From Zymoseptoria tritici IPO323 (taxonomy: Eukaryota > Ascomycota > Dothideomycetes > Mycosphaerellales > Mycosphaerellaceae), in contig NC_018215.1 of assembly GCF_000219625.1 (NCBI RefSeq), positions 2,170,001-2,234,000 of the forward strand: a stretch of 64,000 nucleotides of DNA, read 5' to 3'. Shown here in pieces: positions 1 through 64,000 of the stretch. Within the stretch, counting starts at the first letter, position 1. Every line of letters starts with the position of its first letter. The notes beneath the pieces were generated by a model, which saw only the letters and a program-made list of their open reading frames with translations, ran no database searches and was not told where the DNA came from. A program made the position numbers and the translations under genes.

Positions 1-229
1 CTCGAATATAAGGTCGAGAGGACGACTGAGCACCATTGTCCTTACCACAACATCGACGAGAGGAGAGGGGGGAATTCAAGAGGGAAGGGAAGAACACGCA
101 CATTGCTACTCGTCTGGGTATATACCACACAGCAGCGACTACTCACAACCATACACCATCGCAACGAGACCGCCCTCTCACGCGACCTTCTCGACAAGCT
201 CTATTCAATACTCGATATCTCCACCCAAC

Positions 230-1348
230 ATGGCCAAGGTCTCCTTCAATGAAGTCGCCCAGACAATCCTCGAAGAAGCCCTCCAAGTCATAATCCACAA
301 CATCGTAATCCACCGCCACCGCGAACACAAAATGCTCCTCGCCTCCCTCGACCCCACCACCAAACTGCCCCACTGCTCCGACTGCAACCTCCCTCGCCTC
401 CTCGACCCTCCTCTCGCGCCCAAAGTCCGCGGCGCAACCTCCGACCCTCCAGCCAATACAACCTACTGCGACCGCAAACCCTGGATCCGCCGCCCGGGCC
501 ACGACATCTACGGCAACCCCTTCCTCAAGTCCGACGTCACGGGTCGTCCGTTGACGAAGAAAGAACGCGAAGCGAAAAAGAAGGAAGATGGCGAAGATGG
601 ACCGGATACAGGTGGTCCGCCGTCTCCATCGCAGGAAGATAACGGCAGTAATACAGCCGCGCCGCAGAAATTGGAGAAAGGCGAGAAGAAAGCGAGTAAG
701 ATTGATGAGAAATTGAAAAAGGGGGAGTATGTGCCCTGGCATACGTGTCCGTCGTGTAAACGCAGTCTGCTTATCACGCGGTTTGCGAAACATTTGGAGC
801 AATGTATGGGTCTGAGTGGGAGAGCGGCGAGCAGGAATGCCATGGCGAAGATGAATGGCAGTGGGAGTGGTACACCCGGTGGATCGAGAGGTGGTACGCC
901 TGGGCCGGGGAGTCAGGACGGTGGCGGAGGTGAGAGAGGTGAAAAGGACGGAGATAATGCTGGAGAGGCAGCTTCAGAGGAGGATACGCCGAATAAACCG
1001 CAAGGGGTGAGGAAGAAGTTGCTCAAAAAGGGCCTGAAGGAGAAAGCGAAGAAGGAGACTTCGAATGGAAAGTTACCCAAGTCTTTGTCCAAGTCGAATA
1101 GTAGTGCGAATCTGAGGTCTTCGCCGGTGCCGAGTTCGGCGGGAGGGGAAAGTAAACGGGATCGATCGGAGTTGGGAGAGGACGAGGAGGATGAGACGAG
1201 TTTGTTGCATGTGAAGAAGAGGCAGAAGTTGCAAAGGGTTGGGAGTGTGGCGAGTGTGGTCAGTCAGAGTACGGTTGGTGGAGGTGGGGATGCGATGGAG
1301 AGGAGTGAAAGTTTAGAGGGGAGTTTGTTGGAGGATGGAGAAGATTGA
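230..1348 (+). CDS. sgf11: SAGA-associated factor 11 (Sgf11)-like zinc-finger protein
   Basis: Intronless gene of 372 residues. Sgf11 is a subunit of the deubiquitinase module of the SAGA co-activator, which removes ubiquitin from histone H2B in the nucleus. The N-terminus (residues 5-35) is a predicted helix of the kind that packs in the module. The diagnostic part is a small C2HC zinc finger at residues 173-192: C173-x2-C176-x11-H188-x3-C192. Between them lies a conserved-looking segment with W85 and an acidic/Lys-rich linker. The C-terminal 180 residues are Gly/Ser/Lys-rich, low complexity and probably disordered. The protein is much longer than yeast Sgf11 (99 residues), as is usual in filamentous fungi. 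The start is the first ATG of the frame, in a favourable context (ccaacATGg). The family call rests on the finger and the helix; the tail carries no information. Confidence 0.85.
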   Translation: MAKVSFNEVAQTILEEALQVIIHNIVIHRHREHKMLLASLDPTTKLPHCSDCNLPRLLDPPLAPKVRGATSDPPANTTYCDRKPWIRRPGHDIYGNPFLKSDVTGRPLTKKEREAKKKEDGEDGPDTGGPPSPSQEDNGSNTAAPQKLEKGEKKASKIDEKLKKGEYVPWHTCPSCKRSLLITRFAKHLEQCMGLSGRAASRNAMAKMNGSGSGTPGGSRGGTPGPGSQDGGGGERGEKDGDNAGEAASEEDTPNKPQGVRKKLLKKGLKEKAKKETSNGKLPKSLSKSNSSANLRSSPVPSSAGGESKRDRSELGEDEEDETSLLHVKKRQKLQRVGSVASVVSQSTVGGGGDAMERSESLEGSLLEDGED

Positions 1349-1947
1349 GAGTCTTGGAAATGAATATGGTTGGGAAGTATTGAGTGGTAGTAGACGGAGA
1401 GGGGAAAGAATGTTGGATCGGAGGACACAGGACGTAGTCATTCATTGGATGAGTGAAATAGGAAAGAACATCAGCACTGTTGGATGATGACGAGATTCAC
1501 CACTGTGTCAACGGGTAGAGAATTGGATCTGCTCCGACTTGGAGCTTGGGACATGACGCTCATCCTCCTGATTTGTGAAGTCTGCGTTGAAAATGTGAAT
1601 GGTCAGGCCTGTTGTGCTATGTACTGCTCTCTGTCTTCTTGTTCGTCCAGGACTGTAGAGGAGCTTGGGCAGCACAGATCGAGAGCCAGGTAGCTGATGT
1701 GAATCTCAAAAGAGCAAATGTCAAGAAATCAAATCTCGAGTATGCTCGAGTAAAAATCACTTTTCCGTCGTAAGCTTCGTGGCAATCGTTGCAATCGTGA
1801 TGAACGCCGTAAATCGCAGTCGTCGGTAGAGTCGGTAGCGTCGGTAGAGTCGGTAGCGTCGATAGAGTCGTAGTCATCGTCGGTAGACCTTGGTAGTAGT
1901 CGTGGAGGTATCGTGCCGCCTAGGTTTTAGGCATGAAGGTCATCGTC
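1349..1947. other. intergenic, convergent 3' regions
   Basis: This is the space between the 3' ends of the Sgf11 gene (plus) and the secreted-protein gene (minus). The only structure seen is the 9-bp minisatellite listed separately. The small open frames here show no family signature or splice logic. Confidence 0.6.
1822..1870. repeat. 9-bp minisatellite, unit GTCGGTAGM
   Basis: About five consecutive 9-bp units alternate between GTCGGTAGA and GTCGGTAGC, then decay (GTCGATAGA). The array lies about 80 bases beyond the stop codon of the secreted-protein gene. A second 9-bp array with the same GTCG core lies just upstream of that gene's start. Confidence 0.85.
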
Positions 1948-2844
1948 CTAGCCCTGAGTAGCGTTGACTCCCGCAGTCGCATTCGCCTCTCCCTGAACCG
2001 GTGACAAGAGGTTTCCCCACATATCGTACGCCACGTCCTCCTCCGGCACTTCCTCGAGGTAGTTCTCGTCGTCGTCCCACTCGTCGTCATTTTCCGTCAC
2101 GGCATCGCCGGTGGTGTTGGAGTACTTCGTGCCGTTGCTCGGAGTCGGGTACACGCCGATCTTCTTCTCAACATGAGGGTCTTGCTGTGCCATGACCGCA
2201 AGGCTGCGGCAACGGAAGACGAGGTTGGGATCTGTGTTGAGATTTGAATGTCAGTCTTGGGTTGCGCGAAGCGTGCATGAGGAGAAGTCGGGCGATCGTA
2301 CCTCTCTTGAGAGCGGCTCTGCCTCTGAAGTTTTTGAGGCTGTTGCATTCGCCGGCCGTAGTGTCACCGAACTGTATAGGGTCTGTCAATCTTGTGCTTG
2401 AGATCAAGAAGCATGGGAGATAACGTACGAACTTGTCCTTCACCTCGCTCAGGACTCCCATGACGCAACCGGTGTTGCTACTGATGTAGAAGGACTTCGG
2501 AACGGGAGCGGTGGCAACGGTGCATGGCTCTTGGATAAGGCCCCAGTCTTTGTTCTGTCATATGAAGAGTCACTTGGTCAGCAAGAGCACGTTGTCAAAG
2601 GTGATCACAGGCGGCGTACCCAGTAGCACTTCTGGTTGTCAGCGTTCTCGCCGGGTCGAGTGTACCCGGGGTGTTCGCCCGAGAAGTTGTCGTCGCCGCT
2701 GTGAACAGAGTAGGCATCGCCCCAGCAGTCGTCTTTCTCGAAGAAGGCGATGGCCCAGGCCGAGGTGGTTGGAAGACTGGAGAGGAAGAGGACCAGGAGG
2801 GCGAAGCAGAGACTGCTGAGTGGAGCGTGCATCTCTAGGAACAT
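1948..2844 (-). CDS. predicted secreted protein of unknown function (4 exons)
   Basis: Four exons on the minus strand: 2844-2620, 2554-2429, 2371-2302 and 2231-1948. Introns of 65, 57 and 70 bases start with GTACGC, GTACGT and GTACGA and end in CAG. The phases join to a 234-residue product, or 230 if the second ATG at 2832 is used. The N-terminus is a clear signal peptide (hydrophobic run FALLVLFLSSLPTTSAWA). The mature part has scattered cysteines (DDCWG, QKCYW, EPCTV, NTGCV, GECNS, FRCRS) that could form three disulfides, and aromatic residues near the N-terminus. The C-terminal 80 residues are acidic, with N-x-T/S sites. I recognise no family. A small secreted protein of a plant-associated fungus could be an effector or a wall protein; this is inference only. 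It is flanked on both sides by 9-bp minisatellites. Confidence 0.75.
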
Positions 2845-3335
2845 GTGTCAGCTTATTGTAGTAAGATGTGGGTTGTAAACGTACTGTCGAGGGTGTCGAG
2901 GATGTCGAGGATGTCGAGGATGTCGAGGATGTCGAGGTCGTCGAGGATGTCGAGGGTGTCGAGTGCGTCGAGGATGAATAAGACTTGGAAGCGTAAAGGC
3001 GAAGATGGATGTTGTGATCAAGTTGGATGTCGAGGTTTCGGTTGTGGATGAGGAAGATGTTGGTCGAAGGTCAGTGTTGAGGTCGGTGTTGAGGAAGGCG
3101 TTGAGTGGACAGTGGAAAGATAGATAAAGCCAGCTCCCTCAGGTAGACGGCAATTTGCAAGTGCGTGAATGTCTCGCAAGCGTGTGAATCGCACGTGTCA
3201 CTTCTGATCGACCTGCCAGTCTGGCCTTGGCTTCTGTCTTTGCTGTCTTTGCACATGGCAATTTGTCCATGATCAACGCAAATCTGCTCGTGGATGCCCG
3301 ACTTGCTTTCACATGTTCGCCTCCTGATGCGATCC
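2845..3335. other. 5' flank of the secreted-protein gene
   Basis: Holds the minisatellite at 2885-2974 and a two-copy 12-bp repeat (GTCRGTGTTGAG) at about 3070-3093. No coding evidence beyond repeat-derived open frames. Confidence 0.6.
2885..2974. repeat. 9-bp minisatellite, unit TGTCGAGGA, ten units
   Basis: Ten head-to-tail 9-mers, several identical (TGTCGAGGA) and others differing by one or two bases (TGTCGAGGG, CGTCGAGGA, TGTCGAGTG). The array starts about 40 bases upstream of the ATG of the secreted-protein gene, so it lies in the promoter or 5' leader. Confidence 0.9.
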
Positions 3336-5099
3336 TCACACTTCTCCCGTCTTCCTGCAAAAGCAAGAAGACCCAATCTTGACGTCCACCTTTCTCATCA
3401 GCACGCTCAGCTCTCCTTCCACCCTCTCCACCTCTTTCCCATCTGCAACCATCCTCTTCAAACACTCCGCGTACCCATGAACCGCCCAGACATTATTCGG
3501 ATGCCTCAGCTGCCTAGGCACGCTCTCGTCCAGTCCCAAGTCCTTCTCATATTCCACCTTGGCCTCTTCCACCCTTCCCTGCTCCAACAACAGTGCTCCC
3601 AGCGCATGCCTCGGAGGCTGCATCCATCCCCATGGCTCATCGTAAGGCAGATGATCACTCAACTCGACCGCCTTTTTCAAGCTCGCCAGTCCCTTCTCGA
3701 CATTTCCCGTCCGGTACTCCACTTCTCCATCCAACATCGCCGCGGCAACCTTCAAAAGATCCTTCGCCGTGTTGTTGAACAACGTCCTCCCCTCCTTGAC
3801 CTTCGCTTTGGCTTCTCCAAAAAGCTCCCTCTGCCGTACCGCCTCGTTCTGATCCCCGTCCACAGCCGCCGCAACTCCCTTCCCGTACCTCACCATCGCC
3901 GCCGTGACACTACACAACTCCACATCCTCGGGCATACTCATATCTCCCAACTCCTTCCACTTTCCGAACCTGACATAAACATGCACCCTCATCCCCAAGA
4001 ACGCCTCCAAGAAATCTGCATTTGGTCTCAGCACACCTTCGATATCGTCCAACAGCGTCCGTTCCAGTCCCTCTACTGTCGCCAGAGAGACACCGTATCG
4101 ACCTGCGAACATTGCTGCGTAGACCCGGAAGTGGAAGTCATGGCATCGATAGAGAGTGTAGAAGTTCTTCCCGCCGCGATGCGCAAGGTACTTCTCGTCG
4201 GCGCGGATGGCGAGGCGATTTCCTTCCATTGCTCTGTCCCAGTCGCCGCAGAGGACGTCGAGATGTGTGGGCATATGTAATAGATGTCCAGCGTCCGGAA
4301 CGAGTTTCCGGAGGCGGTTGGCAATGGGCAGAGCTTCCTCTGGCTTTGGTGACATCTCCATGAGATGAACATATAAATGCAGCAGACCTGGGTGGTTTTG
4401 ACCCTCTTCTGAGGCGAGTGACTTCTCAAGCAAGTCCTTGATCTCCAACGTCCTTGCACCCTCCACCGGCTTTCCCGTCGAGATATCCCACAACGACCAG
4501 GGGTGAAGATTCATCAACGCATCGACATACAACGTCGCAATATCCGGATCGTGGCCAAAGTCTTTGAAGATGTCACCCATTGCCGCAGCGTACGCTTCAT
4601 TCCAGGCGGCATAGTTGAAGTCTTCCTTGTTTCCCGCTACACTCAAGTTCTCGTCCGCTTGCGTTTCGATGTGCACGCCATACCGTCTTCCCACAGCTTC
4701 TAGCAATCGCCTCACCACACCATCTCCACCACCCTCCTTCCGCTTCAACACCTCCGCCGCCTTCCTTACCCATTCTCTACACTTCTCCACCTCCGCCCTC
4801 CTTTCATCCTCACTGCCCAGACTCTCCCAAGGAAGATTGTAATTCGGCCCGCCACTCACCGCTAAGCCCCAATATGCAAGTGCGCAGTCGGGATCATGGG
4901 AGAGTGCGGTCTGAAAGCAAGACTGAGCTTCGGCGTGATTGAAAGCGTAGGACCAGAGGAGGGCCTGAGTAAAGGATTCTTGAGCCGCGCTAGGTGAGGC
5001 AGTGGGGAGGAGGAGAGAAGGGGTGTATGAGCCCAGATTGAATGGATAGGGCGGTTCTTCCTGGTCTTCAGGGTGGGTTTGTTCCGAGGTAGACGCCAT
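3336..5099 (-). CDS. TPR-repeat protein
   Basis: Single-exon gene of 587 residues. Tetratricopeptide-type helical repeats can be seen through most of the length: an N-terminal unit around residues 40-80 (SFTQALLWSYAFNHAEAQSC, then HDPDCALAYWGLA), a middle block with HLYVHLMEMSPKPEEAL and GHLLHMPTHLDVLCGDWDRA, and C-terminal units including ALGALLLEQGRVEEAKVEYE. The phrase in the middle block (His-rich, GHL-HMP-H) is typical of a TPR family shared by bacteria and fungi whose biochemical role is not settled. There is no signal peptide or membrane segment, so it is probably cytosolic. TPR arrays usually bind other proteins; the partner cannot be told from the sequence. The start is the first ATG, followed by an acidic, Pro-rich leader. 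Confidence 0.85.
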   Translation of the reverse strand: MASTSEQTHPEDQEEPPYPFNLGSYTPSLLLPTASPSAAQESFTQALLWSYAFNHAEAQSCFQTALSHDPDCALAYWGLAVSGGPNYNLPWESLGSEDERRAEVEKCREWVRKAAEVLKRKEGGGDGVVRRLLEAVGRRYGVHIETQADENLSVAGNKEDFNYAAWNEAYAAAMGDIFKDFGHDPDIATLYVDALMNLHPWSLWDISTGKPVEGARTLEIKDLLEKSLASEEGQNHPGLLHLYVHLMEMSPKPEEALPIANRLRKLVPDAGHLLHMPTHLDVLCGDWDRAMEGNRLAIRADEKYLAHRGGKNFYTLYRCHDFHFRVYAAMFAGRYGVSLATVEGLERTLLDDIEGVLRPNADFLEAFLGMRVHVYVRFGKWKELGDMSMPEDVELCSVTAAMVRYGKGVAAAVDGDQNEAVRQRELFGEAKAKVKEGRTLFNNTAKDLLKVAAAMLDGEVEYRTGNVEKGLASLKKAVELSDHLPYDEPWGWMQPPRHALGALLLEQGRVEEAKVEYEKDLGLDESVPRQLRHPNNVWAVHGYAECLKRMVADGKEVERVEGELSVLMRKVDVKIGSSCFCRKTGEV

Positions 5100-5657
5100 G
5101 GTTGGCCCGGATGGCGGTTTCTCTCGTGGTTTCCTGCGAGATCGAAAGTCGGTATTTCCTCTGGTTTTTAAGCGCTGCTCTGTCCTGGCTATGCTGCTCG
5201 TTTGGCCGAGGAGTGCTCTTTAGTCCGGGCCGTAAACTGTTAAGAGAAGAGTGAAGGCAGGTAGATAGAAGTAGTGAAGTAGTTAGGTAATTGTAGTCGT
5301 ACGAAGCTACCTAGTGTTGAGCTTTATCTTGTTTTAGACGATTCATAAAGCCAGGTGAATTCAAAGTATTTCAAAATAGGCTTAGCGCGAGAATACGATA
5401 TTCCCTGCGCTATCACTTCCTTATCTTCCTTCAAGGTGTCTTCGCTGTCCTTGATGCCCGTGGGATCGCAACGAGACTGGATCGAAGATGGATGGTAGCT
5501 CAATAGAAGATGACGCTTCTATTCCTCTGCTATACCACCCATGTCCTGTTACATTTCCTCCCTCGGCACGCTCCTCCCTAACATTCTTCCCAATCCACGT
5601 CTCAAGAACCCATCAACCCTCCTCCTCCCTCCACCCCGTTCTCGATTCACCCACTTT
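5100..5657. other. intergenic
   Basis: Promoter side of the TPR gene and 3' side of ERG24. I see no gene, repeat or RNA in it. Confidence 0.6.
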
Positions 5658-7242
5658 CTAATAAACCCCCGGCAAAACCCTCCACCTCACAATCTCACAA
5701 TACCGATCCCAATCCTTGCCATACTTACGCTTACACTTCGCCTCATCCCTCATCTCGCGATGCACCAACAAAATCGCAAAGTAGATCATGAAGAAATACG
5801 TAATCGGCATCGCATACCCTTGCATGCCATCCGTCGTCACCAGTCTCGTGCCCGGGTACAGAATACTCGGCGTGAGACGGTATCCGGCCGCGAGGGTGGG
5901 CAAGCAGTACGACCAGCTCATGAACCAGTCGCCCATGTAGTTGATATGCCTCGCGGTGCCCCACCAGCCGGAGGTGATGAGGCGGGATCCACTCGCGGTT
6001 TCAATGTACTTCAGATGAGCCACGGCGGGGTCATTGGGGTTATTGCGGAAACGGTTCTTTTCGTTGTTGGAGGCGCGGAAGATGTAGTATCCGAGCCCTT
6101 GCACGGCGAGGATGGCGGCGATGTAGGCCGGGCCGAGGATGATGGGGTGCACGCTGAGGTAGCGGGCGGGAATGGAGTAGATGAACGGCACCCAGGTGAG
6201 GTCGCCGAAAGCGAGCATGAAGCCGAAGCCGTCGGTGGTGATGTCCATCGTGGTGAGGATGGCGGGTTCCATCCACAGGGCGTCGAGGATATAGACGGAC
6301 TGGGAGACGACGACCATCAGGATGGAATCCGTGATGTAGCCGTAGGTGCGGTATTGCTTTGCGATCCAGGCGAGGTCGAGGATCATCCAGCCGATCATGC
6401 CCGGGCGGAGCTCCATGAAGGATTTGATGTCGACTTCGCCGACGAGGGGGTTGGAGATGCGGGGGTTGAGTTCGCGGCCGATGTACCAGTCGTAGAGGAT
6501 GTTGCCGCTGTGGCCGCCGGCGGCGAGTTCCCGTTTGTCGGCATTGCCGGGCTTGACGCCGAAGGAGGCGATGTAGACGTAGGTTCCCAGGGCGTAGGAG
6601 ATGAGGATATTGGCCGTGAGGATCTGGATGTAGTTGCGGTCGATGAAAGTCCAGACCTGGAAGTGTGGGCCCAGAGTGAAGGTACCGGCAGCACATGCGA
6701 CGAGGATCGTCACGGCGGTGAGGAACGCTGGTCGTTGTCAGCCCATAGTCCATCGTGTCAGTCCATATCAACCGATTGTCCACTCACTGTTGAAACGATA
6801 CTTCAACTTCCCTCCCGTACTCAACTCCACACCCTCAACCTCCTGCGCCGGCAAAATGGCGTACAGCAACAAGCTGATCGCATACCACGCCAATGTCCCC
6901 ACGACCGCCTCAGTATTCAGCAGACCCGTCCAGCCTGGCCATCCCACTTCTGTTGCCAATGTATCCAAGGCGTGCTGGAATCCTGATTTGTTGGACAGAG
7001 CCGGCGCGGTGAATAGTTTCGACGGCGAGAGCAGGGAGGGCGCCGGGCAGCCGGAAACATCGTTGCAGAGGAAGGCAAAGGCGTAGCAGCCGATGGGCAG
7101 GCCGAAGGAGATGAGTGAGGCGCCGATGCTGTGAAGAGTGTTAGATGTGAGCTTGTAGTGATGCTTGGTTGTAGTGAACGTACGGTCCGCCGAATTCAAA
7201 GCCATGAGGCTCTGCTTTCACTGCGACCTTCTTGGACGCCAT
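5658..7242 (-). CDS. erg24: delta(14)-sterol reductase (Erg24)
   Basis: Three exons on the minus strand: 7242-7184, 7128-6788 and 6727-5658. Introns of 55 bases (GTACGT..CACAG) and 60 bases (GTGAGT..ACCAG) join to a 489-residue protein, the usual length of the family. Erg24 reduces the C14=C15 double bond of the sterol intermediate made by Cyp51, in the endoplasmic reticulum, and is the target of morpholine fungicides. Signatures are EFGG-P-IGA near the N-terminus, several membrane helices, the conserved loop RELNPRI, the NADPH-binding-side motif GWWGTARHINYMGDW, and the typical C-terminal region LLVHREMRDEAKC..KYGKDWDRYC ending in VLPGVY. It lies directly downstream of an AtrR-like regulator on the same strand. 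Confidence 0.95.
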
Positions 7243-7866
7243 AGTGAAGATCGTGTCAGGGAGAGTGAGAGTGAGAGTCGTCGAGTTTGAGAGTGAAGGT
7301 GGAATTATGTATTGACCATTGGACAACAGTCAATCGTACGAGATTCGACGTTCTCGAATTTGTTGATCGTACGACAGAAGCATGATCTCATGATCCGCGT
7401 CAGGGTCGCGCGTGTACCTTGAGGTCCGTGCGACATCGTAGACATATCGACATAAAAGTTGTACATCGCATACCGTTTGCGACCTGCCCTGCGTGAACGG
7501 AGTAGACACTGCTGAGGTGAAGTCTTGTTGAAGCAAGAGTGAGAAGGATTGAGCAGTAGAAGCGAGTCGAGTCGAGTTGGATCCTCTCTATCATTCGTAC
7601 TGCAGCACAAAATCCTCCAGTCCTTAAGCGAGCAATTGTTCATTATCCAAGTCATCCTCCAACCGAGCATCCGTCCTCCTCTTCACACATCCTTGCCCGG
7701 TCGTTTCCATCCGACGAACGACCGAGAATCGTACGTTCAATACAGCTTCAAGCCCCTTCATCCCAGCCAAAACGCCTCGCAAATTCCTCGGACCATATTA
7801 TCACTCCAGCACGCTCAAAAAATCAGACCATTCTCCCATCCATGCGCTCCCGTCAGCTCCCATCCC
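7243..7866. other. promoter region of ERG24
   Basis: Contains no gene. A CGG-N10-CCG arrangement, the general form bound by Zn2Cys6 dimers, lies at 7698-7713, about 460 bases upstream of the ERG24 start. A single such site is expected by chance fairly often, so this is only a candidate. Confidence 0.4.
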
Positions 7867-10800
7867 TCAACCATTCTCTCCAGTCGGCCCCGTCGGCGGC
7901 GGCCAAAGATTATACTCCCAACTCCCTCCCGCTCCTCCTCCTCCTCCTCCTCCTCCTCCTCCACCACCCATCCCCGCACCTCCATTGCCATACATCCCTC
8001 CTCCTCCACCGAGCGCAAAACTTCCCATCCCCAACCCTTCCGCCCAATCCCACTCCAACGTCATCGGCATCTGCCACAAGTCCTGCGGCACAAAAGGTTG
8101 CTGAAACGCGCCGCTGGGATCTGCGGGTAGGGGTGCCGAGGATGGGGAGGGGTTGAAGGTGAAGTCGGCGGTCATGGGAGAGGTTGATTGGCCGAAGGTT
8201 GGGCCTGCGGAGGTCGTGAAGTCGGGTGTGAAGGGTTGTTGCTGTTGTTGGGGATGGAGGTGGCCGTTGGAGTAGTCCATTGCATTGACACCATTGTTGG
8301 GCATTGGATACGACGCAGCGTTGAATGGTTGTGGATGTTGCTGCTGCATGTTCGGCGAATGACCAGATTGGTGACCCGTCCGCGGTGGTGGCATCGCAGC
8401 TTGAGCGGCGGCGTTGTAGTCAGCTCCGTTGGGGCCAGTTGGACTGCCTGCCCAGCTTTTGGGACTCTGACTGCCAGCTTGAGACTCTGCGACACTAGCG
8501 CGTAGACTGGGCGTCTGTACTGGCCTGCGATAGCTTGCTTGCGTCTCCACCTGCAACATCTCTAAAGTCTTGCCCTCTTCCAGTCCGAGGTGTACTTCTC
8601 CGCTGACAGCATGTCTGATCGCCTTCTCCCTCTCCTTCTCAGCTTGCTTGCGCTTTCCACGTCCGCGCATCTCACGTTCGGCTTTGTCGAGAGCAACTCT
8701 TGCTATTCGTTCGAACTCGGCGCAGACGGAAAGCATTCGGCGGACGGAGGAGTTGGGCTCGGAGACATCGCGTTCGAGCATAGTGAGGAAGGAGACGACG
8801 CTGGACATGAGTTTCAGATCGGAGCGGGCACGAGCATCCTGTGGATTTTGCAGGATGTTCGCAAAGAGGGTGACGAGAGCGGAGACAGGGTAATAGAGGA
8901 TCATCCTAGATTGGTATGTCAGTAAAGAGGTCCATCGGATGCAATGAGAAGAACAACATACCAAACACAAGCATAGTCGCCTTGAGGAATGTACCGAATA
9001 AGCGCAATACTGGTCCTCGCAGCGTTGACACACAGCGCAGCACTCATGAACACTCTCGGATTGAGCGGCCGCGCATTCAGCCCTTGAATAGCGTAGTCGC
9101 TCAATCGACTCGTCCAATATCCATGATGCACACTCATGCGGTGTATCGTGGTCAGGCAATTGTAGTACGCGAAATGCAGTACCACAATGTGCAAAATCAA
9201 CGGCGTGTGCGCCGCCTTGATCTCATGCTCCGGTCGGAAGTCCAATGGTATGCTGTCCTTCCACTCTTCCAGTTGAGCATCCAACTCACCAATGGTGTTC
9301 AGCAACTCGCCGTCGCTCTGCCGGCTGGCTTTGACGGAGTAAAGTTGCTTGTAGACGCGTGACTGAATTCCAGCGAATCGACACATCAGTCTGAAGAGGT
9401 TCATTGTGCCGGATTTGCCATTCTCATCGGAAAGTGGAATACTGCCGATGTGATCTGGTGGATTTTCCGACGGTAGTTCAACATTCATGTCGTCGTCATC
9501 TTGCGCTGGAGGTCGACCCGATCGGAGGCAAATGTCTTTGTCTAGGAGGTATGCGATCCAGAAAACACGTTTTCGCTGTTCGTTCTCCACTTCATTCAAG
9601 TTGAAGCCGGAACCACGCTTGTGCAGACCGATCGAATGCGCAAGTCGTACAGCTGCAGAGACCAGAAAGAAGCTGGGCTGTGGATTGGGAGTGCCCTGCA
9701 AAAATAATGCCATACCGAGAAGAGCCTGCACGGAGAGGAGATCATTGCTCCGCATGGTCAGCTCTGTCATGACGGCCATGGCGTTCTTGAGATATGCCCA
9801 GGCCACTTCATCCTCCTCCGATCCAGTGACATTGCTCATTACTCGAAGACGATGCCCAATGGCAAGAGCGACGTTCAAGCTAGCCCACCATCCAGCTCCG
9901 TCATACGGCTCCATCGAGTAGTGTTTGTCGACCAGATGCATGAACGTCGGCTCGTGGAATAGCGGAAACATGCAATTGAAGTTCTCAAAGTAGTCCTTCA
10001 ATAGCGCCTGACACTCTTCTCGACCAGGCAGAGGCTTGAAAATCTTTCGGTGGAACAAATCGTTGAAGACTTCCGGCTTCCAATGCTCCCACCCCTCCTT
10101 CTCCTCTGCTCCTTGTTTTGCAATCATCTTTTGGAAGCTCTTGTCTCCGGTTTTCGCATTTACCCAATCGATACCTTTCGGACTGAAGATACTGAAGCCA
10201 GAAGATGATCCAATATATCTCGTTTCGCCAGCAGTGTTTGTGATCAGACTACACATTTGATCGGCAAGCCCGTCCTCGTCTTTGGCCACGTCCTGTGGAG
10301 CAGCATCTGCCGACGTCTTTTCCACCGACGAGGCAATACTGCCATTCCCGTTCTGCTCCTTTTCCGGACTTGGCACCTTCTCCCTAGACGCATCACCTTG
10401 TACGGGCGTGCTCCCGTTCTTGTTCGCACGATTCATAGCTGGAGATGTTGGCGATGCTGGGCTACCCGTACCATTTCCGACCTTTCCTCTCTCCGCCAGT
10501 CGCTTCTCCAGTGTACCCAAATCAGTCCGTCCTCGATCGTTCTCCGCCAGCAAGCCAGACAGTCTCAACAGACTCTCCATGCGACCCAGCCGATTCTCCA
10601 GTCCTTCGATATATTTCGCTCCCTTGGGCGGCGCCCGCTTCTTCTCCACATGTGTAAATATGCACTCGGTCTTGTAGTTCTCACAATGACTGCACTTCGG
10701 CATCTTGCCATCGCACTTGATCTTCTTCTTGCGACACATATCACAAGCTCGTGCAATCCTCCTCCGTTTCGCATCTCTGTCTCCACCATCGCCGTCGCCG

Positions 10801-10997
10801 TCCCCATTTCCATCGCCGTCCTGGTCCTGATCATGATCGTTTTCGTCGTAGCCGTAGTCGAGATCTCCCGCCGACCATTGTTGTGCAACAGAAGGGTTGT
10901 TGACGGCATTGAAGTTGCCGTACATGGAGGGAGGGGGTGGAGGATTCATGGCGGCGTTGGATTGTGAACCGTCGCCGGGCGAAGCTGGTGGATTCAT
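7867..10997 (-). CDS. atrR: Zn2Cys6 transcription factor, AtrR-like
   Basis: Two exons (10997-8962 and 8905-7867) with a 56-base intron (GTATGT..ATCTAG) give 1,024 residues. After an acidic Asp/Gly-rich leader comes the binuclear zinc cluster C85-x2-C88-x6-C95-x6-C102-x2-C105-x6-C112, embedded in [18 protein letters not shown]. The linker [20 protein letters not shown] follows and then the fungal-specific middle homology domain (about residues 310-680). The C-terminus is Gln- and Gly-rich, with a long Gly run encoded by a CTC/GAG microsatellite at about 7932-7972, and the motif [15 protein letters not shown]. The cluster plus linker match my memory of Aspergillus AtrR, which activates cyp51A and ABC drug transporters; that assignment needs an alignment. 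It is a nuclear DNA-binding regulator in any case. Confidence 0.8.
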
Positions 10998-12779
10998 AGT
11001 CGCGAGAGAGGGAGGCGGAGCACACCTGGACGGCGTTAAACCTTCGACATCCAGACCGGGGCGGTGAACCAGGGTTGTGGCCTAACAGGCCGGGATGTTG
11101 GATGCCTCAAGCTAGGCGGTATGAGGTGATAGGTCGTACTGTCGCGGGGATGCAGGCCAGGTCGTGGGCGTCGGGCGAAGAGATTGAGACTGCGATAGTC
11201 GACGGTGCAGTATAGGTGGTGAGAATAGACAGTGACCAGTGCTCATGGTACTCAGGAAGTCGTACTGCCGTCGTAGGTAGTTAAGCGAAATGTTGTGACT
11301 GCGTCATCTTAGTAGACAATGGAGTGAATCAAAGATCCTTTCCGGGAGTGCATGAGGAACTCGAATGACACGATCGGATGCCTGTCGTTTCTTGGTAATG
11401 GAGCTGTCGCGGCACTTCGGATGTGCGAGGAGGGTGAGATGTGTGAGGCAGTGCAGTGTCGTTACTGCCGGAAGTGAGAGCAATGCTAGGAGGTATGTCC
11501 TTTGGGTGGTAGACTTTGAGACTAAGCCCACGTTGCTTACATGAGATGAGCCACGACGAGCTTGGACGAGCCAGACCGTGTCGATCCGATCTTGGAACCA
11601 CTCGAGGTTGTGTGAGGGAGCGGAGGCGGCGCTCATCTTTGGCCGACATTCCCGTCCTCCATCCTTCGTACTCTTCGTATGGACAAGATTCTTGGGCGCA
11701 GAGTCGGTCGCTGCCTGTTCTGACTTCGTCACTTCCTCGCTCGCCATTCCGCAGAGTTCCCAGCCGGGATCTTGCGTGAAGATTGTCGTTTGGTATGACT
11801 CGAATTGGAGACGTCGTTCGTATGCCTCGGATTCCATCGCATGGCTCTCTCAGCTGGGAGTCCAATATTGACGCCGTTGCGCCCAGGATATACATGATGA
11901 CCATTTACGCACTGCTTGGTCCGTGGGGCTTGGGAGAGATGCGTGCGAATGTGTGTGGGCGCTGTGAGTCGACGAGGAGGGATTCACGAGTTGTGTTGGA
12001 AGAGGATGAAGCTGAGGTGAACAGCAAACGACTCCCTCCTTCTCTTGTCTTCTTCAGCAACAACCCCTCGTTCCTGCCTGACCTGACCTACCTCGCCTAC
12101 GCATTCCCTTCCCTCCATACCGAGCTGAGGAGACAATACAACAGCCCGACTGTGGATGCATAAAACGACGGAGCTGCAAGACCCGCGTGTGCATGCGCAC
12201 AGAGCCGCAGCGAACTTTTTATGCATACACTGCATTATGCACACTGCTGCGTCCAGCAGAGCGACCGCGAGTTGTGAGACGATAAGTCAGTCCTCAACCG
12301 ACGACACAAAAGTACTTCGTACTCTTCGTACAAACGACCTCGTTGTTACACATCCTCTCGGCATGTCGGCGCCTGTTCACCGTCCTGGACTCTCAGCCAC
12401 TGCCTCCCTGTTCCGGAGACACCCCGAGATGTTCGCATAGCCAAACCACATCACCTTAAGAACAGCCGCATCGATCCTGACCTCACCTCGTCCATCTCAC
12501 AATACCGAGGCGCCCAACTGCAATGCTCAAAGACGAGGAAGCGTCCTGCCGCACACTCAATTCTCGCTGTTCCTCGATGCAAGCTTACCTCGCAGGCTCG
12601 AGTAGTCTCCATCGGAGGACTTTGCGTTTCGGAGACTTCGGGTGTTGACAAAATGACAGGCTTCACTCCATTACCTCCGCAGAATTCAAGCTGATTTCAC
12701 AGTGCATCAAACGGCAGGAACCATGTATCATCATTCATTCGCCATATTTACATCCAAACCCCACCGTCGTCTCTTCCCT
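10998..12779. other. long intergenic region upstream of the AtrR-like gene
   Basis: About 1.8 kb without a supported gene. Open frames of up to 190 codons at 11304-11904 are overlapping in several frames and show no family features. Two features stand out: an identical 16-bp word, CTTCGTACTCTTCGTA, at 11664-11679 and 12316-12331, and the left copy of a diverged direct repeat at about 12340-12510. Confidence 0.55.
12340..12510 (+). repeat. diverged direct repeat, copy 1
   Basis: This stretch resembles 16240-16400 in the same orientation. The best-conserved core is CCCGAGATGTTCGCAT, followed by CATCA-CTTAA, CAGCCGCATC, CTCACCTC and CCATCTCACAA-ACCGA in the same order, with small indels. The two copies bracket the GMC oxidoreductase gene. 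Confidence 0.7.
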
Positions 12780-14795
12780 CTACCCATTAAGAATGGTATC
12801 CGCCGCCTTCTCACTCATAACAAAAATCGGCGCCTGGATAAAAACTCCCGGGATCTTAGGGAAAACGCTCGCATCTACAACCCTCAATCCCTTGACACCT
12901 CTAACCCGGAACTTGCTATCAAGCACAGCGTTCCGATCGCCATCCGCTCCAATCGGCGCGGAGCAAGCAGCATGATGTCCCCAGGTCCGATCTTTAATAT
13001 ACTGACCCAGCTCCGCATCACTCTGGACGTTCGGCCCGGGAAAGAATTCCTCAAATTTACTTCCTGGAAGGAGATTCAGGATAGGGTCATTGTTATACCG
13101 CTGTAAAGCTTGTCGCGACATTTTCAATGCTTGGACCATGGAGGCGAGATCTTTGTCGGATCCTGGGGAGGTGAAGTAGTTGAAGGCGATCTCGGGGACG
13201 TCGAGGGGGTCGGCGGAGCGGAGCTTGACTGTTCCGGCTGTGTTTCGCGTGTGGGCTTTGAGGGTGTACCAACTGTAGAAGTTGTGTTGGTCTACGATGT
13301 GGTCGTACCATTGAGGGAAGTACCCTGTGAAATTGGCTGGAGACCCGAAGATAAACATGTCGACGTCGGAGTTTTCGGCGTAGTCTGAGTGGGCGACCAT
13401 CGTAGCCGCGAGACCATCTGTAGCGTATGTACCGCGTTGGGCGAGGACAGGGGCGCCGGAAACCCATTGCTTATAGCATTCGTCGTGGGGTTTAGCATCG
13501 AGGGTGCAGCCTTCGAGAATGTTGAAGTCTTTGGTATGTTGGACATTAAGGCCGATTTCGTAGCGATCTTGCATGTTGGTGCCTACGCCCGGGGAGTCGA
13601 CGAGGATGGGAATGTCAAACGAGTCGAGCTCGGCTTTAGGACCAATTCCGGAGAGCTTTAGCATTTGGACTGTGTTGTATGTTCCGCCTGCTAGGATGAC
13701 TTCTTTAGTAGCGTTGACGGATCCGGGTGTTCCTGAGCGACCGCTGCTGCGAGGACTGGCGCGGTAGAGGTAGCTTCCTTCGAGATACTCCACGCCGACC
13801 GCTTTTGGCTCATCTCCAGACTTGTCAAAGACGACTTTTGTGACGAAAGTGTCGGTCTTGACCGTCAAGGGGTATCCCTGAGCAACGGTGTCCTTAATGT
13901 GCTCTCGAACACTCTTTCGTGCTCCCTTCTCAGCGATCAGAGGAATGGGATAGAAGCCCTCAGTGGAGTCACGGTTCGGAAGACGAGCGTTCGGGTCACC
14001 CAGAAGCGCGGTGCCTAGACCTACGACCGGCTTGAGCAGATCAAGTCCAGGAGCGATCACACCTGCACCCCCGGCGAGCTGTCGGACAAGCTGCAAGTCC
14101 TTGAGAAGAATCGTAGGGTCGGTTGGGTTCACGCTCTGCCATTCGTAAACTTTGTCGAGGTATTTGCCCATGTTTGAAGCGGACCATGAGGCGTCTCCAG
14201 TCAGAGTGGCGATGTTGTCCCAGTCGGAGTCGTGGGCTGTGATGAAAATTAGGGCATTGTGTGTTACACAGCCTCCGAGAGTGCCGGCTCGTGGGTACAG
14301 GACTCCTTTCGGAGTGGCGCCTGAATTCTGTCAGAAAGGCACAGCTCATGCTCGAAGCATGTCTACATACCCGAAGGAGGCGTGAGTCCAGTATATTCTC
14401 CGTTTGGAGTATCGTAACTGTACTTGGGATCCCGCTGGGCTTGTTGTTGGTCCTGGTAGTGAGAGACATAGAAGTCCCATCGTAGGGCGGGATCCCCTGA
14501 TACTAGTGTTCTGTTCGAGAGTTAGCGACCCGTCTTTCTTGCTCATAGGAAGTTCCCAAACATACTGGAAGATGGGAACAGTGGTGTTTGGATTGCTGCT
14601 CTGATCGTCTCCAGCCTCAATTAACAGCGTGCTGTGGCCTTCCCGAGCCAGACGAGATGCAAGTGGACCGCCTCCGGCTCCACTGCCAACGACGATGTAT
14701 TCATATTCGGATTCCTGCTCTTGTCTGATTTCTGCGGCAGGGAGCGCCGCTGCTAGCAGGAAGAGGCCAAACGGGAGGAATTGCTTGAGACCCAT
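12780..14795 (-). CDS. secreted GMC-family oxidoreductase
   Basis: Three exons (14795-14566, 14510-14371, 14320-12780) with introns of 55 and 50 bases (both GTATGT..CAG) give 636 residues. A signal peptide (LPFGLFLLAAALPA) precedes the FAD-binding beta-alpha-beta motif GSGAGGGPLASRL with the ribose-binding acid in LLIEAG. Other family marks are PRAGTLGGCVTHNALIFI (GMC signature 1 region), ATKEVILAGGTYNTVQMLKL (signature 2 region) and the C-terminal active-site segment GHHAACSAPIG, followed by LRVVDASVFP. The family oxidises alcohols, sugars, choline or aryl alcohols with FAD. The second active-site His/Asn usually found about 10 residues after VVDAS is not in its usual place here (segment PGVFIQAPIF). 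Substrate cannot be told. An extracellular role fits the signal peptide. Confidence 0.9.
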
Positions 14796-16732
14796 CTCGC
14801 CGATGAAAGAATGAGAGCAAGGATGTGGAACTGAGAAGAAATGTGGTGAACATACAGACCCATTTATATGTCGGTGCCTTACTGTTGAGTCCAGCAGCTG
14901 TTTGGCGCTCACGCCTCTAGCTAGTGGATCAACGCTATGCACCAAGGCATTCCTTCGAGATCACACGTCTGTCTAGTTTCTTCCCGAATCCATTCTGCAT
15001 GAGGGGAAAACGAAAGGAAATGAAAGAAATATGCTATTGGACGGAACCAAATGGAGGTCGGGTGGAGATTCCTGTAAACGAGTCAGCGTTTTTGGAGACC
15101 CGCTGATCATGCGGAGGAGTGTCGATCAATCTTCCTTGGGGGAGGCAACGGCATATGGCAACTTGCAAGGCGAACTTGCGCAATTCAGCTTCTCCATCAG
15201 GCCGATGTCACCTCGGCGACTTCAGGGCATGATGGGTTGTGAAGCCGCGCTTGATCGCCGCACACGATATCGAGCAGTCTGGCGATGTCCCTGTGGCTTG
15301 TTCAGCTCGTGGCAGGTTTTGGAGGATTCTAGCGCGAGAGTTTTCTGCTCCACTCACACTGTTGAAACAGAGATCTGCCGTACCTGTCCGCTGCTCTGTC
15401 CCTAAGCTGTGCCTTTGCTCGCTCTCACCTTGCTGAAAGGGGCCTCGATCTCATCTTCAGAATGAGGGGTCGCGCGCGAGCTCGACGCTGTCGCCAGACT
15501 AGCAAAGGCTGCAATGATAGTTACCGCGGGCATGAGGCGCTGGCTGTAGGAGTGGCAAGTCGTTGTCAACGCGAGAGTGTCTCCAAAACGCTCGTTTAGA
15601 ACACGCCAAGTGCTCGTTTGCAGGCAAGCAGGTTGAGCCGAAAGGATGCGAAGTCGGCTTGGCAGTGATGAAAATCGGGAACTTCCTTCCGTGAGGTGCT
15701 CTGGTCAACGACGAAGATGTACAACGGAATCGAAAGATGAAGCAGGATGAAGCAATACCTGAAACCGAACCATACGGCCCTTCGACCTCAAGAGACGAGA
15801 CAGCTCCAGTGTGACGTTGCAGATCAGGAATTCCTTCATCAACGAGATGAGAAGAAACGCCTTGCCCCGAGATCGCCGGACTCCCTTGTGACCTGAACGT
15901 GGTGCAACTGCCGCAGGTACATCTGGGAACGAAGAATCGCCGAAAGGGCCGCAGAAGCGCTGCGCCAGAACCAACTCGTTGACCGTCTGCTCGACCGTTT
16001 TCGACCTTAGGATACGTTTCGAGAGAAGGTGCGCGCACCGAGGGCAGGTGGGATCGTGGGTGACAACATGGCAAGACGCGTACATTCACGACAGGAGAGG
16101 ATGACAGGTTGCGTTGCGTGCTCACGTTGCGGTAGATGGGGGCAGCAAGCGCTCGAAGCAGACATCTTGTGGTGTCTTGAAGGTGCGTATCGAAAGGTGA
16201 TGAGGATCTTCGTGATCTTGATGCCACTGACAGCGTCGTTGTGATTCCAACCTCTCGGGCAGAGCCCAAGTGCCTGTTCCGTCCTTGTCAATTACCTCAC
16301 TGTCCCTGAGAGGGCCCGAGATGTTCGCATCCGATCGACATCAACTTAAAGTCAGCCGCATCCATGCTCACCTCATCTCACTCCATCTCACAAAACCGAA
16401 TCGACTACGTGAAGTGTCCAAAAGAGAACGACTGGTCTTGACGCTCGTTCAACCCTCTCTCCTCCTCGACATGTTGACACCCTGCCGATGGTTCGAACAT
16501 GGGATATCGCTGTCACATGGATTCCATGTTCCGACTCTTCCGACCGCGAGATGGTCCTTGTCAACACAATACTGCTTCAGCGGCTCAGCCACATTCCCGT
16601 GCTTACTTTGACAGGCTCGAGCCATCATGTTGACCGCCATTTTCTTCTCCATCCGTTTCCCCCTCTGCCTCTCTTCTCAGGTCCTCGCAGAGACTCGCAA
16701 AGACTCCAAAAATCCTACAACCACTTCAAACC
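14796..16732. other. long intergenic region
   Basis: About 1.9 kb between the GMC gene start and the cysteine-rich protein gene. Minus-strand frames at 15499-16291 (up to 256 codons) overlap one another in three frames and I could not splice them into a convincing protein. The right copy of the diverged direct repeat lies at about 16240-16400. Confidence 0.5.
16240..16400 (+). repeat. diverged direct repeat, copy 2
   Basis: Partner of 12340-12510 (see there). This copy lies about 330 bases upstream of the small cysteine-rich protein gene, so it may be part of its promoter region. Confidence 0.7.
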
Positions 16733-17106
16733 ATGAAGGTCCTCACATACACCTGGCTCACCCTTGCCGCCGCGGCGATCGGTGCATGCTACCGCATCGA
16801 GCCATTCACTTGTATCAACGACCATGGTACGAATACTACTCCTCCATTGCCCCAGCCTAGAACATCCTTGACTTACCGCTTTCAATAGCATACTGCGCCG
16901 ATAGCGGAAGTACATGCTGTTCTGAAAGGTTTCAATGCCTCAACAACGAGTGCCAAAGTGAGTTGCCTTCTGTTCTGCGAGCTCGCTGCGGAGTGCTGAC
17001 ACTGCTATCAGAGACATGCAACGATGGCGGAACCTGGTGCCAGTACACCGAGGACAAATGCTGCCAAACAAAAGGTTCACGATATTGCGCGGAGGTGTGC
17101 AACTAG
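16733..17106 (+). CDS. small secreted cysteine-rich protein with two tandem cysteine modules
   Basis: Three exons (16733-16826, 16889-16957, 17012-17106) with introns of 62 (GTACGA..AATAG) and 54 bases (GTGAGT..ATCAG) encode 85 residues. Residues 1-18 are a signal peptide. The mature peptide of 67 residues has 13 cysteines. Two successive segments share the spacing C-x6-C-x6-C-C-x5/7-C-x3/4-C: the first runs from CINDHAYC through CCSERFQC to CQ, the second from CNDGGTWC through KCCQTKG to AEVC. The second module starts exactly at the second intron, which points to exon duplication. This disulfide-rich, knottin-like layout is common in fungal effectors, antimicrobial peptides and wall proteins; which one applies here is unknown. 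A decayed third module lies downstream. Confidence 0.8.
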
Positions 17107-17992
17107 GTAGGCCGTTGATGTTTTGCTGTCAAGGACGACGATTGGTGTGTGATTTTTCTGGATGGTTTGATGCCAGGACGAGATAGAGACAGGCTAACAC
17201 TGTTTATCAGAGACGTGCGAGAACGAGGGACGATGCATGCTGCGGTATCCGTGGTGGTGGTGGGAAGCATTGTTCGGGCTGGGGCTGGATTGTTGACATT
17301 CTACCACCAAGGGCTGCAAGAGGTGTGTGATTGTTCTGGCACTTCCGCCTTTCGGCCCCACGGATTGGCATCGGCCTGAGAATGTTTGCTTCTTCCCGTT
17401 GTTCTTCTCCTCCTGCTTCGTACCTTCATCCCGTCGACAGATCTTGTTCTTCAGAGATTCCAAAGCAACGGGCGCAGCGGCATGTTCATGAAAGTTTTCC
17501 CTCGGCCGGAAACATCGAAGTCATACTGATCAAGGGTCCAATGAGGTGAAGTCGTGAAGAACCGTTCGGGATGGTAGTATTGGGACTGGGACGTTGTGCC
17601 GCGAACGGTCCCTATCGACTTCCCGGCAGAGGGTAAGAGAAATCTCTCAATCTTGCAGAAACACTATAGACGTCCTTTCTCATGGCCTAAGAGGGAGAAG
17701 GACGTGATGCTTGATCGTGCTGCGTATACCGTCTTGGGACGGGTCTGGACCTGCGCATGCGGTCAGGGTCAGCAGGGAGACCGGATGCTCTCACTAGCTA
17801 TCGCATTTGTCCGTAATCTGCTATCGTGCATGCCGCGATCTGGCACCGTACACGGTCGTTCCCCGAACCTGGTCGCGCCCGTACTCATCCGTGGCGCGGT
17901 ACTATACCGCCTACTTGTCCGTGGCCTGCTATTCGGCTTGTCATCGAAAGATTGCGCAGCCTGTCTGTCTCTACATGTATTTGTCTGCAGAT
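17107..17992. other. 3' region of the cysteine-rich gene and convergent spacer
   Basis: Apart from the decayed third module at 17211-17310, I see no gene. The open frames at 17596-18363 are antisense shadows running into the ankyrin/BTB gene. Confidence 0.55.
17211..17310 (+). pseudogene. decayed third cysteine-module exon
   Basis: After the stop codon of the 85-residue protein, a GTAGGC donor-like site (17107), a GCTAAC branch-like site and TTTATCAG precede a sequence beginning AGACGTGC. This is nearly the same start as the real third exon (AGACATGC). It reads TCENEGR in the expected frame, then continues in the +1 frame as DACCGIRGGGGKHCSGW. The CC and following Cys match the module pattern, but the frame is broken and an in-frame TAG precedes it. 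It looks like an old third copy of the module that is no longer used. An alternative splice form cannot be excluded. Confidence 0.5.
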
Positions 17993-19956
17993 CTATCCGT
18001 CCAAGCCGAGTCCGTCCATCAACGTCTCGATCTTTCCCAGCAGAATTTGATAATTCATCGCATCCTGCGCAAACTCATCACCAGCGATCTCTCCGTCCAG
18101 CGTCCTCACCACGCCTCCAGCCGCACCGTCAATGGCTTGGTCATTGCGTACCGCCGTGGAAGCAGGCATTCCATCCTCATCATCGCTATCACCACCGTCT
18201 TGCTCCGCCTGCACCCACTTCCTCTCCTCATCCATCATCTCATCCAACCCGGCATCCTCAAACCGCAGCCGAAATCTCTCACTCAGATAGTACCGGATAT
18301 CATCCACCAATTCCACCGTATCCGTCTCCTGCCGTCCCTGGATCCTCGCCGCCGACTCCTTGACCAAATCTTTGAACTCCGGCTCGTCGATATACCGCTC
18401 GAGTCGATACGCCATATATCTTGCACCGAATTCTTCCAGTCGGTGGACGCGGGTGTCCCAGCCGGCGCGCACGACTTCGTAGATATCGAGGATTTCGTCG
18501 ACGGTGGTGTCGCCGCGAGGATTTTCCGCTTCAACGACCGATGCGCCGCCGTTACCGAGGGTGCTGATAAGTAGCGCGGCTCGCTGTTTGAGTTTATCGA
18601 TGAAGAGCATGTCTGCGGCGGTGAGCACATCTAATGCTATGGAGAGCGGGAAGTCGGCAGACTCGGTGTATAGGAATCGGAGGATGATTTCCAGCACCGC
18701 CGGGGAGCAATCGACTGGTACGATTTGGAGGTGTGTGCTGGATTGGCCTTCGCGGAAGGGAGAGGCGAACATGGTTGCGAAGACTTCCGAGCGGAGTAAC
18801 ATGGCTCGATGGCAGGGAAAGAGGACGGAACGCTTGGTCTTTCGTTGGCGGGAGGGAGAGCGAGAGGCCTGCTGGAAGTGGCCGACGGGAATGCCTTGGA
18901 GGGGACCTGTTGCTTGGCGGACTTTGGGCGCGGGATCCTCATCATCTTGATCTTCGTCTTCGTCCGCTCGAAGAAGCACATCTGCGAATATGCCATTATC
19001 TCGATCCCACTTGACATCATCTGCCTTTGCCGTATCGAGAGCCACTTTGTACTTGAGCACATTGTTTTGAAACCAGCTCGCCAATTGATCTCGACCTCTC
19101 TCCACTTCCTCAGTCCTCCTCTGTCTCGCTTGTCGTCGATCTCCAGAAGCTAAAATGTCCTCAAACACTTGCTGGATTTCCAGCTGTCGGCTAAGCTTAT
19201 CGATACCGGTCAGAATCGCTTGCGCTTCGTCGCCATCGCCGAGGTCCGCACCGACTTCTGCCATGTACAAGTACCGTATGCAAGTCTCAAACGACTGCGG
19301 CGGGACGCCTTGAGATAAGCGCCATGTTGTCGTCTCCGGTGCAGCGGCCAGCTTCCGAGCAAAGTAGGGACTTCTCGCACTGAGAAGAAACTTGTGCAGC
19401 TCGAAAGTTTCCTCACCAGCTTGTACGCTGATATCCGCCGTCTTCGGAGTGTCTCTCGTCAACAGCGCCGTGATATGTGCCGCCAGAGGTTGTAACGGAT
19501 CCGTAGACTTGCTGTAGTCATATTGAAGCAACAAATTGCGTATCCGGTCATTCAGCGCATTGTACAAACAGCGCTCGCCCTGGAAGGTATCCCGCTCGCA
19601 TAATGCGCCTTGCTCCAAGAGCATCTGTACGACTTCATAGTGACCACAAAGTGATGCCTCCACGAGTCTCCTCATCAGCAAATCAGTCTTCGTCGGATTC
19701 AGGAATTCGGGGTAAAGTTGCCACTCACAAGGATTAGAGGTGTGTAATCGTATTCATCTCGGGCGTTGATGTTGATTCCGGTGGTGATCTGTTCTTGACA
19801 GACTTTGAGGTCACCTCGTCGACATGCTTCGCAAAACTTTCGGAACTCGATGCTCGTGTCCAAGGGGTTTTCTTCTTTCAGTCGACCAGAGGATATATCC
19901 TGCTTCTCCTCGTAGAGAGCCTTTTCGATCTGGTGCTTCCCGAGGATGTTGGTCAT
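17993..19956 (-). CDS. ankyrin-repeat and double BTB/POZ domain protein
   Basis: Two exons (19956-19729, 19657-17993) with a 71-base intron (GTGAGT..TGGAG) encode 630 residues. An N-terminal ankyrin segment (residues 30-115: EACRRGDLKVCQEQI, then DYTPLILASLCGHYEVVQML across the splice) is followed by a first BTB fold (about residues 145-215, FELHKFLLSARSPYFARKL) and a second (about 340-470, LFPCHRAMLLRSEVFATMF with LRFLYTESADFPL). The C-terminal third is helical. This order matches the ABTB1/Btb1 type of protein, which in other organisms links substrates to cullin-3 ubiquitin ligases. Cullin-3 binding is inferred from the family only. Start and splice are well supported by the continuous ankyrin repeat. 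Confidence 0.88.
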
Positions 19957-20425
19957 GATCGTAGTCGGGGTGCTCTATTAGCGCTCCTGTCTCTCGAACT
20001 TGTGACAATGCCTATGAATCTGAAGACATGCCGCTCAGGTCGTGTTCGTTGATGAAGTCGAATTGAAGTTCTAACGTTTCCCGGCATGACGTTCAAACGC
20101 CACGCGAAACGACTTTGGCCCCCACGCTAGAAGAGAGTTTCAGGGATCAGTGGAGGAAGTGGTGACCGCCATAGCAACGGCTAAACAACTTTGGTGTTTA
20201 CTTCTTCGACTTCAACTTCGACTCTACTACTACAATACCGTACTGCTCTCGTTCCCCACACACCACATTGCGAGCTTCTTATGCTGCAACATATCTAGTC
20301 CTTCATTTGCCTTGTGACTGGCTCACACAGACGTTACCGGCAGATTCAACACATACAACAAACACACGAGAACAGCGACATACCGAAGCATCTGAGAGAA
20401 GAAGCATCACCCATCTACCGCCAGC
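19957..20425. other. divergent promoter region (ankyrin/BTB and nimA)
   Basis: The two neighbouring genes start outward from this 469-base stretch. I see no repeat or further gene. Confidence 0.6.
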
Positions 20426-22419
20426 ATGGCTAACGACAAAGACTTTGATGTCTTGGAGAAGATCGGACAGGGTTCATTTGGAATCATTCGAAAGGTAAGA
20501 CGCAAGAACAACGGAGAGGTTTTGTGCCGTAAAGAGATATCGTACACGCGCATGTCGGATCGGGAAAAGGACCAATTGCACTCGGAGCTCAAGATCTTGG
20601 AGTCGCTACGGCATCCAAATATTGTGCAATACTGTCACCGAGAGCACTTGAAGTCGTCGCACGATTTGCATTTGTATATGGAGTACTGCGGCAATGGAGA
20701 TCTGGGAGGGTACATCAGAAAGTTGAAGGAGCGGAACCGAATGGCTGAGGAGGACTTCATCTGGACTATCTTCGCCCAGCTAGTGAGCGCCTTGTATCGC
20801 TGCCACTACGGAGAAGATCCCCCAGCGGCGGGCAAAGAGGGAAATTCGAGGAAGGGCAAGCTCGTCAGCAAACAAGGACAACAAGGACACACTGTCATCT
20901 TGCATCGTGATCTGAAGCCCGAGAACGGTAGGTTGTCCCGATATCACCTCAACTCTAGCTCAAACTGACCGTTCTAGTCTTCCTCGGAGAGAACAACAGC
21001 GTCAAGCTCGGCGACTTTGGTCTCTCGAAGATCATCGCCTCCCACGATTTCGCCAGCACCTACGTCGGCACCCCATTCTACATGTCACCAGAGATTTGCG
21101 CCGCTGAGAAGTATTCGCATCACTCTGATATATGGTCATTAGGCTGCATCATATATGAGCTTGCTTCTCGTCGAGTTCCCTTCGAAGCTCGGAGCCACAT
21201 GGAACTCGTGCTAAAGATCAAGAATGGTCGCTTGACTCCTCTTCCCTCACAATACAGTCAGGACCTCTGGGACGCCATCTCCTGGTGTCTCAAGACCAAC
21301 CCCCTTCAACGCCCCGACTGTGCTCAGCTGCTCTCCTTCGCCAACATCAAAGTCGCCCGCACTCGCCTCGAACAGGCCGCCGCGCTCGGCCAACTGGACA
21401 AAGTCGTTTCCGAGCGCGACAGTGCCATGGACAAGCTTCAGGCCGCTCAGAAACAACTCCAAGAGCTCCAAACCGAGGTCCTCAAACTCCGCGAAGCCAA
21501 CAAGAAGGTTGAGATGGAGTGGCACGCCCGCGCCACCCTCGCCATCGATCAGAAAGTTCACGAAGCCAGTGAGAAGAACCGCGCCGAGCTGCTTGCACAA
21601 TTCGACGCCGCCGTCGACATCCGAGCAGAAGAGAAGCTGTCACTCCACCTTGCTTCTCTTCCTTCAAGTCACAACCCTCCTTCCGACCCTGCATCCTCCA
21701 CATCCGCCATACACGTCCGCTCCTCCACTCCTCCACCAGGCAAGCACGCAACCACCGCCGCTTTCTCCCATTTCTCTCGTAACCTGCCGGACCCGTCCGC
21801 CACCTCTCTTCCCGACATGGGATCAGCCAGCCTTCGCCCGACATCATCGTCCTCCGCGCTTGACGAGCCCGACCTCACATCTCTCTCCCTCACCGACGAC
21901 CCACCGATGGACGACGATGCATCACCACTCGCTCGTCGCGCGGCCAAACCATCCCTCCCACCACCGAAGAAGTCTTCCCGCAAGCCCTTCGCGCGCGCCA
22001 AGACCATGGCGACCTGCAACTTCGGCGCGAATGCAGCTAGAGATAGCCCGATGGACGTGCACATGGCGAGTCCAAGCCCGATGCATCAAGGCTACACTCA
22101 GCAGTCAGGTGCTCGCTTTGGCCATCTTGGTCTGTCACCTCGACGCAATGCGCCAAGTGCTCCAACTGATGGCAGCGGTAAGGCCGCTAGAGATCCGCTC
22201 AAGAGGAACATCTTCAGCATGGTCGCCAGCCCAGGCAAGTCCAGTGGAGGCAAGTTCGGCGCCGCCGCATTGGCAGAGAAGGAAAAGGAGAACCGTCCTC
22301 CGGTGCGCGGCAGGACATTGGTGGAACTGTCGAGCCAGCGCGGAATGCAGAGTCCAGCGAAGTGGAATCATGGCGTGCACGGAGAGGAGATGCCCAGTCC
22401 GTGGGTGAAGAGGCGGTGA
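20426..22419 (+). CDS. nimA: NIMA-type mitotic serine/threonine kinase
   Basis: Two exons (20426-20927, 20978-22419) with a 50-base intron (GTAGGT..TCTAG) give 647 residues. The kinase domain is at the N-terminus: VLEKIGQGSFGIIRKV (Gly loop), VLCRKEI (Lys of the ATP site), hinge YMEYCGNGDLG, catalytic loop HRDLKPENV spanning the splice, DFGLSKI, activation segment ending in GTPFYMSPEICA, and SDIWSLGCIIYEL. A coiled coil (about residues 310-380, QLDKVVSERDSAMDKLQAAQ) follows, then a Ser/Pro-rich tail with many possible Cdk sites. NIMA drives entry into mitosis in Aspergillus, with nuclear and spindle-pole action. The insert before the catalytic loop and the coiled coil are as in other fungal NIMA kinases. 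The start fits the short family N-terminus. Confidence 0.93.
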
Positions 22420-23029
22420 TTGCCCAACATCGAACGAATCGAAGAGGAGCTACTCGGCGAGGAGACATGGCTTGGTTGGAAGGACTGATCCCTTGCGAAC
22501 TCAGCGAGGGAGCGAGTACGAACGAAACAAATGCAGACACTGGGAGAGTAAAGGAGCGAAGGAAATGAGCAGAACGGCCTGCTATTGTACAATCGCACAG
22601 AATTGCGCGCTTGAACATTTCGTATGTTTTTCTCATCATGATCAAGGGAATGGATGGACGGATGGACGGCTGGTACGGAATCACATGGTTGGAGTTCTTG
22701 GAGCATGTTTGGCAGGAGTCACGGCCTTCTGCGAGCATTGAGTGTCTTTGAGAGTCTCGCTTACGCTTGACTGTACCTCCTATTGAATGCAAACGAACAG
22801 TACAAAACAACTGACTTCGATAATGAGATGCATGCGCGACTTCGATGACAGCTGATTGCGTTGACGGTGTGTTGTGTTGTTTAGGATTCGGGATGAGCGG
22901 GACCGGAGCTTCTTCAAATCCCGCTTCCGTCCCATCGAACGGGGTGCCCTCTCCTCCATCTCCGTTCCGTTTGTTCACTCCTTGTCCTACAACTCCCTGT
23001 CAACACAATCATTTTGACGAATGATCTGA
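22420..23029. other. intergenic
   Basis: 3' region of nimA and promoter of the next gene. No repeat or coding signal recognised. Confidence 0.6.
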
Positions 23030-25095
23030 ATGATGGAACCGACCAACCATACCACGCGATCTTGCGTTACGTGTGCGAAAGCAAAGGCGAAATGTGTCTG
23101 GGATCAAGAGAGGACGGAGAGGACTTGTCAACGGTAAATCCGAGCCCTGGTCTTTCACACGAACACTGAACTCTACTGACATCTTGGTTTCATGTCACAG
23201 ATGTACGAGACTTGGGAAAGAATGTCTGAGGAAGGAGGCTGTTGCAAGGAGAAGAAAGCCTGAAAAGTCAACGTATGTTCATCTCTATCGACCGTGTTCG
23301 TTCGACATGTATCCAGTCAATCGAATCGATGCTAATCAACACGCTACAGACGAGCGGCGCAACTTCAGAAACTTGAAAACAAACTCGACCATCTCGTCAA
23401 TGCTTTATCTTCGTCGACATCGCAACTACAAGCGGCGTCGACTTCGGCGTCCTCCACTCCGTTGCTTTCAACTGCAACACCCCAGACGGCTGCATCGACT
23501 CGATCGAACGGCCTTGGACACCCTTCGCCTGCTATCTCTCAGCTTGACAATCCTGCGAACACAACACATCGGGACTACAGCGTGCTAGATACTATGTGTG
23601 GTGGTGACAATCTCGAAGCAAGTCAACGTTCTTTGTGTCGAGCTCGATCGTTACTGACGCTCTTTCTCAGTTCAACCGAGAACCGGACACCCCAAAACAT
23701 CCTGAAGCGGTCGCCATCTCTTTGGTCGAAGCAGAAGTCCTACTCGATCGCTACAAGAAACTGATGGCATGCTACATGCCCTTCGTCGTCATCCCGCGCC
23801 ACGCAACACCGCAATCGCTCTACGAAAGCAATCCCCTCCTGCTGCGAGCTATCGTCTGCGTTGCCCTGTTCCACGATCTTCCGCGGCAGCGAGTGTGCGT
23901 TAAAGACCTCATCCGTGAAATTGGAGAGCGCATCCTGGTCAAAGGCGAGAGGTCCGTTGATCTCTTGCAATGCGTAATGGTCACGGTGGCATGGTACCAT
24001 CCTCACGTCTTCTGGTTCAACCAACTGACGATGCTCCTGCACCTCGCCGTCGCTCTCACAGTTGACACCTGCGTCGACAGAGCTCCTCAGAAGAATGAAG
24101 TCATCCGCAAGTCTTCCGAGAGGGTACAGACCCTCGCAGATCACCGCGTGCTCATGGGTGTCTTCTACTATACCTCCATCATGGCCACAAATTTCGGCAA
24201 CAGGACTTCAGCCTTGCACTTCACCCCGTACATGGACGAATGTCTTTCTGTCATCGACGCAGCACGCGAGTACGCGAGTGATCTCCACCTCGTTCAGACT
24301 GTGCGAGTCCAGCGCCTGGCTTGCACCATCGTGTCCAACGGCACTTCTCACGTACCCGCAAAGGTCTACGCTTCGGCCATCCGAGCTGACATCGAGAGAC
24401 TCCGCGAGATCGGCGGCAGTCCACAACAACAGACGAAACTGCGCGCCGACGTTCCTCTCCAGCTCCAATGCCTTGCAGTAGAACTCCACGCCTGGGAAGC
24501 CAGTCTCGCAAACCTCTTCGACAACCACACCAAAATCCTCACTCACCATCTCGAAGACGTCTACGGCTGTACAAACGCCATTCAATCCATCTTCGATCTC
24601 TTCCTAGCCATCCCGACAGGCGACTTCTTCTTCGTCACATTCTCCATCTTCGACCACTTCGTCTACGCTCTCATCTGCTTCACAAAACTCTCGTTAATGG
24701 AAGCCGAGCCCTGGATTCGCACCGCATTGAACGACAAAATGCGCTTCTCCGAAACTTTCGAGGCCTTCGCCGCCAAGTTCGAGGCAGCCGACGCTTCACA
24801 GCCGGATGACATCAAGGTCGAGAATGACTGTTTCGGTGCGTGGGGGAAAAAATTGCGCTTTGCCAGGCAAGTATGGGAAGCGAAAATGGCCCACAGTACG
24901 AGGGCGGCGTCGCCGGTGAGGGATGCGGACGGACATGGCGATAGGCTTTCGAACACGTTGAATGAGATGGGCCAGCCCACACCGGCGGAGTCGATGGACG
25001 ACGCAGAGTTCTTCAATTACCTCAACGGCAGCTTTTGGGACAATTTCGCGGGAGACTTTGACTTGGGAGCTGTGGGACTGGACACCTTTGGTTGA
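23030..25095 (+). CDS. Zn2Cys6 transcription factor with a GC-AG intron
   Basis: Four exons (23030-23133, 23201-23272, 23350-23617, 23671-25095) encode 622 residues. The zinc cluster C12-x2-C15-x6-C22-x10-C33-x2-C36-x6-C43 is split by the first intron, between C33 and C36. A short coiled coil (LQKLENKLDHLVNAL) and a Ser/Thr-rich linker follow. Exon 4 carries the regulatory domain (ALFHDLPRQRVCVKDLI, VTVAWYHPHVFWFNQ), resembling War1-type fungal activators. The third intron (23618-23670) begins GCAAGT instead of GT and ends CTCTTTCTCAG with a CTGAC branch site. No GT donor in phase gives a continuous protein except a poor GTGCTA site. Target genes are unknown. It faces the isochorismatase gene tail to tail, 93 bases apart. 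Confidence 0.85.
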
Positions 25096-25188
25096 AGGAT
25101 CTATCTGCGAGCTGTCATCATCCATCAGACTGTCCATCTACAGGAGCGCTCTGGCGACAGCACGGCGACCAACGTCTTGCGAAGCACA

Positions 25189-25918
25189 TCAAACCTTCGG
25201 CCACCCAGCTTCCAAGTGCTCAATCGCCTCAGGCTCATCGACAACGTCCGCGAACTTCGCACTCATGTCGAAGATATTGGCATCGTGGATCGCCGGACTC
25301 CGGTCTCCACACGCGGATCCAACGACCATCCTGCACAATGATCAGCAAACAAATGCCTCCTTCACTCCGCCGGGAGTTCAATACTCACGGCCGGAAATTG
25401 TGACACATAGCGTCCAGCGCCGTCGCCCGAATACACCCACTCGTACTCACTCCAGCAATGACCACCGTGTCAACACCCATGAACCTCAGCATGCCCGCCA
25501 ATTCCGTTCCAAAAAACGCCGAAGGGTGTTTCTTCAACACCACCTCCTCTCCCTCTAGCGGTTCCAACCCGGGCATACACTTATCGAAACCCCTCGTGTC
25601 ACCTTTCTGCCATACAGAAATGACAGGTGCTTTGACGTGGAAAAGCCCAGCGTCCGCGAGTGTGGGAGAGGTGTATGAGACTTGAGTCCAGATAATGGGA
25701 ACCTTGGACGAGCGAGCGGCGGTGAGGAGGCGCTTCATGGAGTCTGGAGAGGCGGCTGCAGCAGGGTTGGAGGTTAGGTCGAGGGGAGAGCCGGGCGTGA
25801 AGTATGCGGCGCAGACGTCGATGAGGAGGAGAGCAGGTCGTTGGCCCCAGCCTATGCGGTTGGAGAAGCCTGAGGCGCGGTATGAGTCTGCCGAGGGGTG
25901 GGTGCTTGGGTCTGACAT
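25189..25918 (-). CDS. isochorismatase-family cysteine hydrolase
   Basis: Two exons (25918-25389, 25330-25189) with a 58-base intron (GTGAGT..GTGCAG) give 223 residues. The fold is recognised by ALLLIDVCAAY (catalytic Asp34), the Lys in EEVVLKKHPSAFFGT (Lys130) and the nucleophile in VSTSGCIRATALDAM (Cys162), so the Asp-Lys-Cys triad is complete. Members hydrolyse isochorismate, N-carbamoylsarcosine, nicotinamide or related amides. The segment PIIWTQVSYTSP and the C-terminal SPAIHDANIFDMSAKFADV look closest to the N-carbamoylsarcosine-amidase-like group, but the substrate is not settled by this. There is no signal peptide, so it is probably cytosolic. In plant pathogens some isochorismatases are secreted to lower host salicylate; nothing here shows that. 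Confidence 0.9.
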
Positions 25919-26244
25919 GGTGAGCTGGGCGATTTGAGGAAGCCGTCAAAGCCTTCCAGAGCGAATTTGTGAGATGTAAGTGGACAGCTGTATTAGCAGA
26001 GGAACAGTCTTGCTTTAATACCTGTACCTGCAGTCTCCATGCAGCGCGATAGGCCAAGGCCGAGTGGCCCGAGGGTTCTCCGCACGAAAGACGCGAGATG
26101 GCAGGTGACGGCACATGAACAAAGTGAATTCCCAAAACCCAGCTGCAAAATGTAGACAAAATGCTTGAACAAATCAGTGTTGCTGCCTCAGGACGGCCGA
26201 CATTACCATTGTCTTTCTTCCCTTGTCCTGGACCTCCTCTCCTC
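25919..26244. other. intergenic
   Basis: Short spacer between the isochorismatase start and the PEX11 3' end. Nothing recognised. Confidence 0.6.
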
Positions 26245-27073
26245 TTATGCCGTCTTGAGCCACGCAGCTGATAGACCGATCAAACTGCTCACGGTACCAG
26301 CCAAACCCACAACACCGTCGTCCAAGTTAACGAATCCGATCGCGCTGCTGGGAACGGTGATATCGCACACGTCCGACAGCAGCTGCAGCTTGACAGCCGC
26401 TCTCTCCCTAGAAACCCAGATGTTAGTCCTCTCACTCTGCAGTGTATCTCCCGCGAATATGCATACTTCTCCAACTTCTTGCTCTCCATCTTCTTCTCCG
26501 CATCCTCGCTCCTCGCCGCCTGCTGCTGCTCCAACTGCCTCATGTTGTACAGCGTATACACGCCCGCCAGAATATTACACGTCAACCCTGTGAACCACGC
26601 CCTGTACGCCTCCCGCTGCAACCTCGCTCCCGCCGAGAACTTCTTGATACCCGTCTGGTCCAAGTACGTCAGCGCGTCCAGCGACAGGTACATTGCGTAG
26701 CCCAGCTGACGGCCCACGGCGAGGTACTTGAGCACGGGATCAAGGTTCTTGGCGTCGGCGGCGATGGCGGCCGCTTTGAAGTGCTCGACGAATTTCCCCA
26801 GGCGCATCGCTTTGCGGACGCTGCCGAAGTTCTTTTTGATCGTCTCGAAGGTTGCGACGGTCGTCGCCGGGTGGTTGGTGCGGTAGAGGTACCATGCTAG
26901 GAAGCGGGAGAAGTATTGGATCGTTCGGAGGGTCTTGTCGCGGCCGACTGGTGGAGGAATGTTCAGTACTTTTTCGTGGAGGGGAGGGTGGGGGGTTTGC
27001 GCTTACTCGTGGTTGCTACGAATCGGTTGAAGTGGCTCACCGCAGGGTGGTAGACGAGGGCGTCGGCGACCAT
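26245..27073 (-). CDS. pex11: peroxisomal membrane protein Pex11
   Basis: Three exons (27073-27007, 26947-26467, 26407-26245) with two 59-base introns (GTAAGC..CCAG and GTATGC..CTAG) give 236 residues, the same length as yeast Pex11. Family marks are the N-terminal VADALVYHPAVSHFNRFVAT, the amphipathic helix LRTIQYFSRFLAWYLYR, MYLSLDALTYLDQTGI in the middle, and the C-terminal membrane segment in AIGFVNLDDGVVGLAGTVSS before SLIGL. Pex11 elongates and constricts peroxisomes before division and supports fatty-acid oxidation. All exon joins fall inside conserved stretches, which makes the splice model strong. Confidence 0.95.
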
Positions 27074-28209
27074 GTTGGCGGTATTGTGATTAGCAGATCG
27101 GACGGGAGTTGATTGGGAGCTGTTCTCGGAGTAGTGGTTCAACGAAGGCTTGTGCGCACGTAGTTGAGAGTCAGCGGATGCGACTCTGTATATGTTTGTC
27201 TATCGAGAGTGACCCTCGTTCGTCGAAGAACTGCCCGACCGTGCTAGCGGCGCGCATGTGCTGCCTTCGTGTGGTCACTCCATCCGACAGCCGCCGAGGT
27301 CCAGCAGAACGGCAAGTGTAGAACTATTGAGCACGTGATCTCGTGAATCTCGAATTGAATGACCGCAGTCCATCACGAAGTCGAGCAACCGAAAGTTCAC
27401 GACCCATGCCATGGCGAAGAAAGGTATACAAGTCGTCGCTGTGAAGCCCGTGATATGCGCTGATACTTTCCACAGCTAAGTCCCGTACCATTGCGGTGCG
27501 CCTCATCTCAATGGTATACCGACCTCGAATATTCAATTAAGTGGCCTACTGACCTCCTCAAGGCGATGACGGGATTCTACCGAACGTACTCGAGACCGCG
27601 AACACATCGGCCGCTGAGCATGTTGAAATACGACCCTGTTGGTAGGTGAAAGAAGGGAATAAAATGAGACGGGAAACGAAGACTAAGATTTGGGTTCACA
27701 GTCAAGCAAAAGGTCCTGTTCCTCGAAGCAAAGCGTGGAGGCGGAAAGTGAGGAATACGCCGCCATCTCGAGAGTTCAAATTTTCGAAATACGACAGCAT
27801 AACGAGGATGCTCTATCGAGGCCACCGGACGCACAACTGGCCGTAAGGCGAACCGCGCCTCGAAGAGGGTCAAATCGGAAGGAACCCACTATCGTCCGGA
27901 CGAAGATGGTGGACATGTAAGATGTCGGAATGGCACGAGTCCGCAGGCAATAAGAGATGGAGACGTGATGTGAAAGCTACAATGCGTCTAAATGTACAAT
28001 CCTCCATTTTGAAAGCAGTAAAAGCTAGGGCCATAGACAAGCCCTGTTGAGATACCCGCAAATTCTCTGCTCGCAAAAAGAGTAAGCATAGAAATGTTAT
28101 AAGATGATGTCTTGCATATTTCGAGCATTTCAGGATAATCTCTTCATCGTTTTGCGCTCATGGGAGCTCTTGGCTAAAGGCGGCGCCCATCTCGGTCCCT
28201 GCGATGCGG
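27074..28209. other. intergenic, PEX11 promoter side
   Basis: About 1.1 kb without a supported gene. A CACGTG E-box palindrome lies at 27332-27337, about 260 bases upstream of the PEX11 start. Small frames on both strands show no family features. Confidence 0.55.
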
Positions 28210-31200
28210 TTAGCTTGGGTTTTCACGAATTGGAAGGTTCAGCATACTCTGCGATGACTTCGTGCTGCGAGTTTGTCGGGTCGTTGGCTGGGAGTTCCTG
28301 TGGCTGCGCATGTGAGACGGCGCTGGCGTGCGACTTCCGACAGACGAGGCGCCGGCAGTGTTGCGCATGCCAGTCTGGCTCGATGGTCGGCTCGTTGTCA
28401 CAAGCTGCGAAGCTTTCTTGGGTGCTGGCTGGCTCGTAGCACCACCCTTTGCGGCGACACTAGTACGCCTCTTCTTCTGCGACTCGTGGCCATTGACAAC
28501 TTGGCTCGAGGCTTTGCGCTTTACGCTCGAGTCCGGACGTCCCTTCGAAGATGGACGGCGGCCGAACGTCTCACGTTGCGTGCCGCCAGTCAACCCGCCC
28601 TTGAGGCTGTCGGCGAAGATGGGCGAACTGCTGAGAAAACCTTGCTTGCCATGAGTCGATGCTGACCCATTCTGCGAGGAGCCTCTCGGTTCTGGCGTCT
28701 TGTTGGAACGCCTGTTTTGAGACTGGCTGCGCGAACCTCCTGAGCGGCTTGAGTCTCCAGTGCTGGGGCGAGTACGCTTCGAAGACGAGTTGGGAGGAGC
28801 CATGATCTTCTTCGAAACACGGGTCTCTGGCTCATGTAGGCTGGATCCTGCGTGTCCGCGCGAGATGTAAGGCGGATGGTTCTGACGCGCAGTCCGCTCC
28901 TGAAGGACAGGGGACTGAGGTACTCGGGTGCTCGAATTTCGCGAATCTTGCTGAGAGCATTGAGAGACTCCCATCCTGCTTGCTTGACTGGTGCGCACAA
29001 CCTGGGTATGGTTCTGAGCGCTCTGTGTCTCGGTGTGGTTGAACAAGTTCTCGAAATCGGCTTCCTCTTGAGATGTAAGTCGTGCGGGACCGCCCAGCGT
29101 GGATACTTCAGCAGCGCCTTGAGAGGCATATCGGTCGACATCATCCACCACCGCCCCTAGGAATGAGAGCTGCTGAGATTCTTCCACCACTGGGCCTCTC
29201 AGGTTCTCGCCGCGCACCTGCGAGAAGTGCTGCGATTTGAATCCCGACTGTTGCGATTGCTCTACAGTCAGGCCCGTGGCCCTCAGCATTTGCGAGTTCG
29301 GGTAAGACTGCTGAGACTCCTCGACCACAGCACCTCTCGGTCTCTGCAGCCCTGGTGCATTCATACCAGGGGAATTGTTCTTCGAAAAGCTGCTCGGGGG
29401 TAGGAATTCGGACTGAGACTCCGGAACAATCGGTCCTCGAGCTGGAGGTCCTGCCAATCGGCTTGACAAATCTAGTCGCTGTGTAGTCGACTGTTGGAGA
29501 GCAGTGGGCCGATGACGCTCGACCTGACTGCGATCGAGAGTTCGCCTCTTCTTCGCAGTGCCATTCTCAGTCGAATCCGCGGAAGGCGCTCCTTGACTGC
29601 CGCTCGGAAAGGTCTGCGAGGCACCAGGAGCGGTCGCATATCTATTTGCTTCGTCGACCTCCTCAGCAATACGCTGTTCGTGCTTCTCTTGCTGCTCGGC
29701 AAGGGCATTTTGAAATGCCTCAGCAGACTTCTTGATCGTGTCCTCGGCATCGTGCAGGCGTTGTGACATGATGTTCAGTTCACTCTTGCTTCTGGCTTTT
29801 TCTTCATCCACGGCTGTCCGCTTAGCATCTTCAGCTAGCTTTGCGTCACGAATATTGGAGTCTTTCGCTGTCTGCAGTTCGACCTGGAGAGCCTGGACAG
29901 CGTCGCGATTGGCAACACGTTCCTGTTGGAGTTGTTTTGTGACTTTCTCCTCACTCGACTTCGCTGCTTGAGATGAGCGTTGCAGGGCGGCGATCTCCTC
30001 CTTCGCAGAGTCTTTCTGTTTTGTCATATCCAGAAGCTCATTCTGGCGTGCTGTGAGTTGAGACTGAACGCTCTCCAGATCTTTCAAGGTGGCTGCGTTT
30101 GACCGGATGGCTTGTTCAAGATTCGCGACCTTTGATCGAAATTCCTTGACCTCTTTCTGACTGTCAGCTAGAAGCTTTGGCAGCTCAAGTTGACCGTGCT
30201 GTTCAATCGTAAGGTCCTCGATGCGTTTGTTGGCTGAATTGAGCTCCAATCTGAGGCGTTGAATGTCCCCACGGAGCTTTTCACGCTCAGATTTCAGCGT
30301 CTTCTCAGTGTTCTCTGCTTGCGACTGGTGCAAAGCATGAAACGTCTTCGCCTGATCTGACATCTTTTGCCGCATGTGCTCGACGTCCTTGACTCGCTTC
30401 TGTTCGAGCTGACTGCGCTCCCCCTCAAAGTCTGGAATCGCGGGTGTTTCTTGCAACCGCTGCTCGAGAGCTTCAAGCTGCTTTTGAAGGTCGGCGTTGG
30501 AAGCAGTCAAGCTGCTTAACTCCTGCGCTTGAAGATCGGCTTTGGAATTCGTGGTTAAGAGTTCCGTCTCCTTGGCTGCGAGTCTCTCTCTTATGTTGCC
30601 GAGCTGTTCACGCTCACATGCACTGGCAGCAACGTCGCTCTCATGCTTTGTGACTTGTTCTTGCAGAACCGAGTTCTGATTCGTAAGCTCGGTATTCGTC
30701 TCCCGCGCAGTCGATAGCTGCGACGTGATCTCGGAAATTCGTGCATCACTGCTGCGAACCTCTGCTCGAAGGTCATCAATCGTCTTCTGATCCGAGGTTT
30801 GCTGGGCGACCAGTCTCTCTTGAGTGCTGACGTCCGACTTGAGATCTTTGACAGCGGTTTCGATGTGAGCTTTCAGGCCCTCCATCTCCTCTGTTCCGAG
30901 AGTGTATTGCTGCGGTAGGCCAGATAGACTGTGGACTTTGTTAGAGGACGCGACTCTCACAAGCAATGACAAACTTACGCTTCGGCCAGCTTTTCGAGCA
31001 TGCCCTTCGAAGATACCACATCATTGTGCATCGGCGTCTGTTGGGATTTGACATCTTGTACTGCCTGGAACGTCTTGTTGATCATCTCAATCATCTCGTC
31101 TGTGATGGTAGATTCGCCGAGTCCGATTTTGAGCTCCCCAAGCTTTCCAAGTACGGCGTCTTTGGTTGATGTTAACTCTCGACCTGTCGCCTCATGAGAC

Positions 31201-32945
31201 GCTATGACCGAGGTAAGTTGACTCTGAACTTGCTCACGCAGGTTCTTCTCCTCGACGATCAGCCTCGACTTGGCTTCCAGCTGTTCTTCAAGGTGTCTGC
31301 AGCGCAAATTTGCTGCTGTCAGCTCTGCAGCCGTCTCACGGCAGAGTTTCATGGCATCGTGCTGGGTCTGAGAGGCCTGTTGCGCTCGGCTGGACATCTC
31401 GTTGAGCAGTCCTTCCAGCTTCATTACGTGTTCGCGTCCATCCTTGGCAGCCTGCTCGCTCTCTAGCCGATTGAGGTTGAATCTCTTCTTCAGCGAGTCT
31501 ATGTCAGTCCCGAGGCCGGTGACGAAGCTCTTCATCTTCTGTCCTTTGGTTACACAGTTTGTGATCTTTGCTTTGTTCTGCTCAAATCCTGTGTTCAAGC
31601 TGTCGTTCTCCTTCTGTTTTGTGTCCACTTGAGCTCTCAAGCTTTCCTGAACGGACTTCTCCTGCTCAGCTTGGAATTGCCATTTCAGCTCTTGCTCATT
31701 CAACTCGGCCTCAAGCTCTCTCACGCGATCGAGAAGACCATACGCGTAGCTTAGAAACCCGTCAAATTCTGGATTTGGTTGGTCGAGCTGGGGTAGTCTA
31801 GTAGCAGCTTGATTCTGGACCGTTTCAGCGCCGCCGCGATGGTGCACCATCTGCTGGGAGTGGAGCTCGGTCGTGTCAACTGAATGTTCTTGTGTCTCTG
31901 ACTGAGCAGGAGGCGCGCGTGGTACAGGCTGTTGAGAGACCTGCTCATCGGCGGTATCGTTCGTGTTCATCAGTTCCTTGTGGGGTGGATATCGGGAGTA
32001 CACTTCGCCGTGAGAGGCTGCGGCGGTCTCTACAGTGGGCGTGGGGGTCGGGGGCAGGTCATTTTCATTGTCGTGAGGCCGATCGGCGTTTTGCTGTCTC
32101 AACGGTGGAGGTCCGCCGTCGTTCAAAGGGTCGGCCTGAGCTATCGTGCTCATCGGCTGTGTCTTCTCGCTCTTGTTTTGCACCGCTTCCACAACACCGA
32201 CATCTTGGTCTTCGCTTGTGATGACATTATTCATGTATCCCGGCTTTGCAGTGGATGGCACGCGTGAGAATCCTAATGCTAGGTAGTAGGTGAAGTAGTC
32301 AGCAGAGAACGACGTGGCCGTGCATGTAGTAAACTGACCTTGATTTGGACTCCGATGATCCTGAGAGTGAACTTGACTGAGTGGCACACGTTGCGAGCGG
32401 GCAGTCGGAGGTTGCTTCGCATCAGGCGGAGGGCGTGCGAGTTGATCCTGCTGCTGAGAAGCATACACTCGTTCGTACGAGAAGCTCCCACCAATGTCGT
32501 CTGAATCATCGTCATCGTCGTCGGTCTCCTCGTTCTCGTCGGTGGAGCATTCATCCTCGCTGATACTATCTGCTGCTCCTCCTGGTTGCTGGTCGGTGCC
32601 GGCCGGATGCTGCTGCTCTGCATTGAGTGTGGGTGGTTCATCGTCCGGCATGGAGTCGAACGATGGCTGGTCTGATGAGACGATCTGTGGCGAGGCGACA
32701 GACATGACCGAGTCCGTCTTGCCAGTGCGTTGTCGAGATGCAAAACAGTATCGAGAGGTTGATGCCAGGAGTGGTTGCAGTGATGGAAGCTCAGCAAAAG
32801 ATGAATCCAGCCAGCGTGGAAGAAGTGAAGTTGAAACTTGACCTTCGTCGAAATAGGCAGCCACGCCAATCGTTTCGATCACGCTCACGCGTCGAGATGT
32901 GAGCTTTTGAAGATCAAATCGCAAGGTAGAGGTTGAGCGATGCAA
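28210..32945 (-). CDS. large coiled-coil protein with SQ-rich C-terminal region
   Basis: Exons 32945-30979 and 30928-28210 with a 50-base intron (GTAAGT..CACAG) encode 1,561 residues. A more likely start is the ATG at 32705 (MSVASPQIV). The first 420 residues are low-complexity and acidic. Residues about 430-1080 are a long, nearly continuous coiled coil (ELEAELNEQELKWQ, TEEMEGLKAHIETAV and many more heptads). The last 480 residues are Ser/Gln-rich with repeated phrases such as VVEESQQS, VPESQSEF and VEQSQQSG, and a basic end. SQ clusters are typical of substrates of ATM/ATR-type checkpoint kinases. I recognise no named family; size and layout suggest a structural protein of chromatin, spindle pole or septum. 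A possible 60-base in-frame intron lies at 32279-32338. Confidence 0.75.
32279..32338 (-). other. possible optional 60-base intron inside the coiled-coil gene
   Basis: Starts GTCAGT, has a GCTGAC branch site 22 bases before the end, and finishes CTACCTAG. It is 60 bases long, has no stop and keeps the frame whether removed or kept. Removal would join SPNQ to ALGFSRVP. Confidence 0.45.
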
Positions 32946-33850
32946 GTTCTTTGCCTCTCAGAACATCCACTTTACCTTGACTTCCTCTTGTGTTCTACCT
33001 CAACCGCTCACACGATCTGCTGCAGATTGAATCTGGAACGACATGCTCATCTCGCATTCTCAAGCACACACAACACCGAAGTGAAGACGTTGATTACGAG
33101 GTGCTCCAGCTCAAGATATCCATATTTCCCTCGAAGCCGCGGTTTCCAGAGACATGCCTTGCACATCAGTGATGCTTCGCAGCTGCACATCTACCGGAGC
33201 TTCACTAAACGGCTCGGGCGACGGCGGACTGCTATTTCTCCCTCTTGTGAGAACTGAGCAGACTGTCATCAGCAGGATCATGAGGAGAGGAGCCAAGGGA
33301 GCGCCCGACTTCATCCTGATGTCTTTGCACCGGCGGTAGGACTACCCTGCGCGGCTTCATCGGATGCTCACAGAATTCAAGAACACGTCCATCCCGATAA
33401 GCCATCAAGACGGACAGATGGAACATGACGGAGGGCCGGATGAGGTCGATGTCGAAAGGAAGACCAAGCTGTGGGAGAAGGAGGCGCAAAGACCAAGCCG
33501 CCCTCCAGCCAATCACAACCACCATCTCGACTTCCTCCACTCGTCCTCGCCCAAATAGCCGCCCAAACTTCCTCCTTCACTGTCCATTCGCACTCGCCTC
33601 CTGCATGCGCTCGACTTCCATTGGCGTCGCGCAGCGAGTAGCATCGCGGTAGACGTCAATTGCTATCACTGCGGAGCAAGATAGGGGCACTGTAAGCGCT
33701 GAGAAGAGTGGAAAGATGGAAGACAACTCTACGCTGGTCTCGATCGCATTTTCTTCCTATCTTCTACACGCGTTCCTTTGATTCCTTCATCTCGTCCCGA
33801 CAAAGCAACTGGTACCACAGCACAGTGTATCAACAAACAGAAAATCGACA
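32946..33850. other. divergent promoter region
   Basis: About 0.9 kb between the coiled-coil gene and the membrane-protein gene, which start outward. Open frames of about 100 codons have no recognisable content. Confidence 0.55.
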
Positions 33851-34389
33851 ATGGCCTCCATTTCTCAAGCTGTACCTTGGCTCTGCGCAGTTCTCCCGAC
33901 CCTCTCTCTGGCAGCCGCAATCCAAGGACGACAGACACAAGAAAGCAGCGATGGAACGTATGAATCCAACGGCGGAGCAGTTGACACAGAAGGCGGAGCA
34001 TCAGGCGGGTCGTCAGGATCATTCAACCTCAGCAAAGGCGGCTTGATCGCGATCATCGTGGTGGTCGTCATTGTAGTGATTCTGGGCGGTATAGACCTTT
34101 CAGCGCTGCTTGAAATCCCCAAACAAACTGACATGTTTTAGCCGTAATGACTGTGTTGTTCGTCGTGGCCAAACGCCGGCAGTGGAACATTCGACAATCG
34201 ATCCAACGCGCCTCGAGACGACTCACAGGTCGCGGCAACCCCAAACCTTCGGCGATGGACCGCCAGTCGAAGCGAGGTGGCATGCAGATGAAAGGCATTC
34301 CTGCCAGAGACGGTCAGAAGAGGGGAGCTTTTGTGGAAGTAAAGGACACTGAAAAGGATGCAGGGTCGAAGAGCAAAGGGTGGAGATGA
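33851..34389 (+). CDS. small single-pass membrane protein
   Basis: Two exons (33851-34088, 34142-34389) with a 53-base intron (GTATAG..TTTTAG, branch ACTGAC) encode 161 residues. A signal peptide (WLCAVLPTLSLAAA) precedes a short Gly/Ser/Thr-rich extracellular stretch of about 40 residues. One transmembrane helix follows (GLIAIIVVVVIVVILGGAVM, continued by TVLFVV across the splice), then a basic cytoplasmic tail with KRRQW and a Lys-rich end. This is a type I topology of the kind seen in small fungal plasma-membrane or ER proteins. I recognise no family. The intron falls inside the membrane helix and restores a helix of normal length, which supports it. The gene converges with the SUMO-ligase gene, stop codons 117 bases apart. 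Confidence 0.75.
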
Positions 34390-34505
34390 ATAGGCATCAA
34401 GTCTTGAAGGCATTGGGATCATTTGGGAGAAGCTTGTATGACTACATGCCAATAAGATATTTCGATATATGCTCATGGAGCCTTTTTGTGGCGCATCCCG
34501 AAGGT

Positions 34506-35969
34506 TTATCCCATGGTGGTATCTCCCTCCGAGTCGACCTCGATGTCCTCCTCATCCTCTTCCTCATCACTCTCGCCCAGGTCAATGACACGGGCCGCGG
34601 TGGACGTTGGCGCAGGCGTTGCGGTCGCTTTTGGTTCCGACTTGAGTCTGTGACTTCTGGATGCACCCGGCGTGGCGTCCTCGTCATCGACAGCATCGTC
34701 GTCAATCGACTGCGCACGCCGCTGAGTACCAATGCCGGCCTCACTGCCATCGTCATCATCATCGTCTCCTTCTTCCTGCAATCGCCTGCTCTTCTGTAGT
34801 CGCTGAATCTTTCTCACCAGCACTTTGTTCACTTCCAAATCGTTCATCGAGAGGAGTTCCTTGCATCCGCCGACAGGGCACCGCATGGCTTTTTCGCCTC
34901 CTCTCTGACCTGGTCCTGGAGCAGTCCGAGTAGCAGACTGACCGATCATTTCCTTGATGGCGGCTGACTCGAAGCTGTGAGAACACTTCTTCGACGTCAA
35001 AGGATTTTCAAACTCCTTCAGAGTGATAGGGCACTTCGTGCTGATGGTCGCTTTGCTGACCGCGAGATCGTCGTCCTCATCATCGTCTTCCTCGTCATTC
35101 GCGGGCCCTCTTCGATTCGTTATACCAGGCGCAGGTGCACCACTTTCGGTGAACCACTCACGAGGAGGTGGCATGTCGACATCATCATCTGGGTGGCAGG
35201 CATCGTGCACCACTCTCCGGAAGTCACCGTACGGTCCATCCTCCACATAACGTTCTGCCGCCGTTCGACTCTCATATCGCAATTTGGCATCCTCGTAAGC
35301 AGTGCGGAAGACATCTAATGATGCCTGCTGGGGTTGAGTGGCACCTGCCGGATCTGTTGGTGTGAAGTCCGGGTATTCCTCCTCCTCATCTGAACCAGCT
35401 TCCTCGCCCTCTGCATGGCCTCCTCGCCTCGGCCGTTGAGAGCGTACATTTTGCGTGCTGGCTTGCGTGCTGGCGGTGTTGCGAGCGTGATTCTCAGCGC
35501 TTGCGAGAGAGTCGCCAATGTACTTCACATTCTGTTGCTGATCGATCAGCTTGCGCATTGTCTCGTCCATCCGCTGTGTCATGCTATCGGCTTTTCCTTG
35601 GAACTCGGCCAGCTTCCGCTCCAGCTCCTCTAGATCGTCTGGAGCACGTTCTCTTTCTCTTTGCTTCCTCACCGCGGTCGCTCTGTGCGTCACGCGGTCA
35701 TTGAGGTCGGCAGCGGCATCGGATATGCGTTTCTGCGAGTCGGCAATGCTGTCATTTAGCTTACGAAGCTTTTGCGCGCGGACAAGAGTGGCCAATTCGC
35801 GCTGCGCAGTCGGATTGAGTGGGAACGCTGGAGGCTCATGCGGAGGCAGCTCGCGCCTCTGTGTCTGCTGCTCGCCGCGCTGGGGTGTTTGTTGAGTTCC
35901 ATGAGGCGTTCCCTGAGTGCCTCGTCGTGGTGTCGGCTGAGCCGTTGACTGTCGCGACCTGCCAAACAT
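34506..35969 (-). CDS. nse2: SP-RING SUMO ligase, Nse2/Mms21-like
   Basis: Intronless, 487 residues from the ATG at 35969; an upstream in-frame ATG at 36053 would add 28 unlikely residues. Residues 60-165 are helical coiled coil, as in the part of Nse2 that docks on Smc5. The SP-RING is at about 310-390: C313 (KCPITLKEFENPL), C329 and H331 (KKCSHSF), C364 and C369 (RCPVGGC). Nse2 is the SUMO E3 subunit of the Smc5/6 complex, active in DNA repair and replication-fork rescue in the nucleus. Long acidic linkers make it larger than yeast Mms21 (267 residues). The C-terminus carries VIDL followed by a run of acidic residues (461-480), the classical form of a SUMO-interacting motif. Confidence 0.88.
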   Translation of the reverse strand: MFGRSRQSTAQPTPRRGTQGTPHGTQQTPQRGEQQTQRRELPPHEPPAFPLNPTAQRELATLVRAQKLRKLNDSIADSQKRISDAAADLNDRVTHRATAVRKQRERERAPDDLEELERKLAEFQGKADSMTQRMDETMRKLIDQQQNVKYIGDSLASAENHARNTASTQASTQNVRSQRPRRGGHAEGEEAGSDEEEEYPDFTPTDPAGATQPQQASLDVFRTAYEDAKLRYESRTAAERYVEDGPYGDFRRVVHDACHPDDDVDMPPPREWFTESGAPAPGITNRRGPANDEEDDDEDDDLAVSKATISTKCPITLKEFENPLTSKKCSHSFESAAIKEMIGQSATRTAPGPGQRGGEKAMRCPVGGCKELLSMNDLEVNKVLVRKIQRLQKSRRLQEEGDDDDDDGSEAGIGTQRRAQSIDDDAVDDEDATPGASRSHRLKSEPKATATPAPTSTAARVIDLGESDEEEDEEDIEVDSEGDTTMG

Positions 35970-36344
35970 GTTGGCGCAATGTGTCCGTGAAAGAAATGTG
36001 AGGGCCGTGGGAGTGATAGTGTAAGACGTGAGAAACACGCGTTGCTGCAGCACTAGGAAGACGCGTGTGAAGCTAGAAACCCTTCACGCACCTCAGCTCG
36101 GGCCGGAGAAGGAATAATCCGGCTTAGTCAGCCATACGTTACTTTGTGGTATGCCGCACATCTAAACTACTGCACTCCCTTCCCTTACAAGCATCCCAAT
36201 GACATCCCCGTTACAGAGGCGGTGTTATCGTGCTTGCTGATCTCTTCATTCACGTGATATGTGTGCGAGACTACTATCAGAGCGGAATTCTGCGCTTCGG
36301 CCCCAACACGCCGCCTTCGAGCCTCTCCCTTCACAGGACACCAC
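35970..36344. other. intergenic
   Basis: Promoter of the Nse2-like gene and 3' side of the carrier gene. Nothing else seen. Confidence 0.6.
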
Positions 36345-37462
36345 TCACTTCGTAATGAAGTTGAGATAGTCTGCAACGATGAGCGTGACCATTGCATGGG
36401 GCGCTATCCTTACATAATATCTTTCAGCGGCATCATAAAGTCAGCTCATTTCGTTCGACGATCAGCGGAGACAGGCTCCAAGCGGGCTCTGCCCTTTCGG
36501 TCAACTTACGTCGAGAACCCACGATAGAACCTGAGCGGACCCTCATCCCGGATCACCTTCTTCGCGCAGTCGAACATGTTCTTATACGGGAGCTTGCCAT
36601 CCGGGCCGCGGGACTGCTTCTGGAGACGGGTCTTGATGAAATCGAACGGCAAACTGAAGAATGATGCGAAGAATCCCGCAACGGCCGATGCAGTGAGAGT
36701 CTGGGCGCGAGGGCCCATGTTGTCCATCTTCTTCAGCCTTGCTTTCGCCTCGGAAAAGAACCCTAGCTGACCAAAGTTCAATGCCATAGCTCTTACGACA
36801 GTCGGAGTGGCACCGGCCCACAATCGACGTACGCCCTCGTTCTTTGTGATCCTCATGAGAGCATCGGCGACGCTCTTGTAGTTGGCCCTGTCTGCCTTGG
36901 GTTTCAGACCGTCGCTCTGCATCCGGATCAGGGCCAAGTCTGCCGGGTTGCTGATGAAAGCTGCAATACCGCCCGCACTCAGACCAGCTGCTGCGCGCTC
37001 CCGAAATCCGATCGATAGACCCTGACCTTCTGCGCGTGTGGTCAAGGACTTCATGAAAGTGTCGAACAAGCCAAGGCGAGCAGTCGTGTATACAGCCTGT
37101 CGCAAAAGACCTGCTGACAGGCCAGTGTAGAGGTCCAGGACCTTGCCCGCGGCGATGATCTCTCTTGCAACGCTGACTGGAGTCGGCTTGGGGCCAGTCT
37201 TGACTCCCTCTCCGGCGAGCTGGAGCCGGACCTTGATCATGTCCATGGGCTGAACGACACATGTTGCAACCATCCCCGCAGCTCCACCATTAATGAATGG
37301 AAGTGCAATACGCATTATCGGAGTGTGCAGAAAGTCTCGAGTGGCTTGTTGAGGGTTCTCCGAGGCTTTCTGCATCGCTGCGGGTGCGTCTGCGGCGACC
37401 TCTTTTGCTGCCGTCAAGGCAGCGTCGGCCTTTCGTTTCGCTGCTTCGAGTGCCGAGGCCAT
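36345..37462 (-). CDS. mitochondrial carrier, 2-oxoglutarate/malate type
   Basis: Two exons (37462-36510, 36420-36345) with an 89-base intron (GTAAGT..GAAAG) give 342 residues. The three carrier repeats show their signatures in order: QPMDMIKVRLQ, NPADLALIRMQ and LPFDFIKTRLQ, each opening a membrane-spanning pair. NPADLALIRMQSDG in repeat two and the overall pattern resemble the 2-oxoglutarate/malate carrier (SLC25A11 type), which exchanges these acids across the inner mitochondrial membrane. A 45-residue Ala/Lys-rich N-terminal extension precedes the first helix. The short last exon adds the final helix (PHAMVTLIVADYLNFITK). Other dicarboxylate carriers are possible; only contact-site residues in an alignment would decide. 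Confidence 0.88.
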
Positions 37463-38619
37463 GTTCGCGCTGTGTCGTGGAGTCTGCTTCGTCGAACGTT
37501 CAAGATCTGGCGATCAATGCCGCTATTTCCGGTCAGAAGAATGCCCAAGTGGAAGTCATGAATACTCCATTCCAAAGATCACTCAATGACACCAGCGACG
37601 ACAACAAGCCAGCTCATTCCATTTTCGCTTCGGAGCCAGCAAACATTCCGATTGCTTCCGCAAAGACTCACAGTTCTGGTTAAATTGGTCTTGTAGCAAT
37701 GCCCAGCCCCCCGCAGCAAGCAATGCCAACTCGCTTCGAGCTCTTCCAAGGTAGCGTGATCGAATTGAGCGTCGGCTGACGAACGATACAATGTTATCAG
37801 GTATCTAGAAGAACAACGATGGTAAATGCGAGACAAGCAGGGAGCTGCAGTGTTGCACAGGGTGTCAAGTCACGACAGGTTGCTCGTGCGAGAGGGGAGG
37901 TTCCTCAAGTAGCTGATATGGCATTGCTTGGATTCGTTGGAGCTCTCGCAGCGTACCTTGTATCGGGCGGGGTTCAGTCACGCAGCCAATACCAAAATCG
38001 GGAGTCACGCGTCTCGACCAGGACGATGAAGCGGCCATGGTCCTATGCTTCCTGGTTCGCAGCTGATTGTCTCGGAGCTCAAGCCTCCTTCTCTGTCCGC
38101 ATGCCCGATAGTTCGGGAACCATCGGACACATGGTAAGGTAATGATGAGGTTGAGGATCATGGATGCGCAATGAAGGTTTGCTGCTCGCGAACAAGCAGC
38201 GGCTTGGAACTATCCGAATCGAGTGTCGTTCATGGTTGTCATTAAACCGCACTGGGCCAGATATCAGTTCCTGTCGTCGCCAACACCCTTCCTGTCGTGG
38301 TCTGACAACGACTTGTGGTCGAATGGCAGCGGAGCATCCCGGAAGCCAATGCTGCAGTGCCGCACAGCTGTGAAAGGCGAGCTAAAGATGCGGGGCGATC
38401 ATCCTCCAGCGCTCAGCCGTTGTGACGCCGAGCAGTTGCACCAGAAGCTCAGCCCGCCATGTCGACCAATGATTGGAATGCCAACGCACAGTGCTACTGT
38501 AGAACATTAAGGGACAAGTACTTGACAAGAACAATGCATACTGTATTCGGTTGCACACAAGTATCTCGTTTGCGGGAAGCGCTGTCATGTAGGATCGTGA
38601 AGTCATTCGCGAGAGCCGG
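37463..38619. other. intergenic
   Basis: About 1.2 kb between the carrier start and the Rab-escort 3' end. Short frames only; no repeat or RNA gene recognised. Confidence 0.55.
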
Positions 38620-40396
38620 TTAGCTGGAACCGTCTTCGTCGAAAGTGCTCTCTCGTGCTTCGAACTTGAGAAAGCTCTCTGGATCAGCACCCGTTATCTG
38701 CTGCCAGACGTCCTGAACGTCTCTTAATACAGAATCGTTGAAAGTAAGGTCTGCCGGCATAGGCTTGAGTGCAATCACACGATCGTCAGCAGTGCGAGTC
38801 ACGTTGCTCGTTGCATGCCGTCGCTCATACTGCATGTCCCACAGAACTCGGGGCGGCGGAGGCTCCTCCTGTAGACTCTGTAGGAGAGTTTGTATAGCGT
38901 CGTTCAGTCGGCTGAAACCAGAATCTGATCGCTCGAAGCTCGAAGCATAAAGGACGCCTGAAGTTGCAGTCAGCACGAGTTCGTTGAACAAGTAGTGAAT
39001 GCAAATGTGAAGTGTGTATTTGGGGACGAATTTCAGGTTGTCAGAGATGGTTTGTTCTTCAATGTTGTTCAGACAATGTAGATAAGTATTCGTAATAATC
39101 GTTCATCATTTCGTAGGAGGAGCGTGGGAAATGGAGATGAAGATGGAGATCATACGTACTTTGTCCGGTTGGGCATTCGCCCGAATCGCTGGAGTGCGCG
39201 AGAATGTGAACCGGTGGCTCAGTATCGGTGCTTGATTGCACAAGGATCACAGCGCCGGCGGGCGTTGGACCTCCTTCGGATGTTGGAGGAAACAGGGCGG
39301 CCAGCGGTGATGAGATGATGGAGATGCTCTCCGAGGTGTAAGACTCGGATGAAGATTCTTCTGTCAGAGTTGATGCGGGCAAGTTCTCATTGTCTCCAAC
39401 GAGCCATTGTCCTATCACTTTCTCACCACCGCCGAGAGTGACGGAGAGGCTCTGGTCGTCCTCAACACGCACCTCGTCAACGCCTTTTCCAAGGACGTAG
39501 ACGCCACCGCCCACAGCGCATGCTCGGCAAGCAACCTGACCGACTTCAGCCAGACCACCCCATTTCGGGACCACTGCACCGAAGCCAGGTCCAAACACGC
39601 CAATGCTGCTGAGGTGTCGAGCAATTCGAGGCACAGCATCTGCAACGGTGACGCTTTGCGATGGCTGCTGACTTGAAGTGAGCGCAATGATCGCTGCGTG
39701 CGATGCTTCTGGCAGGCCGAAACTTTCCGATAAGAACGCTGAGAACGCTTTTGTGTGATCTGCCTCCCATGAATCTTTTTGCTCCTCGCTGCTGGCGACG
39801 AAGCGCAGGAACTTCATCAGGCTTCTCTTTGCCTTGAGATTTAGTGTATTGTCCTGAAACACATCTTCTCTCCCGCCAGGTACCCTCGTGATTTCCCATT
39901 GCCCTACTAGTTTTTCTGAGGCCCGTGACACCACGAACCAAGAGCCGACCGCTTGGAACTCGAGCTGATTGTGAGTCTGCGATGACACCAATGCGGACAG
40001 CAGCGAAGATCGGGCGTACAACAGCTGTGGGGCTAGGGCGAGAGAGTAGGCGCGGGAATGGCCCAGGTTGTTCTGCTCGGTGTCCTGCCCAGCGGACTTC
40101 GATACCGCATTGCTGAACGTCGTTGGCAGGGCGTGAGAGCTCGCGGCGTGTTTCGACACCCACGACTCCGCATCGGACAGGCTCAGGGCAGCTTCGTTGC
40201 CGCCATAATAGTCGTTGCGGTCGACATGGAGGACACTCTTGCCGGACCGAGACAGAGCTCTTCAAGGCGACCTTCGCGTTAGTTAGCTCGAGGTTGCGCT
40301 CACGAATGCTGGGCGGACGTACAGCGCAAGTAGCGACTGTGGTAGACCTGTGCCTGAGATGATCACATCCCAGTCGGTCCCATCGAGTGTATCCAT
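38620..40396 (-). CDS. mrs6: Rab escort protein (Mrs6/REP, Rab GDI superfamily)
   Basis: Three exons (40396-40323, 40259-39160, 38957-38620) with introns of 63 and 202 bases encode 503 residues. The start DWDVIISGTGLPQSLLAL joins ALSRSGKSVLHVD across the first intron, giving the FAD-like nucleotide-fold motif of the REP/GDI family. NDYYGG and the conserved middle LGHSRAYSLALAPQLLYARS follow. The segment PKWGGLAEVGQ, where GDIs have a GLGELPQ-type motif, and the long low-similarity C-terminus fit REP better than GDI. REP presents newly made Rab GTPases to geranylgeranyl transferase. The second intron is unusually long for this window. Reading through its donor gives a 22-residue alternative end that stops at 39059. 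Confidence 0.88.
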
Positions 40397-41185
40397 CGTG
40401 ATGAGAAAGTGAGTCTCACATTGTGGTTGGTCTCGAGGAGGAAGAAGTCCAAACGACGAAGAAAATTGCCGCCACACACACAGCAGTCTGAGAAATACTG
40501 CACGCTAGAGACGGCGCTGCAACAACATTCCTCACGTTCAATCTTTTCTTGCTTCCTTTCCTCTCTTCATCGCGCCCTCAAACGAAGCAAATTCATTCAT
40601 GATGCGGAGTTGTCATCGGGTCCCTTCACTGCGGATCTGTATGGGCGTGAGAGAGCGAACCTACGTCCGCGTATCTCCTGCCTTGAATCTCCTTGATGGT
40701 GCAGGTCGTTAGTGACGAATATCATTCTTCTTCATCTCTTGATCACGGTATCCCCAAGTTCCTTCAGTGCGGGAATGAGATCGTCGTCTGCGTTAGTAGA
40801 CGTCTGCTCCTGATAGTTCTATAGTTCGAGCGATCGATTTCATATGGAGCTTCTGGCGCTCACACTTCAAGATATTCAACATGACAACACATTCTATAAG
40901 CGTATACACATTCCTGCCACAGCAACTGGCGAACATACCTTCCCTGGATGCACACGCGCGATGATTCGAGGCAGGCTGTGAGTGGTTCTTTAGCAGGCAA
41001 GAAGCTGCATATCACATCTGGAGCAATTTCACTGTCTTCTTCACCATTATCACATGCGCTGACATGTGCAAATCCATATGCCGAGTAACAATCGTTAGTT
41101 CAGACTCATTTTTTCTCACGAATAGAACACAGAGACACCACTTTGATCACGATCGCGAACACGAAGAAACAGCACTTTCTACAAC
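40397..41185. other. divergent promoter region
   Basis: About 0.8 kb between Rab escort protein and the following hypothetical gene. Nothing recognised. Confidence 0.55.
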
Positions 41186-41803
41186 ATGGCGACCTCGAGC
41201 CACAATGCCAACAGGCACGAGATCTCCAGACCAATGGACACCAGTGACCCGGAGATTCTGGCGACCAATTCAACCCATCGCTCTCGGAGCCTTGCCATCG
41301 ACAGCGGTAGTTCGAGCTACCTTCACAACGGACACGATGTGCACCCGGGCGGCGATCACGCACAACCGCTCCAACACTCCGACGTTCGGCTCGATCCATC
41401 GACCATCGCCACCCAAACTGCTATCAGCACAGACAGTGCACCGCATACACAAGATGCTCAACAAGACCGAAGCATATCGATCGACCGAGTGAGCCAGCAA
41501 CGCGAGTTCGGCGATGCCAGGCCCGCCGAGTCAGAAGCCATTGTCCATCCCTCAAGCGACCATCGCATGGTCTTCGCCCATCTTGTCCAAGCCGCCTCAA
41601 GCTGGTTGAAAGCAAACACACACCGTCTCCGAGGCGAGGTGATCTGGCGAGCTGCGAGACGAAATAATCTTCCTCGACAAGATGCCCAAGTCCTCGCGGC
41701 AATGAGGCGGGAATTGGACGACTTATTCTCGTCGCTTAAGCAGCGAAGAGCCATTCTGCAAGCAGAGATTGCTTCATACACGAGGGCAACTCGTTTGTCG
41801 TGA
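41186..41803 (+). CDS. hypothetical protein
   Basis: Single open frame of 205 codons. The first 120 residues are His/Ser/Asp-rich and of low complexity. The last 85 are helical, with VFAHLVQAASSWLKANTHRL and VLAAMRRELDDLFSSLKQRR, ending in a basic coiled-coil-like helix. No signal peptide, membrane segment or known motif is visible. The coding call rests on frame length and the more ordered C-terminal half only. It may be lineage-specific or have undetected exons. Confidence 0.45.
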   Translation: MATSSHNANRHEISRPMDTSDPEILATNSTHRSRSLAIDSGSSSYLHNGHDVHPGGDHAQPLQHSDVRLDPSTIATQTAISTDSAPHTQDAQQDRSISIDRVSQQREFGDARPAESEAIVHPSSDHRMVFAHLVQAASSWLKANTHRLRGEVIWRAARRNNLPRQDAQVLAAMRRELDDLFSSLKQRRAILQAEIASYTRATRLS

Positions 41804-42220
41804 GTCAAGGGAGAGAATTGGGTGGGTGGATGGATGAGACATTCATCAGAGTCGTGGTTTGAGGGTGGCGAGTCTGGCAAGAAGAGAAGGTTGGAGAGGG
41901 CCGCAGCAAACTGAGGCTTTTCAATGGCGGTTGCCTTGGCTTTATTTCTGAGTCATGTTCGGTCCGTACCTTCCAGCAAGCTCTTCAGCAGCAGCAGCCT
42001 TCTCGTTGAGCAACACTGGAACAATCTCCCGAGCACCTGCTCACAACAACGTCCTTGAGGTGACCAGATCGCATAGCATTCACCCGCTATTACGGGTATT
42101 GGCAAAGCGCATACTTGGGGGAGTCTAGGTCTACCTTGGGCACCAGAGCGTTTCTATGTCTACTCGCGGTCTGCGTTGTATCGATCGTGGTGCATCGCAG
42201 ATGCTTTGCTTCGACATGTG
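41804..42220. other. intergenic
   Basis: Convergent 3' space between the hypothetical gene and the peroxiredoxin gene. Nothing recognised. Confidence 0.6.
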
Positions 42221-42928
42221 CTAGCCTGAGAGCTTGGAAAGCACAGCGTCGACGCTTGTGACCTGTGGTGAATGTCAGCGAAGCCGGCAAAATGCAGATG
42301 CCTCTTGTCACATACATCCACATCTTTCGTTGTCTTCTCGACATCAGCGACAGACACAGTGCCATCTCGCTCGATCACCATCACCCATCGATGACTGCGA
42401 TCAGCCCGACCAGGACCAGCGTCCCAGCCGTGGTTCTTGTAGAAGACGGACTTGGTGTCGCTCATGAACATGATCTTGCTGTCACCTTTCACTCCGTTGA
42501 CTTTACCCCAACTGCAAAGTCATGAACCTTAAATGTTAGTGATCTGTTCGACAACGTGACTCTTTCTCTGCGGCGGACGTACGCATTCATGACCCAGCTG
42601 TCGTTGCTAGCAATGACCACCACGAAGTCCACGCCCTTGGCCGTCAATTCGTCGATCCGCGCAATGAACGGTGGGATGTGCCAGGAGGAACAGCTAGGAG
42701 TGAAGGCGCCAGGTACGGAGACGAGGACAACTTTCTTGCCCGCGAACTCCTTAGAAGCGTCGTATTCTTGCGGGATACCACATGTCGTTGGATCGGGGTC
42801 CGTGATCGGAGCCCATCTACAGGCGTTCAGCATCAGTGTTCTTCTTGTCAGACCAGAGCTCGTTGCAAAGAGCCGTACTCGAACTTGACGTCTGCGGGGA
42901 ATTCGTCCCCGACTTTGAGCGGTGCCAT
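42221..42928 (-). CDS. Prx5-type peroxiredoxin (AhpC/TSA-Redoxin fold)
   Basis: Four exons (42928-42879, 42816-42583, 42511-42316, 42262-42221) with introns of 62, 71 and 53 bases give 173 residues. The peroxidatic cysteine is C59 in the motif PGAFTPSCSSWHIP. ASKEFAGKKVVLVSVPGAFT, DFVVVIASNDSWVMNAWGK and FMSDTKSVFYKNHGW are the expected surrounding segments, and AVLSKL is the usual C-terminal end. The enzyme reduces H2O2 and alkyl hydroperoxides with thiol donors. Fungal members of this group include known allergens such as Asp f 3. The first donor is GTACGG; it gives a slightly short loop between FE and WAP compared with relatives. There is no clear C-terminal SKL-type signal (ends LSG). It is divergent from an aldehyde dehydrogenase with about 200 bases between starts. 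Confidence 0.92.
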
Positions 42929-43128
42929 TGTCAGGTAGAGGGTGGATCTTGGTCTTCTCGCGAGTAGTCGTCTCGAGACAGATTGATGTCTGTAATTATT
43001 GGCATGCTCCTTCTCACTGGAGGTGCACAATGTCCAGCTGGTCCGAACATCGGCCGAATCGCGGTGACCACAGAATTCTATCCTCCACCAAACCAAACCT
43101 CACACTCACATCCGCAAGTCACGTTACC

Positions 43129-45009
43129 ATGAATTGGTCCCTCGAGGTCCTCTTTGATGCCCTTTTTCGAGAAGAGATCATCGCAACGGTGATCGGTCTT
43201 ATCATCGCATACGCAGCATACACCACACTGCGAACAGATCCAGAAAAAGCCATCGACTACTCCGTCGCACCGCCCGAGCAAATCCTGCCTGGCTGGGAAG
43301 GAAAGGGGCTGAACGACCCGTCCATCAAGGTTGCCGGAAGCACAGCTATACAATGCTACGCCCCGGCCTCAGGAACTTTTCTCGGACTTGTCAATCCTGC
43401 TACCAAGGACCGCATCGACAGGACTATTGCCAAAGCAGCCGCCGCTCAGAAGACATGGCGTCTTTCGACTTTTGCTCAGCGCCGCAAGGTGTTGAAGACG
43501 ATACTCAAGTTCATCCTCGACAATCAGGAAAACATCATTCGCACTGCGTGCCTGGACAGTGGAAAAACTCGTGTTGATGCTTTATTTGGAGAGGTTCTTG
43601 TTACTGTGGAGAAGCTGCAATGGACCATCAACCACGGAGAGAAGGCCCTTGCAGTTGATCGTCGACCAACTAACTTGATGATGTTCTACAAGCACAACGA
43701 GATCCGTTACGAACCGCTTGGAGTCGTCGGTGCTTGTGTTAGTTGGAAGTGAGTTGCACCGACCATTCTTGTTGCGTTCGGTAGACTGACCACGCCTAGT
43801 TATCCCTTTCACAACTTCATGGGTCCAGTCATCTCCGCCATCTTCGCCGGCAACGGTATTGTCATCAAGAACAGCGAGCAGACTGCGTGGTCATCAGCCT
43901 ACTTCGTCAGCATTGTATGCGATGCGCTCTCTGCTTGTGGCCACGATCCGAACCTCGTTCATGCTTTGTCTTGCTGGCCTGAGACTGCGGACCACTTCAC
44001 CTCTCACCCTGGCATCAGCCACCTCACATTTATCGGGAGTAGGCCTGTTGCCCACGCTGTGGCTAAAAGCGCATCAAAACCACTCACACCGCTGTGTGTC
44101 GAACTTGGCGGTAAGGATGCTGCTATCGTCTTGGACGAGCCGTCGGGATCTGCCATGGGACAAGGAGAACTGGAGAGGATCGCAAGCATCATCATGAGAG
44201 GTGTCTTCCAAAGCGCGGGTCAGAACTGCGTTGGCATCGAGCGTGTTGTTGCTATGCCGGGAGCATACAGCAAGCTTGTGGACATGCTGAAGCCACGCAT
44301 CGACGCATTGCGAGTCGGCAACGACCTTGACGCCAGACGCGGCGAAGGCAGTCCGATCGATGTCGGAGCTATGATCAGCTCCGCATCATTCGATCGCCTT
44401 GAACGACTCATCGCTGAAGCCACGGCGCAAGGCGCGCGTCTTCTCGTTGGTGGTTACCGATATTCCCACGAACTTTACCCTCGCGGTCACTACTTCTCAC
44501 CGACCATGCTCGTAGACGTGACTCCGGAGATGCGTATCGCACAGGAGGAGCTGTTCGCGCCGATCTGTGTCATGATGAAAGCACAGACCATCGAGGACGT
44601 CCTGCGGATCACGAACAGTACGATCTACAGCTTGGGTTGCAGTGTGTTTGGACCAACATCTTCATCGAAAGCACGGACAGATCTTCAGCATGTGACCAAT
44701 GGCGCCAAAGCTGGCATGGTAGCGGTGAATGACTTTGCAGCATACTATGTGGTCCAGCTGCCCTTTGGTGGAGTCGGAGGTTCTGGCTATGGGCGATTCG
44801 CGGGTTGCGAAGGCCTACGAAGCCTGTGCAACCCCAAATCGGTCTGCTCCGACAAGTGGCCTGGCTTGATCAAGACGGCTATCCCCGGTAAACTGGACTA
44901 CCCGATGCGGATGGGCGCCTGGCAGAGTGCACGTGGGGTGGTTGAAGTGGGATATGGCGAGACTCTCGGTCGGAGATGGCAAGGCATCCGCAGGCTCGTG
45001 GGATTATGA
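43129..45009 (+). CDS. msc7: membrane-anchored aldehyde dehydrogenase, Msc7-like
   Basis: Two exons (43129-43748, 43800-45009) with a 51-base intron (GTGAGT..CCTAG) give 609 residues. A short N-terminal membrane helix (IIATVIGLIIAYAAY) precedes a full aldehyde dehydrogenase domain. PLGVVGACVSWNYPFHN spans the splice, the general-base Glu is in LCVELGGKDA, and the catalytic Cys is in FQSAGQNCVGIERV. TFIGSRPVAH and LPFGGVGGSGYGRF are further family marks. Size, anchor and sequence resemble the yeast Msc7 group, located in the ER; its substrate is not known. The ATG at 43129 is preferred over an upstream in-frame ATG at 42922 because the latter would overlap the divergent peroxiredoxin gene and adds no family sequence. 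Pairing with a peroxiredoxin may mean shared oxidative-stress control. Confidence 0.92.
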
Positions 45010-45552
45010 AGCATGTGATGTGTGATCAAACGCCGCTCGGAGCTACCGTATTCAGTTATCCGAGCGATTCCGATCCTTTCGCAGCTCTGCACACATGCGT
45101 GAGATCGGCATGAAGCCCAATCAAGGTGAATGTACCGGTTTAGCGCGAGGCGATTGTTTCGTATGCTGGTCGTGCTCACGAGGCCTCAGCAGCTTGTGAA
45201 GAGCTTCAACCAATGCTCGTTCATCTCCGACACACCTCGATGCCTGCAGATCCAGCGCAGCCTGCTGATAACTACCTCAATCGGGCACACCTCCCACGCA
45301 GACGTGGGAGCAGTGGGAGCACGTATGCGTTGAATGACATCTTGGCCTGCATAGACTTTCAACCGGCTCCACTGACGAGCTCTCGAGTGGGAGCGTCACA
45401 AGCGAGGGTAGCACTTCGGCCGGCCTATATCTAACCCTCCAACTTCGCCCGTTCTTATCTTCTTTCCACAACACACTCTCGCAAAACCATCAAGGTCAAC
45501 ACACTACACAACACACTCCACCAATCACCAACCAAACAAACCAATCATTATC
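45010..45552. other. intergenic, promoter side of the metallothionein-like gene
   Basis: Contains the repeat cluster at 45291-45394 and a TATAT element at 45426-45430, about 125 bases upstream of the start. No gene. Confidence 0.6.
45291..45394. promoter_or_regulatory. inverted and direct GTGGGAGC repeats upstream of the metallothionein-like gene
   Basis: A perfect 8-bp inverted repeat, CTCCCACG-caga-CGTGGGAG, lies at 45291-45310. Its right arm starts a tandem 9-bp repeat GTGGGAGCA at 45304-45321. A further GTGGGAGC is at 45387-45394. The position, 160-260 bases before the ATG, suits an activator site. A metal-response role is inference from the neighbouring gene. Confidence 0.5.
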
Positions 45553-45687
45553 ATGGGTGGCTGCGGATCCTGCAAGAACGACAACTGCGCTTGCGCTCCC
45601 GGCAACTGCAACTGCGTACGACTCGCCCTTCCCTTTGCTTACAGTCGCCGACTGGACATCCTCACTGACAGACTTGAACAACAGTAA
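45553..45687 (+). CDS. metallothionein-like cysteine-rich mini-protein
   Basis: The frame opens MGGCGSCKNDNCACAPGNCN then C, with C-x2-C and C-x-C spacing as in fungal copper metallothioneins. A donor GTACGA directly follows the last Cys (exon 45553-45615) and an acceptor AACAACAG ends at 45684. In this phase the second exon is just TAA, giving a 21-residue product with six cysteines. One base further on, another frame reads KCNATC and later CQC up to a stop at 45781, which looks like a lost or frame-shifted second half. Unspliced reading would give 44 residues ending at the same TAA. Fungal metallothioneins of 22-26 residues bind copper in the cytosol. The gene call is likely, but its end is uncertain. 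Confidence 0.55.
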   Translation: MGGCGSCKNDNCACAPGNCNCVRLALPFAYSRRLDILTDRLEQQ

Positions 45688-46515
45688 ATGCAACGCCACG
45701 TGCGACCAACCAACGGACAACGAAGGGATGCCATGTCAATGTCCGCTTCATTCCACGTCGACCATGGTTGCGAGCAAATGAGAGGAGAGGGTGGATGATG
45801 GGCGATCTGGCCCGGGTGGAGGATATGGGACTTGTCGGTGGAGGAGAAAGTTGAAGGGTGCCTTTTGACGATCCGACGAACACGCTCTTTACCTCAATGA
45901 AACACTTCTCCGGAGCTGATGTCTTCCACTTTCCTTGTGATTCATGTCATCGTCGGCCATGTGCCTGTAAGCTGTGGTCCGAGGTCAATTGAAGCTTGAA
46001 CCTTCTCGGGTCTCCACCCCACGCAGCGGTTAGCGCGGTGATCCTTCCAGAATTAATCCGGCTGAATGTGAGCTGTGATGTGATCACTCCTCTCTGACAA
46101 GGACTTCACCCCAACAACTCCAGCCATCGACAACACACGGGCGAATGAAGCGTCTTGGACATCACATGTACTATGCACAAGCTGCCTGAAGAACGCGAAG
46201 CACGACGCAAGCGAAGTACGATCCCTACCTCCACCGCAGCGAGCTCCTTCGCGAGTGCTCGAGCAGACACACCGCCAACGCGTTGGCGCCGGACTTCATG
46301 CATCATGTGCAGACTGCCTGCAGCTGTAGAGCTTTGTCTCGGTACCAGAGCTCGACACACGTCAAGGGTCTGCGACAGGACTGGATGACCACCTCAACGC
46401 CGGTGTGATTCACTTTTCACCTGGCTTGCAATTCACATGTCGTTTGAAAGCCCTTTCGAATCGGATCTACCTTGGTTATCTGCATGATGACAGCTTCTGT
46501 CGAACCGATTTGTCT
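45688..46515. other. intergenic
   Basis: 3' region of the metallothionein-like gene and 3' side of family A gene A1. Apart from the second-half frame noted at 45686-45781, nothing is recognised. Confidence 0.5.
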
Positions 46516-48765
46516 TCATTGAACCATACGAACACGACAGGCTTCCTCTCGATCGCTACGGCAGGCCAGCTGCCACTTGTCAATCTTGCTACGCTGATAG
46601 TCGTAATCGACCGCACTCAAGCTGTCGCTAATCTCAATCTCTCGGCACTCCCACTCAAGGATCTCACCGCGCTCTTCGCCTAGCGTCTCCGGATCCTCTA
46701 AGGAAGCCTCGGAAATGGCGTGCAGCCAGCTCTGAATTCGAGGATCCTCTGGGGGATTTCCATCCACAACAGGATCGCGTTCGTAGTACTCGATGTAGCC
46801 TCCGCCGCCATAGTAGCCTGCCGACTCTTCAGGCAACTCGACGCCCAGCTCCAACAATTTGGCTTCGGCCTCCTGGAGCACTTCCTCGGCCTTGATGACA
46901 TCCCTGGTGAGCTGGCGATTGATTGCGACCCAACGGAGATCGAATTCCGTTTGTGTAGCATCGTATGGTGCCTCACCATTCTCTTCCGCACGTGTACAAT
47001 TGTACAGATCGATATCTTCGTTGTCTGCCCTGGAGTCGAATTCCTGCCGCGCAGTTTCAAGAGACTTACGGGCTTCCCAGTGAGCAACTCTGGCCTTGTG
47101 CTCGGCCTCGTCTTCTGGTGAAGACACAGGCTGCGAGGTCGCCACGTCTTCCGCATCAGCTCCGTAGTGAGCGTCAGGTGTCAGTGGCTCGGGATCTGCG
47201 CGTGCAGTGCCGGCGTCTTGGTCTTGACTTTCTCGAGAATCCGCCAACAGATACTGCTTCGGAAGGCCCTTCTCCTCTGGAAACTGCTCGGCGCGCAAAC
47301 TCTGGTAGTCGTCCTCCAGGTTCAGACGCTCGGTCGGAAGCTCCTCTCCGCTGTCTGGTTCGCAAAGAAGGGCATGCACGAACGCTTCTTCGAGGAACGC
47401 CATGATTTCCGAGGTCTCTTCCAGAAGCACATTCGCACGGTGCCTGAGACGACTCTTTAGGACCTCTTTCTTCAAAGGCACCGACTTCAACAGAGTTTCG
47501 AGAATCGACAATTCGCTATCGCGCCAAGTAGGGCGTGCAGCGGTACTGGGCTCGGACGGGGCGTAGCGACGATCATTTATCTCGCGCCTCAGCTGAGAGT
47601 CGTACTGCTCGATTTCCTCAAGCTGCGCCTCGCCCCAACGCTTCTCTCGATCGTACATCCTCTGGTACTTGATGGCTGCTTTGATATACTGAGAAAGATC
47701 ATGTCGCATTAGAAGTGCCACGACTGGGGAGTGAAATCCATCTGTGGCAGAAATGAAACGTGCCGGGCCGGGAGTGTAGTCTTCGAGATCTTCGGGGAAT
47801 ATCCTGATGTAGTTGTCCCTTTGGGCTGGCTCATCTTCGATAGCAGCAGCATCTTGTTCGACGGATTGAGCATCGCCAACGAGATCCGCATGCTCAGCCT
47901 TTTGTCCTGCCGGCCATGGAGACTGCGGTGCCGCGACACCTTCCGCAACAGCTCCGTAATACTCGTCAGGTATCCGTGGCCCCGCGAGCTCCGCTGCATA
48001 CTCTGGGTCTGCATAGTCTTGATCTTGGATTCTCTGCAGACACTGCTCATCAATATCCAATTTTTCGATCGGAAGCTCCTCGTCATTGTCGAGATCAGCG
48101 AGAGTCGCCTCTACAAGTGCCTGGTCCAAGAATGCGCCGATTTCTGCGTAAGCCTTCAGTAGTATCTCCCCTCTGTACTTGAGTCCAGCTTCGAGGTTGC
48201 TCTTCTTTGCAGGCGCGACATTCAGCAAGCTTTCGAGTTCAAGCAGCCTCGACTTCCATTGAGCCTTAAGTTCAGGATTCTCCTCGTTCCGGATTGCTTT
48301 CTTGAGGACGGTGATCTCTTGCCACAATTTGGAATCGAACGCCTTGATCTCCTTTAGCTGCGCCTTGGCATACCTTTGCTCCTTGGAGTACAGCCTCTGG
48401 ATACGGACTGCTGTCTTCATGGACTCGCAGAGGTCGCTCTGCACCAAGAGCGTGAATGATGGATCGACGCCGTCTGTGGTGGCTATGGATCTGGCCGGGC
48501 AAGACGTACTGTCACGAGGCGATTGGTCAACTGTCGCAACATCATTGTGGTGAGATTTCGCTGTGAGGACATTGCGCGCCGCCTGCTTCTCAGCTACCGC
48601 AGCTTGGAGAATGCGGGTGGTACACGCTGCGAGGCAACGCTTGACGTAGGGAGCGCAATGCAAGACTGCAACTGGGACGATGGATGCCAGATCCATTTCG
48701 TGGTATGAGTTGGGGGCGAGTTCTGGAGGTTGGACTTGTAAGTTTGAGACGATGCCTCGTTGCAC
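46516..48765 (-). CDS. family A coiled-coil protein A1, internally duplicated
   Basis: Intronless, 749 residues; the ATG at 48696 (MDLASIV) is an alternative start. No named family recognised. It is a paralogue of three neighbouring minus-strand genes. Shared features are a block of the form A-T-D-G-(x)n-L-L-M-x3-L-S-x2-I-x2-A-I, helical coiled coil, and an EE-L-(P)-x-E-x-L-D/N segment. A C-terminal signature follows, beginning DLRWV..LTRDVI-AEE and ending EISDSLSAVDYD..RSKIDKWQ. The first two occur twice: residues about 91-295 (IATTDGVDPSFTLLVQSDL) and 335-557 (ISATDGFHSPVVALLMRHDL). The DNA of the halves is also similar, e.g. CAGCTCCGTA followed by CGTCAGGT in both. Highly acidic and without a signal peptide or membrane segment, it is probably cytosolic or nuclear. 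Confidence 0.75.
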   Translation of the reverse strand: MQRGIVSNLQVQPPELAPNSYHEMDLASIVPVAVLHCAPYVKRCLAACTTRILQAAVAEKQAARNVLTAKSHHNDVATVDQSPRDSTSCPARSIATTDGVDPSFTLLVQSDLCESMKTAVRIQRLYSKEQRYAKAQLKEIKAFDSKLWQEITVLKKAIRNEENPELKAQWKSRLLELESLLNVAPAKKSNLEAGLKYRGEILLKAYAEIGAFLDQALVEATLADLDNDEELPIEKLDIDEQCLQRIQDQDYADPEYAAELAGPRIPDEYYGAVAEGVAAPQSPWPAGQKAEHADLVGDAQSVEQDAAAIEDEPAQRDNYIRIFPEDLEDYTPGPARFISATDGFHSPVVALLMRHDLSQYIKAAIKYQRMYDREKRWGEAQLEEIEQYDSQLRREINDRRYAPSEPSTAARPTWRDSELSILETLLKSVPLKKEVLKSRLRHRANVLLEETSEIMAFLEEAFVHALLCEPDSGEELPTERLNLEDDYQSLRAEQFPEEKGLPKQYLLADSRESQDQDAGTARADPEPLTPDAHYGADAEDVATSQPVSSPEDEAEHKARVAHWEARKSLETARQEFDSRADNEDIDLYNCTRAEENGEAPYDATQTEFDLRWVAINRQLTRDVIKAEEVLQEAEAKLLELGVELPEESAGYYGGGGYIEYYERDPVVDGNPPEDPRIQSWLHAISEASLEDPETLGEERGEILEWECREIEISDSLSAVDYDYQRSKIDKWQLACRSDREEACRVRMVQ

Positions 48766-49438
48766 GAAGATCGCGGACTTCTACCTGAGGGAACTTGACA
48801 AAGGCGAATCTCAGATCCCGTGGTCTTTGTTTATCTTGATTGTCCGAGACAAAGCGAACAAAGCGCCTATTTGATTGTGTCGGTATTGTCTTGCGTGGCA
48901 TGAGACAGTCGTCAGCGACAATGGTGAATGCTGCTAATCTGGGACAGCAATCTCAGAATTCAAAGCTTATACTTAGACCCGAAGCGGCAAAGGTCCGTCG
49001 TGCCCTAGAAGGCGCAGCAGAACATTTCCGATTATTACTGTACTAGGACGGCGAGGCTATCTCCGGTTTAGCCCTTTCTACTTTAGAGTAGTGTTATAGT
49101 AAATCCTTACAAGAAAGCTCGAAATTGTGCACCTGCATATTAAATTCGAGCTTTCGGAAGGAGCGCACTAAGATAGAGGTAGCGGCGAGGCATTACGCGG
49201 ATTAGGGAAAGAACTTCGGATTTAACTCGCACTATCTACTATCTGCTATGCTAATCTAAAGCCTCTAATTTGTCTCGGAACACACATTATAAGACTGCTT
49301 CAAGTCTGACACCTATAGGCCCTAGCGCTGTAGCATGTGCTTTGGACATCAAACTCCGTCTATCGTTTTTGCGCAAGAAGCTTAAGAAAAGGAGAGCATG
49401 TCAGCATTCGAGATTCCGTCCAATACTGAATCGTCGGC
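48766..49438. other. spacer with a decayed AT-rich patch
   Basis: Between A1 start and A2 stop. 49040-49265 is distinctly AT-rich (TATAG, TACTATC and CTAATC words) and looks like a mutated remnant of a mobile or duplicated sequence. 49395-49438 still resembles the 75-bp repeat of A2 beyond its stop codon. No gene. Confidence 0.5.
49113..49155. repeat. 11-bp inverted repeat in an AT-rich patch
   Basis: GAAAGCTCGAA at 49113-49123 and TTCGAGCTTTC at 49145-49155 are perfect inverted copies around a 21-base loop. They could be the end or the core of a decayed MITE-like element. No target-site duplication could be made out. Confidence 0.5.
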
Positions 49439-50563
49439 TTAGGAGCCATCTTCCACCTCTGAAAGCACAGTTGAATCAGCGCTCAAAGCTGCATCCAAAG
49501 CTGGTCGGTCCGCTTGGGAGTCTTCACCCGCCTCCTGAAGCACTGGTACGTCAGCGTCCGAGGTTGAGTCTAATGCTGGTTCGTCGGCCCGATGGCCTTC
49601 CTCCACCGCTTCAAGCATACGAATACCAGCGTCCGAGGTTGCGTCCGATGTTGAAATATCGACTTGGGGCTCTTTCTCCGCCTTTCGAAGCCGCTGACAG
49701 AAAGCTGCGTACTCCGACTCGAAGTCCAACGGTTCTGTGCAGTAATCCGGGTCGTACCATACGCGCTCCACGAGATCAGCCTTGACAAAGGCCTTCTCCA
49801 TACATGCCTTCATGTCCCTGTCGCCTGTGTGCAAAGTCATGACCGCTTCATGGACAGTCTCCTCAACGCACCGCACTCGCCGCTTGACGTCTTCGTGTAG
49901 GAGGCACAGAATCCGCAGCTCCTGGAACAACTCTTCCCTCCCAGATTCCCCGTCCACCGATGCGGCATCCACATTCTTTCGATCCAGGCGATACTCAAGG
50001 CATCTGATTTTGCGATGTACAATGCGGCCCAGGCTCATGAGTTCTCCTCTATCCTCTTGCGCCTGTCCTTGTACCTCCTTGAACTCTCTTTCGGCCAGTA
50101 TCGCGGCTTTGATAAGTCCAGATAGCTGCACGGTCATCAGAAGCGCCGCACAGTCCTTGATTCCGTCATTTGCAGCCACGAATTGAGGTTGCCCTTCCGT
50201 GTAGTAGTCCGCGCAATCGCCTTTCAAGCTCACTCCGACACTGTCGCGGACTTGCTGCCTGTAAGTGAAGTCTCCCATTCCATAGCTCCAAAAATCGTCC
50301 TCCTCGTTTCGCTCTGCAAGATAGGCCGATTCACTGCCGTCGTTGGTGTCGTCTCCATACCCATCTGAGCAGCTTGCAGGATCCTCTTCCAGGGTCTGTG
50401 TGCCAGTGTCTCGATAAGTTGGCCGACGGATATCTGTATGCCGGGCTCCTGAATGGTTCGGTACATCGGTGCCGGGCTGGGACGTTTGTTGCAAGTTTGT
50501 TCCGAACGACGCTGTCCCCTGAAACCTGTTCAGAAAGGCCTTCACAGCAATTGCAACGTCCAT
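49439..50563 (-). CDS. family A coiled-coil protein A2, C-terminally truncated
   Basis: Intronless, 374 residues against about 512-516 for A3 and A4. The N-terminus (MDVAIAVKAFLNRFQ) closely matches A3 (MDVATMAFLNRFQ). The GTQT motif, FVAANDGIKDCAALLM and LSGLIKAAILAEREF are all present, as is the EPLDFESEYAAFCQRLR segment. The C-terminal half with the DLRWV helix and the ISDS..IDGWQ signature is missing. Instead the last 66 residues are two and a half copies of a 25-residue repeat (TSDAGIRMLEAVEEGHRADE and TSDADVPVLQEAGEDSQADR start the copies). The stop TAA stands where an aligned repeat copy has CAA, and repeat-like sequence continues beyond it. It may be a pseudogene or a shortened working paralogue. 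Confidence 0.65.
   Translation of the reverse strand: MDVAIAVKAFLNRFQGTASFGTNLQQTSQPGTDVPNHSGARHTDIRRPTYRDTGTQTLEEDPASCSDGYGDDTNDGSESAYLAERNEEDDFWSYGMGDFTYRQQVRDSVGVSLKGDCADYYTEGQPQFVAANDGIKDCAALLMTVQLSGLIKAAILAEREFKEVQGQAQEDRGELMSLGRIVHRKIRCLEYRLDRKNVDAASVDGESGREELFQELRILCLLHEDVKRRVRCVEETVHEAVMTLHTGDRDMKACMEKAFVKADLVERVWYDPDYCTEPLDFESEYAAFCQRLRKAEKEPQVDISTSDATSDAGIRMLEAVEEGHRADEPALDSTSDADVPVLQEAGEDSQADRPALDAALSADSTVLSEVEDGS
49442..49639 (-). repeat. 75-bp tandem repeat in the A2 3' end
   Basis: Two full 75-bp units plus a partial third encode 25-residue repeats rich in Asp, Glu, Ser and Ala. A further eroded copy continues past the stop to about 49395. Confidence 0.75.
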
Positions 50564-51395
50564 TGGAAGATGTAGTTCGGTAAGGTGTCGCTGTTCGTTT
50601 TGTTATGAGATGGTGGTGCCGGGAAAAATAAGGGCGAGGTTGCTGAACTTTTATGAGGTCTTTTCGGCGGTTGTAGTTTGCTGCAGCAGACAGTTCCCTT
50701 TGACTTGTCAATTGCCTTTATACCAGCACATGTCTCTGCTGTCTCATGGTTGTCTAGGGACATGAGTCAAAAGTCTTTGGTGGAGAGCTTCCTTTTCCAT
50801 GGGCAGTCTTTGTTGCTCGTCCGATGACTTAGAACGTCATCTCCGCATGAGACAAATCAGTCAGGATGCCACAAATGAAGCACCAAGTGGCGGTGATGCG
50901 AGACAAGATCGCAGTTGGCTCGGTCGAAGTCTTTCGCAACACAAAGACATTGGTTGCTATCTCTATGAAGTATGAGTCTTGAAGCCCCTGAACGACCGCA
51001 ATCTGGAAATTTGGAGAAGGGATGGACGAAGATGCCGTTCACTAAGCATACAATGCCAAGTCCCTCGGTAACGTTTGAGACAGACTGCTTCATATTCGAC
51101 AGATACAGCTGGCTTCATACGGCCTGAGATGGTGTTTCCTTGTATCCATATTGGGAAGATGCGATAGCCCCTTGGATCAGGCACTGAGCGCTCGGTAGAT
51201 CAATGTCATCGATCGACATGAAAGACAATAAGCGGCAGCGAACGTACTGGTGTTACAGCAGACATATGGTCAACGCTTACAGGTGAATGATCGTTGTACC
51301 CGCCAGCGCGATGGTCGCAATCCTGAATGTCAGATGAATCAACGTTGTATATACATGTTTTCGGCTGAGCCGCTAAGATCAGCAGCTTGATTTCT
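50564..51395. other. spacer upstream of A2
   Basis: About 0.8 kb. By analogy with A3 and A4 a plus-strand B partner would be expected here, but no B signature (SKRRM, DMFCLP) is found in any frame. Minus-strand frames around 50857-51184 (e.g. YRIFPIWIQGNTISGRMK) read like parts of a decayed gene in two frames, without a join I can support. Confidence 0.45.
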
Positions 51396-52934
51396 TCATT
51401 CTTCATTGTACCGGCGGCAGTCCTGCTGCCATCCATCAATCTTCCTCCGATCCACTCCGTATGCTACAAGACTGATACTATCACATATCTCAACGTCTCG
51501 CGCTTCCCAATCGTCGACGTCCGCGCTGCTAGCAGTCTCAGATGACACCTCTTCGTCAACGCCACTCAGCCATCCACTGATATTCTCCATCCGGGCAGGT
51601 ACAATCAGCTCGTCCCCAATACTCATGCGGTCGCCGCTTCCTTCAGTCTCTGCAAATCCCGACGACTGATATTCGAGCGTAACGTTGAGGCCAGCTTCTC
51701 TTGCAGCCGTCTTTGCGATTGCGAGACCCTCCTCAGCATCGATCACTTCGCGTGTCAACTCAGAGATATGCTGTACCCAGCGAAGATCAAAGACTTGCTC
51801 GTCTTCGTCCGTCCTCTGCCGATCCTCGTGTCGCGCCATTCCGCGCTTATCGAAGTAAAAAGTGGCATTTTGCAGGCGCTCTTGGGCGTCAAAAAAGGCA
51901 CTCTTCAAATCGGCCTCGGCCTGCTCCTCTGGCCCAAGAACTTGCGGAGGTACCCGCAGGTAAGTGTCGCCGGTGACGTTCAATGCTGCCACACTACTTG
52001 CTTGAGAGCCTTCTTCCATCTCTCGGAGCTGCTCACAAAATGCTTGATATTCTTGCTTGAGATCGAGAGGCTCAACATCGATGTCCGGCGCCTGCTCTTC
52101 CGGCCAAACGAGTTCTGCGGCAGTGAAAGCGTCTTCGAGACATTCGGTCAGCGCTCTCGTACAGTTATGTAGCAACATAGCTTCAGTCTCCACTTGAGCA
52201 GCAGCCCTTTGTTTGCGTTGTCCAACATCTGCAAGCAGTAATCGAAGGTTCTCCAACTCCTTGACAGACGCCGCAGAGACTGCTTCATCCGTTGCCGAGG
52301 CCACCGCAGCCGTCTCTAAATCATCAACCTGGTCTTGGTCAAGGCGATACTCATGAGCTCGAATCTCCCTCTTCACCGCAGACTCAAGTCTCATCAGCTC
52401 TATCCTGGTGTCGGTCTCATGTCGCTCTGCTCGGACAAACTGTCGCTCCGCATATATTGCTTGCTGAATGAGTCCAGACAGCTCTAGATTCATCAGAAGT
52501 GCAGGACAGTCATCTTTAAGCCCATCGGTGGCCAGAACCAGGCGTAAGGGCCCTGCAGTGTAGTCCTCTTCAACTTCGTCATGAATTCTCACATACCGCT
52601 CTTCACGGACGCTTTGCTCGTCGATGTATTCGGAGTGATTCTCGCCTCCGCACTCCTCATCAAACGTCTCGCCTGGAGCTTCGTCGGGTGACGATTCAAG
52701 CACTCGCTCAGTCTCGTCCAGATGGTCGTCATTAGGGTTCAGGATGCTCTCGTCGATTGTCTGCGTGCCGCTGTCCTGGTAAATCGGTCGGTCGGCACAA
52801 TGACACGTGCGATCCGTAGCTGTGAATGGCCGTGTCGCTTCTGTCTTCGTTGCGCACGGCAGTTGACGAGATGCAGCGCCGAATATGGTTGCCCACTGAA
52901 ACCTGTTCAGAAAAGCCATTGTTGCGACATCCAT
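51396..52934 (-). CDS. family A coiled-coil protein A3
   Basis: Intronless, 512 residues from the ATG at 52934. An in-frame ATG at 52994 would add 20 residues, but the N-terminus from 52934 aligns with A2. Features in order are MDVATMAFLNRFQ; DSGTQTIDE; DYTAGPLRLVLATDGLKDD followed by LLMNLELSGLIQQAIYAER; a long coiled coil with Ala/Glu heptads; EPLDLKQEYQAFCEQLREM; an alpha-helical segment DLRWVQHISELTREVIDAEE; and a C-terminal signature WEARDVEICDSISLVAYG..RRKIDGWQQDC. It is acidic, with no signal peptide or membrane segment. Function unknown. Head to head with B1, 434 bases between starts. Confidence 0.78.
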   Translation of the reverse strand: MDVATMAFLNRFQWATIFGAASRQLPCATKTEATRPFTATDRTCHCADRPIYQDSGTQTIDESILNPNDDHLDETERVLESSPDEAPGETFDEECGGENHSEYIDEQSVREERYVRIHDEVEEDYTAGPLRLVLATDGLKDDCPALLMNLELSGLIQQAIYAERQFVRAERHETDTRIELMRLESAVKREIRAHEYRLDQDQVDDLETAAVASATDEAVSAASVKELENLRLLLADVGQRKQRAAAQVETEAMLLHNCTRALTECLEDAFTAAELVWPEEQAPDIDVEPLDLKQEYQAFCEQLREMEEGSQASSVAALNVTGDTYLRVPPQVLGPEEQAEADLKSAFFDAQERLQNATFYFDKRGMARHEDRQRTDEDEQVFDLRWVQHISELTREVIDAEEGLAIAKTAAREAGLNVTLEYQSSGFAETEGSGDRMSIGDELIVPARMENISGWLSGVDEEVSSETASSADVDDWEARDVEICDSISLVAYGVDRRKIDGWQQDCRRYNEE

Positions 52935-53368
52935 CGCTGAATTGTTGTGGTGATGCAGAAGACTTTGAAAGATGCAAGAGAAGAAGGACCCCAAGGGCTG
53001 ATGGCTATTAGTTGGCTTCCTTTGACCCTTTGTTTGTTAAATTCGATCCATCTTCACGGACGGATCATACGCTTGTATCTTTGTGAGAGACGGATGACCG
53101 AGACATCGGCCTTCTTTGTCGTCCATTCACGGGATCACTTCATTCCCACATCAATGCGTGAATGCGACGGCGCTCTCCGTGAATAAAGCCCAGGGAGGAG
53201 ACAATGTCAGTCGACAGCATGACAGCAGGTAGATAACCAGACGCTTACCTTTTGTGAAATACCAAAGCACTCAACTTTCCATCCATTGATCATTCTCCAC
53301 TCCACATCCTCGGACCAGCAAAGTACCCGCTCTATTACTCTCCACATCTCAGGAAGATCCTGGAGACC
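52935..53368. promoter_or_regulatory. shared divergent promoter region of A3 and B1
   Basis: 434 bases between the two outward starts. TTCATTCCC at 53139-53147 also occurs in the A4/B2 promoter region at 56507-56515. Otherwise the two regions show no clear alignment by eye. Confidence 0.5.
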
Positions 53369-54292
53369 ATGGTTCTTCTGGGGACCGCAAAGAAAGGTAC
53401 CTCGTCGGTCGCCTCAGCCATGACAACCCCAACTACACCAAAAGCGTCCGGTTTCTCCGGAACAGCAGGAGCAGCAGGAACAACGGGCGCTCAGAGTCCT
53501 TGGAAGACCGTCGCAAGACCGAATGTCGCTCCACCAGATATGCGCAAATCGGTCTTGAAAGCAATGCCTTCGCACGTTGGCGGACTGTCGATGGTATCCC
53601 AAATGCGAGGCCTGAGCGTCAACAACTCCTTACTGCATCCCGGAGCTGCGAATCCTAATGTCCACAATCCGTCCCTCGGTCCCTTGCCGCCGACAGGTAC
53701 TCAGTGGGGCGGCACTGCTGTCCAGACCGACATGACGACAGATACTTACTTCAAGCCTGTCAAAACACCCGAATGTGTCAGGACCAAACGCACCGTGCGA
53801 GACTTCAAGAGCGGAGAAGTCCTTGCTCTTCCGTTCCACGTCGCAAACATGAATCCGAAACTGGTACCAAATCATCCGCGCCTGCAGATAACATGCGAGG
53901 GACCCGCCTTCAGCAAGCGTCGAATGTTCATCGTCCTTTGGATCAACCAGATCGACATGTTTTGCTTGCCGCTGTACTCTTTCGAAGGAAAAGGCCTGGC
54001 CGCAAAGAAGGACTATCTGAAAGCTGACTATGTTTGTTTGGCAAACAAAGAGGCAGGCCGCTCGTTCAAGAACGTGGGACTGTACAAGCCTGTTGTGTTC
54101 GAATCGTACGACCGGAAGCCATTGACGGATGAGACGACGGTACATCTGACAGGAGGCGTTACGGTCGATCCGAGGGAGCATATCACATATGTCGGGCGGC
54201 TGACCAAAGACTCGCATGCTCATTTGCTACAGTTGTGGCAAGATCGAGTTGACATTGCGCAAGACAAAGCCTGGGTACCGACTCGGAGGTGA
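53369..54292 (+). CDS. family B protein B1 (DUF6590-like)
   Basis: Intronless, 307 residues. The first 130 residues are Ala/Thr/Gly/Pro-rich and probably disordered. From about residue 135 there is an ordered domain: FKSGEVLALPFHVANMN, FSKRRMFIVLWINQIDMFCL, PLYSFEGKGLAAK, VHLTGGVTVDPREHITYVGR and a final helix HLLQLWQDRVDIAQ. The order of these blocks (F-x2-G-x-V; S-K-R-R-x-hydrophobic strand; C-L-P-x2-[ST]-[YF]; G-x-G; a V-R/T-x3 strand; G-R/V at the end) recalls the fungal DUF6590 domain. That comparison is from memory and needs a profile search. B2 shares the same domain. No signal peptide or membrane segment. Role unknown; it is divergently paired with A3. Confidence 0.75.
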   Translation: MVLLGTAKKGTSSVASAMTTPTTPKASGFSGTAGAAGTTGAQSPWKTVARPNVAPPDMRKSVLKAMPSHVGGLSMVSQMRGLSVNNSLLHPGAANPNVHNPSLGPLPPTGTQWGGTAVQTDMTTDTYFKPVKTPECVRTKRTVRDFKSGEVLALPFHVANMNPKLVPNHPRLQITCEGPAFSKRRMFIVLWINQIDMFCLPLYSFEGKGLAAKKDYLKADYVCLANKEAGRSFKNVGLYKPVVFESYDRKPLTDETTVHLTGGVTVDPREHITYVGRLTKDSHAHLLQLWQDRVDIAQDKAWVPTRR

Positions 54293-54716
54293 CGCGTCAA
54301 TGCTTAAGTCTTCCATGTGGAGCCTGAGGGATATCTGTTGTTTGGCCTGGCGCCAGGCATCGTCTGCTAGAAGCGTTGTGTCTTGAAGATTCGGTTCGCG
54401 CAGATATCAAGTATCAAAATTCATCTTGACCAATCTCTTATCTGACGAAGAGGCATCATACGAAGTTCTGTGGATGCACGGAGAGCGTCGAGAATGGGTC
54501 GAAAAAGATGATGATGAGGTAAAGTAAAGGAAAGGAAAGGTAACGATGTGGTGCGGTGAAATTTGACTTCTTGAAACATGATACCTTAGTCAGCCACACA
54601 CAAACGGATGCGTATGAAGTGATAACGAGTGGAGGACGGCAAACACTATTCGCTTTCGCAGGTGAATAGACAGCTGGCTCGCAACATCTAGCAGGCAGTC
54701 GTACTCAAATTGTGCT
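54293..54716. other. intergenic, convergent 3' ends of B1 and A4
   Basis: Contains a short AAAGG-type run near 54526-54541 (AAAGTAAAGGAAAGGAAAGG). Nothing else seen. Confidence 0.55.
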
Positions 54717-56267
54717 CTAGGTACGACAAACTTGCTGCCACTTGTCTATCCTCCTGCGATCAGAGCCTTGAGCAACCATACTGAGACTATCGCTCATGCC
54801 CGCCTCGCTATAATCCCAATCGTCAACCTCAGCAGCCCCCATGAATTCCGCATCACCAGCCTCGACCAAAGAATCAAACCAATCCAGAACTCGGGGCTCC
54901 GCGGCAACGTGCTCAGATGTGTCGGGGTCGCCGCTCCTGAAAGGGCCATCGGGACCGTCGTCTGCATCATCAGCAAAGCACGAGGACTGCCGATCGTCTT
55001 CGCATGGGAGACCTGCTTCCCGGGCCGCGATCTTTGCCTGCTCAACGGCGTCCTCCGCCTCTATCAGCTCTCGAGTCATGTCGGTAATGCACTTCACCCA
55101 TCTGCAGTCGAAATCTTCGTTACTGACATCGAGAGTCGGTTGTCCTGCCTCTTCGAGTTCGATGTTCTGCTGGTACTCGTCCCGCCGTATCTCATCCCTG
55201 GCGTGGAATCGATTTTGAGCTTGTTGCAATCGCTCCCTTGCGTGCCACAGATCTGTACTCGCCTGAAGCATGGCCTCCTGAGCTGGTGTCTGGACCGGTT
55301 TGTTGGCACGCAAATGGTCGTCGCTGGTGTCCAATGTTTGGCGTGCCGGAGGGCCCCCATTGATCTCCTCCATTTGATCTCGGAGTGTTTGGTACTCCTC
55401 TTGCAGGTCGTATTCGGGCACTGGCTCGGGTGATGCACCAGCATCAGGCTCGCTCAATTGCGCATAGACAAAGGCGTCTTCCAAGTATGCGCTCACTGCC
55501 GCTTGGGCAGCAGCCAAACCGTCGGCTCGGGCGCTCAGATTCAGCTCGATGTTGGTCTTCACAGCAGTCATGTTCTCTGACAGCAATTCGAGCATTTCCA
55601 GCTCTTGTCGTAGTGAGCTGATCTTGTCGAACTTTTCTTCGTCAGAGACCGATTGACGAGCCTCTTCGGACGCTATGCGAGACTGGTGCTTGACCTTTGC
55701 TGTACGCAATTCGGACGAGAACTTCTTGACCGCCTCGCTCCTTGCCTTTGCGCGGACTTTCTCTGCTTCAAATTCCCTTTTCGACATGATCACCTTCTGA
55801 ATCTTTGCTGAGAGGTCCGATGATATGGTGAGAGCGATACATGGTTTGACACCATCATGCGCCTCAATCAGGCAGCCAGGTCCGTCTGTGTAAGCGTCTG
55901 GGATCTCCTCCTCGAAGACCAACATGACGGACTGGCGTGCTGCCTCTTCCTCCCACTCGCTAAGGCCCGAGTGACCGGGGTCGGTCTGGTCGTGCGGAGT
56001 TCCATCTGATTCCTCGGTATTTGTGCCTCTATCGATGAATTGGGTCTGATCCCGCGAAGGTTCTGCTTCTGATTGTCGTTCTTCATCTGACTCTTCTGTA
56101 TACGAGCGTCCGTCCTCAGAATCACGTTGGTGGCGCGGAGAATCTGCTTCCGACTGTGGATGCAGTAGAAGAGGACTGTCTGCGCCTAGAAGAGAGTTGT
56201 CCACGCTCCTCCACGTCTCGATCAGTGGAGTTTTGAAGTCCGCCCAGAAATTAAGCAGGGCTTCCAT
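54717..56267 (-). CDS. family A coiled-coil protein A4
   Basis: Intronless, 516 residues. The N-terminus (MEALLNFWADFKTPLIETWR) differs from A2/A3, but later blocks are shared: DRGTNTEES (the GTQT block), DAYTDGPGCLIEAHDGVKPC followed by LTISSDLSAKIQKVIMSKRE, a strong coiled coil (AEKVRAKARSEAVKKFSSEL), EYDLQEEYQTLRDQMEEI, and DCRWVKCITDMTRELIEAED. It ends with the signature DYSEAGMSDSLSMVAQG..RRRIDKWQQVC. Of the four copies this one carries the full domain set with the most divergent sequence. Function unknown. Head to head with B2, 406 bases between starts, the same arrangement as A3/B1. Confidence 0.78.
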   Translation of the reverse strand: MEALLNFWADFKTPLIETWRSVDNSLLGADSPLLLHPQSEADSPRHQRDSEDGRSYTEESDEERQSEAEPSRDQTQFIDRGTNTEESDGTPHDQTDPGHSGLSEWEEEAARQSVMLVFEEEIPDAYTDGPGCLIEAHDGVKPCIALTISSDLSAKIQKVIMSKREFEAEKVRAKARSEAVKKFSSELRTAKVKHQSRIASEEARQSVSDEEKFDKISSLRQELEMLELLSENMTAVKTNIELNLSARADGLAAAQAAVSAYLEDAFVYAQLSEPDAGASPEPVPEYDLQEEYQTLRDQMEEINGGPPARQTLDTSDDHLRANKPVQTPAQEAMLQASTDLWHARERLQQAQNRFHARDEIRRDEYQQNIELEEAGQPTLDVSNEDFDCRWVKCITDMTRELIEAEDAVEQAKIAAREAGLPCEDDRQSSCFADDADDGPDGPFRSGDPDTSEHVAAEPRVLDWFDSLVEAGDAEFMGAAEVDDWDYSEAGMSDSLSMVAQGSDRRRIDKWQQVCRT

Positions 56268-56673
56268 CGTTAGGAATCTGTATTGCGCCTGTTGGAAAAG
56301 GAAGTTAGATCGAGTCGACGTTGGTGAATATTGCGCTTAGTGAACAGTACAATGCAATGATGTGTTGATCTGAAGAAGACTTACGATGTTCGCCGGAATT
56401 AGACGGCTCATTGTGCCAATTTGTTGTTCTGGGTCAAAGAGGCAATTCCTGCGTTGAGATGAGACCAAGTGAAATTGCGAGGTCTCTGCACAAAGACAAC
56501 AAAGGATTCATTCCCCGATGCGGCGGCCACTGTCATCACCCTTTCGATCAACTGATTGTCGAGCAGTTGATATGGAATAATGATTTGATCGTGTTACCTC
56601 CTGTGCAAACCTTCATTCCAAACCCGAATATCGAAGGTTCAACTTCTTACCAAATCATCACCACGAAATCAGA
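56268..56673. promoter_or_regulatory. shared divergent promoter region of A4 and B2
   Basis: 406 bases between the outward starts, nearly the same spacing as the A3/B1 pair. TTCATTCCC at 56507-56515 is shared with that pair. Confidence 0.5.
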
Positions 56674-57669
56674 ATGTCTCGCAATTTTCCTCCTAATCCG
56701 AATCGCAACCCAGGACGTGCATTTGGTAGGGGCGGACTTGGTTATGGACAACGCAATGTCAGGTCGACCATGGCAACTCCATCCCTGGCAGCAATCGGTG
56801 AACAGACAATCGATAGCAATCCGCAACAGCCCCAGCAGCCCCAGCAACCCCAGCAAACCCAGCAAACCCAGCAATCAACGACCAGATGGGAGAATTCGAG
56901 GCTTCCAAGTACTGCCGCAGGCACTTCAAGAGCGGGCGCCGCTATGAACGCCGGGTTCGGTCGAATGAATCTTCAGAACATATCGCCCATGGATCCTTCA
57001 AATGCGCCAAATCGTGCAGCCATGAATCAAGACTGGCGAGCAGCAGCTGCAGCACCTACTCAAGCAGCACCCAGCCAAGCGGCACCAAGCCAAGCGGCAC
57101 CAAGTCAAGCAAGCACAAGACGCGGAGCGGCAAGAAGACAGCAAGACGGCTGGATCGACACCGAGGATTGCGTCCGCTCTGCTTATACAAAAGAGGCATT
57201 CACCAAGGGCGAGATAATATCGCTCCCTTTTCATGTTCCGAACACCAACAAAGACGTGCAACCGAACGATGTGGCGCTGACAAGAACGGCCGAAGGTCCG
57301 GTGTATAGCAAACGTCGCATGGCCGTCGTGCTTTGGAAACACAAGACTGACATGTTCTGCTTACCATTCTTTAGCTTCGGTGCCAGAGGAATCACCGCAA
57401 AGCCCGTCCAATTGCGAGACGAGTATGTGGAGATCACGAACCAAGGCGAAGGCGCTTCTCATCGCACCGAGGGTGTACGCAAGGTACTCGAAGCCGCCAT
57501 GGTTAACACTTTGAAGACCAAGAACGGCGTGGTGCACATCACCGGCGGGTTCAGAGTATCCTACCAAGACGACATTGCCAAACTCGGCAGGTTGACAGAT
57601 GAAAGCAGAGCGAGGCTCACCGAGATGTGGATTGAGCTCAACAATACGGCCCAGGCAGAACTGTATTGA
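56674..57669 (+). CDS. family B protein B2 (DUF6590-like)
   Basis: Intronless, 331 residues. The N-terminal 160 residues are low complexity: an RG-containing start (GRAFGRGGLGYGQRN), a Pro-Gln-Gln run encoded by a CAGCCC-type repeat at about 56824-56875, and four PSQAA/PTQAA units at about 57055-57110. The ordered domain follows: FTKGEIISLPFHVPNTN, YSKRRMAVVLWKHKTDMFCL, PFFSFGARGITAK, VVHITGGFRVSYQDDIAKLG and the end helix RLTEMWIELNN. These blocks align with B1 without large gaps, while the N-termini do not align, so the domain is the conserved part. It lies head to head with A4. Confidence 0.75.
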   Translation: MSRNFPPNPNRNPGRAFGRGGLGYGQRNVRSTMATPSLAAIGEQTIDSNPQQPQQPQQPQQTQQTQQSTTRWENSRLPSTAAGTSRAGAAMNAGFGRMNLQNISPMDPSNAPNRAAMNQDWRAAAAAPTQAAPSQAAPSQAAPSQASTRRGAARRQQDGWIDTEDCVRSAYTKEAFTKGEIISLPFHVPNTNKDVQPNDVALTRTAEGPVYSKRRMAVVLWKHKTDMFCLPFFSFGARGITAKPVQLRDEYVEITNQGEGASHRTEGVRKVLEAAMVNTLKTKNGVVHITGGFRVSYQDDIAKLGRLTDESRARLTEMWIELNNTAQAELY

Positions 57670-57755
57670 TACATGGCCAGGAGCCATGAAGAGACCTCGG
57701 TCGTAGCCTACGTCAGCATAAGCTCCAGTACAGACGACCATGTACACATCTTACC

Positions 57756-58403
57756 TCATGTATTCTTCTCTTTCTCGATTGACTTAATATCCGGCTTCTT
57801 CCAAGTCTTGAAGAATACCTGACCAGCGAAGCACCAAGGGCGCATTTGGACCGACGGCAGCGAATGGATGAGAGTCGGGCTTCGATGCTCGGATGGAATC
57901 GTGAGTTCGGCGTGTGTGTAAAGCAAGAACGAAGACTCGGGGCCATCGATCGAGACCGAGTAGTAATAAGATGGGAGCCGCTGACGGCAGAAAGATCGGT
58001 GATGTCCTCGGCGCATGTATTGCGTGCTGTCCGCCACAACGTGTACACGTCTTACCTCGACCGTATCATGCTTTTGCTTAACCAGGCCCGGTGTTCGGCT
58101 CTTCCAATGCTCAAAAGTAACGCCTTCGCAGCCCAGCCTGAAGGGTGCGCTTTGCGCGCTGGCAGCGACGACCAAATTTGCGGCGAGGTTCGATCGAAGA
58201 GTGAGGCGTTTGCTTCGGCTTGAAATAAATATCCAAGGCTGTACGCAGAAGGCGTTCGTGGTGTTTTGGCAAGGACGAGATCGAGAGGAGGAAGCGTGAG
58301 GCCCTTGTTGTGCGGTTTCGAGAGCAAAAGTCGGGCGTCGGTCGCATGGCCACGTCGCTTGAGGTTCTTGTCGATGACCGGTCGCTACTCTCGGACTCAG
58401 CAA
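57756..58403 (-). CDS. doubtful small gene with a possible intron
   Basis: An open frame of 215 codons. Within it a 75-base stretch (58055-57981, GTAAGA..GCCGTCAG) has intron borders and keeps the frame, joining EHWKSRTPGLVKQKHDTVE to RLPSYYYSVSIDGPESSFLL. The second part reads like a folded protein (LYTHAELTIPSEHRSPTLI, MRPWCFAGQVFFKTWKKPD). The first 75 residues do not. I recognise no family and cannot fix a start. Two other open frames overlap the same stretch. Confidence 0.3.
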   Translation of the reverse strand: MLSPRVATGHRQEPQATWPCDRRPTFALETAQQGPHASSSRSRPCQNTTNAFCVQPWIFISSRSKRLTLRSNLAANLVVAASAQSAPFRLGCEGVTFEHWKSRTPGLVKQKHDTVEVRRVHVVADSTQYMRRGHHRSFCRQRLPSYYYSVSIDGPESSFLLYTHAELTIPSEHRSPTLIHSLPSVQMRPWCFAGQVFFKTWKKPDIKSIEKEKNT

Positions 58404-59404
58404 GCATCGCGACCTTCATGCAAGACGGCAGGCTCTGCATGCGACATTAGTAGTCGCGCCTTATAATCAATGTAAATACCTCTTCTCCAACACCGAGCTT
58501 CGTAAAGCTCAGCAACTGATGAAAAGTGACCGTGACGGTGGGGGGCATCAAAAATTCCGCCTAACACGCCGCTAGAAGACAGTTAGCAATGCTCGACAAC
58601 GATGAGTGGTATTCAGGAACTTACCCGAAGCAGAATGACAAGAGACCGTCTCCGCGCTGTGCAATGCAGGACTTTCTCTTGGAGTTCCCGAATTCGTGAG
58701 CTCAGGAAATCTAGACAAGGTAAGTATGAGAGGGAAAGGAAGCAGGTTTGGCAAGGAAAAAGTTCGAAGGTCAATCAACGACGACGGGAGCGGGATGAGG
58801 TAAGCAGTAAGCGTGCTCATATGCCGCTGGTTGTGCTTGTATATACGGAAGGAACAGAGTAGGGAGGACTATAACTATAAGGATATGGAGATGTAGAGCT
58901 CGGCAGGACTTTCTAGACTTATAGGGGCCACGACCAATGAATAGCCGAGAGAATGGGGCATCCACAAGTGTTCAGAACCGCTTGATTGGCGACATGGCGA
59001 GCCAATGTCTTGCGGCAACAAATTTTGTTCGATATAGCTTTGCAGGTACCTCCTATCGAACAGCTGCAATTGCCCCTGAAGAGCCCTTCTGGGAGATCGT
59101 ACTTATACATCATTACCGTACCTACAGAGATCGATCAGACATACCCTGCGAGTATACAAGAAGTACGGATGATTCTATGTTGCATGCGCCATGCTTTTGT
59201 CGTCTTGCTACCCGTTCTATTCGTACTTTAGAATGCGTTCAATAGCAGCTGACGTCGAGAACGATGTTCACTTCAATCCCCACAGTATCGTGGACCCTGA
59301 AAGCTTAAATCACGATGGAGGCGCGCTTGGGCGCGATCCCCGAACTTCTTTCCCATCTGGACTCCTTCACAATTCTCTTCCACATCTTCTCCAGCACCAT
59401 CAAC
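58404..59404. other. intergenic
   Basis: About 1 kb. A locally AT-rich spot (CTATAACTATAAGGATAT near 58870) interrupts otherwise average sequence. No gene, repeat or RNA recognised. The last 90 bases hold an in-frame upstream ATG of the OGG1 gene (59315). Confidence 0.5.
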
Positions 59405-61152
59405 ATGGGCGGAATCAATCTCGCCGAGTGGCAGAAGCTGCCAATGAGCCTCTCAGAGCTCTGCATCAACACTACACTCCGTTGCGGCCAGTCCTTCCGG
59501 TACTAATGGCCACTTAATCTCAAGCCAGCTCTCCCCATACTGACCTCCCTCTCAGCTGGCGCAAAAACGACCTCGATGTCTGGTCCATCGCCCTCCACAA
59601 CCGCATCCTTTCCCTCCACCAAGACCCGCAATACCTCTACTACCGCTCCATCCCACCAACGACAACGACCCTCACAACGCCACCAACGCCGCCCTCCTCC
59701 AAACCCGCCTCTCCACCATCATCCTCCTCATCCGACGACACACTCTCCCTAATCCACCACTACCTCAACCTCGAACCCAACCTTACCACCCTCTATGCCC
59801 AATGGGCCGCCTCCGATGCCAACTTCGCCCGCAAAGCACCACAATTCACTGGCATTCGCATCCTTCGACAAGACGCATGGGAAGCTCTCATCGGCTTCAT
59901 TTGCAGTTCCAACAACAACATCGCGAGAATTGGGCAAATGGTACATAAACTTTGCATACGATACGGTCCGCTGTTGGGATACCTCGACGAGGAACCTTAC
60001 CACGATTTCCCGGAACCGAAAGATTTGGCGCAAGATGGTGTGGAAGCGGAGCTGAGACGGCTGGGATTTGGGTATCGGGCGAAGTACATTTACAAGACAG
60101 CGTGTATGGTTTCAGAGAAGCCGGACGGATGGCTGGACACCCTGCGCAACCCCGAGACCCCCATCCTCGGCGTCGAACCCTCCGATGCGGGAAAGTGGGC
60201 CGCAGAAGGAAGAGAAGGCTACCGAACCGCTCACGCCGAGCTCCTCACACTCCAAGGCGTGGGTCCGAAGGTCGCGGATTGCGTGAGCCTGATGGGACTG
60301 GGATGGGGCGAGGCGGTACCCGTCGATACGCACGTATGGCAGATCGCGGTAAAAGACTACAAATTCGGAAAGGGTAAACACGCGAGTCTGACGAAGCAGA
60401 CGTATGATGCCGTCGGGAACAAATTCCGAAGTCTGTGGGGGAAGGAAGCGGGTTGGGCGCATTCGGTGCTGTTCACGGCGGATTTGAAGGCGTTCAGCGA
60501 GAGGTTGGTCAAGAAGGAAGAGGTGAAGGAAGAGGTGAAGGAGGAGGTGCTTGTCAAGGAAGAAAGGAAAGGAAGAGCGAAGAAGATCAAGATCGAGGCT
60601 GTTGTGGCCGGAGAGGATGACGATACTGTGGAGGGAGCCATCGTGAAGGAGGAGATTAGTGCCGACGTCGATGAAAGCGAAGGTGAAGCGACGATCAAGC
60701 ACGAAGCCGAGCACATCGATCAGCCGCACGTCAAACTGGAATCCACCATAAAACGAGAGCGCAACAGCGACCGCACGGCAGTCGCTCGAGTTACAGTCAA
60801 AGAGGAAATCAAGCAGGAAACACAGGCCGGCACTGCGATAACTAAAACAGAGACGACGACCCAAGCGGCCGTGAAAAAGGAGCAGAACCCTACCATCAAA
60901 GCTGAGCGGGCAGTTTCTCGGACACCCATCAAAGCGGAATACAGAACGCCTGAGATGACACCTGTGAAAAAGGAAGATGTCAAGTCGGAAGAGGATGAGG
61001 AGGTTGAGCCGGAACAGGAGGTGGCGGTGCCCGTGAAGCAAGAGACAGCGAGCCGGCGGACGGTGAAGAGAGAGCGGGACGAAGATGAGGATAGCAAGTC
61101 GGTCAAGGTTGAGAAGAAGGTTCGGAGACCGAAGAGGGCAAGGAGGAATTGA
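59405..61152 (+). CDS. ogg1: 8-oxoguanine DNA glycosylase/AP lyase with a sumoylation-motif-rich tail
   Basis: Two exons (59405-59499, 59556-61152) with a 56-base intron (GTACTA..CTCAG) give 563 residues. The upstream in-frame ATG at 59315 would add 30. OGG1 removes 8-oxoguanine paired with C and nicks the strand, in nucleus and mitochondria. The N-terminal domain has LPMSLSELCINTTLRCGQSF joining RWRKNDLDVWSI. The helix-hairpin-helix/GPD motif is LLTLQGVGPKVADCVSLMGL with catalytic Lys270, and VPVDTHVWQIA with Asp289. FICSSNNNI is the usual helix before. The glycosylase ends near residue 350. The remaining 210 residues are Lys/Glu-rich and contain 19 copies of the psi-K-x-E sumoylation consensus (VKEE, IKHE, VKLE, IKRE, IKQE, IKAE, VKSE, VKRE and others), ending in a basic KKVRRPKRARR that may be a nuclear signal. 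Confidence 0.93.
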
Positions 61153-61374
61153 ACTTCTTCGTGACCGCTACGTAAAATCGTGGACGAACCGAACGCAATG
61201 ATAAATTCATGAGACCTCCTGCTGTCCACTCTCGTGTGTGGCCGGTGATCGCCGCCTCCGTCCTGCGCCTTGCAAACTCCCGCCCAAACGCACCGCAACA
61301 CCACGCTCGAGACCGCGCACATCAACAAGCAATCAAACTTTTCCGCCCACTCCCATCCATCATCGTCATAATCA

Positions 61375-62598
61375 TCACCTCCACCCCTGCCACACCAAAA
61401 TCCTCCCCAACCTCGGCGTCACCGCTCCACTCCCACCCTCCTCACTCTCAGGAACCTTCAACTTTCCCACCCCATCGCCCACAACTTCCACCCCAACCCC
61501 TGGCCTCAACTCCTCCAAGCCCTTCACCTTCCCAGCCAACCTCCTCACCTCTTCACTCTCCATCCCACCATCCCTCTTCACAGCCCCTTCTTTCGTCATG
61601 GCCAACAACACAAGCAACTTCTCCTTCAACCCATCCTCCAGACCGCCTACATCCTCATCTCTCTCCCCATCTCGACAAGCCCGCTCGAGAATCTCCATTC
61701 CCTCGACCAGAAATGTCAGGGATTGACCTTTGCTGGCGAGAGTGGAGAGGATGGCGCAGGCATACACTTTCGTTTCCACATCCGCTCCCGCCCGTGGATC
61801 TTGTAATATCCCCAGACATAAGGCGCGGCAAATTTCGTACTTGCCACTGTCGCGGGCGAGCATGGCTTGGGAGAGAGTTTTCCGACTGGAAGCGCGTGCG
61901 GCGGTGAGGGTCGATGCGAGTAGTGTGAGGGAGGTGAGGTGATCTGGATGGGATGTCGCCGCTGTGGAGTCCGCGCGCAGAGCGTTCAACGCGCGGTTGA
62001 CGGCGGGGAGGTTTGGACAGGTACTGCTCGTTGGGTGGGCGCGGAAGAGGGTTTGTAGGTCGGGCGTGTCGGGGAGAGGAGAGGTGGTGCCACTGTCGCC
62101 ACCGAGGGGAGGTGTTTTGACTGAATGGGGATTCTGGCGTGAGGAGGGTCGGTTATGGTGAGGGTGGAAGATGTGGTGGACGTTGGTGTGTGATAAGCTC
62201 CGCTTCAAGTCGTCGAGGAGTTTGGGACGGGTTTTGAGGTGTGGTGGCGAGATGGAGGAAGGGAGGCTGTTTGGTTGGATTGCGCCGGCTTCTGTTGCCG
62301 CGAGGGAAGTGATGGTTTTGTTGGGGATAACCATTGGGGGTGTACTGCCTGGTCGGATCTTCTTGGCGGAGGGTGGGCGTGAGGTTCGTTCTGGAGTGTT
62401 TTTCAGGTCGAAGTGGATGGAGCGTGGCTTCGCTTCTGGTGTTGACTGGCCGGATGGATGATGTGAGGCGGCGGCTGGTAGGAGGGCAGAAAGCATCGGT
62501 GGTGGGAGTCTTGCATTGCCGCCTACCATGTGGTCTTCCGAGATGATGATCTCAGGCGTAGATTTGCTTGAAGCAAGGAAGCTCGCTGGCGAAGCCAT
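61375..62598 (-). CDS. hypothetical protein with a helical C-terminal domain
   Basis: Intronless, 407 residues. The first 190 residues are Ser/Pro/His-rich and disordered, with TPE, TPP and SP sites. Residues 195-345 form a helical, repeat-like domain with TPR/SEL1-like character (AVNRALNALRA, KTLSQAMLARDSGKYEICRA, TKVYACAILSTLASKGQSLT, FLVEGMEILERACRDGER), possibly two or three helical pairs. The C-terminal end contains KVKGLEELRPGVGVEVVGDG and LGRILVWQGW. The overall shape (disordered N-terminus, helical repeat, short conserved end) suggests a conserved ascomycete protein of unknown role, but I recognise no name. It converges with OGG1 (stops 222 bases apart). Confidence 0.7.
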   Translation of the reverse strand: MASPASFLASSKSTPEIIISEDHMVGGNARLPPPMLSALLPAAASHHPSGQSTPEAKPRSIHFDLKNTPERTSRPPSAKKIRPGSTPPMVIPNKTITSLAATEAGAIQPNSLPSSISPPHLKTRPKLLDDLKRSLSHTNVHHIFHPHHNRPSSRQNPHSVKTPPLGGDSGTTSPLPDTPDLQTLFRAHPTSSTCPNLPAVNRALNALRADSTAATSHPDHLTSLTLLASTLTAARASSRKTLSQAMLARDSGKYEICRALCLGILQDPRAGADVETKVYACAILSTLASKGQSLTFLVEGMEILERACRDGERDEDVGGLEDGLKEKLLVLLAMTKEGAVKRDGGMESEEVRRLAGKVKGLEELRPGVGVEVVGDGVGKLKVPESEEGGSGAVTPRLGRILVWQGWR

Positions 62599-63375
62599 CT
62601 TCGCTCGTCGAGGTCTACAGTGGACCTGCGCAAGGAAAGCGGAAGACGAAGTTCAAGGTCGTTCAATGCAGGAACACGGATGACTTCATGTGTCGTGATC
62701 GCCAGCCAGAAGAGAGTGAAGTGCTTGTCGTGAAGAGGGGCAGGGATGAAGTCGAACGGCGGAGAGTGTATGGAAGGCACGACGTGGGCTTTGTCATTGC
62801 CCTGGAGGCGACGTAGTTATGTCGATGAAGAAGATGAAGTCGGAAAACAGATGTTTGCGCCGTGTGCCGAAGATGTTGCGGCTTGGGTCGTTGGAAGATC
62901 CGAATGCATGATGATGGAAATCGTGGAGAAACCGCTGCGGAGGCACGACAGGGGTACGGACAGGCAAGGGATGATCGCCAAGCCGGGGTCAAGTCACAGA
63001 AATCGGCAGTACTGCAGCACAACACAATCAATGGCTCGTGATCATCATACTGCTGCTATGTAGTCGTAGCCCTCTGTGCGTATGCATCATACAAAACGGA
63101 ACTTGAAAGCTTCCTCGGTCTGCTCATAGACCATGCAATCGTAACAGAATTCATCAACATCTCTCATCGCAACCATGTGAGCAGCTCTCAGACTCGATGT
63201 CGTAGAGTTTGAGGCCGCAGCACAGGAATCGTTAATCGTGAATGCATCGTTGAACGCGCATTCCGCTTCGCAGATCAAAATGGCCCTTCGAAGCGCTCAA
63301 TATGCATCATTCGTAGCGCGGAGGCCCTTCAGCTTCATGCTTCGTTCTGCTCGTTCCTCCCATTCCACAAGGACC
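62599..63375. other. intergenic
   Basis: Promoter side of the hypothetical gene and 3' side of the LanC-like gene. Nothing recognised; the frame at 63238-63561 is antisense to the LanC-like gene. Confidence 0.55.
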
Positions 63376-64000
63376 TCAAAGATCATTGTAGCCCAGAATC
63401 CGCTTCGGCAGGCCTTTATCCGCGACAGCCCAAGTCCAGGCTCTTCCAGCTTCGCCGAAGAACAGGCTCTCCGGCGCAGAAGACTTCTCCAGCATCCCAT
63501 CCTTTTCCATCGACTTCATCTCATGGCCCGTAGTGTAGGTGAGGAAGTGCTCAAAGTCTGAATCCTCAAGCGCAAGGGCGTTTCCAGAGATACCTGCCAT
63601 CAGATCAGCAAACCATCCGCACACAAGTCTCCCTCCCTCCCATCCACGACTCACCATGACAAACACACGGCTCCTTAGTCAATAGTCCCCTCTCCAAAAC
63701 ACACTCCCTACCCTTCACAATCGCCTTCTCAATCTTCTCCCTCAACGGCCCGTCATAAAACTCCACCACACTAATCAAACTACACACCACCCCGGGCGCC
63801 CCGTGACAAACCTGCACCAAACGATCCTTCTCCGGCGGCACACTCGCCGGGAAATTCCCTCCTTCATACTGATACGTCAACAACACCGCCAACTCCGCCT
63901 GCAACTTCTCCGCGTACTTTCCCGGATTCGTCAGCACCACTTGCGTCAGAATCCCAATCGCGCCGTGAATCGCTCCGATATACGTCTTCCCCTGCCACTT
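63376..64000 (-). CDS. LanC-like protein, 3' part (runs off the window)
   Basis: Two visible exons (from beyond 64000 down to 63655, and 63593-63376) with a 61-base intron (GTGAGT..GGCAG). The visible protein starts KWQGKTYIGAIHGAIGILTQ, continues with LVQVCHGAPGVV and reaches the zinc-site motif CVCHGISGNALAL across the splice, then runs to the stop. GxxHG, CHGxxG and CHGxxGN are the hallmarks of the LanC/LANCL alpha-toroid fold. Eukaryotic LanC-like proteins bind glutathione and zinc; they do not make lantibiotics, and some remove dehydroamino acids from proteins by adding glutathione. The 5' half is outside the window, so size and first exons are unknown. Confidence 0.9.

What the first reader, a model, noticed from the sequence alone, without database searches (positions are those of the whole stretch)
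46516..57669. Undescribed clustered gene system: four family A coiled-coil genes with two divergently paired family B genes
Within 11 kb, four minus-strand paralogues (A1-A4) share the blocks [YT]-x-G-P-x5-A-x-D-G, L-L-M-x3-L-S-x2-I-x2-A-I, a D-x-R-W-V helix and an ISDS-x-[SL]..R-x-I-D-x-WQ end. Two plus-strand paralogues (B1, B2) share a DUF6590-like domain. A3/B1 and A4/B2 are head-to-head with 434 and 406 bases between starts. The repeated arrangement indicates duplication of a two-gene module as a unit, which usually means the two products act together under one promoter. I know of no described function for either family.
Basis: partly seen in the sequence, partly recalled or inferred. Interest (0 to 1): 0.88.

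Follow-up and report, generated by a model that had tools for sequence, protein, structure and literature searches.

The report
Paired fungal genes, one MazF-shaped
A wheat-leaf fungus carries several copies of a two-gene unit, one gene for a coiled-coil protein and one for a protein predicted to fold like a bacterial RNA-cutting toxin, and one copy differs so much between strains that it may help the fungus tell self from non-self.

Summary
The window lies in Zymoseptoria tritici. Families A and B are real. Eight A genes or pieces and five B genes were found at three loci, and all five B genes lie head-to-head with an A gene, 380-513 bp apart. A2 lacks the C-terminal blocks.

Best reading: a two-gene incompatibility-type module in which coiled-coil A restrains or reads out MazF-fold B. 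Pairing and fold are well supported. RNase activity, A-B binding and self/non-self function are inferred. Confidence in the full mechanism is about 0.37.

The parts
46516..48765 (-). A1, 749 aa from GTG (726 aa from the first ATG, codon 24); family A with an internal duplication of the first helical domain; no adjacent B gene
49439..50563 (-). A2, 374 aa; family A cut short: first helical hairpin only, no second hairpin or C-terminal motif
51396..52934 (-). A3, 512 aa; family A member of the A3/B1 module; 64%, 58% and 53% identical to copies in Z. tritici 1A5, Z. tritici 3D1 and a metagenome
52119..52487 (-). A3 residues 150-272: predicted first long helical hairpin; 39-71% identical per 30-residue block among the IPO323, 1A5 and 3D1 copies
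51696..51932 (-). A3 residues 335-413: predicted second helical hairpin with the FDLRWV...LTREVIDAE block
51426..51488 (-). A3 residues 483-503: conserved C-terminal motif (DSxSxVA.G..RRKIDGWQ) at the end of an acidic disordered stretch
52935..53368 (.). 434-bp shared intergenic stretch between the starts of A3 and B1
53369..54292 (+). B1, 307 aa; disordered N-terminal part plus DUF6590 domain
53786..54265 (+). B1 residues 140-299: predicted MazF/PemK-like fold; Arg185 (codon 53921-53923) and Ser204 (codon 53978-53980) are the conserved candidate active-site pair
54717..56267 (-). A4, 516 aa; family A member of the A4/B2 module; 98% identical in Z. tritici 1E4 and 94% in Z. brevis
56268..56673 (.). 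406-bp shared intergenic stretch between the starts of A4 and B2
56674..57669 (+). B2, 331 aa; disordered-looking Q/A-rich N-terminal part (9-bp and 15-bp tandem repeats) plus DUF6590 domain (residues 174-259 matched)

Best explanation
The unit is a two-gene module inherited as a block. B is a MazF/PemK-fold protein (DUF6590) that keeps an Arg and a Ser/Thr where MazF has its catalytic pair, so it is plausibly an RNA-binding or RNA-cutting protein able to stop growth or kill the cell. A is a coiled-coil protein, apparently not secreted, made from the opposite strand of the same intergenic region, which binds B and keeps it in check or reads out its state. A4/B2 and the unlinked copies look like old fixed paralogues (shown for A4 only). 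The A3/B1 copy exists as very different variants within one species, in which A and B have diverged together. The most likely reason is self/non-self recognition of the fungal vegetative-incompatibility type: partners from one haplotype fit, and an unlike A and B brought together by cell fusion (or in a cross) release B and damage the mixed cell. Shown: families, head-to-head pairing, synteny by locus tag, predicted fold, conserved residues, and high divergence of A3/B1 beside conserved A4. Inferred: A-B binding, RNase activity, balancing selection, and the incompatibility role.
Against: MazF-B profile comparison is not significant (P 0.12 at best of four runs), and no B protein hits Pfam PemK_toxin. 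No Foldseek E-value is below 0.001, and the stretch just before and around Arg185 is the less certain part of the model. By simple sequence register the conserved Ser lies one residue past MazF's Thr, and no residue-level superposition was available. B4 has no Pfam hit and is not found by a B1 profile; it is tied to the family through B5. The A model is weak (pTM 0.34) and no A-B complex was modelled. Z. tritici B1 copies forming one clade is not rejected (p-AU 0.14), so trans-species polymorphism is not shown. Allelic position of the 3D1 and 1A5 copies is inferred from protein records only. Z. tritici has 665 highly variable regions ascribed to introgression (PMC6836716), so strong local divergence is not unique to recognition loci. 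No Pfam domain of the HET, NACHT or HeLo kind was hit in any of the 13 A and B proteins scanned.
Confidence: 0.37

Rival explanations
1. A and B form an ordinary intracellular complex (for example RNA- or protein-binding) with a housekeeping or regulatory role. The A3/B1 copy simply evolves fast, or carries introgressed or hypervariable sequence, and plays no part in recognition.
For: Z. tritici has many highly variable regions ascribed to hybridisation (665 regions; PMC6836716, abstract, one section and passages). A4 is stable. A MazF-like barrel can bind without cutting. Disordered parts account for some of the divergence.
Against: 36-42% protein difference between strains of one species (A3 and B1) far exceeds the 6% difference of the neighbouring A4 from Z. 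brevis, and the 3D1 copy of B1 is only 61% identical to that of Z. brevis, so introgression from Z. brevis would not produce it; an unsampled source is not excluded. The divergence includes the folded parts of A3 and B1. A and B are divergent together in 3D1.
Confidence: 0.33
2. The module is a selfish toxin-antidote (spore-killer or drive type). B poisons spores that do not inherit the module, and A from the same haplotype protects.
For: MazF-like fold with conserved Arg and Ser/Thr, tight head-to-head linkage of two genes, tandem and dispersed copies, truncated or broken A copies (A2, A5b).
Against: 1E4 has an IPO323-like B1, and 3D1 and Z. brevis have diverged copies, which fits diversity of variants better than presence/absence; but absence of a module cannot be seen with protein searches. 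Modules or their members are retained in Z. brevis and Cercospora.
Confidence: 0.12
3. The strain differences are not allelic. An ancestral tandem array held several A3/B1-like modules, and strains kept different ones.
For: Arrays do vary: two modules plus extra A genes here, two modules on C10, one plus a broken A on C4 at 1.27 Mb. Positions in 1A5 and 3D1 are known only through contig lengths.
Against: In Z. brevis the diverged B1 homologue is next by locus tag to the A4 orthologue, the same position as B1.
Confidence: 0.12
4. A is the executioner and B the sensor: A's N-terminal helix and helical hairpins attack membranes, as HeLo-type proteins do, and MazF-fold B only binds and holds A.
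For: The first 30 residues of A3 are better kept than the next 30 (23, 17 and 15 of 30 against 8, 8 and 6 of 30 in the three strain comparisons), and a helix is predicted at residues 3-19.
Against: That helix has low confidence (block means 42-55) and no fold match is significant. The residues conserved in B would then be unexplained.
Confidence: 0.06

Closest known systems
Podospora anserina het-B (Bh/Bp), a two-gene vegetative-incompatibility locus
   Same: Two different adjacent genes, each existing as highly diverged variants (about 60-70% identical products) within one species; clustering kept in related taxa (28 of 31).
   Different: Bh has a HET domain and a lectin fold and Bp is PII-like; here a coiled-coil protein and a DUF6590/MazF-fold protein. 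het-B is proven genetically; here only sequence evidence exists. Orientation varies at het-B; here it is head-to-head in five of five.
Bacterial MazEF/PemIK toxin-antitoxin modules
   Same: One partner has the MazF fold (predicted) with an Arg and a Ser/Thr kept at or near the catalytic positions; two adjacent genes.
   Different: No significant sequence similarity to MazF; large eukaryotic proteins; the partner is a 500-aa coiled coil, not a small MazE/AbrB-type antitoxin; divergent genes instead of an operon; toxicity and RNase activity untested.
Pfam PF20233 (DUF6590)
   Same: B1, B2, B3 and B5 score above the curated cut-off.
   Different: They are a diverged branch (27.8-40.9 bits, against 156 bits for a canonical member in the same genome) that is tied to A genes; the canonical members on C3 are not. 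B4 has no Pfam hit.
Z. tritici highly variable regions (Feurtey et al. 2019, PMC6836716)
   Same: Short stretches of extreme divergence between strains next to conserved sequence.
   Different: Those are ascribed to introgression from sister species. Here the difference between strains exceeds the divergence of the neighbouring gene from Z. brevis about six-fold. Whether this locus is on that list could not be checked.

Membership tests
DUF6590 (PF20233) | score above the curated cut-off of 27 bits | tested here: met
   B1 27.8, B2 32.2, B3 40.9, B5 35.4 bits; not met for B4, which has no Pfam hit
MazF/PemK toxin family | MazF/PemK-like fold | tested here: met
MazF/PemK toxin family | significant sequence match to the PemK_toxin profile (PF02452) or to a MazF profile | tested here: not met
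   no PF02452 hit in this genome although 3 of 14 control genomes ring; none among 33 B-type proteins; hhalign P 0.12 at best
MazF/PemK toxin family | catalytic Arg and Thr/Ser | tested here: inconclusive
   Arg185 in 38 of 38 and Ser/Thr204 in 38 of 38, but residue correspondence is by register, one residue off for the Ser
MazF/PemK toxin family | sequence-specific RNase activity neutralised by the partner | not testable with these tools
   needs expression and an RNA-cleavage assay
Fungal vegetative-incompatibility (het/vic) locus | highly diverged variants within one species | tested here: met
   A3 58-64% (two strains) and B1 64% (one strain; 99-100% in another) identical to IPO323; allelic position inferred, not read from DNA
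Fungal vegetative-incompatibility (het/vic) locus | trans-species polymorphism | tested here: inconclusive
   strain-to-strain and species-to-species distances are similar and the tree is a polytomy, but one clade of Z. tritici copies is not rejected, p-AU 0.14
Fungal vegetative-incompatibility (het/vic) locus | balanced allele frequencies | not testable with these tools
   I had no population genomes of this species
Fungal vegetative-incompatibility (het/vic) locus | cell death or barrage when unlike variants meet | not testable with these tools
   needs strain confrontation and gene deletion
Toxin-antidote meiotic driver | biased transmission or spore death in crosses | not testable with these tools
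   needs crosses

The most novel reading that the evidence does not exclude
Fungi have turned a MazF-type RNA-cutting fold into a self/non-self system: DUF6590 proteins are eukaryotic MazF relatives, some paired head-to-head with a coiled-coil inhibitor, and hyperdivergent pairs such as A3/B1 kill or arrest fused cells when partners do not match. This would be a new executioner type beside HET/TIR, HeLo, gasdermin and patatin.
Probability: 0.2. Interest if true: 0.9.

Novelty: new variant of a known kind. Interest (0 to 1): 0.68.

Why it matters
DUF6590 is named in no paper of the library searched. A predicted MazF-like fold with a kept Arg and Ser/Thr gives the family a first testable biochemical hypothesis. 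Two searches for incompatibility in Zymoseptoria (15 of 35 papers listed; 19 of 19) and passages of four of those papers showed annotated HET-domain genes but no functionally identified incompatibility locus of Z. tritici. A two-gene locus that differs by about 40% between strains while its neighbour stays 98% identical is a concrete candidate, testable with existing strain genomes and simple deletions. If the RNase reading holds, it would link a bacterial toxin fold to fungal self/non-self recognition.

Tried and rejected
Head-to-head coiled-coil gene beside a canonical DUF6590 gene on C3 (L029:1554-3155) as a distant A: it looked similar by eye, but hhalign gives probability 0.1% and the A profile scores it -13.1 bits, below several of its own shuffles; dropped. 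The L028 neighbours on C3 likewise score no better than their shuffles.

Rows dropped from the census: weak hits at C2:2849669 (E 0.026), C5:1003574 (0.038, one stop) and C5:357070 (1.8) for A, and C5:1227992 for B4 (8.4e-4, disordered N-terminal part only, three stops). None was followed further, except that the C5:1.00-Mb region was scanned with the A and B profiles without a hit.

Shared promoter element in the five A-B intergenic stretches: none beyond shuffles. MazF sequence homology: not significant. The A model against PDB: no significant match, best E 0.036 to an F-BAR domain; absence of a match shows nothing. PADLOC: no hit for five proteins tested. B profile against PDB sequences: only a chance hit, E 0.43. 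In the leave-out test the B1 profile found B2, B5 and B3 but not B4, its best shuffle had E 0.22, and the B4/B5 profile found no other B. The secreted-effector reading was set aside because the A and B N-termini show no signal-peptide-like stretch (by eye only; no predictor was run).

Non-monophyly of Z. tritici B1 variants was tested and is not significant, so I do not claim trans-species polymorphism. Both A searches scored only the roughly 8,000 candidates sharing most words, and one search did not even return the A4 proteins, so absence of further A homologues means nothing. Literature: DUF6590 0 papers; PF20233 0 papers; MazF with fungal terms, 42 papers of which 15 were listed, none on this by title and abstract start; MazF/PemK with fungal incompatibility terms, 252 papers of which 15 were listed, none of the 15 holding MazF or PemK. 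A 2025 review of fungal cell death has 0 occurrences of ribonuclease, RNase, MazF or toxin-antitoxin (PMC12881547, term search only). Subscription journals are mostly missing and preprints are not held.
Full report
WHERE IT IS. The window is positions 2,170,001-2,234,000 of contig C4 of a 39.69-Mb, 21-contig genome. Near-identical proteins are recorded from Zymoseptoria tritici ST99CH_1E4 (98-99%), so the organism is Z. tritici. That it is the reference IPO323 is my inference from genome size and 21 contigs; PMC6836716 says IPO323 has 21 fully assembled chromosomes (passage).

THE OBSERVATION. All six ORFs exist at the stated places and are open without introns. Starts of A3, A4 and B1 are backed by homologues that begin at the same residue or nearby. 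The family A relationship is not a coiled-coil artefact. A profile of A3 plus four close homologues finds A4, A1, A2, A5, A6 and A7 with E from 4e-67 to 2e-10, while none of 650 block-shuffled controls was listed at E <= 100 for any of four A profiles. The smaller A4 profile missed A7, and the C10 profile missed A1 and A2. Unrelated coiled-coil proteins of the window score -20 and -45 bits against an A profile. The block list is too generous: A2 has only the first helical block, and literal ISDS occurs only in A1. A1 has a duplicated first helical domain.

CENSUS. Searches of the genome with A3, A5, A6, B1, B4 and B5 and with the DUF6590 family, and profile scans of the fetched regions, give A at three places: A1-A4 here; A5 plus a broken copy, A5b, at C4:1.267-1.269 Mb; A6 and A7 at C10:0.350-0.356 Mb. 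They give five B genes: B1 and B2 here, B3 beside A5, B4 beside A6, B5 beside A7. Five of five B genes are head-to-head with an A gene, with 434, 406, 513, 490 and 380 bp between starts. B4 is the weakest member: no Pfam hit, not found by a B1 profile, linked through B5 at E 4e-6. A1, A2 and A5b have no B. Two further, canonical DUF6590 genes on C3 (158-160 bits) have no detectable A neighbour within the 9.9 kb fetched around each. Partners diverged in step: A3-A4 31% and B1-B2 31%; A6-A7 28% and B4-B5 24%. In the family trees the C10 genes pair with each other for both A (support 100/100) and B (80/87), with long-branch warnings. The genome tool counts only its best candidates, so this census is a lower bound.

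RELATIVES. Z. brevis has an A4 orthologue (94%) and a B1 homologue with consecutive locus tags on one contig length. C. beticola has A at CB0940_00181 and B at CB0940_00184. C. zeae-maydis has two B genes two tags apart. I could read no DNA for these, so orientation there is unknown.

WHAT A IS. No Pfam family passes its cut-off and none of PADLOC matches (A3 and A4 tested). The model of A3 (13 sequences; pTM 0.34) shows a small beta hairpin (131-147), two long helical hairpins (150-208/214-272 and 335-374/379-413), disordered flanks, an acidic C-terminal stretch and a C-terminal helix that carries the conserved RRKIDGWQ. Foldseek gives no significant match. Among the IPO323, 1A5 and 3D1 copies the C-terminal block (481-510) is best kept (26-29 of 30), the first block is 15-23 of 30, residues 31-90 are most variable (6-13 of 30 per block), and the first hairpin is 39-71% per block.

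STRAIN DIVERGENCE. A3 against Z. tritici 1A5 64%, against 3D1 58%, 1A5 against 3D1 57%. B1 against 1E4 99-100%, against 3D1 64%, against Z. brevis 68%; 3D1 against Z. brevis 61%. A4 against 1E4 98% and against Z. brevis 94%. Z. tritici nucleotide diversity is given as about 0.014 (PMC6836716, passage), and six gene rows seen in a 3D7-3D1 table list 96.5-99.9% (PMC10700024, passage, kind of identity not seen), so 36-42% protein difference is extreme. On trees the B1 distance between IPO323 and 3D1 (about 0.56, 0.65) is like that between IPO323 and Z. brevis (0.56 and 0.52), while A4 of IPO323 and Z. brevis differ by about 0.06. The Z. tritici B1 variants forming one clade is not rejected (p-AU 0.14), so I claim old or fast divergence, not proven trans-species polymorphism. 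Only proteins in public records were available: two other strains for A3 (1A5, 3D1), two other strains plus Z. brevis for B1 (1E4, 3D1), and one other strain plus Z. brevis for A4. B2, A1 and A2 of other strains were not searched for on their own (protein searches capped at three).

HOW IT MAY WORK. Tight linkage of two unlike genes, co-divergence, and a highly diverged pair beside a conserved neighbour are what described incompatibility loci look like. At Podospora het-B, two adjacent genes have allele products about 60-70% identical, linkage is kept in 28 of 31 taxa with both genes, and recognition is between unlike gene products (PMC10890737: abstract, two sections and passages). In A. fumigatus the divergence around het genes extends only several hundred bp (PMC11138114, passages). 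Z. tritici does fuse cells, with cytoplasm mixing (PMC7477884, passages), and incompatibility between strains is expected but no locus is named in the passages read (PMC10101009); other papers mention annotated HET-domain genes (PMC10700024, PMC5082898, passages). I therefore favour a recognition module in which coiled-coil A restrains or reads out MazF-fold B, and rank an ordinary fast-evolving complex, toxin-antidote drive, non-allelic copies and an A-executioner version below it. Step probabilities as I judge them: families and pairing 0.99; A and B act together 0.8; MazF-like fold 0.9; B a nuclease 0.35; A3/B1 differences allelic 0.8; balancing selection 0.55; recognition role 0.37.

NOVELTY. 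The kind of system (linked, diverged gene pairs) is known; these proteins are not among those described in what I read. I found no paper on DUF6590 or PF20233 and none tying MazF-like folds to fungal recognition in the searches named (listings capped at 15). Membership in the MazF family is not claimed, because the sequence test was not met.

Noticed in passing
window:49439-50563: A2 ends inside an acidic repeat-like stretch (by eye) and lacks the second hairpin and C-terminal motif; either a cut-short working copy or a decaying gene.
   Followed up: partly
L017:3772-4756 (G000:C4 about 1.2668-1.2678 Mb): Two overlapping frames each match family A (40 bits each), i.e. a broken second A copy beside A5/B3; a 41-residue part is 70% identical to A5.
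   Followed up: partly
L029:1554-3155 and L029:3853-5661 (G000:C3 about 3.43 Mb): A canonical DUF6590 gene is also head-to-head with a long coiled-coil ORF that is not detectably related to family A; perhaps the pairing theme is wider than the A family.
   Followed up: partly
L028:2251-5678 (G000:C3 about 1.53 Mb): The other canonical DUF6590 gene lies among small unnamed ORFs; one minus-strand ORF begins MEVAGVVLGAIPVCLL, a start that I recall from fungal NLR/kinase-type proteins (recalled; no Pfam hit).
   Followed up: no
window:28210-32945: Two abutting minus-strand ORFs (920 and 656 aa), coiled coil and rich in SQ by eye; the second has a sub-threshold Cep57 centrosome-domain match (6.3e-5). 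Possibly one large gene.
   Followed up: no
window:59938-61152: HhH-GPD base-excision DNA glycosylase with a long Lys/Glu-rich repetitive tail.
   Followed up: no
window:56830-57116: In-frame 9-bp and 15-bp tandem repeats in the N-terminal part of B2, possibly length-variable between strains.
   Followed up: no
A3 against P0037 (1A5), residues 121-150 and 301-330: Blocks nearly identical (27 of 30 and 29 of 30) between otherwise 64% identical A3 copies, suggesting exchange between variants or strong local constraint.
   Followed up: partly
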